NCBI GenBank assembly: GCA_015064955.1
Contig: SVRD01000017.1
Span: 1-36,863, forward strand
Origin: Oscillospiraceae bacterium
GTDB lineage: Bacteria > Bacillota > Clostridia > Oscillospirales > CAG-382
Length of the DNA stretch: 36,863 nucleotides
Reading direction: 5' to 3'
Shown here: piece after piece, positions 1 through 36,863 of the stretch
Numbering within the stretch: the first letter of the stretch is position 1
Layout: every line of letters begins with the position of its first letter
Notes under the pieces: generated by a model
What the model was told of the DNA's origin: nothing
Databases searched by the model: none
What the model saw: the letters and a program-made list of their open reading frames with translations, nothing else
Program-made: the position numbers and the translations under genes

Positions 1-264
1 CAGTGATAAATCGCCTTAAAACCGTCATTTTTGCACAATACTGCATCAAAAAACTGCGATATACACTCGTATTATCGCAGTTTTTTTCTTTGTCTTGTAA
101 CAAAACTATCAGGTTTTAAGGTGCAAAGCAGTTTTGACCGTATCCGATTTGCCTTGCAACGACGGCAAAAAACGAAGGAATACGTCCGTATTTCAAGGCT
201 TTTTGACTATGTTGCAGGGTGAAGCGGTAGGACAAAACCGTTTTCTCACTATGACGCATCGCCC
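1..264 (+). repeat. MITE-like repeat, copy 1 (left end cut by window edge)
   Basis: This stretch matches the reverse complement of 26085-26251 over nearly its whole length. The right end carries the terminal repeat at 246-264 (its complement reads GGGCGATGCGTCATAGTGA), and the left terminal repeat is cut off by the window edge. A central palindrome at about 47-86 (arms ACTGCGATA and TATCGCAGT followed by a T-run) could act as a terminator. Relative to copy 2, this copy has about 109 extra bases (near 136-244) with their own small hairpin (AATACG/CGTATT). The short reading frames here are not convincing genes. Confidence 0.75.
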
Positions 265-270
265 AACGTT

Positions 271-314
271 TTCGCTTCTTTTTATTTCTTTTTTCGCTTC
301 TTTTTATTTCTTTT
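271..314. repeat. 22-bp tandem duplication
   Basis: Two exact head-to-tail copies of a 22-base T-rich unit starting TTCGCTTC lie at 271-292 and 293-314. The second copy supplies the lysine-rich 3' end of the membrane protein gene on the minus strand, so the duplication sits across its stop codon. Confidence 0.7.
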
Positions 315-846
315 TGATATCGAGCCTTATCATACCGATGATTATGGATATCATCGCCAGAATCTCGCAAATAACTCCGCCGATAGCAAGATTTACAATA
401 TTGTAAATCAGCCACGAGGGCGAGCTGACAAGTCCGAGCCTGCGGACCGCCTTTGCATCGGACAGATAAAAGCCGATTCCCGATGCGATCATACCGATTA
501 TCGGCAGAAACTCGATGATGAAATTAACTGCCGTCGGTTCCTTTTCAAAAACCGTAAAGGTGAGCAGATAGGAAACGAGATACAAAACGCCAAAGCCGTA
601 TACCCAAATCACCTTGTCCGCACGGAAAAACGATTTGTTTGCAAATACGATAGCTCTTGCCGCACCGATAAGATTGAGCAATCCGCCGACTATCGCGCCG
701 ATCATAAACATATTGACTGCGAAAAGCGACGCGCCGAAGAACTGCATAATAATTATATTTCGTTGTTTTTTCTGTTGAAACGACAGAATATTCAAAGCCA
801 TCGCAACAATGCCTATAGACTGTGCGATAATATCGTAGCTACTCAT
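304..846 (-). CDS. YgjV-type inner-membrane protein
   Basis: This is a 180-residue hydrophobic protein with about five or six predicted membrane segments and a short basic tail (DIKKK). The pattern resembles the YgjV family of small bacterial membrane proteins, whose function is unknown. I start it at the ATG ending at 846 because GAGGTG lies just upstream; a longer frame begins at 882 but has no ribosome site. A promoter (TTGCAA/N17/TAAAAT) lies at 873-901. The gene is divergent from the HD phosphohydrolase gene, and the two promoters lie back to back. The 3' end runs into a 22-bp tandem duplication next to the MITE-like repeat, so the original C-terminus may have been altered. Family assignment rests on overall hydrophobic pattern and length. 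Confidence 0.7.
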   Translation of the reverse strand: MSSYDIIAQSIGIVAMALNILSFQQKKQRNIIIMQFFGASLFAVNMFMIGAIVGGLLNLIGAARAIVFANKSFFRADKVIWVYGFGVLYLVSYLLTFTVFEKEPTAVNFIIEFLPIIGMIASGIGFYLSDAKAVRRLGLVSSPSWLIYNIVNLAIGGVICEILAMISIIIGMIRLDIKKK

Positions 847-872
847 AAGCACCTCGTAATTCCTTCTGCGGT

Positions 873-901
873 ATTTTACCACACGCTAAATAAAATTGCA
901 A
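873..901 (-). promoter_or_regulatory. SigA promoter for the YgjV-type gene
   Basis: On the minus strand, TTGCAA (896-901), a 17-base spacer and TAAAAT (873-878). The -35 element is half of a perfect 12-base palindrome, TGCAATATTGCA (897-908), whose other half is the -35 of the divergent promoter. Confidence 0.55.
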
Positions 902-903
902 TA

Positions 904-932
904 TTGCACAACAACGAATTTTGTGTTAAAAT
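904..932 (+). promoter_or_regulatory. SigA-like promoter for the HD/HAD/TPK operon
   Basis: TTGCAC (904-909), 17-base spacer, TAAAAT (927-932). The predicted transcript would start near 939, right at the ribosome binding site, so the leader would be very short. This makes the call tentative. Confidence 0.4.
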
Positions 933-950
933 GTAAAAGAGGTGAGAAAA

Positions 951-2147
951 ATGAGTTACAGTCAGCTTCCCGAAGGCATAGCAAAACGAATCGAAGACGA
1001 CAATAAAAACGGCGTCGATCTGAAGCTCGCGTTTGATTATAACAACGCGATAAGACGCGACAGCGGGCACGACCATCCCACCCTTTTACGTAACGCGTTT
1101 ATACGCGATGCCGAAAAAATACTGCACTGTCCGTTCTACAACCGCTATGCAGATAAAACTCAGGTGTTTTCGTTTTATAAAAACGACGATATTACCCGCC
1201 GTGCGCTTCACGTTCAGCTTGTTTCGCGTATTGCGAGAACCATCGGCAGATCACTGAAGCTCGATTTGGATCTTATCGAGGCGATCTCGCTCGGTCACGA
1301 TATAGGCCACACACCATTCGGCCATGCGGGCGAGGAATTCCTCGACGGACTTTTTTACGAATATGCAGGCAGGCATTTCAGCCACAATATCCATTCGGTT
1401 CGCGTGCTTGACGAGATATTTCCATTGAATCTCACTCTCCAGACCTTGAACGGCATAGCCTCGCACGATGGCGAAATGGAGCTTCCTGTCTATACCCCGC
1501 GCGAAATGAACAGCTTTTGTGAATTTGACAAAAGCATCGAGGACTGCTATATCGACAAAGCCAACGTTAAGAAGCTGATCCCATCGACTCTTGAGGGATG
1601 TGTTGTACGAATTTCGGACATTATTGCATATCTCGGCAAGGACAGACAGGACGCCGAACGTGCCGATGTCGATGCCGCCGAATTCGAGGACAGCATTATC
1701 GGCAAATACAACTCGGTTATAATAAACAACCTCACCGTAAATATTGTCGCAAACAGCTACGGCGCACCCTATATTAAAATGGACGACGATCATTTTGAGG
1801 CACTGAAAAAGGCAAAAAGCGACAATTACGCCAGAATTTACAAGGCAGACTCGGTAAAGGAAGCTTTTGACACCTTGGTCCGACCGATGATGCGCGAAAT
1901 TTTCGAAAAACTGCTCGATGACCTTTTGAAAAATGATAAAACCTCGCCGATATTCAGGCATCATATCAGCTTTGTCGATAAGCCCTATTATGCGGAAAAG
2001 CGAAGAACGCCCTATGAATCCACCCCGCCCGAGCAGATAGTTGTCGACTATATCGCAAGCATGACCGACGATTATTTTATCGACCTGCATTCCCACCTCT
2101 TCCCCGACAGCAAGCACAAAATCGACTATATCGGATATTTCGATTGA
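951..2147 (+). CDS. HD-domain dGTP triphosphohydrolase-like protein
   Basis: This 398-residue protein has the HD metal-binding signature of the dGTPase family: a histidine near residue 87, HD at about 116-117 and the following GHTPFGH segment. Family members hydrolyse dNTPs to nucleoside and triphosphate, or act on related nucleotides, in the cytoplasm. I start at ATG 951 because AGAGGTGA lies five bases upstream; the in-frame GTG at 942 lies inside that ribosome site. It is the first gene of a three-gene run with the HAD hydrolase (11-base gap) and thiamine pyrophosphokinase (1-base overlap). All three handle phosphorylated metabolites, but a shared pathway is not evident. The exact substrate cannot be read from sequence; the dGTPase label is by family only. 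Confidence 0.85.
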   Translation: MSYSQLPEGIAKRIEDDNKNGVDLKLAFDYNNAIRRDSGHDHPTLLRNAFIRDAEKILHCPFYNRYADKTQVFSFYKNDDITRRALHVQLVSRIARTIGRSLKLDLDLIEAISLGHDIGHTPFGHAGEEFLDGLFYEYAGRHFSHNIHSVRVLDEIFPLNLTLQTLNGIASHDGEMELPVYTPREMNSFCEFDKSIEDCYIDKANVKKLIPSTLEGCVVRISDIIAYLGKDRQDAERADVDAAEFEDSIIGKYNSVIINNLTVNIVANSYGAPYIKMDDDHFEALKKAKSDNYARIYKADSVKEAFDTLVRPMMREIFEKLLDDLLKNDKTSPIFRHHISFVDKPYYAEKRRTPYESTPPEQIVVDYIASMTDDYFIDLHSHLFPDSKHKIDYIGYFD

Positions 2148-2158
2148 AAGGACCGAAT

Positions 2159-2812
2159 ATGATCAAAGCCGCAATATTTGACGTCGACGGCACGTTGCTC
2201 GACACAATGCCCTTTTGGGCAACGGTCGGTTCGCGTATGATCGGCAGACTCGGATTTGAGCCGGTCGAACAGCTCGACGAGAATATACTTTTTATGACAC
2301 TCGAGGAAAGCTGTGCTTTTATAAAAAAGACCTATAACCTTTCCGAATCGGTGACCGAAATAAAGGAAGCCGTTGTCAAAGAGGTTGCCGATTATTACCT
2401 TCACGAAGCGAAGGCAAAGAATGGTATGCCCGAGCTTTTGCAATATTTCAAAGAAAACTGTATCAAAATGGCGATCGCCACCGCAGGCGACAAGCGTTTG
2501 GTACGTGCGGCTTTTATACGTTTGGGGCTGGACGGTTATTTCGAGGAAATTTTCACCTGCTCGGAGCTTGATCTGAACAAGGAAAGCGCGGATATATATC
2601 TGCACGCGGCGAGTGCTTTGGGATCGTCACCAAACGAGACCGCTGTTTTCGAGGACATTTTGCGCGCGGTACGCTCGGCAAAGAGCGCAGGATTTATCAC
2701 TGTCGCGATCGAGGACAGCGAAAGCGAATGTGACAGAGAGGAAATAAAGCTAATATCCGATTTTTATGTCTCGACGCGTGAAGAAATTTTGGATATTCGG
2801 GAGAAGCTTTGA
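2159..2812 (+). CDS. HAD-superfamily hydrolase, beta-phosphoglucomutase-like
   Basis: A 217-residue haloacid dehalogenase-fold protein. Motif I is FDVDGT, with the nucleophile Asp8 and acid/base Asp10. A helical cap follows, then motif II (ATAG, about residue 105), the motif III lysine in NKES, and a motif IV region reading VFEDILRAVRSAKSAG. This layout is typical of the phosphatase/phosphoglucomutase branch with a C1 cap. Start at ATG 2159 follows AAAGGA; an upstream TTG at 2144 overlaps the previous stop but has no ribosome site. The stop overlaps the next start by one base (TGATG), so thiamine pyrophosphokinase is translationally coupled. Substrate is unknown; clearing a phosphorylated by-product for either neighbour is possible. 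Confidence 0.85.
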   Translation: MIKAAIFDVDGTLLDTMPFWATVGSRMIGRLGFEPVEQLDENILFMTLEESCAFIKKTYNLSESVTEIKEAVVKEVADYYLHEAKAKNGMPELLQYFKENCIKMAIATAGDKRLVRAAFIRLGLDGYFEEIFTCSELDLNKESADIYLHAASALGSSPNETAVFEDILRAVRSAKSAGFITVAIEDSESECDREEIKLISDFYVSTREEILDIREKL

Positions 2813-3438
2813 TGAAAAGATGTGTAATAATCGGCGGTGCGCCGATAAACGACTACAACCGAATAAAAGAATATCTCTCCGAAAACGACTGCTTTATTTA
2901 TTGCGACAGCGGATTGAAGCACGAAAGCCCGCTCGGCTTTGCACCCGAGCTGATAGTCGGGGATTTCGATTCGCACGATTGCCCGAAAACCGATTGCGAA
3001 ATTATAAAGCTTCCTCGCGAAAAGGACGATACCGACACCTTTTTCGCCGCGAAGGAGGCACTGAAGCGCGGATTTGACGATTTTTTGCTTGTCGGCGTTA
3101 TCGGCGGCAGACTCGACCATTCGCTGTGTAACGTTTCGATACTTTTATATCTCGAAAGTTTCGGAAAATCCGCGAAAATAATCGATGATTACTCAGAAAT
3201 GGAGATCGTGTCCGATAACACCGCGTATATCGAGGACTCTTTCCCCTATTTTTCATTGATTGCAATCGACGGTACTGCAAAGAAGGTAAGCATAAAGAAC
3301 GCCAAGTTTCCGCTCGAAAATGCCGAAATAACACCCGAATATCAATACGGTGTCTCCAACGAGGTGACAAAGGGCAAAACGGCATCGGTTTCGGTCGGCG
3401 ACGGCAAGCTGTTGCTTATAAAAATAGCAAAGGAATAA
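2812..3438 (+). CDS. thiN: Thiamine pyrophosphokinase
   Basis: A 208-residue protein carrying the signature blocks of bacterial thiamine diphosphokinase: GDFDS (50-54), KDDTDT (71-76) and GGRLDH (98-103). The enzyme transfers pyrophosphate from ATP to thiamine to give thiamine diphosphate, the cofactor of 2-oxoacid enzymes and transketolase. The C-terminal part is beta-rich, as expected for the thiamine-binding domain. The ATG overlaps the HAD stop codon. In many Firmicutes this gene follows rpe and rsgA; here it sits behind HD and HAD hydrolases. I saw no TPP riboswitch upstream of the operon. A strong terminator follows at 3445-3476. Confidence 0.92.
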   Translation: MKRCVIIGGAPINDYNRIKEYLSENDCFIYCDSGLKHESPLGFAPELIVGDFDSHDCPKTDCEIIKLPREKDDTDTFFAAKEALKRGFDDFLLVGVIGGRLDHSLCNVSILLYLESFGKSAKIIDDYSEMEIVSDNTAYIEDSFPYFSLIAIDGTAKKVSIKNAKFPLENAEITPEYQYGVSNEVTKGKTASVSVGDGKLLLIKIAKE

Positions 3439-3444
3439 AAATAA

Positions 3445-3476
3445 CCGGCATCACGCAAATCGATGCCGGATTTTTT
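3445..3476. terminator. Bidirectional intrinsic terminator
   Basis: Stem CCGGCATC/GATGCCGG with a 9-base loop, followed by T6 on the plus strand and a T-rich tract (TTATTTTTATT) on the minus strand. It separates the convergent thiamine pyrophosphokinase and membrane-protein genes. Confidence 0.85.
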
Positions 3477-4041
3477 ATTTTGCCTCGATATCCTCGAGCT
3501 CAAAAAAACTTGAATTGTATAAAAGGACCGCCCGATTCGGACGTTTGTCGCGAACAACCGCATAGAAAACGTCGTCCTTACTGAAAATGCTCGATTCCTC
3601 TTTGGATATTACCTTTCTTCCGAAGCGCGAGAGATACATGGCCTGTTCGATAACATATCTGTATCCGCGGTGAGTATATCTGTACTTGATTTCCTCTCTT
3701 ATATCGACAACGGTATCGGTAACGACGCTGTATTCGCCGTTTGAAAGTCTTTTTAAATCCCTCCAATAAAAATATAACGAAAGCAAAAGAGATAATACCG
3801 GCAGAGAAAAAAGAATTATATTGACAATGCTCTTCCATTCGTCCCTGAACGCATCGCCGATTTCAAAAATAAATACAAACAAAGATACAAACAGCAGCAA
3901 AACAAAGGAAATAAGGAATCCGCCGATAAGGTTCCCCTTTGCTTCTCCTGCGAGCGCATCATAAAGCATTCTTACCGAAAGCTTTCTTTTACCCTCTCCC
4001 TGTTGTTCGCCCAATGTGCTTTTGCTAACGTAATTTGCCAT
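3475..4041 (-). CDS. Hypothetical two-helix membrane protein
   Basis: A 188-residue protein I do not recognise. Residues about 1-35 are soluble and charged. Two hydrophobic stretches follow (about 38-60 and 70-92), then a cytosolic or extracytosolic domain of about 95 residues rich in Arg and Glu. The start is well supported: GGAGG lies nine bases before the ATG. The gene lies downstream of the XRE-TPR regulator on the same strand with a 33-base gap, so the two may be co-transcribed. The layout suggests a small membrane-anchored sensor or accessory protein, but nothing identifies a function. Confidence 0.75.
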   Translation of the reverse strand: MANYVSKSTLGEQQGEGKRKLSVRMLYDALAGEAKGNLIGGFLISFVLLLFVSLFVFIFEIGDAFRDEWKSIVNIILFSLPVLSLLLSLYFYWRDLKRLSNGEYSVVTDTVVDIREEIKYRYTHRGYRYVIEQAMYLSRFGRKVISKEESSIFSKDDVFYAVVRDKRPNRAVLLYNSSFFELEDIEAK

Positions 4042-4074
4042 AACGCGATCCTCCGTTACTGCATTATAACCATT

Positions 4075-4893
4075 TTACGCTTCGCTGTCAACACTATGCT
4101 CGGTCATTCGTGCGATCTGCTTTTCAAAGAAATCGACGTAGTTTTCATAGAAATAGTTCGCGTCGGTCGTCGAGTCGCCGAGTATCGCGATAAGCGAAAG
4201 TGCGCGCTCGGTTTCGGCTATCGCTTGTCCGATATCGCCCCTTGCCTCGTAGCATTCCGCAAGATGCCACATCATCTGGATAAGATTCTCAAACGACACC
4301 CACTTTTGCTTTTCCGCCGCGTCGTATTTTTCCTCGCCGTTCAAAACGTAGGCTATCTCGGTCAGTCTTGTAAAATATATCTCGGGTATCTGCTCTATCG
4401 CCATTTTCGCGCTTTGGAGATCACCCTTTGCCTTATATGCATAAGCCATAAAACGCAGTGAATCGTATTTGATGCTGTAATCGGTCGATTTTTCGATAAG
4501 CTTGCTTGCGATCCCGATCGCTTCGTCGGGATTGTTTGAATAATCGATAACGTAAAGCAGATTATTAAGAAGTATATCGTTTTCGGGGTACTTGCGGAGC
4601 CCGTCCTCGAGAATACGGCGGCTTTTCTCGGGATCGCTCTGACGGTATTTATAAGCCTCGTCGGCAATACCCTCTACCGCCGCTTCGATTTCGGCGAGGT
4701 TGAAATCAAAAAGCTCGTCCATTGTGATTCCGAAATAGCTTGCAAGCATAGGCGCGAGCGTTATATCAGGGAGTGCGATGTTGTTTTCCCACTTGCTGAC
4801 CGCCTGAAAGGAGATTCCGATACTTGTCGCAAGCTGCTCCTGTGTTATTCCGCGCTGTTTTCTCAATTCTCTGATTTTGTTGCCTATATTCAT
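4075..4893 (-). CDS. XRE-family regulator with TPR-like domain
   Basis: A 272-residue protein. Residues 3-60 form a Cro/C1-type helix-turn-helix (IRELRKQRGITQEQLA...ISFQAVSKWENN). The rest is helical, with repeated paired helices like tetratricopeptide repeats. This architecture is common in Firmicutes, where the TPR part often binds peptides or partner proteins. I start at ATG 4893 because the helix-turn-helix begins at residue 1 and a G-rich ribosome site (GGGG) precedes it. It is divergent from the serine hydrolase operon. A perfect 7+7 inverted repeat (CTTCAAC/GTTGAAG, 4972-4990) abuts the hydrolase -35 box and is a natural candidate for its operator; that link is inference. Confidence 0.85.
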   Translation of the reverse strand: MNIGNKIRELRKQRGITQEQLATSIGISFQAVSKWENNIALPDITLAPMLASYFGITMDELFDFNLAEIEAAVEGIADEAYKYRQSDPEKSRRILEDGLRKYPENDILLNNLLYVIDYSNNPDEAIGIASKLIEKSTDYSIKYDSLRFMAYAYKAKGDLQSAKMAIEQIPEIYFTRLTEIAYVLNGEEKYDAAEKQKWVSFENLIQMMWHLAECYEARGDIGQAIAETERALSLIAILGDSTTDANYFYENYVDFFEKQIARMTEHSVDSEA

Positions 4894-4923
4894 AAAAACC
4901 CCATTCAAATTTGTAGTTTTTAC

Positions 4924-4952
4924 AGTATAGCATTTAATTTTTCTTTTTGCAA
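4924..4952 (-). promoter_or_regulatory. SigA promoter for the XRE-TPR regulator
   Basis: On the minus strand: TTGCAA (4947-4952), 17-base spacer, TATACT (4924-4929), 30 bases ahead of the start codon. Confidence 0.65.
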
Positions 4953-4971
4953 TAACCTCACAAACGACATA

Positions 4972-5019
4972 CTTCAACCCTTAGTTGAAGTTGACAAACA
5001 GAGCTTGCCAAGCTATAAT
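4972..5019 (+). promoter_or_regulatory. Inverted-repeat operator and SigA promoter for the serine hydrolase operon
   Basis: Perfect consensus promoter TTGACA (4991-4996), 17-base spacer, TATAAT (5014-5019). An inverted repeat, CTTCAAC-N5-GTTGAAG (4972-4990), touches the upstream edge of the -35 box, a position suited to activation or to repression by a regulator. The divergent XRE-TPR protein is the nearest candidate. Confidence 0.7.
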
Positions 5020-5065
5020 CAAATCGAAAAGACAAAACAATTCTTGGCTTTCAAGGAGTAGAACT

Positions 5066-5974
5066 ATGCTTGACAGAGTAAAACGGCTTATCGAAGCATT
5101 AAAAGAAGAAAATACGGGAATCGAGTCGATCGCGCTTTGGCAGGACGGCGAAATGAAGCTTGTCCACCGCTTTGTTCCCGCAGGGCCGAGGCTGATTTAT
5201 TCCCATACAAAAAGCTTTATCTCCACCGCGGCGGGCGTTGCAATCGACGAGGGCTTGCTCACTCTCGATACAAAATTGGTTTCTCTGTTTCCCGAATACG
5301 CAAGTATAATCACCGACGGGCGAGTAAAGGAAATAACACTTCGACACCTGCTCACAATGAGCTCGGGGTTCGGAGGCGCGTTTCTGATGAGTGCAAACCG
5401 CAGAAAAGGCGAGGGCTATCCCGATTATATCGCTTATATGCTGAAAAAGGAGCTGAAATATGCTCCCGGCGAAAAATTCGTTTATTCCAATGCCGACACT
5501 CACCTTGCGGGCTGTATGGTCGAAAGAGCTTGCGGGAAGCCGCTTTTGCAATATTGCTATGACAAGATCTTCGCTCCGCTCGATATGGGATTTCCCGCTT
5601 GGGAGACCGACCCGAACGGAACCGCATTCGGCGGAAGCGGACTTTATCTCGATATAACCGAAATGATGAAGCTCGGCATACTCTATCTCAACAAGGGCAA
5701 TTACAACGGCAAGCAAGTCGTTTCTGAGAGTTGGGTCAAGCAGGCGGGAAGCAAACAGATCAATACGGGACACGAAGCAATTTGGAACAGCGGCTACGGA
5801 TATCAGTTCTGGACTGTCGGTCAGCGCGAAAACGCATTTCGTGCCGACGGTGCATACGGGCAGTTCTCTATCGTGCTTCCCGACGTAAATGCAGTGCTCG
5901 CAATTCAAAGCAGTGAGCAAAACAACGTTCAAAAATTCTGCGACAAGCTTATTGAATATGTGATCGAACTATGA
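5066..5974 (+). CDS. Class C beta-lactamase-like serine hydrolase
   Basis: A 302-residue member of the beta-lactamase/D-alanyl-D-alanine carboxypeptidase superfamily. It has SxxK as SHTK (nucleophile Ser46, Lys49), YxN as YSN (140-142), and DGAYGQ (261-266) in place of the KTG/HxG strand. No signal peptide or membrane segment is seen, so it is probably cytoplasmic, which argues against a role as a classical beta-lactamase or PBP; esterase or amidase activity is possible. The start at ATG 5066 follows AAGGAG; the frame stays open upstream to 4985 but runs through the promoter. The next gene overlaps by four bases (ATGA), so the two are translationally coupled and probably act on related substrates. 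Confidence 0.85.
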   Translation: MLDRVKRLIEALKEENTGIESIALWQDGEMKLVHRFVPAGPRLIYSHTKSFISTAAGVAIDEGLLTLDTKLVSLFPEYASIITDGRVKEITLRHLLTMSSGFGGAFLMSANRRKGEGYPDYIAYMLKKELKYAPGEKFVYSNADTHLAGCMVERACGKPLLQYCYDKIFAPLDMGFPAWETDPNGTAFGGSGLYLDITEMMKLGILYLNKGNYNGKQVVSESWVKQAGSKQINTGHEAIWNSGYGYQFWTVGQRENAFRADGAYGQFSIVLPDVNAVLAIQSSEQNNVQKFCDKLIEYVIEL

Positions 5975-7827
5975 AAATACTGATAATTACACGCGCTGAA
6001 AGCGATCTTACCGATATAATCAAACAAAGTTGTGATTGCGTCGTGCTCCCTCCCGAAAAGGTGACAGACGTTTTCGAATTTGATTCTGTCGCCGTTCTCG
6101 GCGGCACCGAGGACACACCGATAATGCTTTCGCCGTATCTTCGCGAATCACTCGAAGAATATGCCGACAGCGGCAAACCGCTGTTTCTTGAATATGTTTA
6201 TTCATTCCGTTGCGTATATTCTGCCCAACCGACAAGAATAAGCTGTGACAGACTTGTAGCGGCAAAAGATTTCGGTAGCGAGATACGCGAAAACGAGCTT
6301 TTGGACAGCCATTATAATCTATATATCCGTCCGCATTTTCTCATGCCCGACACCGAAATATTGCTTTATTACCGCAAATACACCCCCGCACACGACAGAT
6401 TGAGGGAAAACAGTGAAAGAAACGACCCCGCTATGTTCAAATACGGCAATATTCTTCACACCGCATTCCGTATTTGTGATTGGTTGAAGGGTGCATTCGC
6501 TCCCAAAACACGTTGGAACGCGGTAATCGACTATATTTTTCGTTTTTTGGGCATCGAGCCGAAAGCAGCATATCCCGAAAACAGCCTTTCGGTGCGCGGC
6601 AACATAGGCGATGATTTCGACTCCGAGCTTGACAGAAGTATTTCCGATGCGCTCGGATTTTTAAAAAGCTTTCTCGTCACTCCCGACGGCAAAAACGGGA
6701 TCCGCGAGGGCTTGAGCCACAACATTCACCCCGACGGAAAACGAATTACGGCAAGCGTTGTGCGTACCGACTGCACGGGTGAAGCGGCAGGTGCTTTTAT
6801 GCTTTCCGGCGACAGCGAGCTTATGGGTATCGCAGACAATATGCTTTCGCTTTGCTACGGCCCGCTTACAATCCACGGCGGAGAGTTCAACGGAATGGTG
6901 CGCTGGTCAGAGGAAGCTTGGAACGTTTGCTATCAGGACGACGTCGCCCGTGCGATATTGCCGACTTTGCTTTGCAGTTATTTCGGAATAAACGATAAAT
7001 ATCTGGAAAACGCGCTTCACGCATTGAAATTCCTTTGCGATACCACCGCAAAGGACGGCTTGCGCCCATTACGGACTGACGTGCTCGAATATCTCGGTGA
7101 GGACAAAAGTATTTCTTCGCTTTCGCAAACCGAGCACGGATATGCCAGCGCACACTACAATGCTTATTACAGCGGTGCGCTATTGCTCGGATACCTTAAT
7201 TGCAAGGATACTCGGTTCAAAGAATACGGAGTCAAGGGGTTGGAAACGCTTATGAGTCTTTACCCCGATACCGTGCGTGAGCACAGCGAAACGAGCGAGC
7301 TTTGCAGACTTATACTTCCCCTCTCGCTTTTGTATTTGACAACGCGTAACTCACGCCACCGCGAAATGCTTTACCGCGTATTCAATGACCTTTATAAATA
7401 CCGTCATAAATCCGGCGGTTTTGCCGAATGGGACAGCGGATACAAGGCGGTCTGCTTCAACAACGCAGGCGGAGAATGCTCGCTTCTTGCCGAAAACGGC
7501 GACCCTGTTGCCGATTTGCTTTATTCACTGAATTGGCTTCCGCTCGGATTTGCTCTCGCATACCACGCGACAGACGATATTCTTTTTTACAACGCGTGGA
7601 AGGATATATGCGAATTCTTTATAAAAGCACAGCTGTCGAATGAAAGCAACGAAGTAAAGGGTGCTTGGTGCAGAGGACTTGATATGGAACGCTTTGAATA
7701 CTTCGGCATCCCCCACGACGTAGGCTGGGGGCCCTGCTGTATCGAAACCGGCTGGACCGTCGCCGAAATCACAATGGGAATGATATTGGGCAAGCGTTTG
7801 TTTGGACAAAATCGAAAAGCAGAGTGA
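5971..7827 (+). CDS. Uncharacterised protein: GATase-like N-terminus plus alpha/alpha-toroid-like C-terminus
   Basis: A 618-residue protein with no signal peptide. Residues 1 to about 190 look like a Rossmann-type class I amidotransferase or ThuA-like fold: MKILIIT start, VAVLGGTED at about 40-50, then a strand ending in LEYVYSF. Residues about 215-610 are helical, with repeated aromatic and His/Trp-rich turns (WNVCYQDDVAR, GYASAHYNAYYSGAL, GWGPCCIETGW), suggesting an (alpha/alpha)6 barrel as in several glycosidase families. I cannot place it in a named GH family. It overlaps the serine hydrolase by four bases, so they are made together. A hydrolase acting on a carbohydrate-derived, acylated compound would fit both genes, but this is a guess. 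The stop codon lies in the left arm of the terminator. Confidence 0.75.
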   Translation: MKILIITRAESDLTDIIKQSCDCVVLPPEKVTDVFEFDSVAVLGGTEDTPIMLSPYLRESLEEYADSGKPLFLEYVYSFRCVYSAQPTRISCDRLVAAKDFGSEIRENELLDSHYNLYIRPHFLMPDTEILLYYRKYTPAHDRLRENSERNDPAMFKYGNILHTAFRICDWLKGAFAPKTRWNAVIDYIFRFLGIEPKAAYPENSLSVRGNIGDDFDSELDRSISDALGFLKSFLVTPDGKNGIREGLSHNIHPDGKRITASVVRTDCTGEAAGAFMLSGDSELMGIADNMLSLCYGPLTIHGGEFNGMVRWSEEAWNVCYQDDVARAILPTLLCSYFGINDKYLENALHALKFLCDTTAKDGLRPLRTDVLEYLGEDKSISSLSQTEHGYASAHYNAYYSGALLLGYLNCKDTRFKEYGVKGLETLMSLYPDTVREHSETSELCRLILPLSLLYLTTRNSRHREMLYRVFNDLYKYRHKSGGFAEWDSGYKAVCFNNAGGECSLLAENGDPVADLLYSLNWLPLGFALAYHATDDILFYNAWKDICEFFIKAQLSNESNEVKGAWCRGLDMERFEYFGIPHDVGWGPCCIETGWTVAEITMGMILGKRLFGQNRKAE

Positions 7828-7846
7828 TAATTCACTCTGCTTTTTC
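7818..7846. terminator. Bidirectional intrinsic terminator
   Basis: Stem AGCAGAGTGA (7818-7827) / TCACTCTGCT (7832-7841) with a 4-base loop, T-rich on the plus side and preceded by an A-run that serves the minus strand. The left arm includes the stop codon of the 618-residue protein. It closes both converging operons. Confidence 0.85.
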
Positions 7847-7860
7847 TTTTTATATTCGCT

Positions 7861-8295
7861 TTATATTCGCTTTTTGAAATTTTTCTGCATCTTGTTGCTT
7901 GTAAAGCCGCATTTTTCGTAAAACGAATGTGCATTTTTACGTGATTCGCCCGAAACGAGCCGAATATACGTGCCTCCGCAATCTATCGTCCATTCCTCAA
8001 CAGCGCCCACCAACGCGCGTCCTATCCCTTTGCGGATATGCTCCGAGGAAACCGCGATGCCCAAAATATTCACTCCCTTTTCGGTAAAGAGAAGCTCGTA
8101 AACGCTCGCGTGGATATATCCGACAATGCGTCCCTCCGATTCCGCGACGAAAATCGCCTCGTGATCCTTTTCGAGTGCTGCTTTCAGATTGTTTTCGGTC
8201 TTTTCTAAAGGATAGTCATATCCCATTTCGTTTTTGTTAAGAATATGCAAAGCAAACGCGTCGCAGAGCTTGCATCTCCGTATTATAAATTCCAT
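7861..8295 (-). CDS. GNAT-family N-acetyltransferase
   Basis: A 144-residue single-domain acetyltransferase. The acetyl-CoA-binding motif A is visible as ILGIAVSSEHIRKGIGRALV (R-x-x-G-x-G/A), followed by the C-terminal YEKCGF strand typical of the family. The start at ATG 8295 lies 11 bases after the stop of the membrane protein gene; the open frame upstream overlaps that gene and is not used. It is the last gene of a four-gene minus-strand operon. Substrate is unknown; small-molecule or protein N-acetylation are both possible. Its last codons match a short duplicated motif (TATATTCGCTT at 7850-7873). Confidence 0.85.
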   Translation of the reverse strand: MEFIIRRCKLCDAFALHILNKNEMGYDYPLEKTENNLKAALEKDHEAIFVAESEGRIVGYIHASVYELLFTEKGVNILGIAVSSEHIRKGIGRALVGAVEEWTIDCGGTYIRLVSGESRKNAHSFYEKCGFTSNKMQKNFKKRI

Positions 8296-8306
8296 ATAAG
8301 CACCGT

Positions 8307-9392
8307 TCAGAAATTCAAATGTTCTTCCTTGATAAACAGCTTTACAAAGCGTCTGCTGAATTTTTTCGGGTTGCGCCCGACGTAGACCGTAACCGCGAAC
8401 AACAGCGTCCAAATCAAAAGCAACGAGCCCGTCACAACGAGTACAGGCCATTGTTCGTTGATCACCATATGCTTTGTTTTATCGAAACCGACAAGGATTT
8501 CTCCGTCCTTTTCGATAGCACCGACAGCATAAAACGGCTCTTTATGGTCGGGAGTAATCTTATTGAAATAAACAAACAGATCGGTTTTTCCGTCGCAGAC
8601 CGCCTCGACAGCCGAAGTGTCGAAATCGGATTCGATAAAGCGTATTCGGTATTCTCTGCCGTCGCTTCCTTGCATAACAAGATCCTCTTCGACATACTTG
8701 TATTCGGCGAGAAAAACGTTTGAAAGCTCGAAATCGGCTTTATCATAGGGCTTGAAAAGCTCATACGCACAGTATATATTCAGCCCGATCAAAAGTACGC
8801 TGATAAGCGAATAAACAAAGACTAACTCGCCCGAGCCCTTAACGTTGCCTTTGAAAATATCCTTTTTCGGCTTCACAGTCGGCAAAGCGTTGCCGTCGTT
8901 CAAGGTGCGGTATTTTTTTCTTGCGAAAGCCACAAAATCAATTCCGTTCAGCGCGAGTCCGTCAACGAGCACACGTTTTTTACCGATGAACAAATATGTT
9001 TCGTGTACGTTATGCCTTATCCCCGTAAGGTCGCCGTAGATATACCTGCGCTTGATGCCGAAAAAGCTTTTATGGGTAAATCCGTCGTCATCATATTCGA
9101 TACGGCAATTAAAATACGCCACAGTCAAAGACGCGCCGAGAAGCGCAAAGAAAAGAAAGCACAGCACCGCGAACCAACCCGTTTCCTCAACGTGAAATGA
9201 GGTGATTACCGTCGGGATCAAAAACAGCGCACTGCAGACCGCGCCCAAAACAGCGACAAACGGCGGCAGATGAACCGATTCAAACTTTTCTTTTGGCGAA
9301 TGCTTTTCAGAACGGCTTTTTATATAAGACAGCACACCGCTCACAGCCAACGGTATGAGAGCATAGCAAATAAGTCTTACTGTAAACGACAT
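8307..9392 (-). CDS. Hypothetical multi-pass membrane protein
   Basis: A 361-residue protein with about five membrane segments: residues about 4-22, 46-66, 72-92, 193-213 and 308-330. The loop at about 95-165 is beta-rich (FNCRIEYDDDGFTHKSFFGIKRRYIYGDLTGI) and resembles a small PH-like domain. A second soluble domain, about 215-305, lies between segments four and five. The ATG directly abuts the stop codon of the DUF4855-like gene (TAAATG), showing translational coupling. It sits between that gene and a GNAT acetyltransferase. I do not recognise a named family with confidence and propose no function beyond membrane association. Confidence 0.75.
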   Translation of the reverse strand: MSFTVRLICYALIPLAVSGVLSYIKSRSEKHSPKEKFESVHLPPFVAVLGAVCSALFLIPTVITSFHVEETGWFAVLCFLFFALLGASLTVAYFNCRIEYDDDGFTHKSFFGIKRRYIYGDLTGIRHNVHETYLFIGKKRVLVDGLALNGIDFVAFARKKYRTLNDGNALPTVKPKKDIFKGNVKGSGELVFVYSLISVLLIGLNIYCAYELFKPYDKADFELSNVFLAEYKYVEEDLVMQGSDGREYRIRFIESDFDTSAVEAVCDGKTDLFVYFNKITPDHKEPFYAVGAIEKDGEILVGFDKTKHMVINEQWPVLVVTGSLLLIWTLLFAVTVYVGRNPKKFSRRFVKLFIKEEHLNF

Positions 9393-10448
9393 TTATTTTT
9401 CTCCGTAGAATTTTCCGATAACGTCGAGCAGCTTCAGCATCGTTTCGGGTGCGCCTGCGTAATACGCCGTGGGACGCTCTCCAACAAACTCAGAAAATCC
9501 CTTTTCGTAAGCATAATAACGCTCGACGTAGCTCTCGTCATTGAAAAATTGCGAGTCGATCTCCATTTCAAAGCCGATCTCTGTTTTTGAAATCTTTTTA
9601 CCGCCGATAATATCGCCGTTTATGTCGACGACCGCCTGCTTTCGAACGCAATCGCTCACAATACCGATCTCGTCGACACGTGCCTTGTTGAAGAAGAACG
9701 AGGGCTGAATAATGGCGGTGTCGAAAATATCGGTAAGATTCACAACGTGGCCGAGGTTCTTCGAGCTTGACGCCGCCTCGTGATAATAGGGTATCCAAAG
9801 GAAATTCTTGCCGTAGGAATGTACCTTATCCGAAACGGCACGCATCGAATATACTATGGGGTTATTGAAGTTTTTCTCGGGCTTGTCGTTATCGAATCGG
9901 GTATAGCCGGCGGTGACTATATCCTCGCCCGCGTAATAGATACCTTGTACGTTATTGTCCCAAATCTCACGTCTTACCGTTCTGTATATAAGATCGACGG
10001 TGTCCGACCACGCCTTTGCATAAAGATGCGTGAGCGCGTGCAGACATTCAGCCGACGGAACCGAAAACCAAAGCTTTGCATCGGGCTTGATCGCAACAAT
10101 ACGCTCTGCAAGCGAGTTCGCGTCGTTGACGTATTCCTTTATATGATAGTTTGCGGGCAAGCGGTAATCGGCGGTTGCGTGGTATTCGCTCTTTATAATA
10201 TCGAAACGGCTCGGGTCGCCAACCATATCGACAGTCATATTGTCGATGATATCGTGACTTAAGACCTCGTAATCGTTGTTTTCGTTATCGGTAAAGCGAT
10301 TGTAGGTAACGATGGGAATAAAGAGTATTTCGTCGGTTACCTCAAGCAATCGCTTCAGTTCATCGTCGTTGGGAACATAATATTTTGTATTGTGATAACC
10401 GTTATAGCAGGTATACAAAAGCACACCCTTTTTCATCAGCTTGTTCAT
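9393..10448 (-). CDS. DUF4855-like protein, probable TIM-barrel glycosidase relative
   Basis: A 351-residue protein with the landmarks of the DUF4855 family: GIYYAGEDI, FLWIPYYHEA and DTAIIQPSFFF, then a block ending in a conserved acidic strand (GFEMEID). These proteins are predicted to adopt a TIM-barrel fold related to glycoside hydrolases, but I know of no demonstrated activity. I prefer ATG 10448; an upstream in-frame TTG at 10472 has no ribosome site, and the ATG itself has only a weak one. No signal peptide is visible, so it is probably cytoplasmic. It lies 31 bases after the GT39-like glycosyltransferase gene and is coupled to the next membrane protein, so a shared role in glycan or glycolipid handling is likely. 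Confidence 0.7.
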   Translation of the reverse strand: MNKLMKKGVLLYTCYNGYHNTKYYVPNDDELKRLLEVTDEILFIPIVTYNRFTDNENNDYEVLSHDIIDNMTVDMVGDPSRFDIIKSEYHATADYRLPANYHIKEYVNDANSLAERIVAIKPDAKLWFSVPSAECLHALTHLYAKAWSDTVDLIYRTVRREIWDNNVQGIYYAGEDIVTAGYTRFDNDKPEKNFNNPIVYSMRAVSDKVHSYGKNFLWIPYYHEAASSSKNLGHVVNLTDIFDTAIIQPSFFFNKARVDEIGIVSDCVRKQAVVDINGDIIGGKKISKTEIGFEMEIDSQFFNDESYVERYYAYEKGFSEFVGERPTAYYAGAPETMLKLLDVIGKFYGEK

Positions 10449-10479
10449 AGCTCGTCTCGCTTTCTTTATCAATAATTCG

Positions 10480-11976
10480 TTATTCGGGCTTTTCCAAAAG
10501 GATTATTTCCCAATTATAATTGTGAAATTCAAGATGGATATTGTGTGCAGAAACCTCAATATAGCCGTTTTGCAAAAGGTATTCGTAGCATTCTCCCCTG
10601 CCCATAGTCCAAACTCGGCTTGAAAGCGGCTTCATCTCGGAAAAGCTGTTTACAACGTATGCATCTCTGCCGAACGCACAATAGGTGTTTTCGACACGCC
10701 AATCGTTTTTGTTGTAATAACAAACAGTGTTGTCGGGATACATAACCGTCATAACGTAAACGCTTGCGTCGTCGATAAGAAAATCATCGTCCTTCGTCAC
10801 CAACGGGTCGAAGGTGTCCTCGATAGTGTTCGAGGTTTCGTTATACATCAAATCGTAATAATAAACCGTTTGAACAGAGAATATCGCAATAATCACAGCC
10901 GCCGCGATAAGCTTTGACAGCTTGAATCTGAGCTTTGAAATAAGCAAAGCGATAAGGAAAAGTAAAATCCCCGAAATTACGACGGTATAGCGGATATAAT
11001 AAATAACTCTGAAAAGCGAAATTATCAAGGTTGCGCCGATTAATCCGTAGTAGACCTTGCACGCCGAAATAATCGTGCGTTTTTCGGAGCTTGTAAATCT
11101 GTTTTTCTTTACGAAATAATAAAGAATCAGCCCTGCGATGCAGTACAGCGCGAAGAAAAAGAAGCCGTTTATCGAATAGAGAGGATTGATATAATCCTTT
11201 TCTGTACGCTCGACAAAAACCTTTAAAACGTCGCCAAGCAGATGATAAGAGGCGAGGTCGAATCCAAGATCGGGCCATTCGATCTTGATCCAGGTAGCTC
11301 CGCCGAGCATCGCCTGGAGCAAAAATACGATTCCGCCGGGAAGATAAGCGCCGATCTGAATAGCCGCGTTTTTCAGCCAAAGCTTGATATCTCGCTTTTG
11401 CTTAACTGTTTCGTAAATTAGCACAAGATTGATTGCGGCAGTGGCAAAAAGCCCGAAATAGTGGGTATATGCCGAGGCGAGAGAAAACACAAGAAACAGC
11501 ACTCGGTTTCTTTTAACCTCGGGATTTTTAAAGAGGCGGTATGCATAGATAGCGGTAAGTGTCACAAAATATGCCGCCCAGGTATACATTCTTATCTGCA
11601 ACGCATAATTCAGTGTTGACGCGGTAAAGACGGCAAGGAAGCTGAACCAGAAGCCGACCTTTTTGCCGAAATCGCGCTTGATATGAGTCAATCCGAGCGA
11701 AGCGAACAATACTGCACCGATTGCCGAAAACAGCCTCATAACAGGAAGCGAGCTGCCGAAAACCATTGTAAACAGCTTGAGCATTATATAATACAAATGA
11801 GGATGAACGTCAAACGTCGCCCATTTGATAACGTCAAAAAGATCGTTGCTGACAAGTCCTACCGTATATGCATCGTCAAACCAAAGGCTGTTTTGAAAGC
11901 AGCCGCCGGCAAAAACCAACGCACCGATTACAAGGATAAATATATGTAAAAAATACTCTTTAACAAGCTTTTTCAT
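10480..11976 (-). CDS. GT39-like membrane glycosyltransferase (PMT/ArnT fold)
   Basis: A 498-residue polytopic protein with about ten hydrophobic segments and a C-terminal extracytoplasmic domain of about 120 residues. The first external loop reads LWFDDAYTVGL, with the acidic pair expected at the GT-C active site, followed by VHPHLYYIMLK, the HPPLYY-like motif of the dolichyl-phosphate-mannose and ArnT families. Such enzymes transfer a sugar from a polyprenyl-phosphate carrier to protein or lipid at the outer face of the membrane. Start at ATG 11976 follows GGGGAC. It heads the minus-strand operon and has a promoter at 12007-12035. Sugar and acceptor cannot be predicted. Confidence 0.8.
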   Translation of the reverse strand: MKKLVKEYFLHIFILVIGALVFAGGCFQNSLWFDDAYTVGLVSNDLFDVIKWATFDVHPHLYYIMLKLFTMVFGSSLPVMRLFSAIGAVLFASLGLTHIKRDFGKKVGFWFSFLAVFTASTLNYALQIRMYTWAAYFVTLTAIYAYRLFKNPEVKRNRVLFLVFSLASAYTHYFGLFATAAINLVLIYETVKQKRDIKLWLKNAAIQIGAYLPGGIVFLLQAMLGGATWIKIEWPDLGFDLASYHLLGDVLKVFVERTEKDYINPLYSINGFFFFALYCIAGLILYYFVKKNRFTSSEKRTIISACKVYYGLIGATLIISLFRVIYYIRYTVVISGILLFLIALLISKLRFKLSKLIAAAVIIAIFSVQTVYYYDLMYNETSNTIEDTFDPLVTKDDDFLIDDASVYVMTVMYPDNTVCYYNKNDWRVENTYCAFGRDAYVVNSFSEMKPLSSRVWTMGRGECYEYLLQNGYIEVSAHNIHLEFHNYNWEIILLEKPE

Positions 11977-12006
11977 AATAGTCCCCAATAGCGATTTTGT
12001 GTTCTT

Positions 12007-12035
12007 ATTTTATCACAAACCGATTGCTAAGTCAA
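12007..12035 (-). promoter_or_regulatory. SigA promoter for the glycosyltransferase operon
   Basis: On the minus strand: TTGACT (12030-12035), 17-base spacer, TAAAAT (12007-12012). It lies 31 bases ahead of the start codon. Confidence 0.7.
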
Positions 12036-12125
12036 CAACACCCGCTTTGCAAACGCGATTTCGCATTTTGTCGTTTTATGCACTAAAATCCGACTCGGAA
12101 ATATAATGTAACGAGGAGGTAGGTC

Positions 12126-12929
12126 ATGAATACTTTTGTGACAATGGCTCTCGCGGCGACGTTGATGACTTGGTTTGTGACTGCGCTCGGCGCGGCGACT
12201 GTTGTGTTTTTTAAATCTCCAAACCCGAAATTTATGAATATCACACTCGGTTTCGCTTCGGGTGTTATGATATCCGCGAGCTTTTGGTCGCTTCTCCAGC
12301 CAGCAATCGAGCGCGCAGAGGCTTCTTCCGCACTTCCCGCTTATCTTGTTGCAACTCTCGGATTCCTGCTCGGTGCTTTGTTTATGTGGGCGTCCGACAA
12401 AGCTGTTGCGTTTGCAAGAAAAAAGGCAGACGGAGCCGATACCGAGAACAACGAGCGGTTACAACGCATATTAATGCTGATCCTTTCGATAACGCTTCAC
12501 AACATACCCGAGGGCTTGGCCGTCGGGGTTGCCTTCGGTGTACTGCAAAACGGTAATTGCTCGGCAGAAACACTTGCCGGTGCAATAACGGTTGCCGTCG
12601 GAATCGGACTGCAAAACTTCCCAGAGGGCGCAGCGGTGTCAATGCCGCTTCGGCGCGAGGGTTATTCGCGGAAAAAGAGCTTTTTTCTCGGGCAGGCGTC
12701 GGGTATGGTCGAGCCGATAGCGGGAGTTGTCGGTGCGTTGCTTGTGGTTCACGTCGAAGCGATACTCCCCTATGCACTGTCGTTTGCCGCGGGCGCGATG
12801 ATACTTGTCGCGGTGCACGAGCTGATTCCCGAATGTCAGCAAAACCAACGCTCTCAGCCCTATGCCGCAACAATGGGAATCGTTATCGGCTTTGCCTTTA
12901 TGATGCTTCTCGACGTTATGCTCGGTTAG
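12126..12929 (+). CDS. ZIP-family divalent metal transporter
   Basis: A 267-residue membrane protein with eight predicted helices and both metal-binding signatures of bacterial ZIP proteins: HNIPEGLAVG (125-134) in helix 4 and NFPEGAA (164-170) in helix 5. ZIP proteins import zinc, iron or manganese down a gradient into the cytoplasm. In helix 5 the usual His of HxxxE is replaced by Asn, as in several GufA/ZupT-type members. The loop at about 97-112 is short and acidic rather than His-rich. The start follows GGAGG by seven bases. A TATAAT-like box lies at 12103-12108, but I see no good -35 partner, so control by a metal-responsive activator or an unusual promoter is possible. Confidence 0.88.
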   Translation: MNTFVTMALAATLMTWFVTALGAATVVFFKSPNPKFMNITLGFASGVMISASFWSLLQPAIERAEASSALPAYLVATLGFLLGALFMWASDKAVAFARKKADGADTENNERLQRILMLILSITLHNIPEGLAVGVAFGVLQNGNCSAETLAGAITVAVGIGLQNFPEGAAVSMPLRREGYSRKKSFFLGQASGMVEPIAGVVGALLVVHVEAILPYALSFAAGAMILVAVHELIPECQQNQRSQPYAATMGIVIGFAFMMLLDVMLG

Positions 12930-12981
12930 ACGAATCGCTGTTCTTTTGGGTAGTTCAATCTCAAACGGTTTTGCAAAACAA

Positions 12982-13024
12982 AAAGGTCTGCCCGAGGGGT
13001 ACACTCCCCAAGGGACAGACCTTT
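12982..13024. terminator. Bidirectional intrinsic terminator
   Basis: A long imperfect hairpin with outer arms AAAGGTCTGCCC and GGGACAGACCTTT and an inner GGGG/CCCC stem. On the minus strand it is followed by TTTTTGTTTT. It lies between the convergent ZIP gene and the 104-residue gene, overlapping the latter's stop codon. Confidence 0.8.
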
Positions 13025-13337
13025 ATTTGCCGTATTTTACTATATCAGCTATCCAGATCGCACTGCGCCAGACACCGTACTCGATCTCTCCGGTTTCCTT
13101 GTCAAACCAAGTTTCTGTCATACCGATTCGTTCGAGCTTGTCTAAGTATTCCTTTTTCGGCTCGATTTCTGTCAGATAGAGCTTTTTCATAGCGCGTTCG
13201 AACTTTCTTTCGGCGTTTCTGAGTTTTCGGTTGTAAACGTCGGTTTCCTCACGCTCCGATTCAAAAATAATTTCGTTTTCGCCGCCCGCGTTTTCGAGCA
13301 TCACGCTTACGGTAACTCTGTATTCTCGGGTTTTCAT
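13023..13337 (-). CDS. Small hypothetical charged protein
   Basis: A 104-residue soluble protein, rich in Glu, Lys and Arg. An N-terminal beta segment (REYRVTVSVMLENAGGENEIIFE) precedes a helical middle (NRKLRNAERKFERAMKKLYL) and a tail with WFDKETGEIEYGVWR. The start is clear: AAGGAGAAATAATATG. It lies 31 bases downstream of the OB-fold gene and is probably in the same transcript. I do not recognise the family. Pairing with a putative nucleic-acid-binding OB protein makes a partner or accessory role reasonable, but this is not shown by motifs. Confidence 0.7.
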   Translation of the reverse strand: MKTREYRVTVSVMLENAGGENEIIFESEREETDVYNRKLRNAERKFERAMKKLYLTEIEPKKEYLDKLERIGMTETWFDKETGEIEYGVWRSAIWIADIVKYGK

Positions 13338-13368
13338 ATTATTTCTCCTTTCTTGTTCAAGTCTAAGA

Positions 13369-14088
13369 TCACGCCGAGATTTCTTCATCAAACGACGTGA
13401 CCTTATATTGCTGAATAACGAAATTGTTGAACATTCTGCCCTCAAACTTACTTCTGACGCTGGTTTGCACACAGCCGTGAACCTCCATCACCTCGCCGAG
13501 CTTTAATTCCGAGAAGGGATTCGATCCGTGCAGATAGTAGTCCACCGGAATGAAGCTGACGTGGCCGTTAGCAACGGTCTTCAAGAAGATCTTGCAAACC
13601 TTGTCCATATTGCGAACGTCGACAACAACGCCCCTGAAAGACGCTCGGTTGGACTTGTATGTCATATCGAGGCTTTGCGCAAGCTCCTCGTCGAACGAGT
13701 CGATCGTATCGCCAACGATATAGCTGGTGTCCTGATTTATTATCGCCGTGTTACGCTTGACCGACTGCACGTGACCGACGATCTTCACAAGGTCGCCCTT
13801 TTTAAAATGGTCTGCGATATCGGTGCCGTTGGTGTGAAAGACTACCTTCGGACGATTTTCGCGGCCGTCGAGAGTATCGACATGAACAACCAAAGCGTTG
13901 GTGTTCATATGTGCAGAGGCAATAGTACCTATAAGCACGACTCTGTTTACCGACTCGCTTTCGTAATCGAAGTAGGGGTGGTTTCTGCCGAGAAAGGCAT
14001 AGGTCTCCTTCGGAACCGAATTGAGATCGTGATTGTAATGTGCGAGGAAGTCTTGGTAAGCGGAATTTTTGATTGTTGTGTTAGTCAT
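13369..14088 (-). CDS. Putative double OB-fold (SSB-like) protein
   Basis: A 239-residue soluble protein. Residues about 48-118 (VNRVVLIGTIASAHM...ADHFKKGDLVKIVGHVQSV) have the strand order and KGDLVKIVGHV signature of an OB fold like that of single-stranded DNA-binding proteins. A second similar unit spans about 145-230 (RASFRGVVVDVRNM...LKLGEVMEVHGCVQTSV). No acidic SSB tail is present. It is likely to bind single-stranded DNA or RNA. The ATG follows AAAGGA. It lies downstream of the WYL regulator gene with 191 intervening bases that contain a palindrome. Together with the nearby VirD4-like ATPase it gives this block a DNA-handling flavour. Confidence 0.65.
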   Translation of the reverse strand: MTNTTIKNSAYQDFLAHYNHDLNSVPKETYAFLGRNHPYFDYESESVNRVVLIGTIASAHMNTNALVVHVDTLDGRENRPKVVFHTNGTDIADHFKKGDLVKIVGHVQSVKRNTAIINQDTSYIVGDTIDSFDEELAQSLDMTYKSNRASFRGVVVDVRNMDKVCKIFLKTVANGHVSFIPVDYYLHGSNPFSELKLGEVMEVHGCVQTSVRSKFEGRMFNNFVIQQYKVTSFDEEISA

Positions 14089-14136
14089 AATTGTTTTTCC
14101 TTTCGTGTTTAAAAATTAGATTTGGATTTTGATTTA

Positions 14137-14161
14137 TTCGCGGGCTTGCCTGCCCTGCGAA
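14137..14161. promoter_or_regulatory. Imperfect palindrome in the leader of the OB-fold gene
   Basis: Arms TTCGCGGGC (14137-14145) and GCCCTGCGAA (14152-14161) form a hairpin or operator about 50 bases before the OB-fold start codon. A TAGAAT box lies just upstream in the minus-strand direction, but with a poor -35. The rest of 14162-14279 is AT-rich with no convincing terminator for the WYL gene. Confidence 0.35.
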
Positions 14162-14279
14162 TTCATTCTACCTCGATTTTGAAAAAAAGGAAATACAAAA
14201 CACACTATTTCAAATATTCGCAAACAAATAACTGTGCAACATTAAAAAGACGAACGCTTCACTTTTTAAATTTGTCTGT

Positions 14280-16754
14280 TTATCTATCAATTCCGATTGA
14301 TCTTCCAATGTTTTCAAGCGCTTTTTGGCATTGTTCCTTTAGTAAAAAAGTAATGCGTTGCGGTCCGCTTATATATCGCACCTTTGCGCCGAGACCCATC
14401 AGCGTTCTTATTAATTCCTTGTCAAAGAAGCTGTATATCATCAATCTGATCTCGTAAACCGAGTTTCCCTCGGCATCGTATCCGAGAAATCTTACGCTTT
14501 TCGCTTCGAAGTTTTCAAATGCAACAAGACAACGTTCGATTGCGTTTTGACCGTCGGTAACCCAAAGCACTATTTCGGATTCGTCGCTTTTGCCGCAGCC
14601 TATATGCTTTTTGGCTTCAAGCGCATCTTCGATTGCCGAATCGTCGATCCGAGCCGCATCGGCAGACCTGCACTGCGCTCTGCATATATCCTCGAGAGCA
14701 ACACGCTTCGGGTTTATTTTTTCGTTGTCGCAATAGATCAGCCACCATTTACGGTCGAGCCCGCGGTATTCGAGCTTCCACGCAAAATACTCGCCGGTAT
14801 TCTCATCGTTTGCAAATGTCAGTTCCAAAAGCTTTTTGTTTTTTACTGCACGGAATACTTCTTTAAAGCATTTGATGCTTTCCGCGTCGGGACAAGCGTT
14901 GCGATCAAATTCGCCGAAATTATTGATGCTTCCGCCGAGCAGATCAAAATATCCCGGTTCGACTGTTTGCCTCAGCTTTTCCCTCAACGAGTTATTCAAA
15001 AACAGTTCGGCTTCGGGAAGCTCGAGAATAAACCGCAAATAATCACGCTCAAATGCGCTCATCGGCAAATATGGGTCGAATTCCGGAGTGCGTTCATAAT
15101 TTATACCTTTGTCGACGATGCACTTATACTTGATAAGCTTATCAAGTATCTCTTTATGCACACTGCTGTCGTCTACACCTATTCCACCGCCCCAAAGCCT
15201 TGTTTCAAACTGCGTCTTGTTAAAGGAACCGTATACAGTAAGTCTTGCGAACAGGTCCAGATACTGCTGAAATTCGCGGTTTTGGAATTGGCTGAATATC
15301 GTTCGGATTACCTCTCGCGTTTTGTCCTTGTTTGTTCTAACCGATTTTTTGGAAGTGTCGGTTGGATCGTCCTCGGAATCCTCTGATTCTTTAGAATCAA
15401 AAATTGCGAATTCTTGACCGATATTCAATAGCATTTCCTCGGTTCGCGCAAAGAGCACGTCGATAAGTGCCGAATCGCCGCCGTTGAGCTCGGTCATATA
15501 GGGCGCATAGGAGCGCAATATCGGCAACAGCTCGTAAACGTCGCTTGTCTGAATGGTGACGACGAGCTTGTTTTCGATATTTTTAGAGGATTTGATACAA
15601 TATCTGCCGATTTCATTTTCAAATCGCTTTTGATCGTGAATATCGTAAAACTCAAATGCGGCCGTAACCTCGATAACTTCGGGAGCTTGGAAATTACCAA
15701 ACAGATTGTATTTGAGCTGCTTTGCGAACCCTTCCTTTATAATATTCCAAGCAGACTCGTTACTGCAGTCGGCACCGAGCGAGCTCTTCAGCTCTGCCCA
15801 ATGCTCATTTTGGATCCCGATCTCGTTTTCATCGTCGGGATCGGTCGGCATCAGAATCTTTGTACGTCCGAGATGCTTGACAAACGGCTTGACAGTTACA
15901 CCGTTTTCGTCCTTGTTTATTCTTGCGAAAACGCAATACCAGCGTCCGACACGGTTATCGTAGCGCAATTCGATTGGCAACAGATATTCTTTCCCGATGC
16001 GCACCCAACGTTTTTCCTCGATGGCAAACAAAAGCTGATAAACCAACACCTCGTCGAGAACATTGCGGTTGGTAGTGTGACGCATTATATATGGAGATTC
16101 GGTATTTACTTCGGAACGTGTTCTGCGGTAAATCTCGCGCTCTATCGTGCGCAAAAGAAAGCTTCCCGCAACGCGCGGATAGGTTGTCGCCGAAGCAAAC
16201 TGCACCAGATTATAAAGCTCATGAAGCTCAACCTCGCGGAGCGACGAAAGCGCATTTGCGTTGCACAGCTTATATACATCGTTATCCTTATAAATATATC
16301 CGTCCTCGACCAGAGAATCCAACCTTGCTTTGAAGGTATTGTCATTTTTTATAAAGGGGCAGTGCACTTTCAAATAAAACTCACTGCGGCCGTTTGAGCT
16401 CTTGTCGTTAAGGTATGCCAATATCCAAAGATATGCAAACAGATCCTCGTCATTGAAAAAATTGCGAAGAGTATAAACGTCGGCAAGGGGGATCTGACCG
16501 CTTGTCGAATATTTTCGCAAGAGATTATAGGACTTTATCCTGCCTTGGATCGCCAAAGCGTTTTTGAAAAAATCGAGCTTTTTCAAAAGCTTTATCGTAT
16601 CGTCAACGTGCGAGCCGCTGAAGCCCTGAATGATAGCAAGGTTCTTTCTGCTGTAACAGCCGAAAAGATATATTTTATCGAGATATCCTCTGATTCGCTC
16701 AAAATCCTCGACTCCGTTGATATCCTCGCCGTACTTATTCTCCGCCTTCGCCAC
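14280..16754 (-). CDS. Large double-WYL-domain regulator
   Basis: An 824-residue protein. The N-terminus (about 15-60) looks like a helix-turn-helix (YSRKNLAIIQGFSGSHVDDTIKLL). A second winged-helix-like part lies at about 85-170. A WYL-type domain follows at about 240-310 (LPIELRYDNRVGRWYCVFARI), and a second at about 640-705 (WKLEYRGLDRKWWLIYCDNEKINPKRVALEDI), each followed by a WCX-like C-terminal extension. A Ser/Asp/Lys-rich linker sits near 455-485. WYL proteins bind ligands, often nucleic acid or nucleotides, and commonly regulate phage-defence and DNA-damage loci. The GTG start follows GGGGAG by eight bases, with a promoter at 16793-16821. It is divergent from the ClpP-like/VirD4-like pair, which it may control. 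Confidence 0.8.
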   Translation of the reverse strand: MAKAENKYGEDINGVEDFERIRGYLDKIYLFGCYSRKNLAIIQGFSGSHVDDTIKLLKKLDFFKNALAIQGRIKSYNLLRKYSTSGQIPLADVYTLRNFFNDEDLFAYLWILAYLNDKSSNGRSEFYLKVHCPFIKNDNTFKARLDSLVEDGYIYKDNDVYKLCNANALSSLREVELHELYNLVQFASATTYPRVAGSFLLRTIEREIYRRTRSEVNTESPYIMRHTTNRNVLDEVLVYQLLFAIEEKRWVRIGKEYLLPIELRYDNRVGRWYCVFARINKDENGVTVKPFVKHLGRTKILMPTDPDDENEIGIQNEHWAELKSSLGADCSNESAWNIIKEGFAKQLKYNLFGNFQAPEVIEVTAAFEFYDIHDQKRFENEIGRYCIKSSKNIENKLVVTIQTSDVYELLPILRSYAPYMTELNGGDSALIDVLFARTEEMLLNIGQEFAIFDSKESEDSEDDPTDTSKKSVRTNKDKTREVIRTIFSQFQNREFQQYLDLFARLTVYGSFNKTQFETRLWGGGIGVDDSSVHKEILDKLIKYKCIVDKGINYERTPEFDPYLPMSAFERDYLRFILELPEAELFLNNSLREKLRQTVEPGYFDLLGGSINNFGEFDRNACPDAESIKCFKEVFRAVKNKKLLELTFANDENTGEYFAWKLEYRGLDRKWWLIYCDNEKINPKRVALEDICRAQCRSADAARIDDSAIEDALEAKKHIGCGKSDESEIVLWVTDGQNAIERCLVAFENFEAKSVRFLGYDAEGNSVYEIRLMIYSFFDKELIRTLMGLGAKVRYISGPQRITFLLKEQCQKALENIGRSIGIDR

Positions 16755-16792
16755 AGTCTCATCTCCCCTTTTTATTAATGTAGCTTTTTATT

Positions 16793-16821
16793 ATTCTATC
16801 TTATTTTTGTCCTTTGGTCAA
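16793..16821 (-). promoter_or_regulatory. SigA promoter for the WYL regulator
   Basis: On the minus strand: TTGACC (16816-16821), 17-base spacer, TAGAAT (16793-16798). It lies 39 bases before the GTG start. Confidence 0.7.
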
Positions 16822-16916
16822 CAACAAAATAATATTTGCAGAAAAACTCGGTTTTGCTGTTTTTCAAATAACTGTATGACATTCATTTTTCAAAGGTGCT
16901 TTTTGACCCGATTTCG

Positions 16917-16945
16917 TTTACATTAAAAATTTTCCGCGTTATAAT
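16917..16945 (+). promoter_or_regulatory. SigA promoter for the ClpP-like/VirD4-like operon
   Basis: TTTACA (16917-16922), 17-base spacer, TATAAT (16940-16945). The transcript would start near 16952 and have a leader of about 60 bases. The 95 bases between this and the divergent WYL promoter could hold shared operators, but I see no clear palindrome. Confidence 0.7.
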
Positions 16946-17014
16946 CCGAGTACAAACAAAAAAACAATCTGTCTTTTATACAACCATCAACAGAAATTGG
17001 AGGTAATGAACACT

Positions 17015-17608
17015 ATGGAAACACAATTAAAAACCGCAAACGGAATTTACAGAATTCCGATAAACACTGCTCATCTGAGCAAACGGCGAGTTTTTATCCA
17101 CGGAACCATCAACGCTGATTCGGCTTGTGCATTTGCCGACCAGATTATGCTTTTGAACGATGAATCGAACGAGCCTATCGACGTATTTATCTGCAGCGGA
17201 GGCGGCGAGATAACGGCGGGAATGATGATGTACGACATCATTCAAACCAGCCCCGCGCCGATAAGAATGTTTTGCCGCGGATTTGCTTACAGTATGGCGG
17301 CTCTGCTTTTTGCGAGCGGACTCCACGGCAGATACATACTCCCCAACAGCGAGCTTATGCTTCACGAGCCCTTGCTCAATAACGGAGTACGCGGCTCTGC
17401 CTCGTCGATAAAATCGATATCCGAGGATATGATGCAGACCCGCGCGATGCTCAACAAAATACTTGCAAAGCACACCGGAAAAACTGTAAAGCAGGTCGAA
17501 AAGGCGGCGTCATACGACCATTTCTTCAACTCGGTCGAGGCAGTCAAATTCGGCTTGGCAGATGAAATCGTAACATTCGGCGATATTATGAAAGGAGAAC
17601 TGAAGTGA
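17015..17608 (+). CDS. ClpP-like serine protease, non-canonical
   Basis: A 197-residue protein with the ClpP fold and intact catalytic triad: Ser93 in GFAYSMAALLFASG (ClpP GxAxSM), His117 in MLHEPL and Asp168 in SYDHFF. The GGGEITAGMMMYDII oxyanion region is also present. ClpP subunits form tetradecameric barrels fed by AAA+ unfoldases. This copy lacks the usual genomic partner (tig, clpX) and sits instead with a VirD4-like ATPase. Its sequence differs from housekeeping ClpP in key contact regions. GGAGG at 16999-17003 gives two possible starts: ATG 17006 (spacing too short) and ATG 17015 (chosen). Its 3' end overlaps the next gene by four bases. It may process a specific substrate or act in DNA transfer or defence. 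Confidence 0.85.
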   Translation: METQLKTANGIYRIPINTAHLSKRRVFIHGTINADSACAFADQIMLLNDESNEPIDVFICSGGGEITAGMMMYDIIQTSPAPIRMFCRGFAYSMAALLFASGLHGRYILPNSELMLHEPLLNNGVRGSASSIKSISEDMMQTRAMLNKILAKHTGKTVKQVEKAASYDHFFNSVEAVKFGLADEIVTFGDIMKGELK

Positions 17609-18849
17609 GATACGACAAAATAATTGTAGCGCAGGGCTGTGAATACAGCAGCGACACAAAATCCACCGGAATCAACAACAACCAAATAATTGTCGGCGGA
17701 AGCGGAAGCGGCAAAACAATGTCGATAACCGAGCCTTGCCTGCTCCACACCAACAACCGCAACCTTATCGTGACAGTCACAAAGAAGCGGATAATCTCAA
17801 AATACCTACCCTTGCTAAAGAAAAAGGGCTATAACGTGAATATTCTCGACTTCACCGACTTTAATAACAGCACTATCGGCTTCGACCCGCTCGGGTTTGT
17901 CGATACTCCCGAGGAAATCGCCTTTCTCGCAAGAAGCTTGGTTATGGCTAACCCGAACAAGCACGACTCAAAGGCAGATCCCTATTGGGACGAGGCTTCG
18001 ATAAGCCTTATCAGTGCGCTTATCGGCGCGGCACGCTGGCAAAAAAGCAATGCAACCTTTGCCGACGTTGTGAAATTATTCAACGGGCTCAGGATAAACT
18101 ATTCTCAATCCAATATCCACACAAACTACGACCATTTGTTTGCAAGGCTTAACCGCGACGAGCCGGAAAACCCCGCATTTATGCATTGGGAAAGCTTTTG
18201 CCACCTCCCCGGGCGCACTGCGGCTTGCGTTATGAGTGCGTTGAGTGTGTGTATGACAACCCTTTTCAGCCAAAACATTCTCGGCGTTTTCAATATGCAA
18301 GACCAAATTGATATCGCCAAGCTCGCGGAAAAGAAAAACGTGCTGTTTGTCGTAACCTCGCCGGTCAATCTGTCTTTGGCAAGTCTGGTCAGCGTTTTCT
18401 ATTCGACGCTTTTAAAGGAGTTGTTTGAATACGCGGAAAGCCGCGAAAGCGGCACTCTCCCGCGCGATATGCACATTATCTGCGACGACTTCGCGACAGG
18501 TGCGCCGATTCCCGACTTTGCACAATATATATCGATAATACGCGAAAAAGGAATGTCGGTGACGGTTTTGTGTCAGTCGGAATCACAGCTGAGCGCTATG
18601 TACGGCTCGACTCAGGCGACAACGATTATAAATAACTGCGACACCTACGTATTTACCGGCAGTATGGATATCGCCACCGCGCGCAGTATTGGCGACCGAA
18701 TGAATATCCCCGCCGACGAGGCGCTGGCACTGCCTATCGGAACGTTTTTCGTATTCAGACGCGGCGAAAGGGCAAAAAAGGCTTTGCGTTATGCGATACT
18801 CGAGGATCCGAAATATATCGAACTGACCGAAGACGACCGTTGCGCATAG
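17605..18849 (+). CDS. Soluble VirD4/TraG-like ATPase
   Basis: A 414-residue P-loop ATPase of the type IV coupling protein family. Walker A is GGSGSGKT (31-38), Walker B is HIICDD (290-295, with Asp replacing the usual Glu), and a sensor glutamine lies in CQSESQL near 324. The middle, about 120-220, corresponds to the all-alpha domain. True coupling proteins carry N-terminal membrane helices and run to about 600 residues; here they are absent and the protein begins almost at the nucleotide-binding domain. The GTG start overlaps the protease stop (GTGA) and follows AAAGGAG by eight bases. No relaxase, VirB4 or pilus gene lies nearby. It may pump DNA or hand substrates to the co-expressed protease. 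Confidence 0.85.
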   Translation: MRYDKIIVAQGCEYSSDTKSTGINNNQIIVGGSGSGKTMSITEPCLLHTNNRNLIVTVTKKRIISKYLPLLKKKGYNVNILDFTDFNNSTIGFDPLGFVDTPEEIAFLARSLVMANPNKHDSKADPYWDEASISLISALIGAARWQKSNATFADVVKLFNGLRINYSQSNIHTNYDHLFARLNRDEPENPAFMHWESFCHLPGRTAACVMSALSVCMTTLFSQNILGVFNMQDQIDIAKLAEKKNVLFVVTSPVNLSLASLVSVFYSTLLKELFEYAESRESGTLPRDMHIICDDFATGAPIPDFAQYISIIREKGMSVTVLCQSESQLSAMYGSTQATTIINNCDTYVFTGSMDIATARSIGDRMNIPADEALALPIGTFFVFRRGERAKKALRYAILEDPKYIELTEDDRCA

Positions 18850-18860
18850 CTGAGCGCAAA

Positions 18861-19222
18861 AACAAACACCGCCAAGAGGCACACTCCATAAGGAAGTGTG
18901 CCTCAGTTATATTCGCCTTACGGCGAGTTATATTGCTTCGCAGTTATATTTGGGCTTCGCCCAAGTTATATTCGCTTCGCGAGTTTGGGTGGCGAATATA
19001 ATATCACTGAAATCATAAGATTTCAATACCACTTTGCCGTAAGGCAAAATATCACTGTGAGACCTGTCTCACAATATCACTTATTGCTTTTATCTTTGAG
19101 ATAGGTAATGTTTCAAAGTATGTAACTCACTATGACACTTTCTACCTGAAAGTGTCATATTTTATATAAAAGAAACTTGGGAGAAACTTCTTTACGAAGT
19201 GTCTCCCAAGGGCGGTGTTTTG
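18861..19222. repeat. Array of small hairpins inside an expanded terminator stem
   Basis: Outer arms AAACACCGCC (18864-18873) and GGCGGTGTTT (19211-19220) enclose about ten short palindromes. On the left half the linker AGTTATATT repeats at 18905, 18926, 18942 and 18964, separated by hairpins such as CGCCTTACGGCG and TTGGGCTTCGCCCAA. On the right half AATATCACT (or AATACCACT) repeats at 19000, 19025, 19048 and 19073, between hairpins such as GTGAGACCTGTCTCAC. The two linkers are complementary at eight of nine positions, so the halves can pair into one branched structure. Larger hairpins close the end: 19132-19158 and 19176-19210. T-runs on both outer sides suggest it terminates the VirD4-like gene and the convergent phosphofructokinase gene. 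There is no protein gene here. Confidence 0.85.
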
Positions 19223-19236
19223 TTTTTTATTAATAA

Positions 19237-20898
19237 TTATTTGCCCTGTTCGAGAGCCAAGGTAACGGTGGTTGCATCGCAAACCTCGGTCGGACCGAAG
19301 TACTGAATAGCGCCGGGATAAACGAAGCAGGTGTTTTCTGCCCATTCTGCGCGGTGTTCAGCGAAGAACTTGAAGGGAGCGCCGTCGAGCTCAACAAGTG
19401 CCTTGCGGATAACGGGCTTGTCCTTGCCGTGTCTTCTTTCGATGTTCATCATCTTGGTCATAGGCATACCGCCTGCAACCCATTCTTCAGCAGGATTGCT
19501 GAGGTTGGAAACCTTGGAAAGATAGCCGGTGTAGCCGTACTGAATAAGCATAAATGCGTTGTAGCCGAGAGAATAGCAGTAGTCTGCATCGAAGTTCGAG
19601 GGGAATGCACAACGTCCTTCGTAGCCGAGGAAGTGGTGAAGCGCAGAGAACTTGCCGTTGTATGTACCTGCAGACTTACGAGCCTTCAAATTGTCTGCAA
19701 CAAGCGCAGAGAAGAGCTTTTCGGATTCGATAAGCGAAACCTGAACGTTGCCGTGGGGGTCACGTTCGAGGAAGAGCTGACGCTGGATAGAGTCGGGAAG
19801 GATCGAGAATACTTCCATAGACTCCTGAGTAAGACCTTCCTGAATGAATTCGTACTTGTCCTTCCAGGTGAGGAGTGCATTGAATTCATTGGTCTTTTCG
19901 CCTGCCAAAAGCTCGTTGATCTCTTTGATAAGTACAGAGAATTCGGGAACGAATTCAACAATACCTTCGGGAATGATAGCAACGCCGAAGTTCCAGCCCT
20001 TTGCCGCACGTGCTGCAACAGAATCTGCGATAGTGTCTGCGATTTCAGCCATAGACATCTTCTTTGCTGCAACTTCTTCACCGATAAGGCAGATATTGGG
20101 ACGGGTCTGGAGTGCACATTCGAGAGCAACGTGAGAAGCAGAACGGCCCATAACCTTAACAAAGTGCCAATACTTCTTTGCGGAGTTAGCGTCACGCTCG
20201 ATATTACCGATGATTTCGGAATAGGTCTTTGTAGCGGTGTCGAAGCCGAAGGAGCATTCGATATCCTCGTTCTTAAGGTCACCGTCGATAGTCTTGGGAC
20301 AGCCGATAACCTGAACACCTGCGTTGTTTGCCGCAAAGTATTCTGCCAAAACAGCCGCGTTGGTGTTGGAGTCGTCACCGCCGATGATAACGATAGCGTT
20401 GATGCCGTGCTTCTTGCAAACCTCTGCTACGATTGCGAACTGTTCTTCGGTTTCGAGCTTGGTTCTGCCCGAGCCGATGATATCAAAGCCGCCGGTGTTG
20501 CGGTACTGATTGATGTATTCATCATCAAAAATTATATAATCGTCTTCCAAAAGACCCGAGGGACCGCCCTTGAAGCCATAGAGCACGTTGTCCTTGTCGG
20601 TAGCCTTCAATGCATCGTACAAGCCGCAAATAACGTTGTGTCCGCCGGGAGCCTGACCGCCCGAGAGGATAACACCGACAACCTGCTTTTTAGCTTCAGC
20701 GGTGTTTTCGCCCTTCTGGAAGGTGATTTCATTCTTGCCGTAGGTGTTGGGGAACAAAGCCTGAATCTTTTCCTGATCCGCAACGCTTTCGGTAGGAAGA
20801 CCGTTCTTAACACAAATTTCGGAAATGCCGTTTCTGAGCATGCCGGGCAATTTGGGGTTGTACTGGTATCTTGCAATCTGAAGAGGTGAAAGTTTCAT
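19237..20898 (-). CDS. pfp: Pyrophosphate-dependent 6-phosphofructokinase
   Basis: A 553-residue protein of the long, plant-like PPi-phosphofructokinase group. It has [10 protein letters not shown] in the nucleotide-binding region, GGDDSN with the second Asp that favours PPi over [11 protein letters not shown] with the lysine characteristic of PPi enzymes, and the substrate motif MGRSASH. It interconverts fructose 6-phosphate and fructose 1,6-bisphosphate reversibly, saving ATP in anaerobic glycolysis. Start at ATG 20898 follows AAGGAGTG; the upstream in-frame extension is not used. A promoter lies at 20944-20972. The codon choice is visibly more optimised than in neighbours, as expected for a highly expressed enzyme. 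Its transcript ends in the hairpin array. Confidence 0.95.
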
Positions 20899-20943
20899 TA
20901 AGATTACACTCCTTATATTGATGTAAAATTCAAAGTTATTGCT

Positions 20944-20972
20944 ATTATATCGCATTTTTCGCCAAAAGTAAA
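20944..20972 (-). promoter_or_regulatory. SigA promoter for pfp
   Basis: On the minus strand: TTTACT (20967-20972), 17-base spacer, TATAAT (20944-20949), giving a leader of about 40 bases. The interval 20973-21060 shows no other clear feature. Confidence 0.65.
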
Positions 20973-21060
20973 TAGCCTTTTGTTTTTTTCGCCGCTTGCA
21001 AAGCTAAAATATTCGCTCTTGAAAACAAGCTCTTTGTGTAACAATTACAACCGATAAGAA

Positions 21061-21094
21061 AAAACACCGCCAAAACCCGACTTTTGACGGTGTT
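21061..21094 (-). terminator. Intrinsic terminator of the lipoprotein gene
   Basis: Arms AACACCGCCAAAA (21063-21075) and TTTTGACGGTGTT (21082-21094) with a 6-base loop, then T6 on the minus strand. The outer stem (AACACCG/CGGTGTT) is the same as those that enclose the hairpin array and MITE copy 2. Confidence 0.85.
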
Positions 21095-21100
21095 AATCAT

Positions 21101-21226
21101 TTATCCGAAAACCAGCTCGCCGTTTTCACAGATTGCGGTAATTTGTATTAAGTGCGTTTTACGGAAGAAAAGTGAATCCCTTTTAAAATGGTGAATAAAA
21201 TTTTGTAAAACTGCCTTATCCTGTTC
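21101..21226 (-). pseudogene. Possible 3' coding remnant
   Basis: Directly after the lipoprotein stop codon the same frame stays open for 41 codons and ends at 21101. The predicted peptide ends ITAICENGELVFG. Its ENGELVF segment uses the same codons as the C-terminus of the GH32-like protein (20 identical bases near 22435-22454). There is no start codon or ribosome site of its own. It may be the tail of a lost gene or a chance open frame. Confidence 0.3.
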
Positions 21227-22354
21227 TTAATCGTCCGAAAACGGAGGATTTGGCGAGCTAACGATAGTTACAATTCTTTCTTCATAGTTGATATCAAGTG
21301 TTATGCCAACTTCAGAGAAAAACGACCTGGCACGAACTTCATGGAGAAGCAGTTCTTTATCAATCGCAGTATTTTCATAAGGTCCTCCGCCATAAACGAC
21401 AAAGAGATTTGTGTAAGAATCATCGGCGATTTTTTTCAACAATTCACCTTTGTCAATATCCAAAGAAAATGTTGCTTCCTGAAAATGCATTTTTGCATAG
21501 CGATTGCTTTCCCATTCGAATTCCGCCCCAAGCTCTTCCATTATAGCGACAAAAGGCAGACGAACATAAATTCCGTTGCCATTCTCCATCACAGCGTGAC
21601 TGTCTTCGGTGATGTCCTTACCATTTACGATTAACGTGCATTCGTAATACTCATACTCCTTTAAACCTTTGCCGATTCGTATAACCTTGTCTTCGTAATC
21701 TATATCAAAATCATAAATTCTGAAATACATATCCAGTTCGCTTAATAAGGCAGCGAAATTAACGTCGTCAATCAAAATTTCCTTTTCCATAGGGGTATAT
21801 TTTAGAGAGGAATCGCTGTATTCGGAAAAATGATTTATCTCGGAAGACCCATTCGCCCACTGCAATTCGCCGTTTTTAATATCCAATGACATAGGCGAGT
21901 TTACGCCATAATACATACGAGCCGCAGTATTACTTTCCCATTCAAAATCCACGCCCAACGCTTCCATTATAGCGACGAATGGCAACTCTGCTCGGTCGTT
22001 ATACATCTTCACACCGCTTCCTTCGGTGATATCTACACCTTTTACGATAAGCTTGCAGTCGTATGCGGTATCGCCATCGTTTTCAGGTTGAGAGTTATCA
22101 TCGGGTTGCGAGCTATCTTCCGAAATCGAACTATCTTCCGAAGGAGCACTCTCTATGCTTGATTCGTAAGAAATATCTTCCGAAGACTCAACCGTTGCTT
22201 CCGAACTGATTTCTACGCTGATTTCCGATTCGGAAGCGCTTACACTGCTTTCACCGGACGTTTTTTCTTCCCGCGGCAAACAGCCGCTTAATAAAACCGA
22301 ACTTAACAAAAATATCGCAACACAAATTTTAATATTATGTTTTCTGTTTTTCAT
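21227..22354 (-). CDS. Lipoprotein with two stalk-type (copper amine oxidase N-like) domains
   Basis: A 375-residue exported lipoprotein. The signal peptide ends in a lipobox, LLSGC, with Cys25 as the lipidation site. A Ser/Glu-rich low-complexity linker covers about 30-95. Two homologous domains follow, about 98-230 and 238-368, each opening with C(K/T)LIV(K/N)G and containing LPFVAIMEELGxxFEWES. This resembles the copper-amine-oxidase N-terminal (stalk) domain found in Firmicute surface proteins, which is a structural or binding module, not an oxidase. The likely location is the outer face of the membrane. The start follows AAGGAG, and a perfect consensus promoter lies at 22403-22431, inside the end of the upstream gene. 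Its ligand is unknown. Confidence 0.85.
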   Translation of the reverse strand: MKNRKHNIKICVAIFLLSSVLLSGCLPREEKTSGESSVSASESEISVEISSEATVESSEDISYESSIESAPSEDSSISEDSSQPDDNSQPENDGDTAYDCKLIVKGVDITEGSGVKMYNDRAELPFVAIMEALGVDFEWESNTAARMYYGVNSPMSLDIKNGELQWANGSSEINHFSEYSDSSLKYTPMEKEILIDDVNFAALLSELDMYFRIYDFDIDYEDKVIRIGKGLKEYEYYECTLIVNGKDITEDSHAVMENGNGIYVRLPFVAIMEELGAEFEWESNRYAKMHFQEATFSLDIDKGELLKKIADDSYTNLFVVYGGGPYENTAIDKELLLHEVRARSFFSEVGITLDINYEERIVTIVSSPNPPFSDD

Positions 22355-22402
22355 TGTAACGCTCCTTTCATATAAATCGTAAATCGAGTATTTTCTATAT
22401 TA

Positions 22403-22431
22403 ATTATACTATACTACAGAATCACTGTCAA
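22403..22431 (-). promoter_or_regulatory. Consensus SigA promoter for the lipoprotein, inside the GH32-like gene end
   Basis: On the minus strand: TTGACA (22426-22431), 17-base spacer, TATAAT (22403-22408). The -35 box and spacer also encode the last residues and stop codon of the GH32-like protein. Confidence 0.8.
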
Positions 22432-23623
22432 GAAAAACCAGCTCGCCGTTTTCGTCCGCGGCGGCAGATCTAAAGGTCATCGTGTCGGCATAGCCGTCGA
22501 TCCCTTTAAATCCGGTGAAAACGATTTTATCGCCCCAAACCGCACCCTTGGGAACAGAAGCGCAGGAGATTTCGGGGCATTTGGGTGTTTTCCAATCGTC
22601 AAACGGACTTTCCGAAAGCATATACCGCGCTTTTCCGCCGAGACTGAATATCAAATAATATCTTCCGTTATAAACGATATAGTCGGGACATTCGGGCTCG
22701 GTGCTGTCGCTCGAAACATAAATCGGCTTGCCCGTATCCTGCCAATTATCCATATCGCGCGAAACGAAATGAGCAAGACAGCCCCTGCCCTCTTTGGCAA
22801 GTGCGGTTGTCAATATAAGATGGAACAATCCGTCGCCGCCCTTTATTATCTTTGGGTCGCGGGCGACGGCGCGATTATATTTTTCGGGAAGTTCAAATCC
22901 GAAATCAAAATCCTTTTTGAAATGATATCCGTCGAAGGATATGCTTCTCCGAACAGGCGCCGCAAGACTTCCGCCGCGTCTTACTGTGTAATACAAATAT
23001 TCAATCCCGTCGTGCCGTATCCAAGAGCCCGTGCAGATCGAGCACTCGCTCGGGTCGGTTATTTCGACAGCCATCGGATGAACCGACCACCGCACAAAAT
23101 CCTTTGTGGAAATATGCGCCCATTGGTGTGCGCCCATTCCCCATTTGCTGTAATGATGATGACGGTCCTTTAAATAAAGAATATGGTATTCGCCGTCCCT
23201 TACGTAAGGCATACAGTCGCCGACAAAAACATTTTCCTCGGGCTTCCAGCCCTCCGCGTTATCAAAAACAGCGACAACGCTGTCTTCTTCGTTCGTTTGC
23301 GGGGTGTATAACTCCGCTGTTATGGTGTCGTTACCGTCAAATCCGCCGATTTCGAACAAGCAATTCCCGATAGGCCATTCCTCGTCAACGAGAATTCTGT
23401 TTATATAAAGCTCTATTCTGTGGCTCATCAAAACAACTTCAACGCTGTCACCGACCGCCGCGCTTCCTTTGAGTACAAGCGGTTCGGAATGTGAATCATA
23501 TCCTACCGCGCAGTGTATTCCGCGATGCGAAATATCTATTTCGACGCTTTTTCTTTGACCGTTGTACGAAACGGCATAAAAAGGAATTTTGCTGATATCA
23601 AACGAGAGCTTCAAAGCGTTCAT
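22409..23623 (-). CDS. GH32-like glycosidase
   Basis: A 404-residue protein. Residues 1-110 form a beta-rich domain of lectin or jelly-roll type. The rest is a five-bladed propeller with the three GH32 landmarks in order: a nucleophile-type Asp136 in VGDCMPYVRDGEYHILY, ARDPKII (RDP at 255-257) and EPECPDY (ECPD 311-314, acid/base Glu). GGxxxW-type strands such as WGMGAHQWAHISTKDFVRW match the family. GH32 enzymes hydrolyse fructosides such as sucrose, inulin and levan. The domain order is reversed compared with typical GH32 (beta-sandwich at the C-terminus), and no signal peptide is seen, so it probably acts inside the cell on an imported sugar. The ribosome site is weak (CGGTGA). Promoter at 23656-23684. 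Confidence 0.8.
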   Translation of the reverse strand: MNALKLSFDISKIPFYAVSYNGQRKSVEIDISHRGIHCAVGYDSHSEPLVLKGSAAVGDSVEVVLMSHRIELYINRILVDEEWPIGNCLFEIGGFDGNDTITAELYTPQTNEEDSVVAVFDNAEGWKPEENVFVGDCMPYVRDGEYHILYLKDRHHHYSKWGMGAHQWAHISTKDFVRWSVHPMAVEITDPSECSICTGSWIRHDGIEYLYYTVRRGGSLAAPVRRSISFDGYHFKKDFDFGFELPEKYNRAVARDPKIIKGGDGLFHLILTTALAKEGRGCLAHFVSRDMDNWQDTGKPIYVSSDSTEPECPDYIVYNGRYYLIFSLGGKARYMLSESPFDDWKTPKCPEISCASVPKGAVWGDKIVFTGFKGIDGYADTMTFRSAAADENGELVFLDSDSVV

Positions 23624-23655
23624 CTTTTCACCGACTTTAATTTATTTACAACTGC

Positions 23656-23684
23656 ATTATACCACTCGTGGCTCAACTATTCAA
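23656..23684 (-). promoter_or_regulatory. SigA promoter for the GH32-like gene
   Basis: On the minus strand: TTGAAT (23679-23684), 17-base spacer, TATAAT (23656-23661). The 5' leader is about 25 bases. Confidence 0.65.
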
Positions 23685-23773
23685 TAGTAAACACAAACCC
23701 GCGTTTGCCGCACTCTCACTCAAGTCCGCAAATCAAGACTCACTCTGTTCGCGTTTTGGCGAACGTTAAGCTT

Positions 23774-24136
23774 TTATTCACAGCCGATCAGTGTCAACAG
23801 ATCCTTGCCCTTCAGCTGTTTTTTTGAAGCGGTACGCAAAAAAGCGCCGACATCGTTGTCGTTGTAAATATAGTCGAGAATGTCGCTCGGTATTGTTCTT
23901 CTGAGCTTGGTTTTGGCGGCAAGATCAAACATTCTGAAGCAATCCTCGTCGCTCAAAAACAGAGCGCAAGCCATCATAACCTGAATCTCGAAGGACGGCG
24001 CGGGACGCTTCCCGTGCTCCATATTGCACAAATAGGTAGGCGAAAGGTCCAAAATCTCCGCAAGCTCCTTCAGAGTGTATTTTGCCTGTTTACGTTTTAT
24101 GGCGATAAACTCGCCAAAAGTCATTTCTTTAATCAT
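23774..24136 (-). CDS. XRE-family transcriptional regulator
   Basis: A 120-residue protein with a Cro/C1 helix-turn-helix at about 7-62 (FGEFIAIKRKQAKYTLKELAEILDLSPTYLCNMEHGKRPAP). A helical C-terminal part follows (about 65-118). The wording resembles small regulators found near stress and phage-related loci. The start at ATG 24136 is preceded by a weak AAAAGAAG; longer frames begin with hydrophobic residues that do not fit this family. It lies 92 bases after the anti-sigma gene on the same strand, so it may be the third gene of that operon. No palindrome that might be its own operator stands out. Confidence 0.8.
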   Translation of the reverse strand: MIKEMTFGEFIAIKRKQAKYTLKELAEILDLSPTYLCNMEHGKRPAPSFEIQVMMACALFLSDEDCFRMFDLAAKTKLRRTIPSDILDYIYNDNDVGAFLRTASKKQLKGKDLLTLIGCE

Positions 24137-24228
24137 ATTATTCTTCTTTTCTCTTTTTTTCGTGGCAGCCTTTAAAGCTGTAACGATTACAAGCAAAAAC
24201 AAAAACTCTTATTGCCTTTTCTTTGTTT

Positions 24229-25068
24229 TTACTCCTTCATATTATCAATAATTAAAATTAAATCTTCGTAATTATCGGCTTTTATCGAATAATAATCGCC
24301 ATTATGATAACACATGGCATAATTATCTCTTATATAAAATTCGATACCGTTAACTGTTAAAACCTCGTCGGCACGATCAACAAGAAAAACCTTTTTATAT
24401 TGTATTGATATTGAAAAAAGAATGTTTGCATCGGTGGTAGTGACAGAAATGGTTTTTTCAGCAACCGTATCGTCAAATGCGTATACTTTATTTATATAAA
24501 CTCCTTCGGGTAACTTTGTCGGATATAAAATATCCAAATTTTCTATTTCGAGCATTTCCTCAAAGGATGAATATTTTTTTGACTCGCCCATATTATCAAA
24601 TGTGAAATCGCCTACAACGATTTCGGAACCTTTATCCTGACGGACAATCCGACTTATATAATCCAATATATCAACACCAAACGCGCTTGCGATTGCAACG
24701 GTAGAGGTCAGCATTATGAGAATTGCCGCCGCTATTATCGCGATACGCTTCAATACATAGCGCGGTTTTCTGCGGGACGATTTCTGCTCTTCGGTTTCCG
24801 ATGCGGCGTTATCACCGAGCGTTGCTTTTGCTTTGTTTATTGCACTGTCAAATTTCTCATCGGTTATGCCGTTTTCGCGGAGAGAATCCAAACGTTCCGA
24901 GCATCGACAGATTAATTCCGTGTCGCCGCTTCCGAAACAAAGCATATCGGTTTCGTAGTCCATAAGCTTTGCCAAAGCTTCCGTATCGAGCGATTCTATT
25001 GTTATTACGCTGTTATTAATCAATTCCTTTATCTCTTGACCGTTCATATTTTCAAGCTTTTTATTCAT
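24229..25068 (-). CDS. Probable anti-sigma factor (DUF4367-like, single-pass membrane protein)
   Basis: A 279-residue protein. Residues about 1-105 are cytoplasmic, with two Cys in an early helical part (DMLCFGSGDTELICRCSERL). A single membrane segment (about 108-130, IAIIAAAILIMLTSTVAIASAFGV) follows a basic stretch, then an outer domain of about 145 residues resembling DUF4367. This is the layout of anti-sigma proteins paired with ECF factors: inner domain binds sigma, outer domain senses. The ATG follows GGAGG, with a TTG three bases earlier as an alternative. It lies 59 bases after the sigma gene, and an extra promoter-like motif sits in the gap (25091-25119). The signal is unknown. Confidence 0.8.
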   Translation of the reverse strand: MNKKLENMNGQEIKELINNSVITIESLDTEALAKLMDYETDMLCFGSGDTELICRCSERLDSLRENGITDEKFDSAINKAKATLGDNAASETEEQKSSRRKPRYVLKRIAIIAAAILIMLTSTVAIASAFGVDILDYISRIVRQDKGSEIVVGDFTFDNMGESKKYSSFEEMLEIENLDILYPTKLPEGVYINKVYAFDDTVAEKTISVTTTDANILFSISIQYKKVFLVDRADEVLTVNGIEFYIRDNYAMCYHNGDYYSIKADNYEDLILIIDNMKE

Positions 25069-25090
25069 CAATCTCTTCCCTCCTCACTTA

Positions 25091-25138
25091 ATTAATGTCT
25101 GTGTTGACAAAACACCAATGAAAATTTTTAAAATTTTT
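25091..25138 (-). promoter_or_regulatory. Putative ECF-type promoter motif, copy B (before the anti-sigma gene)
   Basis: On the minus strand: an A/T tract, then ATTGGTGTTTTG (25108-25119), 8 bases, GACATTAAT (25091-25099). The same arrangement occurs before the sigma gene at 25825-25854 with 9 intervening bases. It begins at the very end of the sigma coding region. Confidence 0.5.
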
Positions 25139-25679
25139 TGTTTTTTATCAAATCTTTTATCTTCTTTTTTATGTTGCTTTTGAAATTGAGTACGGCGTGC
25201 TGTGTAAGCCCAAGTATATCTGCCGTTTCTTTGTGTGTTTTCCCTTCGACGTAAATCATATGATAAATCTGAAGCTCTCTTTTTGTGAAGCTTCCCAAAA
25301 GCTTTTCCGGAACGTTATTGCAAAGCCACATATTATATATGGCCTCTTCCTCAATATCAATGCCGCTCGGAAGCCTATCTATCGTTTCGATTGGTACAGT
25401 CTTGTGCCGCTTGCTCTTCTTTACCGCCCCGCGCGCAACGTATCTTGCGGCTACGAATATCCAAGCCTTTGGGTTGCTGTGGTTCTTCAACACGTCGATT
25501 TTCTGGCAAATAAGCAAATACACGTCGTATATGGTATCTTCTGCAAGATACTCATAGTCTTTGCCGAGCACGTTGTATATTATGTTTTTGATAGCTTTTT
25601 TGTTGTCTTCGATCAATTTTTCGACAAAAACCGATTCGTCCGCAGTCAAAGGACGGTTGACCTTTTGCTTCGTATTCAC
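25128..25679 (-). CDS. ECF-type RNA polymerase sigma factor
   Basis: A 183-residue sigma-70 family protein with region 2 at about 20-95 (EDTIYDVYLLICQKIDVLKNHSNPKAWIFVAARYVARGAVKKSKR) and region 4 at about 125-178 (LLGSFTKRELQIYHMIYVEGKTHKETADILGLTQHAVLNFKSNIKKKI). Regions 1 and 3 are absent, as in ECF factors. It would direct core polymerase to a small regulon and be held inactive by the membrane protein encoded next. The GTG start follows AAGGAGG by five bases. A SigA promoter lies at 25759-25787 and a second, shared motif at 25825-25873 may be its own target. Group assignment within the ECF families is not attempted. Confidence 0.87.
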   Translation of the reverse strand: MNTKQKVNRPLTADESVFVEKLIEDNKKAIKNIIYNVLGKDYEYLAEDTIYDVYLLICQKIDVLKNHSNPKAWIFVAARYVARGAVKKSKRHKTVPIETIDRLPSGIDIEEEAIYNMWLCNNVPEKLLGSFTKRELQIYHMIYVEGKTHKETADILGLTQHAVLNFKSNIKKKIKDLIKNKKF

Positions 25680-25758
25680 TTTTGCCTCCTTATTACAAGT
25701 ATTTTCGACAGTTTGGACCGAAAAGCGTCGACTTTCGACGTCCGTGACCCTTTAAACG

Positions 25759-25809
25759 ATTATACCAACAAGAGAGTGCTTTTTCAATATACGAAAAACA
25801 ATCGTATAT
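25759..25809 (-). promoter_or_regulatory. SigA promoter with adjoining inverted repeat, sigma operon
   Basis: On the minus strand: TTGAAA (25782-25787), 17-base spacer, TATAAT (25759-25764). An 8-base inverted repeat, ATATACGA-N7-TCGTATAT (25787-25809), ends at the first base of the -35 box and could be an operator. The leader from here to the GTG is about 70 bases and contains a small palindrome (CGTCGA/TCGACG). Confidence 0.65.
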
Positions 25810-25824
25810 TTTGCCCCCTTTTGT

Positions 25825-25873
25825 ATTAATGTCACGAGAACCCAAAACACCAATAAATTTTTTTAAATTTTTT
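25825..25873 (-). promoter_or_regulatory. Putative ECF-type promoter motif, copy A (before the sigma gene)
   Basis: On the minus strand: A/T tract (25855-25873), ATTGGTGTTTTG (25843-25854), 9 bases, GACATTAAT (25825-25833). It matches copy B at 25091-25119 over both blocks and over the A/T tract. Upstream, 25874-26065 is AT-rich, with one short open frame (25693-25917, minus) that I do not accept as a gene. Confidence 0.5.
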
Positions 25874-26065
25874 CGAATAATGCCCAAAATACTGTTTATA
25901 AGGTTAGCTACGCTCACTTTTTGTGTTACCCATTCATAATATATATGTCGTAAACATCAAAAACGTCTATAAAAAAATCGAAAAAAGATAATTTTTTTCA
26001 CAAGTGCCGAAAAACGCGATTGCGTTCTTGCCGCCGAAGAATATAATTACATAGAAAACAATATA

Positions 26066-26262
26066 ACAAAACACCGCCAAGGAAGGGCGATGCGTCATAG
26101 TGAGAAAACTGCTTTGCACCTTAAAACCTGATGTTTTTGTTACAAGACAAAGAAAAAACTGCGATAATACGAGTGTATATCGCAGTTTTTTGATGTAGTA
26201 TTGTGCAAAAATGACGGTTTAAAGGTAATTTATCACTGTGACGCATCGCCCTTGGCGGTGTT
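26066..26262. repeat. MITE-like repeat, copy 2, lodged in a terminator stem
   Basis: The 167-base element (26085-26251) has near-perfect 19-base terminal repeats, GGGCGATGCGTCATAGTGA against GGGCGATGCGTCACAGTGA (one mismatch). Inside is a palindrome with arms ACTGCGATA/TATCGCAGT. It is flanked by AACACCGCCAAG (26070-26081) and CTTGGCGGTGTT (26251-26262), which would pair as the stem of an intrinsic terminator for the minus-strand gene ending at 26266. The element thus occupies the loop. No transposase is encoded, so it would be mobilised in trans. Copy 1 at the window start is inverted relative to this one. Confidence 0.75.
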
Positions 26263-26265
26263 CTT

Positions 26266-26604
26266 TTAGTTGTCCCACGATTTATAGCAGATATGTCTTG
26301 TTTTACAGCAGGGGCATCTGTAAATAAAGCCGAAGCCATCAACAGAAGAATGCGAAGCGGACAGCTGCATAACACGTTTTTTAACGTAGAATCGCTGTTC
26401 GCATTTAGGGCAGTATGCCCAAAATTCTTTTGGGCAGTTTACGTATATCAATATCCCTCCGACTATCAAAAACGGCACGGCAAACAAAGCGGCAAACCAC
26501 CACGGAACCTCATACCTCGTTCCGTCGGCAAAATGTATCTCGCACCCTGTGAAGCAAATGACTAAAGCCAACAGCAGCAAAATTGCGCAAATTCGTTTTA
26601 ACAT
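26266..26604 (-). CDS. Small zinc-ribbon membrane or lipoprotein
   Basis: A 112-residue protein. It begins with a lipoprotein-type signal, LLALVICFTGC (Cys21), followed by a short outer segment and a second hydrophobic stretch (about 36-54). The C-terminal domain has CPKC (about 66-69) and CPCC (about 97-100), a probable zinc ribbon. The predicted topology is odd, because a metal-binding ribbon would sit on the cytosolic side of the second helix. The start follows GGGGTGG. It is the last gene of a three-gene run behind a MerR regulator, and resembles its 79-residue neighbour in combining a membrane anchor with a zinc ribbon. Function unknown. Confidence 0.75.
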   Translation of the reverse strand: MLKRICAILLLLALVICFTGCEIHFADGTRYEVPWWFAALFAVPFLIVGGILIYVNCPKEFWAYCPKCEQRFYVKKRVMQLSASHSSVDGFGFIYRCPCCKTRHICYKSWDN

Positions 26605-26616
26605 AAAACCACCCCG

Positions 26617-26856
26617 CTATATTTGATCTTGATTGTTTGACAGACTGCAAATCGTAATTTTTTTACAATGAGGGCATTTTAACACCTCGGATTCGTTTGA
26701 CATATTCCCGAAGTAAGAGTTCTTACGTTTTGACGGTTTGAAACGAGTTTTGCAGTTAGGGCAAACGTATATGTTATCCTTTATGCTTCGCTTGGTACAT
26801 ATTGCAATAAATGCAAGGAAAACAATAACAGCCAAAGTGCCATATAAAAAAGACAT
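26617..26856 (-). CDS. Small membrane-anchored zinc-ribbon protein
   Basis: A 79-residue protein with one N-terminal membrane helix (about 4-21) and a C-terminal zinc ribbon, CPNC (32-35) and CPHC (61-64), separated by a basic linker. GTAGGAGGTTGAA before the ATG is a strong ribosome site. It lies 9 bases after the MerR gene and 11 bases before the 112-residue gene, so all three are very likely one transcript. Proteins of this size and layout may sense redox or metal state or bind a partner. I do not recognise a named family. Confidence 0.75.
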   Translation of the reverse strand: MSFLYGTLAVIVFLAFIAICTKRSIKDNIYVCPNCKTRFKPSKRKNSYFGNMSNESEVLKCPHCKKITICSLSNNQDQI

Positions 26857-26865
26857 TTCAACCTC

Positions 26866-27549
26866 CTACAACTCACAATAAGTAAGCCAAAATCCGTGAA
26901 TTTCGTTATCAAGCAGTACGGTTTTTATGCGTAACCCCAATTTTTCGTATTTAAGATAACTGTAAAAAACGTTCTTTTCGATTGTGTCCTGTATTACACC
27001 TTCCAACGACACAAATTTCCCCAAAGGTGCCAAGGTGTCGGCAACTATTCGTTCAAATGCTCTTAGCGGAGTATATGCCTGAAGCTTTTCCGAAAATCTT
27101 TCAAAAACCGATTTATAATCACCCGAAATAAAGCTTTCTGTAACGTATACAACTGTGTCGTTTTGAAGCATTGGGCTATCACCGTATGAATCGTTGCGGA
27201 ATATATCGCCGTCGTGCTCCAACGTACTCAAAGCCTCATCAAGCAGTTTTATCTCTTTTGATCTTGCGACCATCGCTGCCAATATTTTCGCTTTATGCTC
27301 AATTATCGCTTGCTTCAAATCGCTGTCGCCCGATTGTATCTGCTTTATCTTTGCGACATTCAATCCCAGTGCACGCAAAACAAGTATCTTTTTGATAAGC
27401 TCGATTTGTTCTACACTATATTTACGACGGTTCGAAAACTCTCTGGTGCTTGAAATCAGTCCCTTGTCCTCATAAAAACGGAGTGTTCGGGAGGTTATGC
27501 TCAGCATTTCGCATACTTCCGATATGTCAAACAGCATTTTTTCTTTCAT
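26866..27549 (-). CDS. MerR-family transcriptional regulator
   Basis: A 227-residue protein. The N-terminal MerR helix-turn-helix and wing are clear (about 6-75: FDISEVCEMLSITSRTLRFYEDKGLISSTREFSNRRKYSVEQIELIKKI), followed by the dimerising coil (to about 115). The C-terminal part, about 130-225, is a separate ligand-binding or effector domain of mixed structure, with no cysteine signature of metal sensors. MerR proteins activate by untwisting promoters with long spacers, and its own promoter (27575-27605) has a 19-base spacer with a dyad. The ATG follows GGGAGGGTGA. It probably controls itself and the two downstream zinc-ribbon genes. The inducer is unknown. Confidence 0.85.
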   Translation of the reverse strand: MKEKMLFDISEVCEMLSITSRTLRFYEDKGLISSTREFSNRRKYSVEQIELIKKILVLRALGLNVAKIKQIQSGDSDLKQAIIEHKAKILAAMVARSKEIKLLDEALSTLEHDGDIFRNDSYGDSPMLQNDTVVYVTESFISGDYKSVFERFSEKLQAYTPLRAFERIVADTLAPLGKFVSLEGVIQDTIEKNVFYSYLKYEKLGLRIKTVLLDNEIHGFWLTYCEL

Positions 27550-27574
27550 ATCTCACCCTCCCCTTTCCAAGCTT

Positions 27575-27605
27575 ATTATATCACTTGACGCAAGGTCAAT
27601 GTCAA
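27575..27605 (-). promoter_or_regulatory. MerR-type promoter (19-base spacer) with dyad
   Basis: On the minus strand: TTGACA (27600-27605), 19-base spacer, TATAAT (27575-27580). Inside the spacer are overlapping inverted repeats (TTGAC/GTCAA). The extended spacer and dyad between -35 and -10 are the hallmark of promoters activated by MerR proteins. Confidence 0.8.
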
Positions 27606-27655
27606 GGGGTAAAAAGAATTTTGATTCACTCTGTTCTGCTCATCAAAATACATTT

Positions 27656-27708
27656 AATCACCTTAATTATTCATAGTATTAAAATCACCTTAGTTATTCA
27701 TAGTATTA
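27656..27708. repeat. Two tandem 26-bp repeats
   Basis: Two copies (27656-27681 and 27683-27708) differ at one base and are separated by one A. They contain CACCTTA and ATTCATAGTATTA. They lie just after the symporter terminator in the minus direction and may be chance duplication or a binding-site pair. Confidence 0.65.
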
Positions 27709-27712
27709 AATC

Positions 27713-27747
27713 AAAAAGAGCCTTTGTCCTCAAAGGATAAAGGCTCT
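27713..27747 (-). terminator. Intrinsic terminator of the symporter gene
   Basis: Arms AGAGCCTTT (27717-27725) and AAAGGCTCT (27739-27747) with inner TCCT/AGGA pairing; on the minus strand the stem is followed by T5. Confidence 0.8.
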
Positions 27748-27795
27748 ATTCTATCAAAGCTTATCACTTTGAATATCGGGTACCAAAAGTGTCTT

Positions 27796-29352
27796 TTATT
27801 CTTCGTTGTAGCATTTGAAAAGTGCTTCAACACGTTCCGCCTCTGCCTTTTTATTCTTGGTAAACAGGCTTACCACCGGCACAACGATCATCGAGATCGC
27901 CATAGCCGCAACGCCCATTTCGGGAGATTTCGCAGCGGCAGCCGAGAAGCTGTCGGTAAGTGTAATGACAAGTGTTGCACCGCCAACGGTGAGAAGACCC
28001 GAAAGGATGCCTGCGTATGCACCGATTTTGGTGATCTTCTTTGAAAACAATCCCCAAATGTACGGGCCGATAAAGCAGCCGGAAACAAGACCCCAGGAGA
28101 ATGACATAAGGCTGACGATGATCGGAATGTTTTGAGTTGCGAAGATAAACGAGCAAGCGACAAATGCAAGGCAAAGAATTCTTGTTAAAAGCATTTGTGT
28201 TTCGGACTTGGTCTCTTTCTTTCTGACAGCGGGAATAAGGTCAACTGCAACCGCAGAAGCAGAGGTGAGAACAACAGCCTGCAAGGTCGACATCGAAGCG
28301 GAAAGAAGAAGTATCATTATAATTGCCAGCAAAATCAATCCGAGAACACCCTCGCCCAAAACACGATTAAGTAATTCGGGGATTACCGAGTCGATACCGC
28401 CGTCCGGCAATTGACCGCCGAGTACAAGACGCGACGTACTGCCGATAAGATACGCACCGCAACCGATTACGGTACAGAAGATCGTAGAGATGACCGTGCC
28501 GCGCTTAATAGCCGCGGTATCCTTGATAGCATAGAATTTGCCTATCATTTGAGGAAGTCCCCACGTACCAAAGCTTGTAAGCATAATATTGAAGCAAAGA
28601 AATCTGAACGAGGAGCCACCAAATATACCGGTTAACTGTTCGCCGGTGACGGGATTTGGATCATCCGGCAGAGATTGAAAGTTTCCGAGGTTTTCCATAA
28701 GACCCGATATTCCGCCTACGTTTTCGTGATTAAGTACCGCAAAAACAAGGCAGACCACACCGACAATCATAATAACACCCTGAACCAAGTCGGTATATGC
28801 GGTAGCCATATATCCGCCCGCAACAAGATAAATCGCGGTAAGAGAAGCGATTATAAGCATCCAGATCCAAGTGGGAACAGCAGGAAAAACAGAGCTGAAC
28901 AAAGCGCCGAGGCCTTTATAAACAGCCGCGGAATACGGTACAAGAAATACGAAAATTATAATCGACGCCAATACCTTCATACCCTTTGATCCATAGCGCT
29001 TTTCAAAATAATCCGGCATAGTTTTCGCATCAAGATGCTTTGTCATCTTTCTTGTACGGTTGGCAAGCAATAACCAAGAAAGCAAACAGCCGAGTACGGC
29101 ATTACCGATACCGATCCATATAGCTCCGATACCGATATTCCAACCGTGCTGACCTGCATATCCGACAAAGACTACCGCAGAGAAATAGGTGGTTCCGTAA
29201 GCAAAAGCGGTTGACCAAGCGCCGATCTTTCTTCCGCCGATCAGAAATCCGTCGAGCGTTTTTGATTTTCCATAACTAACACATCCGATAGCCGCCATTA
29301 CAACAGCATATATGCACAGTGCAATGACGGTATAAAGCTGTGCGTTTGTCAT
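27796..29352 (-). CDS. Sodium:solute symporter (SSS family)
   Basis: A 518-residue polytopic protein with 13 or so membrane helices and the SSS pattern: GGRKIGAWSTAFAYGTTYFSAVVFVGYAG near residue 40-65, GGYMATAYTDLVQGVIM near 180-200 (the sodium-solute signature region) and a long C-terminal half. Family members import proline, pantothenate, acetate, other monocarboxylates or sugars with sodium. The substrate cannot be read directly. Its place beside a LysR gene and an acyl-CoA synthetase module makes a carboxylate likely. Start at ATG 29352 follows AAGGAGG. The promoter at 29419-29447 carries an upstream LysR-type box. Confidence 0.88.
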   Translation of the reverse strand: MTNAQLYTVIALCIYAVVMAAIGCVSYGKSKTLDGFLIGGRKIGAWSTAFAYGTTYFSAVVFVGYAGQHGWNIGIGAIWIGIGNAVLGCLLSWLLLANRTRKMTKHLDAKTMPDYFEKRYGSKGMKVLASIIIFVFLVPYSAAVYKGLGALFSSVFPAVPTWIWMLIIASLTAIYLVAGGYMATAYTDLVQGVIMIVGVVCLVFAVLNHENVGGISGLMENLGNFQSLPDDPNPVTGEQLTGIFGGSSFRFLCFNIMLTSFGTWGLPQMIGKFYAIKDTAAIKRGTVISTIFCTVIGCGAYLIGSTSRLVLGGQLPDGGIDSVIPELLNRVLGEGVLGLILLAIIMILLLSASMSTLQAVVLTSASAVAVDLIPAVRKKETKSETQMLLTRILCLAFVACSFIFATQNIPIIVSLMSFSWGLVSGCFIGPYIWGLFSKKITKIGAYAGILSGLLTVGGATLVITLTDSFSAAAAKSPEMGVAAMAISMIVVPVVSLFTKNKKAEAERVEALFKCYNEE

Positions 29353-29418
29353 TTGGAATCCCTCCTTATTTAAAACCAAAACAAATTAATCATCAGGACT
29401 TGATTTTATCTGTCGATG

Positions 29419-29447
29419 ATTATATAATAAGATTCGACATTAGTCAA
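29419..29447 (-). promoter_or_regulatory. SigA promoter for the symporter
   Basis: On the minus strand: TTGACT (29442-29447), 17-base spacer, TATAAT (29419-29424). The predicted start is near 29412. Confidence 0.75.
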
Positions 29448-29468
29448 ACAAATGATTTTGATAGAGGC

Positions 29469-29485
29469 TATCGATATTTTCGATA
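29469..29485. promoter_or_regulatory. LysR-type operator
   Basis: TATCGATATTTTCGATA is a dyad (TATCGA-N5-TCGATA) and fits the T-N11-A LysR pattern. Its centre (29477) lies about 65 bases upstream of the predicted symporter start, the usual site for a LysR recognition element, and 12 bases before the LysR start codon, which suits autorepression. Confidence 0.65.
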
Positions 29486-29497
29486 CTAAGAAAGCTT

Positions 29498-30388
29498 ATG
29501 GAATTAAGAAATTTAATCACGTTTACACACGTTGCAGAGCTGGGCAGTTTTACAAAAGCCGCCGAGCTGCTCGGTTATTCGCAATCGACCGTATCCTTTC
29601 AGATAAAGCAGCTTGAAGACGAGCTCGGCTGTCTTTTATTTGAAAGAATCAACCACACGACCACACTAACCGAGCGCGGTCGCGAATTGGTTTCCTATGC
29701 TCACCAGATCCGCGCGCTTACAAACGAATTCAAGGATAATCTTGCAAAAGACGACGAGCTTACCGGTCACATAAATGTTGTGGCTCCCGATTCGGTATGC
29801 GATGAAATGATAAACAGCCATTATATCGACTTCCACGATAATTATCCTTCTATATCCATAAAATTCACCACTGCTGACACTACGGTCATGTTCGATATGC
29901 TCGACCACAACGAAGCAGATATTATTATCACTCTCGATAATCATTCTTATAACAAGGATTATATCATCGCAAAGGAGCAGCGGCTTTCCATGCACTTTGT
30001 TGCAAGAGCCGATTCGAAATTTGCGGGAATCAAAAATCTCTCTATCAGGGACATAATCAACGAGCCCTTTATTTTGACCGAATACGGTCAAGGATACAGA
30101 CGTGTTTTCGACAAAGAGCTTGCCAAGCGTTCTTTGGAAATCACCCCTGTTCTTGAAATCGGAAGAACAGATATTATTACGTCCGTCGTGGCAGAGAGCA
30201 ATATGCTTTCCTACCTCCCCGATTTTGTAACAAACGATCTGATCGAATCGGGAAAGCTTTGTTACCTTGACGTTAAAGATATGGATATCGAGATATGGAA
30301 GCAGCTCATATACCATAAAAACAAATGGATATCTAAAAGCCTCAAGGTATTTATTGACTATGTAAAGGAAAAAGAATTTTCGGATTAA
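29498..30388 (+). CDS. LysR-family transcriptional regulator
   Basis: A 296-residue protein with the N-terminal winged helix-turn-helix of the family (2-62: LRNLITFTHVAELGSFTKAAELLGYSQSTVSFQIKQLEDELGCLLFER) and a periplasmic-binding-fold effector domain (about 90-290). LysR proteins usually activate a divergent gene upon binding a small metabolite, so the symporter is the predicted target and a transported carboxylate the likely ligand. The start ATG has only a weak ribosome site (AAGAAAG), in keeping with low regulator expression. A palindrome 12-28 bases upstream is the likely operator. It converges with the ACT-MBL gene and is separated from it by a bidirectional terminator. Confidence 0.9.
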   Translation: MELRNLITFTHVAELGSFTKAAELLGYSQSTVSFQIKQLEDELGCLLFERINHTTTLTERGRELVSYAHQIRALTNEFKDNLAKDDELTGHINVVAPDSVCDEMINSHYIDFHDNYPSISIKFTTADTTVMFDMLDHNEADIIITLDNHSYNKDYIIAKEQRLSMHFVARADSKFAGIKNLSIRDIINEPFILTEYGQGYRRVFDKELAKRSLEITPVLEIGRTDIITSVVAESNMLSYLPDFVTNDLIESGKLCYLDVKDMDIEIWKQLIYHKNKWISKSLKVFIDYVKEKEFSD

Positions 30389-30394
30389 AAAACG

Positions 30395-30432
30395 GGCGGT
30401 CATAACTTATGCGCAGTTATGACCGCCTTTTA
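30395..30432. terminator. Bidirectional intrinsic terminator
   Basis: Arms GGCGGTCATAACT (30395-30407) and AGTTATGACCGCC (30415-30427) with a 7-base loop, followed by TTTTA on the plus strand and CGTTTTTT on the minus strand. Confidence 0.9.
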
Positions 30433-31869
30433 CTATGCATTTACAAAATAATCCTTTTTAAACCCATGTGCACCGAAGATTTGCCAATTCCCCACGCCAA
30501 GTCTTTGCATGATCGCTTTTCGTTCCTGCAAACATAGCTTCGGATCTGTATCAACCGAGGTCATAAGTATCGGTGCATACCGATTATACTCTGCCTGTTC
30601 TGCGGTCAAATTATGAGTATTGATATAAATATCTCCGGTGATTGCAATATGCTTTGAGTAATCTATCAGTACGATCTCTCCCGGCAGATGTCCGCCCTTG
30701 CCTTCATATACCTCAAAATGCAATTCCCCGAAATCGAAAAAGCCGATTTGTGTAAGCGGTTCGGTCAGATCTTGAATATCATTCCAAGGCACAGTTATCT
30801 TGTCCGGATTTACCGCTTGATACGACGTGAGAATTTTACAGATATTGATATAAGGTTTATGGATCGGATTGGATTCTCTGTAACCGTTTTTGCCGTTGTA
30901 TTCATTTGAAAGACAATTTGCCGTTTTGTGACTTGCGATTATCTTATCAAACAACGGGAGCAATCCGCAATGATCGACGTCCGCGTGAGTTACAAGAATC
31001 TGTTTTTCCATAGAGTCATACTCGGGAAGTATTTTTTCGATGATTCCGAGCATCTCCTCCTTGTAGCAAGCGTAACCGCTATCAACAAATAAAACGACTC
31101 CGTTGCTTTTAATTATTATTGTATTGCTTCCGCAGGGCGGCTCTACAAGAATGATTTCGGTATTATCGGTTATCTTATGTGTGCTTATTCGCGGATTGAA
31201 GCTTTTTCCCTTTGACTTTCCGAGCAATTCCGAAAATTTACTGATGCTGTCGAAGGTTCTGTACGGAGAAAGCCCCTGCTCGTCGAGCGTTTGCATCGCA
31301 AGATTCACGTGTACCAGCAATTCTCGGCAAACCTCCTCCGAAAGCCCCATTGTTCGAGACAATCCCATAACATAGGTATTATAAAAAATGCTGTTATCGT
31401 AAACCTTCTCGGAGCTGTTGTAATCGATAACCCTAACTCTGCAGAATTGCTCCGCTTCCTTCAGAAATTCCGTGATTTTCTCATGGTCATCAACGTACAA
31501 GCCCATTTTAAAGAATTGATAATCGGTTCCGTTTTCCTGAGAACTGATATAAGAAATATTGAAATTGAATTCGTTTATAAGCGTAAGTATATCTGTAACA
31601 CTTCCGGGAACGTCCCGAAGACAAAATTCGATTAGAACTATGCTCGTTTTATTTGCGTTGCTTTGCAAATATCCGATTTTCCCAAGCTCCGCATCCGCCT
31701 TTTTCAGCTGTTCCTCCGTTCCCTCGGCGTCAATAAACAAGGTGTGCGAATCCACCGCCTTGTTATAGCTGACACGGGTGATATTGATTCCCAAAGCAGA
31801 AAAGCATCTACTCGCCTTCAAAAATGCGCCTATCCGGTTTGGCATAGACGTTACGTATGTTTTTTTCAA
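30433..31869 (-). CDS. ACT-ACT-metallo-beta-lactamase fusion protein
   Basis: A 478-residue protein. Two ACT-type domains occupy about 2-70 (TYVTSMPNRIGAFLKASRCFSALGINITRVSYN) and 75-150 (FCLRDVPGSVTDILTLINEFNFNISYISS). A linker of about 70 residues follows, then a metallo-beta-lactamase domain (about 235-475) with HADVDH (295-300), the first metal motif, and a second metal site region (GGHLPGEIVLIDYSKHIAITGDIYINTH). ACT domains bind amino acids, so the hydrolase is probably controlled by one. It starts at TTG 31869, with GAGGTGA upstream at good distance; ATG at residue 9 is an alternative. It follows the acyl-CoA synthetase gene by 63 bases, with a hairpin between them, and shares its T-box-controlled transcript. 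The substrate may be a thioester or other acyl derivative. Confidence 0.8.
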   Translation of the reverse strand: MKKTYVTSMPNRIGAFLKASRCFSALGINITRVSYNKAVDSHTLFIDAEGTEEQLKKADAELGKIGYLQSNANKTSIVLIEFCLRDVPGSVTDILTLINEFNFNISYISSQENGTDYQFFKMGLYVDDHEKITEFLKEAEQFCRVRVIDYNSSEKVYDNSIFYNTYVMGLSRTMGLSEEVCRELLVHVNLAMQTLDEQGLSPYRTFDSISKFSELLGKSKGKSFNPRISTHKITDNTEIILVEPPCGSNTIIIKSNGVVLFVDSGYACYKEEMLGIIEKILPEYDSMEKQILVTHADVDHCGLLPLFDKIIASHKTANCLSNEYNGKNGYRESNPIHKPYINICKILTSYQAVNPDKITVPWNDIQDLTEPLTQIGFFDFGELHFEVYEGKGGHLPGEIVLIDYSKHIAITGDIYINTHNLTAEQAEYNRYAPILMTSVDTDPKLCLQERKAIMQRLGVGNWQIFGAHGFKKDYFVNA

Positions 31870-31892
31870 TCCCGTTCACCTCGCTTTAAATT

Positions 31893-31923
31893 ATAGCCGC
31901 AGAGAGATTCCCCCTGCGGCTAT
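31893..31923 (-). other. Intercistronic hairpin
   Basis: Arms ATAGCCGCAG and CTGCGGCTAT with an 11-base loop lie between the synthetase and ACT-MBL genes. Only a weak T-tract follows, so it may stabilise or attenuate the mRNA rather than end it completely. Confidence 0.55.
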
Positions 31924-31932
31924 GGTTTTCTA

Positions 31933-34239
31933 TTATTTACCCATTTTTTCCAAATCGTTTTTACGGATCTCGACACGTCTTACCTTGCCGCTGATAGTCT
32001 TGGGCAGCTCGGAAACAAATTCAACGATTCTCGGATACTTATAGGGTGCGGTATGTGTTTTTACGTATTCCTGAATTTCCTTTTTCAGTTCGTCCGAACC
32101 CTCCTTACCCTTTACAAGAACGATAGTCGCCTTTACGATCTGACCGCGGACCGGATCGGGAACAGGAGTGATAGCACATTCCAAAACGTAAGGAAGCTCC
32201 ATAATAACGCTTTCGACCTCGAACGGACCGATACGGTAGCCCGAGGATTTGATCACATCGTCGATACGTCCGACATACCAGAGATAACCGTCCTCGTCCA
32301 TACTTGCCTGGTCGCCGGTATGATAGTAACCGTCGTGCCAAACCTCATTGGTTTTTTCTTCGTCAAGATAATAACCGATAAAGAGTCCGCAGGGTGATTC
32401 GCCGTCTTTAACACGGATACAGATCTCGCCGGTGTCGCCGGTCTTGCAAACGTTTCCGTCGGGATCAAGAACAACTACGTCGTAGAGCGGGCTGGGTTTA
32501 CCCATAGAGCCGATTTTGGGAGTAGAGCCGACAAAATTGGCGATCGACAACGTGGTTTCGGTCTGACCGAAGCCCTCCATAATGGTAAGACCCGTTGCCT
32601 TCTTGAATTGGTTAAATACTTCGGGGTTAAGCGCTTCGCCCGCAGTGGTGGCATATTCGATCGAAGAGAGGTCGTATTTGGAAAGATCCTCTTTGATAAA
32701 GAAGCGGTACATTGTAGGAGGCGCGCAGAAGGTCGTGATATGGTACTTCGCAAACATAGGAAGTATATCTTCGGAATGGAATCTGTCGAAATCGTAGGTG
32801 AATACACCTGCTTCGCAGAGCCATTGTCCGTAAAGCTTACCCCAAAGCGCTTTGCCCCAGCCGGTATCGGAAATTGTGAAATGCAATCCGTTGGGATTTA
32901 CGTTGTGCCAATGCTTTGCGGTGGGATAATGACCCAACGCATATTTATAAGAATGGGTTGCGATACGCGGATAACCGGTAGTACCCGAGGTAAAGAGCAT
33001 AAGCATAGGATCGTTTCCGCAGGGGGTGTTTTCGGTACGTTCATAATGAGTGCTGAAGCGCTCCATTTCAACATTGAAATCGTTCCAGCCGTCCTTTTTA
33101 CCGCCAACAAGGATCTTTAACATTCCCGGGAAAGCATTTGCCGCCTTTTCCGCCTCGGCAGAAACGTCGCCGTCCGCAGTACAAACGATTGCCTTTACCT
33201 TTGCGGCTTTATATCTGTACTCAAAATCGTGCTCTACAAGCTGGTTGGTTGCGGGGATAGCGATTGCACCGATCTTATGAAGCGCGAGCATACAGAACCA
33301 GAACTGATAGTGACGCTTGAGCACAAGCATTACGGTATCGCCCTTTTGAATACCGAGCGATTCGAAATAGTTTGCGGTTTTTGCAGAATAACGCTTCAGA
33401 TCCTTAAAAGTAAATCTGCGGTCCGACTTATCGTTCGCCACCCACATCATTGCAAGCTTGTCGGGATTCTTTTCCGCGATAGCGTCGACGCAGTCGAAGG
33501 CAAAATTGAATTTATCTTCATTTTTGAACTTGATTCCGCTGAATACTCCGTTTTCATCATAGAAGGATTCAACAAAATTGTCGGCAACGGTTGTTACCGA
33601 GGGTTCCTTCTCTGCTGCCGCCTTCGGAGCAACGTAGGGCACTTCGGGATATTCCTCGCTTACGCTTCCGTCCTGCGGATTAAGAACTACCGCGTGGAAT
33701 TCACAACCGCCCTCGCTGACAGCGATCATACCGTGGGGAATAAGGCTGTTATAGAAAATAGAATCGCCTTCATGAAGAACGTCTACGTGATTGCCCACCT
33801 GAACCTTCAACGAGCCTTTTACGATTACGTCAAATTCCTGTCCTTTGTGGGAATTAAGCTTCATTGGAGCATCTTGCTCTTCGGGAAGATAAGGAAACTT
33901 GACCAAAAAGGGTTCCGCAAGCTTTTCCTTGAATTTAGGCGCAAGGTTGTTATATTCAACACCGTGCTGTTTTAAAATTTTAAGTCCTTCGCCTTTTCTT
34001 GTGATCGCAAAAGAGCTCAAGGTCGTGCTTGTTCCGTCGAGAAGATCAACAACCTCAACACCGCAAGCCTTTGCGCATTTGTAAATAAAAGTAAAGCTGA
34101 AATCGGTTTCGCCCGTTTCTAAAACGGCATACTCTTCAACCGATACTCCGGTAAGCCTTGCAAGCTCTTCCTGAGTATAGCCTTTTGCCTCGCGCAGATC
34201 CTTGATTCTTCCTGCAACCTCTTTCAAACTGTAATCCAT
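31933..34239 (-). CDS. XRE-cupin-acyl-CoA synthetase fusion (AMP-forming)
   Basis: A 768-residue protein of three parts. Residues 6-66 are a Cro/C1 helix-turn-helix (GRIKDLREAKGYTQEELARLTGVSVEEYAVLETG). Residues about 120-190 are a cupin barrel. Residues about 225-768 are an adenylate-forming acyl-CoA synthetase with TSGTTGYPR (417-425), the GFGQTETT box, and SSGYRIGPFEVES and PKTISGKVRR (catalytic Lys near 752) in the C-terminal domain. These match the medium/short-chain acyl-CoA synthetase branch. The start at ATG 34239 follows AAGGAG; the longer frame to 34314 runs through the leader's terminator. It is controlled by the T-box leader upstream, with a probable isoleucine specifier. A plausible substrate is a branched-chain acid such as 2-methylbutyrate. 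XRE-cupin regulators are normally separate proteins. Confidence 0.88.
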   Translation of the reverse strand: MDYSLKEVAGRIKDLREAKGYTQEELARLTGVSVEEYAVLETGETDFSFTFIYKCAKACGVEVVDLLDGTSTTLSSFAITRKGEGLKILKQHGVEYNNLAPKFKEKLAEPFLVKFPYLPEEQDAPMKLNSHKGQEFDVIVKGSLKVQVGNHVDVLHEGDSIFYNSLIPHGMIAVSEGGCEFHAVVLNPQDGSVSEEYPEVPYVAPKAAAEKEPSVTTVADNFVESFYDENGVFSGIKFKNEDKFNFAFDCVDAIAEKNPDKLAMMWVANDKSDRRFTFKDLKRYSAKTANYFESLGIQKGDTVMLVLKRHYQFWFCMLALHKIGAIAIPATNQLVEHDFEYRYKAAKVKAIVCTADGDVSAEAEKAANAFPGMLKILVGGKKDGWNDFNVEMERFSTHYERTENTPCGNDPMLMLFTSGTTGYPRIATHSYKYALGHYPTAKHWHNVNPNGLHFTISDTGWGKALWGKLYGQWLCEAGVFTYDFDRFHSEDILPMFAKYHITTFCAPPTMYRFFIKEDLSKYDLSSIEYATTAGEALNPEVFNQFKKATGLTIMEGFGQTETTLSIANFVGSTPKIGSMGKPSPLYDVVVLDPDGNVCKTGDTGEICIRVKDGESPCGLFIGYYLDEEKTNEVWHDGYYHTGDQASMDEDGYLWYVGRIDDVIKSSGYRIGPFEVESVIMELPYVLECAITPVPDPVRGQIVKATIVLVKGKEGSDELKKEIQEYVKTHTAPYKYPRIVEFVSELPKTISGKVRRVEIRKNDLEKMGK

Positions 34240-34298
34240 TTTGTGTTTTCTCCTTTCAATTTCGGCAGTTTTGGTAATGGATTCTAATTTGAATAAAA

Positions 34299-34582
34299 CA
34301 AAAACCCGTCTCAAAAAAATCTTTGAGACGAGTTATAAACCCGCGGTACCACTCAAATTACGGAAGATAAATTCCGTCACTTAACGAGCTCAAACAAGCT
34401 CTTTGCTTTTACGCAGCATTACGGAAGGAGTCTACTTGCTATTAAGCTTTCGGTCCTCCGACTCAGAAGTGATAAGCCATTGGAATGCTTTGCTGTTGTC
34501 TCGCACCAACCGACAATTCTCTGTACGCATTACGTTCCGACCGTCTTCGTCATAGTCGTTTTTGTGATATTCAAATTTTACA
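34299..34582 (-). ncRNA. T-box leader, probable tRNA-Ile sensor
   Basis: Read on the minus strand, the conserved T-box sequence AATTTGAGTGGTACCGCGG spans 34341-34359. It is followed by a terminator with arms ACTCGTCTCAAA and TTTGAGACGGGT and a T-run (34299-34333). Upstream, Stem I shows an AGAGA-type bulge, GGTTGGTGCGA in the distal loop (about 34499-34509) and CTTCTGAGTC at its base. By alignment with well-known T-boxes, the specifier codon just before A-CUUC is AUC (34471-34473), for isoleucine. The UGGU in the T-box pairs with an ACCA tRNA end, consistent with tRNA-Ile (A73). Uncharged tRNA-Ile would favour antitermination and expression of the synthetase and ACT-MBL genes. Confidence 0.85.
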
Positions 34583-34588
34583 TAACGG

Positions 34589-34617
34589 ATTATACTACTG
34601 CAAATACGACTTGTCAA
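34589..34617 (-). promoter_or_regulatory. Consensus SigA promoter for the T-box operon
   Basis: On the minus strand: TTGACA (34612-34617), 17-base spacer, TATAAT (34589-34594), a perfect consensus, so control probably lies mainly in the T-box. 34618-34741 shows no further feature. Confidence 0.85.
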
Positions 34618-34741
34618 TAGTTTTTTTCAGCAAAATCGCCATTATTTACATAAATATTTCCGAATTTCATCATCGAAATCTTCGATATTGAATGCTTCAA
34701 CCCAAATCAGCAAAGCAACGTATAAAAAACAAAATAAGCAT

Positions 34742-34770
34742 TTGACTTTTTGCAGTTGAAATGCTACAAT
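34742..34770 (+). promoter_or_regulatory. SigA promoter for the small lipoprotein
   Basis: TTGACT (34742-34747), 17-base spacer, TACAAT (34765-34770), about 36 bases ahead of the start codon. Confidence 0.7.
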
Positions 34771-34805
34771 GCCAATAGCACAATTACCGATCGCGGAGAG
34801 TTTTT

Positions 34806-35183
34806 ATGAAAATCCAAAAGCTTACTACGTTTTTAATTTTGTTCTGCGTCGTTCTGACCGCGTGCGGCGAAGCAAAACGTCCGATCGACTGCCCGAATAC
34901 GACTTGGTCCTGCGAAGCTGTCGGAATTACGTTTTCGGTATCCGATGACGGAAAAATCGAAAATGCTTCTATGCTCGACAAAAACGGTAATACCCTGCAG
35001 ATATCGCTTGTATTTTCCGATATTGAAGACGGCAAGGTATCGATAACCAACTCCGACGGAAGCGAAGTATATGTTTCGGGCACCTGCCAATACGACAAGG
35101 ATATGTTCTCGATCTTCGTCAAGGATATTTTCAACCCCGACCTTAATATCCCGTCTGCCAAACTCACCTTCGAGCGTTCGTGA
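34806..35183 (+). CDS. Small lipoprotein of unknown function
   Basis: A 125-residue exported lipoprotein: a basic start and hydrophobic core end in the lipobox LTAC (Cys20). The mature part is about 105 residues and beta-rich (TTWSCEAVGITFSVSDDGKIENASMLDKNGNTLQISLVFSDIEDGKVSI), resembling lipocalin-like or DUF-type small lipoproteins of Firmicutes. The start follows CGGAGAG. It has its own promoter and a strong terminator, so it is a single-gene unit. The closing strand contains a second Cys (near residue 99). Function is not predictable. Confidence 0.8.
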   Translation: MKIQKLTTFLILFCVVLTACGEAKRPIDCPNTTWSCEAVGITFSVSDDGKIENASMLDKNGNTLQISLVFSDIEDGKVSITNSDGSEVYVSGTCQYDKDMFSIFVKDIFNPDLNIPSAKLTFERS

Positions 35184-35204
35184 TTGCCCACTATTATAAT
35201 AATC

Positions 35205-35248
35205 AAATCCCCGACAGTCTGTTATCGCAGAGCATCGGGGATTTTTTT
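35205..35248 (+). terminator. Intrinsic terminator of the small lipoprotein gene
   Basis: Arms AAATCCCCGA (35205-35214) and TCGGGGATTT (35235-35244), then T-run to 35248. The minus side is A-rich, so it could also end the RHS remnant. Confidence 0.85.
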
Positions 35249-35249
35249 C

Positions 35250-35495
35250 GATTTTGTGGAGAAACAGAGCAACTGCTTGTTGCTTGCAGTTCTCTGCCCT
35301 TCCACGTCATTGTGCTTATATTCCGCCACTTTAACGGGTTGCCGACCGCATATCATAAGTGATTGCCGTTCCGTTGTACGCGGTGAGCAGATCGCCCCAT
35401 GTGGTGTTTGGGTTTCCTTATAGTCGGCAAGGTAACTGGTATAGTCCGCCATTAATGTGCCGCTGTGATAAGGATATATATCCTTTTTGGTTATA
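35250..35495 (-). pseudogene. Decayed RHS (YD-repeat) C-terminal fragment
   Basis: Read on the minus strand, three frames give consecutive pieces of an RHS core: IGNITKKDIYPYHSGTLM with DYTSYLADYKET, then NTTWGDLLTAYNGTAITYD, then VGNPLKWRNISTMTWKGREL. These are the standard words at the end of the YD-repeat shell, split by at least two frameshifts, so the gene is dead. It is a tail cassette without its repeat-rich N-terminus. It ends at the lipoprotein terminator. Confidence 0.7.
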
Positions 35496-35519
35496 TTACC
35501 TATCGTTCACTATTTTATA

Positions 35520-35831
35520 TCACTCATATCGAAACTGCTCCCCGATGTAGTATGCGCTTTCATCACAACGCTTCTTTTCAAATATTTCATATTCCTCTTC
35601 AGAGAACCCAAGTTCAATTATGAAATCCCGAACAGAATCATATTTTGTATTTAAATGGTCAGCCATACTCAAATAACAAATAATAAGATTATTCGCGGCA
35701 ACTGCAGAATAGTGCGGATCGCTAATAGAGTCATTTAAAACATTTTCTATCAATTCTTGAATATCGGTATAAATAAACTCTAATATATATCGTGTGTATT
35801 TTGTAGAATCACTCACTTTTTTATTTACCAT
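35520..35831 (-). CDS. Small acidic protein, possible orphan RHS immunity protein
   Basis: A 103-residue soluble, helical, acidic protein I do not recognise (core: YTDIQELIENVLNDSISDPHYSAVAANNLIICYLSMADHLNTKYDSVRDFIIELGFSEEEYEIFEKK). It lies between two RHS tail fragments on the same strand. In intact RHS loci a small acidic gene in this position normally encodes the immunity protein for the toxin tip. That role is inference from position and size. The ribosome site is weak (GTGGTG), and no toxin domain remains upstream. Confidence 0.55.
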   Translation of the reverse strand: MVNKKVSDSTKYTRYILEFIYTDIQELIENVLNDSISDPHYSAVAANNLIICYLSMADHLNTKYDSVRDFIIELGFSEEEYEIFEKKRCDESAYYIGEQFRYE

Positions 35832-35860
35832 GTTTCACCACATACTTCGCAATAATGCAC

Positions 35861-36240
35861 TTAGTTTGTATCAAATACAGTTATAAAACACAATGCAGCA
35901 GCCGGAATTAGCGCATCATCGTAAACGCCGTTGCCGTAGGTGTAGGTTGCGACAGTCTGCCTTTGGGGCGCGATATAGCTAATATAGTCGCCCATCGTCT
36001 CGCCCTCGGCAAACGGGTAGCTATCCTTTTGGGTTATATTGCCGGATTTATCGTAATAATAAATATACGTCTTGTCCGCAACAGCGTCCTCTTCGCAGGT
36101 GAGCTGGCCAAGAGAATCGTAGGTATATTCGTTTATTATTACGCCGTCTTTTCTAATTTGGGTGATATTGCCCAAATTATCGTAGGTATAGGAATATACA
36201 GTTGAAGGGGTATCCCCCGGCGTCTGTTTTATACAGATGA
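35861..36240 (-). pseudogene. RHS (YD-repeat) fragment
   Basis: The minus-strand frame encodes YD-repeat units: TVYSYTYDNLGNITQIRKDG, EYTYDSLGQLTCEEDAV, YIYYYDKSGNITQKDSYPF and TVATYTYGNGVYDD, then a stop 16 codons later. Upstream, the frame fades with no start, and the N-terminal shell is missing. The part GNITQKDSYPF...MGDYISYIA is homologous to GNITKKDIYPY...MADYTSYLA in the other fragment (35250-35495), so the two are alternative tails of the same gene type. Confidence 0.7.
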
Positions 36241-36283
36241 CGAGGGTGTTTATACAAATCTGTTAATATAGAATATAACTTCT

Positions 36284-36863
36284 TTAGTACTCAAATACGA
36301 TTTCGCCGTTGGAATTGTAGACGACATATTCTTGTCTTTCCTCATCATAATTTCTCATAGAAAAAATAACATTACCGTTTTTGATGATAATTTGCTCTAA
36401 TTCATCGATTCCATACTCGGCAAAATCGTATACGTTGGATTCAACTAAATTACTATCATAAATATGAATGTCGTTCGATGTAAATATAAGTAACTTTTCA
36501 TTATATATAGCTACATCAAAACCAAACGATTTCGATTCATGCGACAACAAACGTTCGCGATTGGTTCCATCCAAGCGCACTCTCCAAAGAGTATATGTCG
36601 CATTCAAAGAACCTGAGAAACCGTAACTATAAGCGCACTCAGAATAATATACATAATCATCATTGATAATATGAAGACTTCTCATTGATGTTGCATCCTC
36701 GACCAACAAAGCCTTCTCGCCGTTCGGCGATACAACGCTGATGCCTCCGTTAAATTCTGTATAAACTATATAGTTGCTATATTTTATAACATTAGGATAA
36801 ACGGGCCATGCATAAATGTCGTCTGCAACAACTTCAATATCGCTACCATCAATATTCGCACGA
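36284..36863 (-). CDS. Beta-propeller-like (DUF5050-type) protein, N-terminus cut off
   Basis: The 3' part of a minus-strand gene that continues past the window edge; about 193 codons are visible. The sequence has repeating blades of the form RANIDGSDIEVVADDIYAWPVYP, KYSNYIVYTEFNGG and LWRVRLDGTNRERLLSHE, typical of DUF5050 or TolB-like beta-propellers. Such proteins in Firmicutes are usually exported and bind other proteins or glycans. No start or signal peptide can be seen. The end is at the stop 36284, and the 40 or so bases that follow, before the RHS fragment, are without a gene. Confidence 0.65.
   Translation of the reverse strand, partial: RANIDGSDIEVVADDIYAWPVYPNVIKYSNYIVYTEFNGGISVVSPNGEKALLVEDATSMRSLHIINDDYVYYSECAYSYGFSGSLNATYTLWRVRLDGTNRERLLSHESKSFGFDVAIYNEKLLIFTSNDIHIYDSNLVESNVYDFAEYGIDELEQIIIKNGNVIFSMRNYDEERQEYVVYNSNGEIVFEY

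Follow-up and report, generated by a model that had tools for sequence, protein, structure and literature searches.

A need for branched volatile fatty acids has long been attributed to fibre degraders of the rumen and gut. In the available part of PMC2812497, which cites Robinson and Allison 1969, reductive carboxylation of 2-methylbutyrate is given as the probable isoleucine route in a rumen methanogen. The genes that take branched volatile fatty acids into amino acids, and the control of those genes, are unsettled in the literature found. The Methanosarcina acetivorans ligase MacsMa prefers 2-methylbutyrate (PMC10455477, partial text), and MbcS of Staphylococcus aureus accepts 2-methylbutyrate and isobutyrate, takes butyrate and isovalerate poorly, and shows no detected activity with acetate (PMC10026030, partial text). 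Among T-boxes, one sits on leuA (PMC2700814, partial text). A T-box on an acid:CoA ligase appears in none of the literature matches listed; the surveys of Vitreschak 2008 and Gutierrez-Preciado 2009 may mention one. The main text of Wels 2008 (PMC2494555) contains neither "acyl-CoA" nor "CoA ligase", the available text of Sun 2013 (PMC3766115), supplements aside, contains neither "CoA" nor "ligase", and the accessible part of PMC10311502 holds nothing on mechanism.

Here we analyse a stretch of 36,863 nucleotides from an Oscillospiraceae bacterium (the window), in which a ligase gene follows a leader that is, by prediction from its sequence, an isoleucine-specific T-box riboswitch. Our work supplies genes for branched-acid assimilation and predicts the substrate of each from its own specifier codon.

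The leader, the ligase and the adjoining hydrolase

The features of the locus, in window coordinates, are as follows.

34589..34617, minus strand: sigma-70 type promoter, TTGACA-17-TATAAT, 12/12 consensus matches
34303-34582, minus strand: T-box leader region, with promoter, terminator, specifier AUC and UGGU bulge
34321..34562, minus strand: T-box covariance-model match (RF00230, 86.4 bits, E 1.9e-19, full length 1-219)
34471..34473, minus strand: specifier codon AUC (isoleucine), from the covariance-model alignment and conservation across leaders
34348..34351, minus strand: UGGU of the T-box bulge, from sequence; would pair with ACCA of an A73 tRNA
34303..34334, minus strand: intrinsic terminator, alternative to the antiterminator, from sequence and a paired helix in 42 leaders
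31933..34239, minus strand: P0001, 768 aa, HTH-cupin-acyl-CoA synthetase, predicted 2-methylbutyrate--CoA ligase (translation, Pfam, NCBIfam, PDB)
34045..34206, minus strand: HTH_3 domain, residues 12-65 of P0001 (Pfam 8.1e-13)
33688..33858, minus strand: Cupin_2 domain, residues 128-184 of P0001 (Pfam 6.1e-9)
31984..33483, minus strand: AMP-binding (253-611) and AMP-binding_C (674-752) of P0001 (Pfam 9.9e-58 and 4.6e-21)
30433..31869, minus strand: P0002, ACT + metallo-beta-lactamase fold protein (Pfam)

A preliminary description of the window had placed a T-box with a perfect SigA promoter before an AMP-forming acyl-CoA synthetase, and these elements stand: the promoter matches the consensus throughout, RF00230 matches over its full length, and the reading frame behind the leader carries both AMP-binding domains. 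The covariance-model check proposed there also reads the specifier as AUC. That match comes from a cmscan of positions 34200-34680 and is based on its E-value, the score lying below the Rfam gathering score of 93 bits. A default Rfam scan of the whole window listed no match, because the T-box scores 7 bits under that threshold. Leaders of close orthologues exceed it (G003, 99.2 bits; G007, 102.9; G016, 102.8). Folding the window leader as a single sequence gave no signal (z −1.25).

Comparison among relatives is consistent with the earlier proposal that specifier and bulge fit tRNA-Ile. We compared 81 leaders, from the window and 80 relatives. All 79 readable leaders carry the specifier AUC, the other two lying at contig ends where the upstream sequence is too short, and UGGU occurs in 80 of the 81, the single miss being one of those two. 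Its pairing partner would presumably be the ACCA end of a tRNA-Ile with A73. Across 42 leaders, 31 helix pairs are 98.4% paired and 13 of them have changed on both sides, a level of covariation reached by 0 of 500 shuffles; the weakest of the five helices is 89.9% paired. The terminator helix is 99.3% paired over the same 42 leaders. The antiterminator is 99.4% paired, but its covariation is unsupported (66 of 500 shuffles were as high) because it varies too little.

Other specifier frames were considered and rejected. Frames UAU or UUA would include the preceding bases, which vary (TT 38, CT 22, CC 18, GT 1). A serine frame, UCN, fits the variation of the base after AUC (A 66, C 10, G 3), but the covariance-model alignment places AUC and the bulge reads UGGU, whereas the discriminator of serine tRNA is G. 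No tRNA-Ile was found in 47 loci scanned, 6 of them from the window's genome.

The nearest solved structure to P0001 is MacsMa (3ETC), which matches residues 233-762 at 678 bits; the next structure scores 382 bits. The W of AKHWHNV in P0001 apparently aligns with the critical Trp259 of MacsMa, with numbering shifted by one. Among NCBIfam models the best is MbcS (NF047394) at 450.5 bits, followed by acetate--CoA ligase at 355. Since the MbcS cut-off is 850, P0001 falls far outside that equivalog by score, although it may work like MbcS. On these grounds P0001 is predicted to activate 2-methylbutyrate. Its N-terminal HTH and cupin domains are absent from the preliminary description.

The ACT hydrolase, which that description had placed downstream in the operon, is indeed there, and P0002 is perhaps co-transcribed with the ligase in the window. 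A general operon role did not hold. A homologue is encoded by 20 of the 80 relatives, and in 15 of these it immediately follows the ligase gene in the same orientation; downstream sequence extends for 1.5 kb or more in 72 of the 80. Clustering of open reading frames gave a similar picture (18 of 81 loci, window included). We therefore rejected the hydrolase as a core partner. Beyond it, no conserved neighbourhood was found around the window-type gene; linkage to VOR genes was found in tandem loci and in one further genome, G051.

Ligase copies and pathway genes in relatives

The arrangement of switch and ligase occurs in many gut bacteria, more widely than was first noticed. Across the order the ligase gene is often duplicated, and we selected 35 tandem loci for inspection. 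In 33 of them copy 1 lies behind an AUC T-box, with no T-box found for the other 2. Copy 2 follows a valine T-box in 31 (GUA in 30, GUC in 1), with none found in the remaining 4. In 30 of the 35, copy 2 is followed by VorB, the 2-oxoisovalerate:ferredoxin oxidoreductase gene; in the other 5 the available sequence stops no more than 1.1 kb after copy 2. On the enzyme tree the labelled rows need one specifier change, and the valine clade has support of 95/97. Residue 462 is Gly in 87/87 isoleucine-type rows (85 distinct) and Ala in 39/39 valine-type rows (38 distinct); MacsMa has Gly at the aligned position. In the window, no valine-type copy adjoins the ligase, and in the genus only 1 of 13 ligase T-boxes reads as valine, so that the valine supply of its other members is unexplained unless the enzyme takes isobutyrate.

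The preliminary description had suggested looking in the genome for an oxoacid:ferredoxin oxidoreductase and for gaps in isoleucine synthesis. The window's genome (G000) carries VorB, at G000:C16:24723-25772 (NF005507, 546 bits, over the cut-off), on another contig than the ligase. A gamma subunit gene, named by eye, lies beside it. Among 32 high-quality family genomes, ligase and VorB are both present in 24 and both absent in 8, a co-occurrence for which the Fisher tests ignore kinship. Of the 24 high-quality genomes with ligase and VorB, 17 show no IlvC; against a general loss, 7 of 40 ligase-bearing family genomes do have it. Across the family, 40 of 63 genomes yielded no IlvC, and 20 of 24 genus genomes, including four at 95-99% completeness, hold no match of at least 220 bits. 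Where IlvC is truly absent, the route from propionate and 2-oxobutyrate to isoleucine is closed.

A complete isoleucine pathway had been named as evidence against the original proposal. Judged by IlvC, G000 shows no complete pathway, its best match reaching 30.9 bits. However, the genome is 82% complete, so that IlvC may simply be absent from the assembly, and it carries ilvBN in a leu operon, which fits a lost isoleucine pathway poorly. As for the entry to the pathway, the best threonine dehydratase match in G000 scores 80 bits against a cut-off of 379, and of the 24 genus genomes five pass the threshold of this model (TIGR01127), G000 not among them. The CimA bypass is over its cut-off in 0 of 24, with scores of 242-258 bits in G006, G010, G015 and G020.

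A predicted route from branched acids to amino acids

These observations point to tRNA-controlled reductive carboxylation, of 2-methylbutyrate to isoleucine and of isobutyrate to valine, and we consider this reading likely. By analogy with the T-box family, uncharged tRNA-Ile would pair its anticodon with AUC and its ACCA end with UGGU; with the tRNA bound, the antiterminator would form and the ligase gene would be read. The ligase would turn environmental 2-methylbutyrate into 2-methylbutyryl-CoA, VOR would reductively carboxylate this to 3-methyl-2-oxovalerate, and a transaminase would convert the product to isoleucine. In relatives, a second ligase under a valine T-box, together with VOR genes, would make valine from isobutyrate. 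In lineages without IlvC, the branched-acid route may be the only internal source of these amino acids. The salvage suggested in the preliminary description gains support, at the level of sequence, from the kinship with MacsMa, the valine T-box copies with VorB, the IlvC gaps, and the 24/8 co-occurrence.

An isoleucine signal would also suit the supply of membrane lipids, in which 2-methylbutyryl-CoA primes anteiso fatty acids when isoleucine, their usual precursor, is scarce. The best NCBIfam model, MbcS of S. aureus, has such a role in branched fatty acid synthesis (PMC10026030, partial text). We nevertheless regard this explanation as unlikely, since valine-type copies lie in a row with the VorB, beta and gamma genes, ligase and VorB are present or absent together in 32/32 high-quality genomes, and a search for IlvC often finds none. 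Lipid and amino acid uses may coexist. Propionate, which is plentiful in the gut, could be the substrate instead, propionyl-CoA giving 2-oxobutyrate that enters the normal isoleucine pathway via IlvBN, IlvC and IlvD. The ilvBN of the window's genome would serve such a route, and MacsMa can adenylate propionate, but for many acids besides 2-methylbutyrate its adenylate is ill-suited to the thioester step (PMC10455477, partial text). In the 20 genus genomes where IlvC was not found, its absence would mean that 2-oxobutyrate could not reach isoleucine. A propionate route, which also leaves a valine-type copy with VOR without a reason, is therefore very improbable. The pathway could also run in reverse, with VOR oxidising branched oxoacids and the ligase releasing acids, much as when amino acids are fermented. 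Peptide-fermenting anaerobes do use VOR and acyl-CoA enzymes in this direction, but AMP-forming ligases favour activation, the frequent lack of IlvC would be unexplained, and a T-box switches genes on when its amino acid is lacking, which is the wrong sign for catabolism. We give this direction almost no weight.

More tentatively, and with slightly less than even confidence in the whole, we suggest that across much of this order of gut Clostridia the scavenging of neighbours' fermentation acids has taken the place of branched-chain amino acid synthesis or serves as its backup, each ligase standing under its matching T-box. Such a scheme would pair isoleucine with 2-methylbutyrate and valine with isobutyrate, specifier and enzyme pocket having changed together at one duplication. 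It would assign leucine to a TIM-barrel/ligase fusion with a CUC T-box, perhaps acting on isovalerate, and phenylalanine to a phenylacetate--CoA ligase-like gene with a UUC T-box. The HTH-cupin ligase would possibly be a trigger enzyme, passing information on acid supply to transcription.

If the proposed route is correct, a cell could rebuild isoleucine from a neighbour's fermentation acid instead of from scratch, and amino acid supply in gut communities would be tied to cross-fed acids through tRNA charging. Isoacid dependence would then be readable from the genome, with consequences for feed additives and for the cultivation of uncultured gut species.

Comparison with described systems

It is useful to set each part of the locus beside its nearest described counterpart. 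The leader resembles T-boxes of the transcriptional class (RF00230) in its Stem I specifier loop, covarying helices, UGGN bulge with ACCGCG, mutually exclusive antiterminator and terminator, and upstream promoter. It differs in scoring just under the Rfam gathering cut-off and in its target: the gene that it would control encodes an acid:CoA ligase, and not a tRNA synthetase, a transporter or an enzyme of a classical amino acid pathway. The catalytic part of P0001 is closest to MacsMa (3ETC), sharing Gly at 462 and an apparent match to the critical Trp, whereas the HTH-cupin part (residues 1-232, outside the match) and the T-box are additions, and the substrate of P0001 is a prediction. P0001 is also like MbcS (NF047394), its best NCBIfam model, an enzyme that takes short branched acids. 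P0001 differs in its score of 450 against the cut-off of 850, and MbcS feeds fatty acid synthesis (PMC10026030, partial text). Finally, the pathway we predict is the one given as probable for isoleucine formation from 2-methylbutyrate in rumen anaerobes (Robinson and Allison 1969, via the available part of PMC2812497); beyond that pathway, the genes and their control by tRNA charging are proposed here.

The isoleucine T-box leader and its fused ligase

The preliminary description had proposed a T-box leader with specifier AUC and a perfect SigA promoter, all of which our analysis bears out. The elements, all on the minus strand, are as follows.

34617-34589, minus: perfect promoter, TTGACA-17-TATAAT (sequence)
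34473-34471, minus: specifier AUC (covariance-model alignment)
34334-34303, minus: terminator (sequence)
34239, minus: ATG of the 768-residue ligase P0001, preceded by GGAG; Pfam domains HTH_3 12-65, Cupin_2 128-184 and AMP-binding 253-611, then its C-terminal domain

In a covariance-model scan of 34200-34680 alone, RF00230 matched 34321-34562 on the minus strand over the full model length (86.4 bits, E 1.9e-19). Genome-wide (1.76 Mb, 82% complete), five T-box matches were returned, this leader among them at E 1.6e-19. A default Rfam scan of the whole window gave no match, the leader lying 7 bits below the gathering score; since three close orthologues reach that score, we attribute the shortfall to divergence.

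Relatives were the best 80 of 568 from a scan of named genomes. The T-box motif is present in 79 of them, and the remaining one has 2 bases of upstream sequence. Among the 81 leaders examined, window included, AUC is found in 79 of the 79 readable ones, between variable flanking bases, and UGGU in 80 of 81. We aligned the window leader with those from 41 of the 80 relatives, 42 in all. Across five helices with 31 base pairs between them, 98.4% of cells are paired, and 13 of the pairs have changed on both sides; none of 500 shuffles scored as high. One helix is weaker (89.9% paired). The antiterminator, with 99.4% of its cells paired, is nearly invariant and so gains no separate support from covariation. 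In a class of 58% identity (L145, L144, L136, L150), the isoleucine leaders keep AUC and have a divergent T-box sequence: GAGTGGTATAATGCAG twice, GAGTGGTATAATGAAC once and GAGCGGTATT once with UGGU lost.

The gene had been described as an acyl-CoA synthetase; the AMP-binding domains are indeed there, and an N-terminal HTH-cupin part must be added. Across 80 aligned orthologues, mean modal frequency is 0.917 for the HTH, 0.929 for the cupin, 0.950 for the catalytic part and 0.736 for the linker. Because the HTH and cupin are nearly as conserved as the catalytic part and the linker less so, the N-terminal part seems constrained. This putative regulatory part may let the ligase act on transcription too. 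At G006:C17, G003:C36 and G011:C63 (L163-L165, L168), ligases without HTH-cupin lie ~10-12 kb from separate HTH-cupin-like genes, so the parts of the fusion also occur apart.

The top NCBIfam model for P0001 is the Staphylococcus aureus ligase MbcS (450 bits, below its cut-off of 850), followed by acetate--CoA ligase at 355. Its top solved relative is 3ETC, MacsMa of Methanosarcina acetivorans (678 bits; runner-up 382). As excerpted, PMC10455477 reports that MacsMa prefers 2-methylbutyrate, completes both reaction steps with it and depends critically on Trp259. An excerpt of PMC10026030 lists 2-methylbutyrate and isobutyrate as MbcS substrates, butyrate and isovalerate as poor ones and acetate activity as undetected.

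The ACT-regulated hydrolase described downstream is present in the window as an ACT/metallo-beta-lactamase protein, and the pairing is not general: just 20 of 80 relatives have a homologue, 15 of them directly downstream of the ligase. Near the operon lie a sodium:solute symporter (27796-29379) and a divergent LysR regulator (29498-30388). The symporter, with homologues in 9 of 81 loci, could carry acids. Seemingly broken YD-repeat (RHS-like) fragments, such as YTYDNLGNITQ, were seen by eye at 35400-36260 on the minus strand.

Tandem ligases and a valine specifier

Homologues at E 1e-180 or better occur in 218 of 394 genomes sampled across the order (103 of 168 genera), many as tandem pairs with ~400 nt between them. 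We examined 35 tandem loci. Copy 1 has an AUC T-box in 33 of 35; copy 2 has GUA in 30 and GUC in one, and no T-box was found before it in the other four, where the gap is 183 nt or less. That two synonymous valine codons, GUA and GUC, occur in these leaders speaks for a genuine valine signal. VorB, a subunit of 2-oxoisovalerate:ferredoxin oxidoreductase (VOR), is encoded downstream in the same orientation in 30 of 35 loci, with beta and gamma subunit genes after it; in the remaining five, the fetched sequence runs out no more than 1.1 kb past copy 2. In the interval from copy 2 to VorB, these valine-VOR operons encode a conserved protein of 230 residues (L117 2362-3054 and homologues). It has a P-loop, identified by eye, a weak CbiA match and no NCBIfam match.

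Within the family, GUA or GUC precedes a ligase in seven genomes (G019, G031, G032, G048, G049, G050, G052). VorB of G019 scores above the NCBIfam cut-off (537 vs 399). In the six of these seven that belong to genera g4 and g9, no VorB was found beside the Val-type ligase in the stretches fetched. In G051, a ligase gene with 46% identity and two in-frame stops comes after the VOR genes.

Enzyme and specifier change together. In a quickly built tree of the catalytic domain with 139 rows (85 labelled Ile, 38 labelled Val, 16 unlabelled), one label change suffices for the labelled rows, with support of 91 for the Val side; the Val group needs four changes if the unlabelled rows are a third state. 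A more careful tree, with 84 rows, groups every one of the 30 labelled Val rows with four T-box-less second copies in one clade (support 95/97). Position 462 is fixed per class: all 87 Ile-type rows (85 of them distinct) have Gly there, as does MacsMa, and all 39 Val-type rows (38 of them distinct) have Ala. Position 465 is Leu/Val in the Ile type vs Met/Ala in the Val type. The motif GWGK aligns with the acetyl-CoA synthetase stretch that, we presume, lines the acyl pocket. If the Val-type enzyme takes the smaller isobutyrate, as we expect, a bulkier side chain such as its Ala is what the model would predict.

Pathway genes and other T-boxes

Ketol-acid reductoisomerase (IlvC) is required to make isoleucine and valine from 2-oxobutyrate or pyruvate. 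An IlvC match of 220 bits or more is absent from 20 of 24 genus genomes and present in 14 of 14 control genomes. Among 63 family genomes, IlvC is found in 23, VorB in 43 and the fused ligase in 40, some of these matches being cut by contig ends.

Co-occurrence of the fused ligase with IlvC and VorB, kinship ignored throughout (both; ligase only; partner only; neither)
IlvC, 63 genomes: 7; 33; 16; 7 (Fisher p 8e-5)
IlvC, 32 high-quality genomes: 7; 17; 8; 0
VorB, 63 genomes: 39; 1; 4; 19
VorB, 32 high-quality genomes: 24; 0; 0; 8

The seven genomes with neither ligase nor IlvC are all 88% complete or less, and the one with ligase and no VorB is 84% complete. By genus, IlvC is present in all genomes of g3, g11 and g12, which have no ligase or VorB; g2 and g7 have all three; g4, g5, g6, g9 and g13 mostly have ligase and VorB, with IlvC not found; g1 and g8 are mixed; and none of the three was found in the single g10 genome (53% complete).

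The oxoacid:ferredoxin oxidoreductase to which the preliminary description pointed is represented in the window's own genome by VorB, on contig C16. On C27, an iorA above cut-off stands among genes that, by eye, resemble iorB and phenylacetate ligase. Despite an ilvBN-leuACDB operon under a CUC T-box (L006 5158-11881, G000:C24), IlvC was not found in this 82% complete genome.

Across the 24 genus genomes, RF00230 has 81 matches, of which 68 were read for specifier. Thirteen precede window-type ligases (12 AUC; one GUC, in G019). Another 13, all reading CUC (Leu), lie ahead of a second kind of ligase, in which a TIM barrel is fused to an AMP-binding domain. The latter leaders have terminator-like ends, and none of the 13 contains the canonical TGGNACCGCG motif. 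The window's own genome has one:

G000:C3:35919-36090 (L007 5920-6091), minus: CUC (Leu) T-box Stem I before a TIM-barrel (AP_endonuc_2) and acyl-CoA ligase fusion

Four leaders with UUC (Phe) precede phenylacetate--CoA ligase-like genes; the one of the four that was scored against PaaK reached 522 bits (cut-off 646). The codon also matches other nameable downstream genes, several named by reading the sequences without a family search: ilvB with CUC (G000) or GUC (G007), ilvA and leuA with CUC, Trp-related genes with UGG and aroF with UUC. One locus, L093 (G007:C7:38000-50296), packs three T-boxes into ~11 kb: a UUC leader upstream of a phenylacetate--CoA ligase-like gene and an ACT pair, a CUC leader upstream of a LeuA-like gene and the TIM-barrel ligase, and an AUC leader upstream of the window-type ligase.

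A proposed route to isoleucine and its rivals

The T-box, its codon, the ligase gene, its linkage in relatives and the co-occurrence can be read directly from sequence. In the route we propose, uncharged tRNA-Ile would open the switch, the ligase would make 2-methylbutyryl-CoA, VOR would carboxylate it, and a transaminase would then yield isoleucine. For a rumen methanogen, reductive carboxylation of 2-methylbutyrate is given as the probable route to isoleucine in an excerpt of PMC2812497.

The strongest rival is that the ligase primes membrane lipids, as MbcS does, a role that may coexist with the isoleucine route. Propionate feeding fits poorly with the missing IlvC, and a catabolic direction would have the wrong regulatory sign.

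What appears new is the use of T-boxes, split by amino acid, on acid:CoA ligases that would serve reductive carboxylation; our literature search found no paper on such control among the matches listed. In build, the window RNA is an ordinary member of the T-box family. It appears to differ from known T-boxes in its use, on an acid:CoA ligase.
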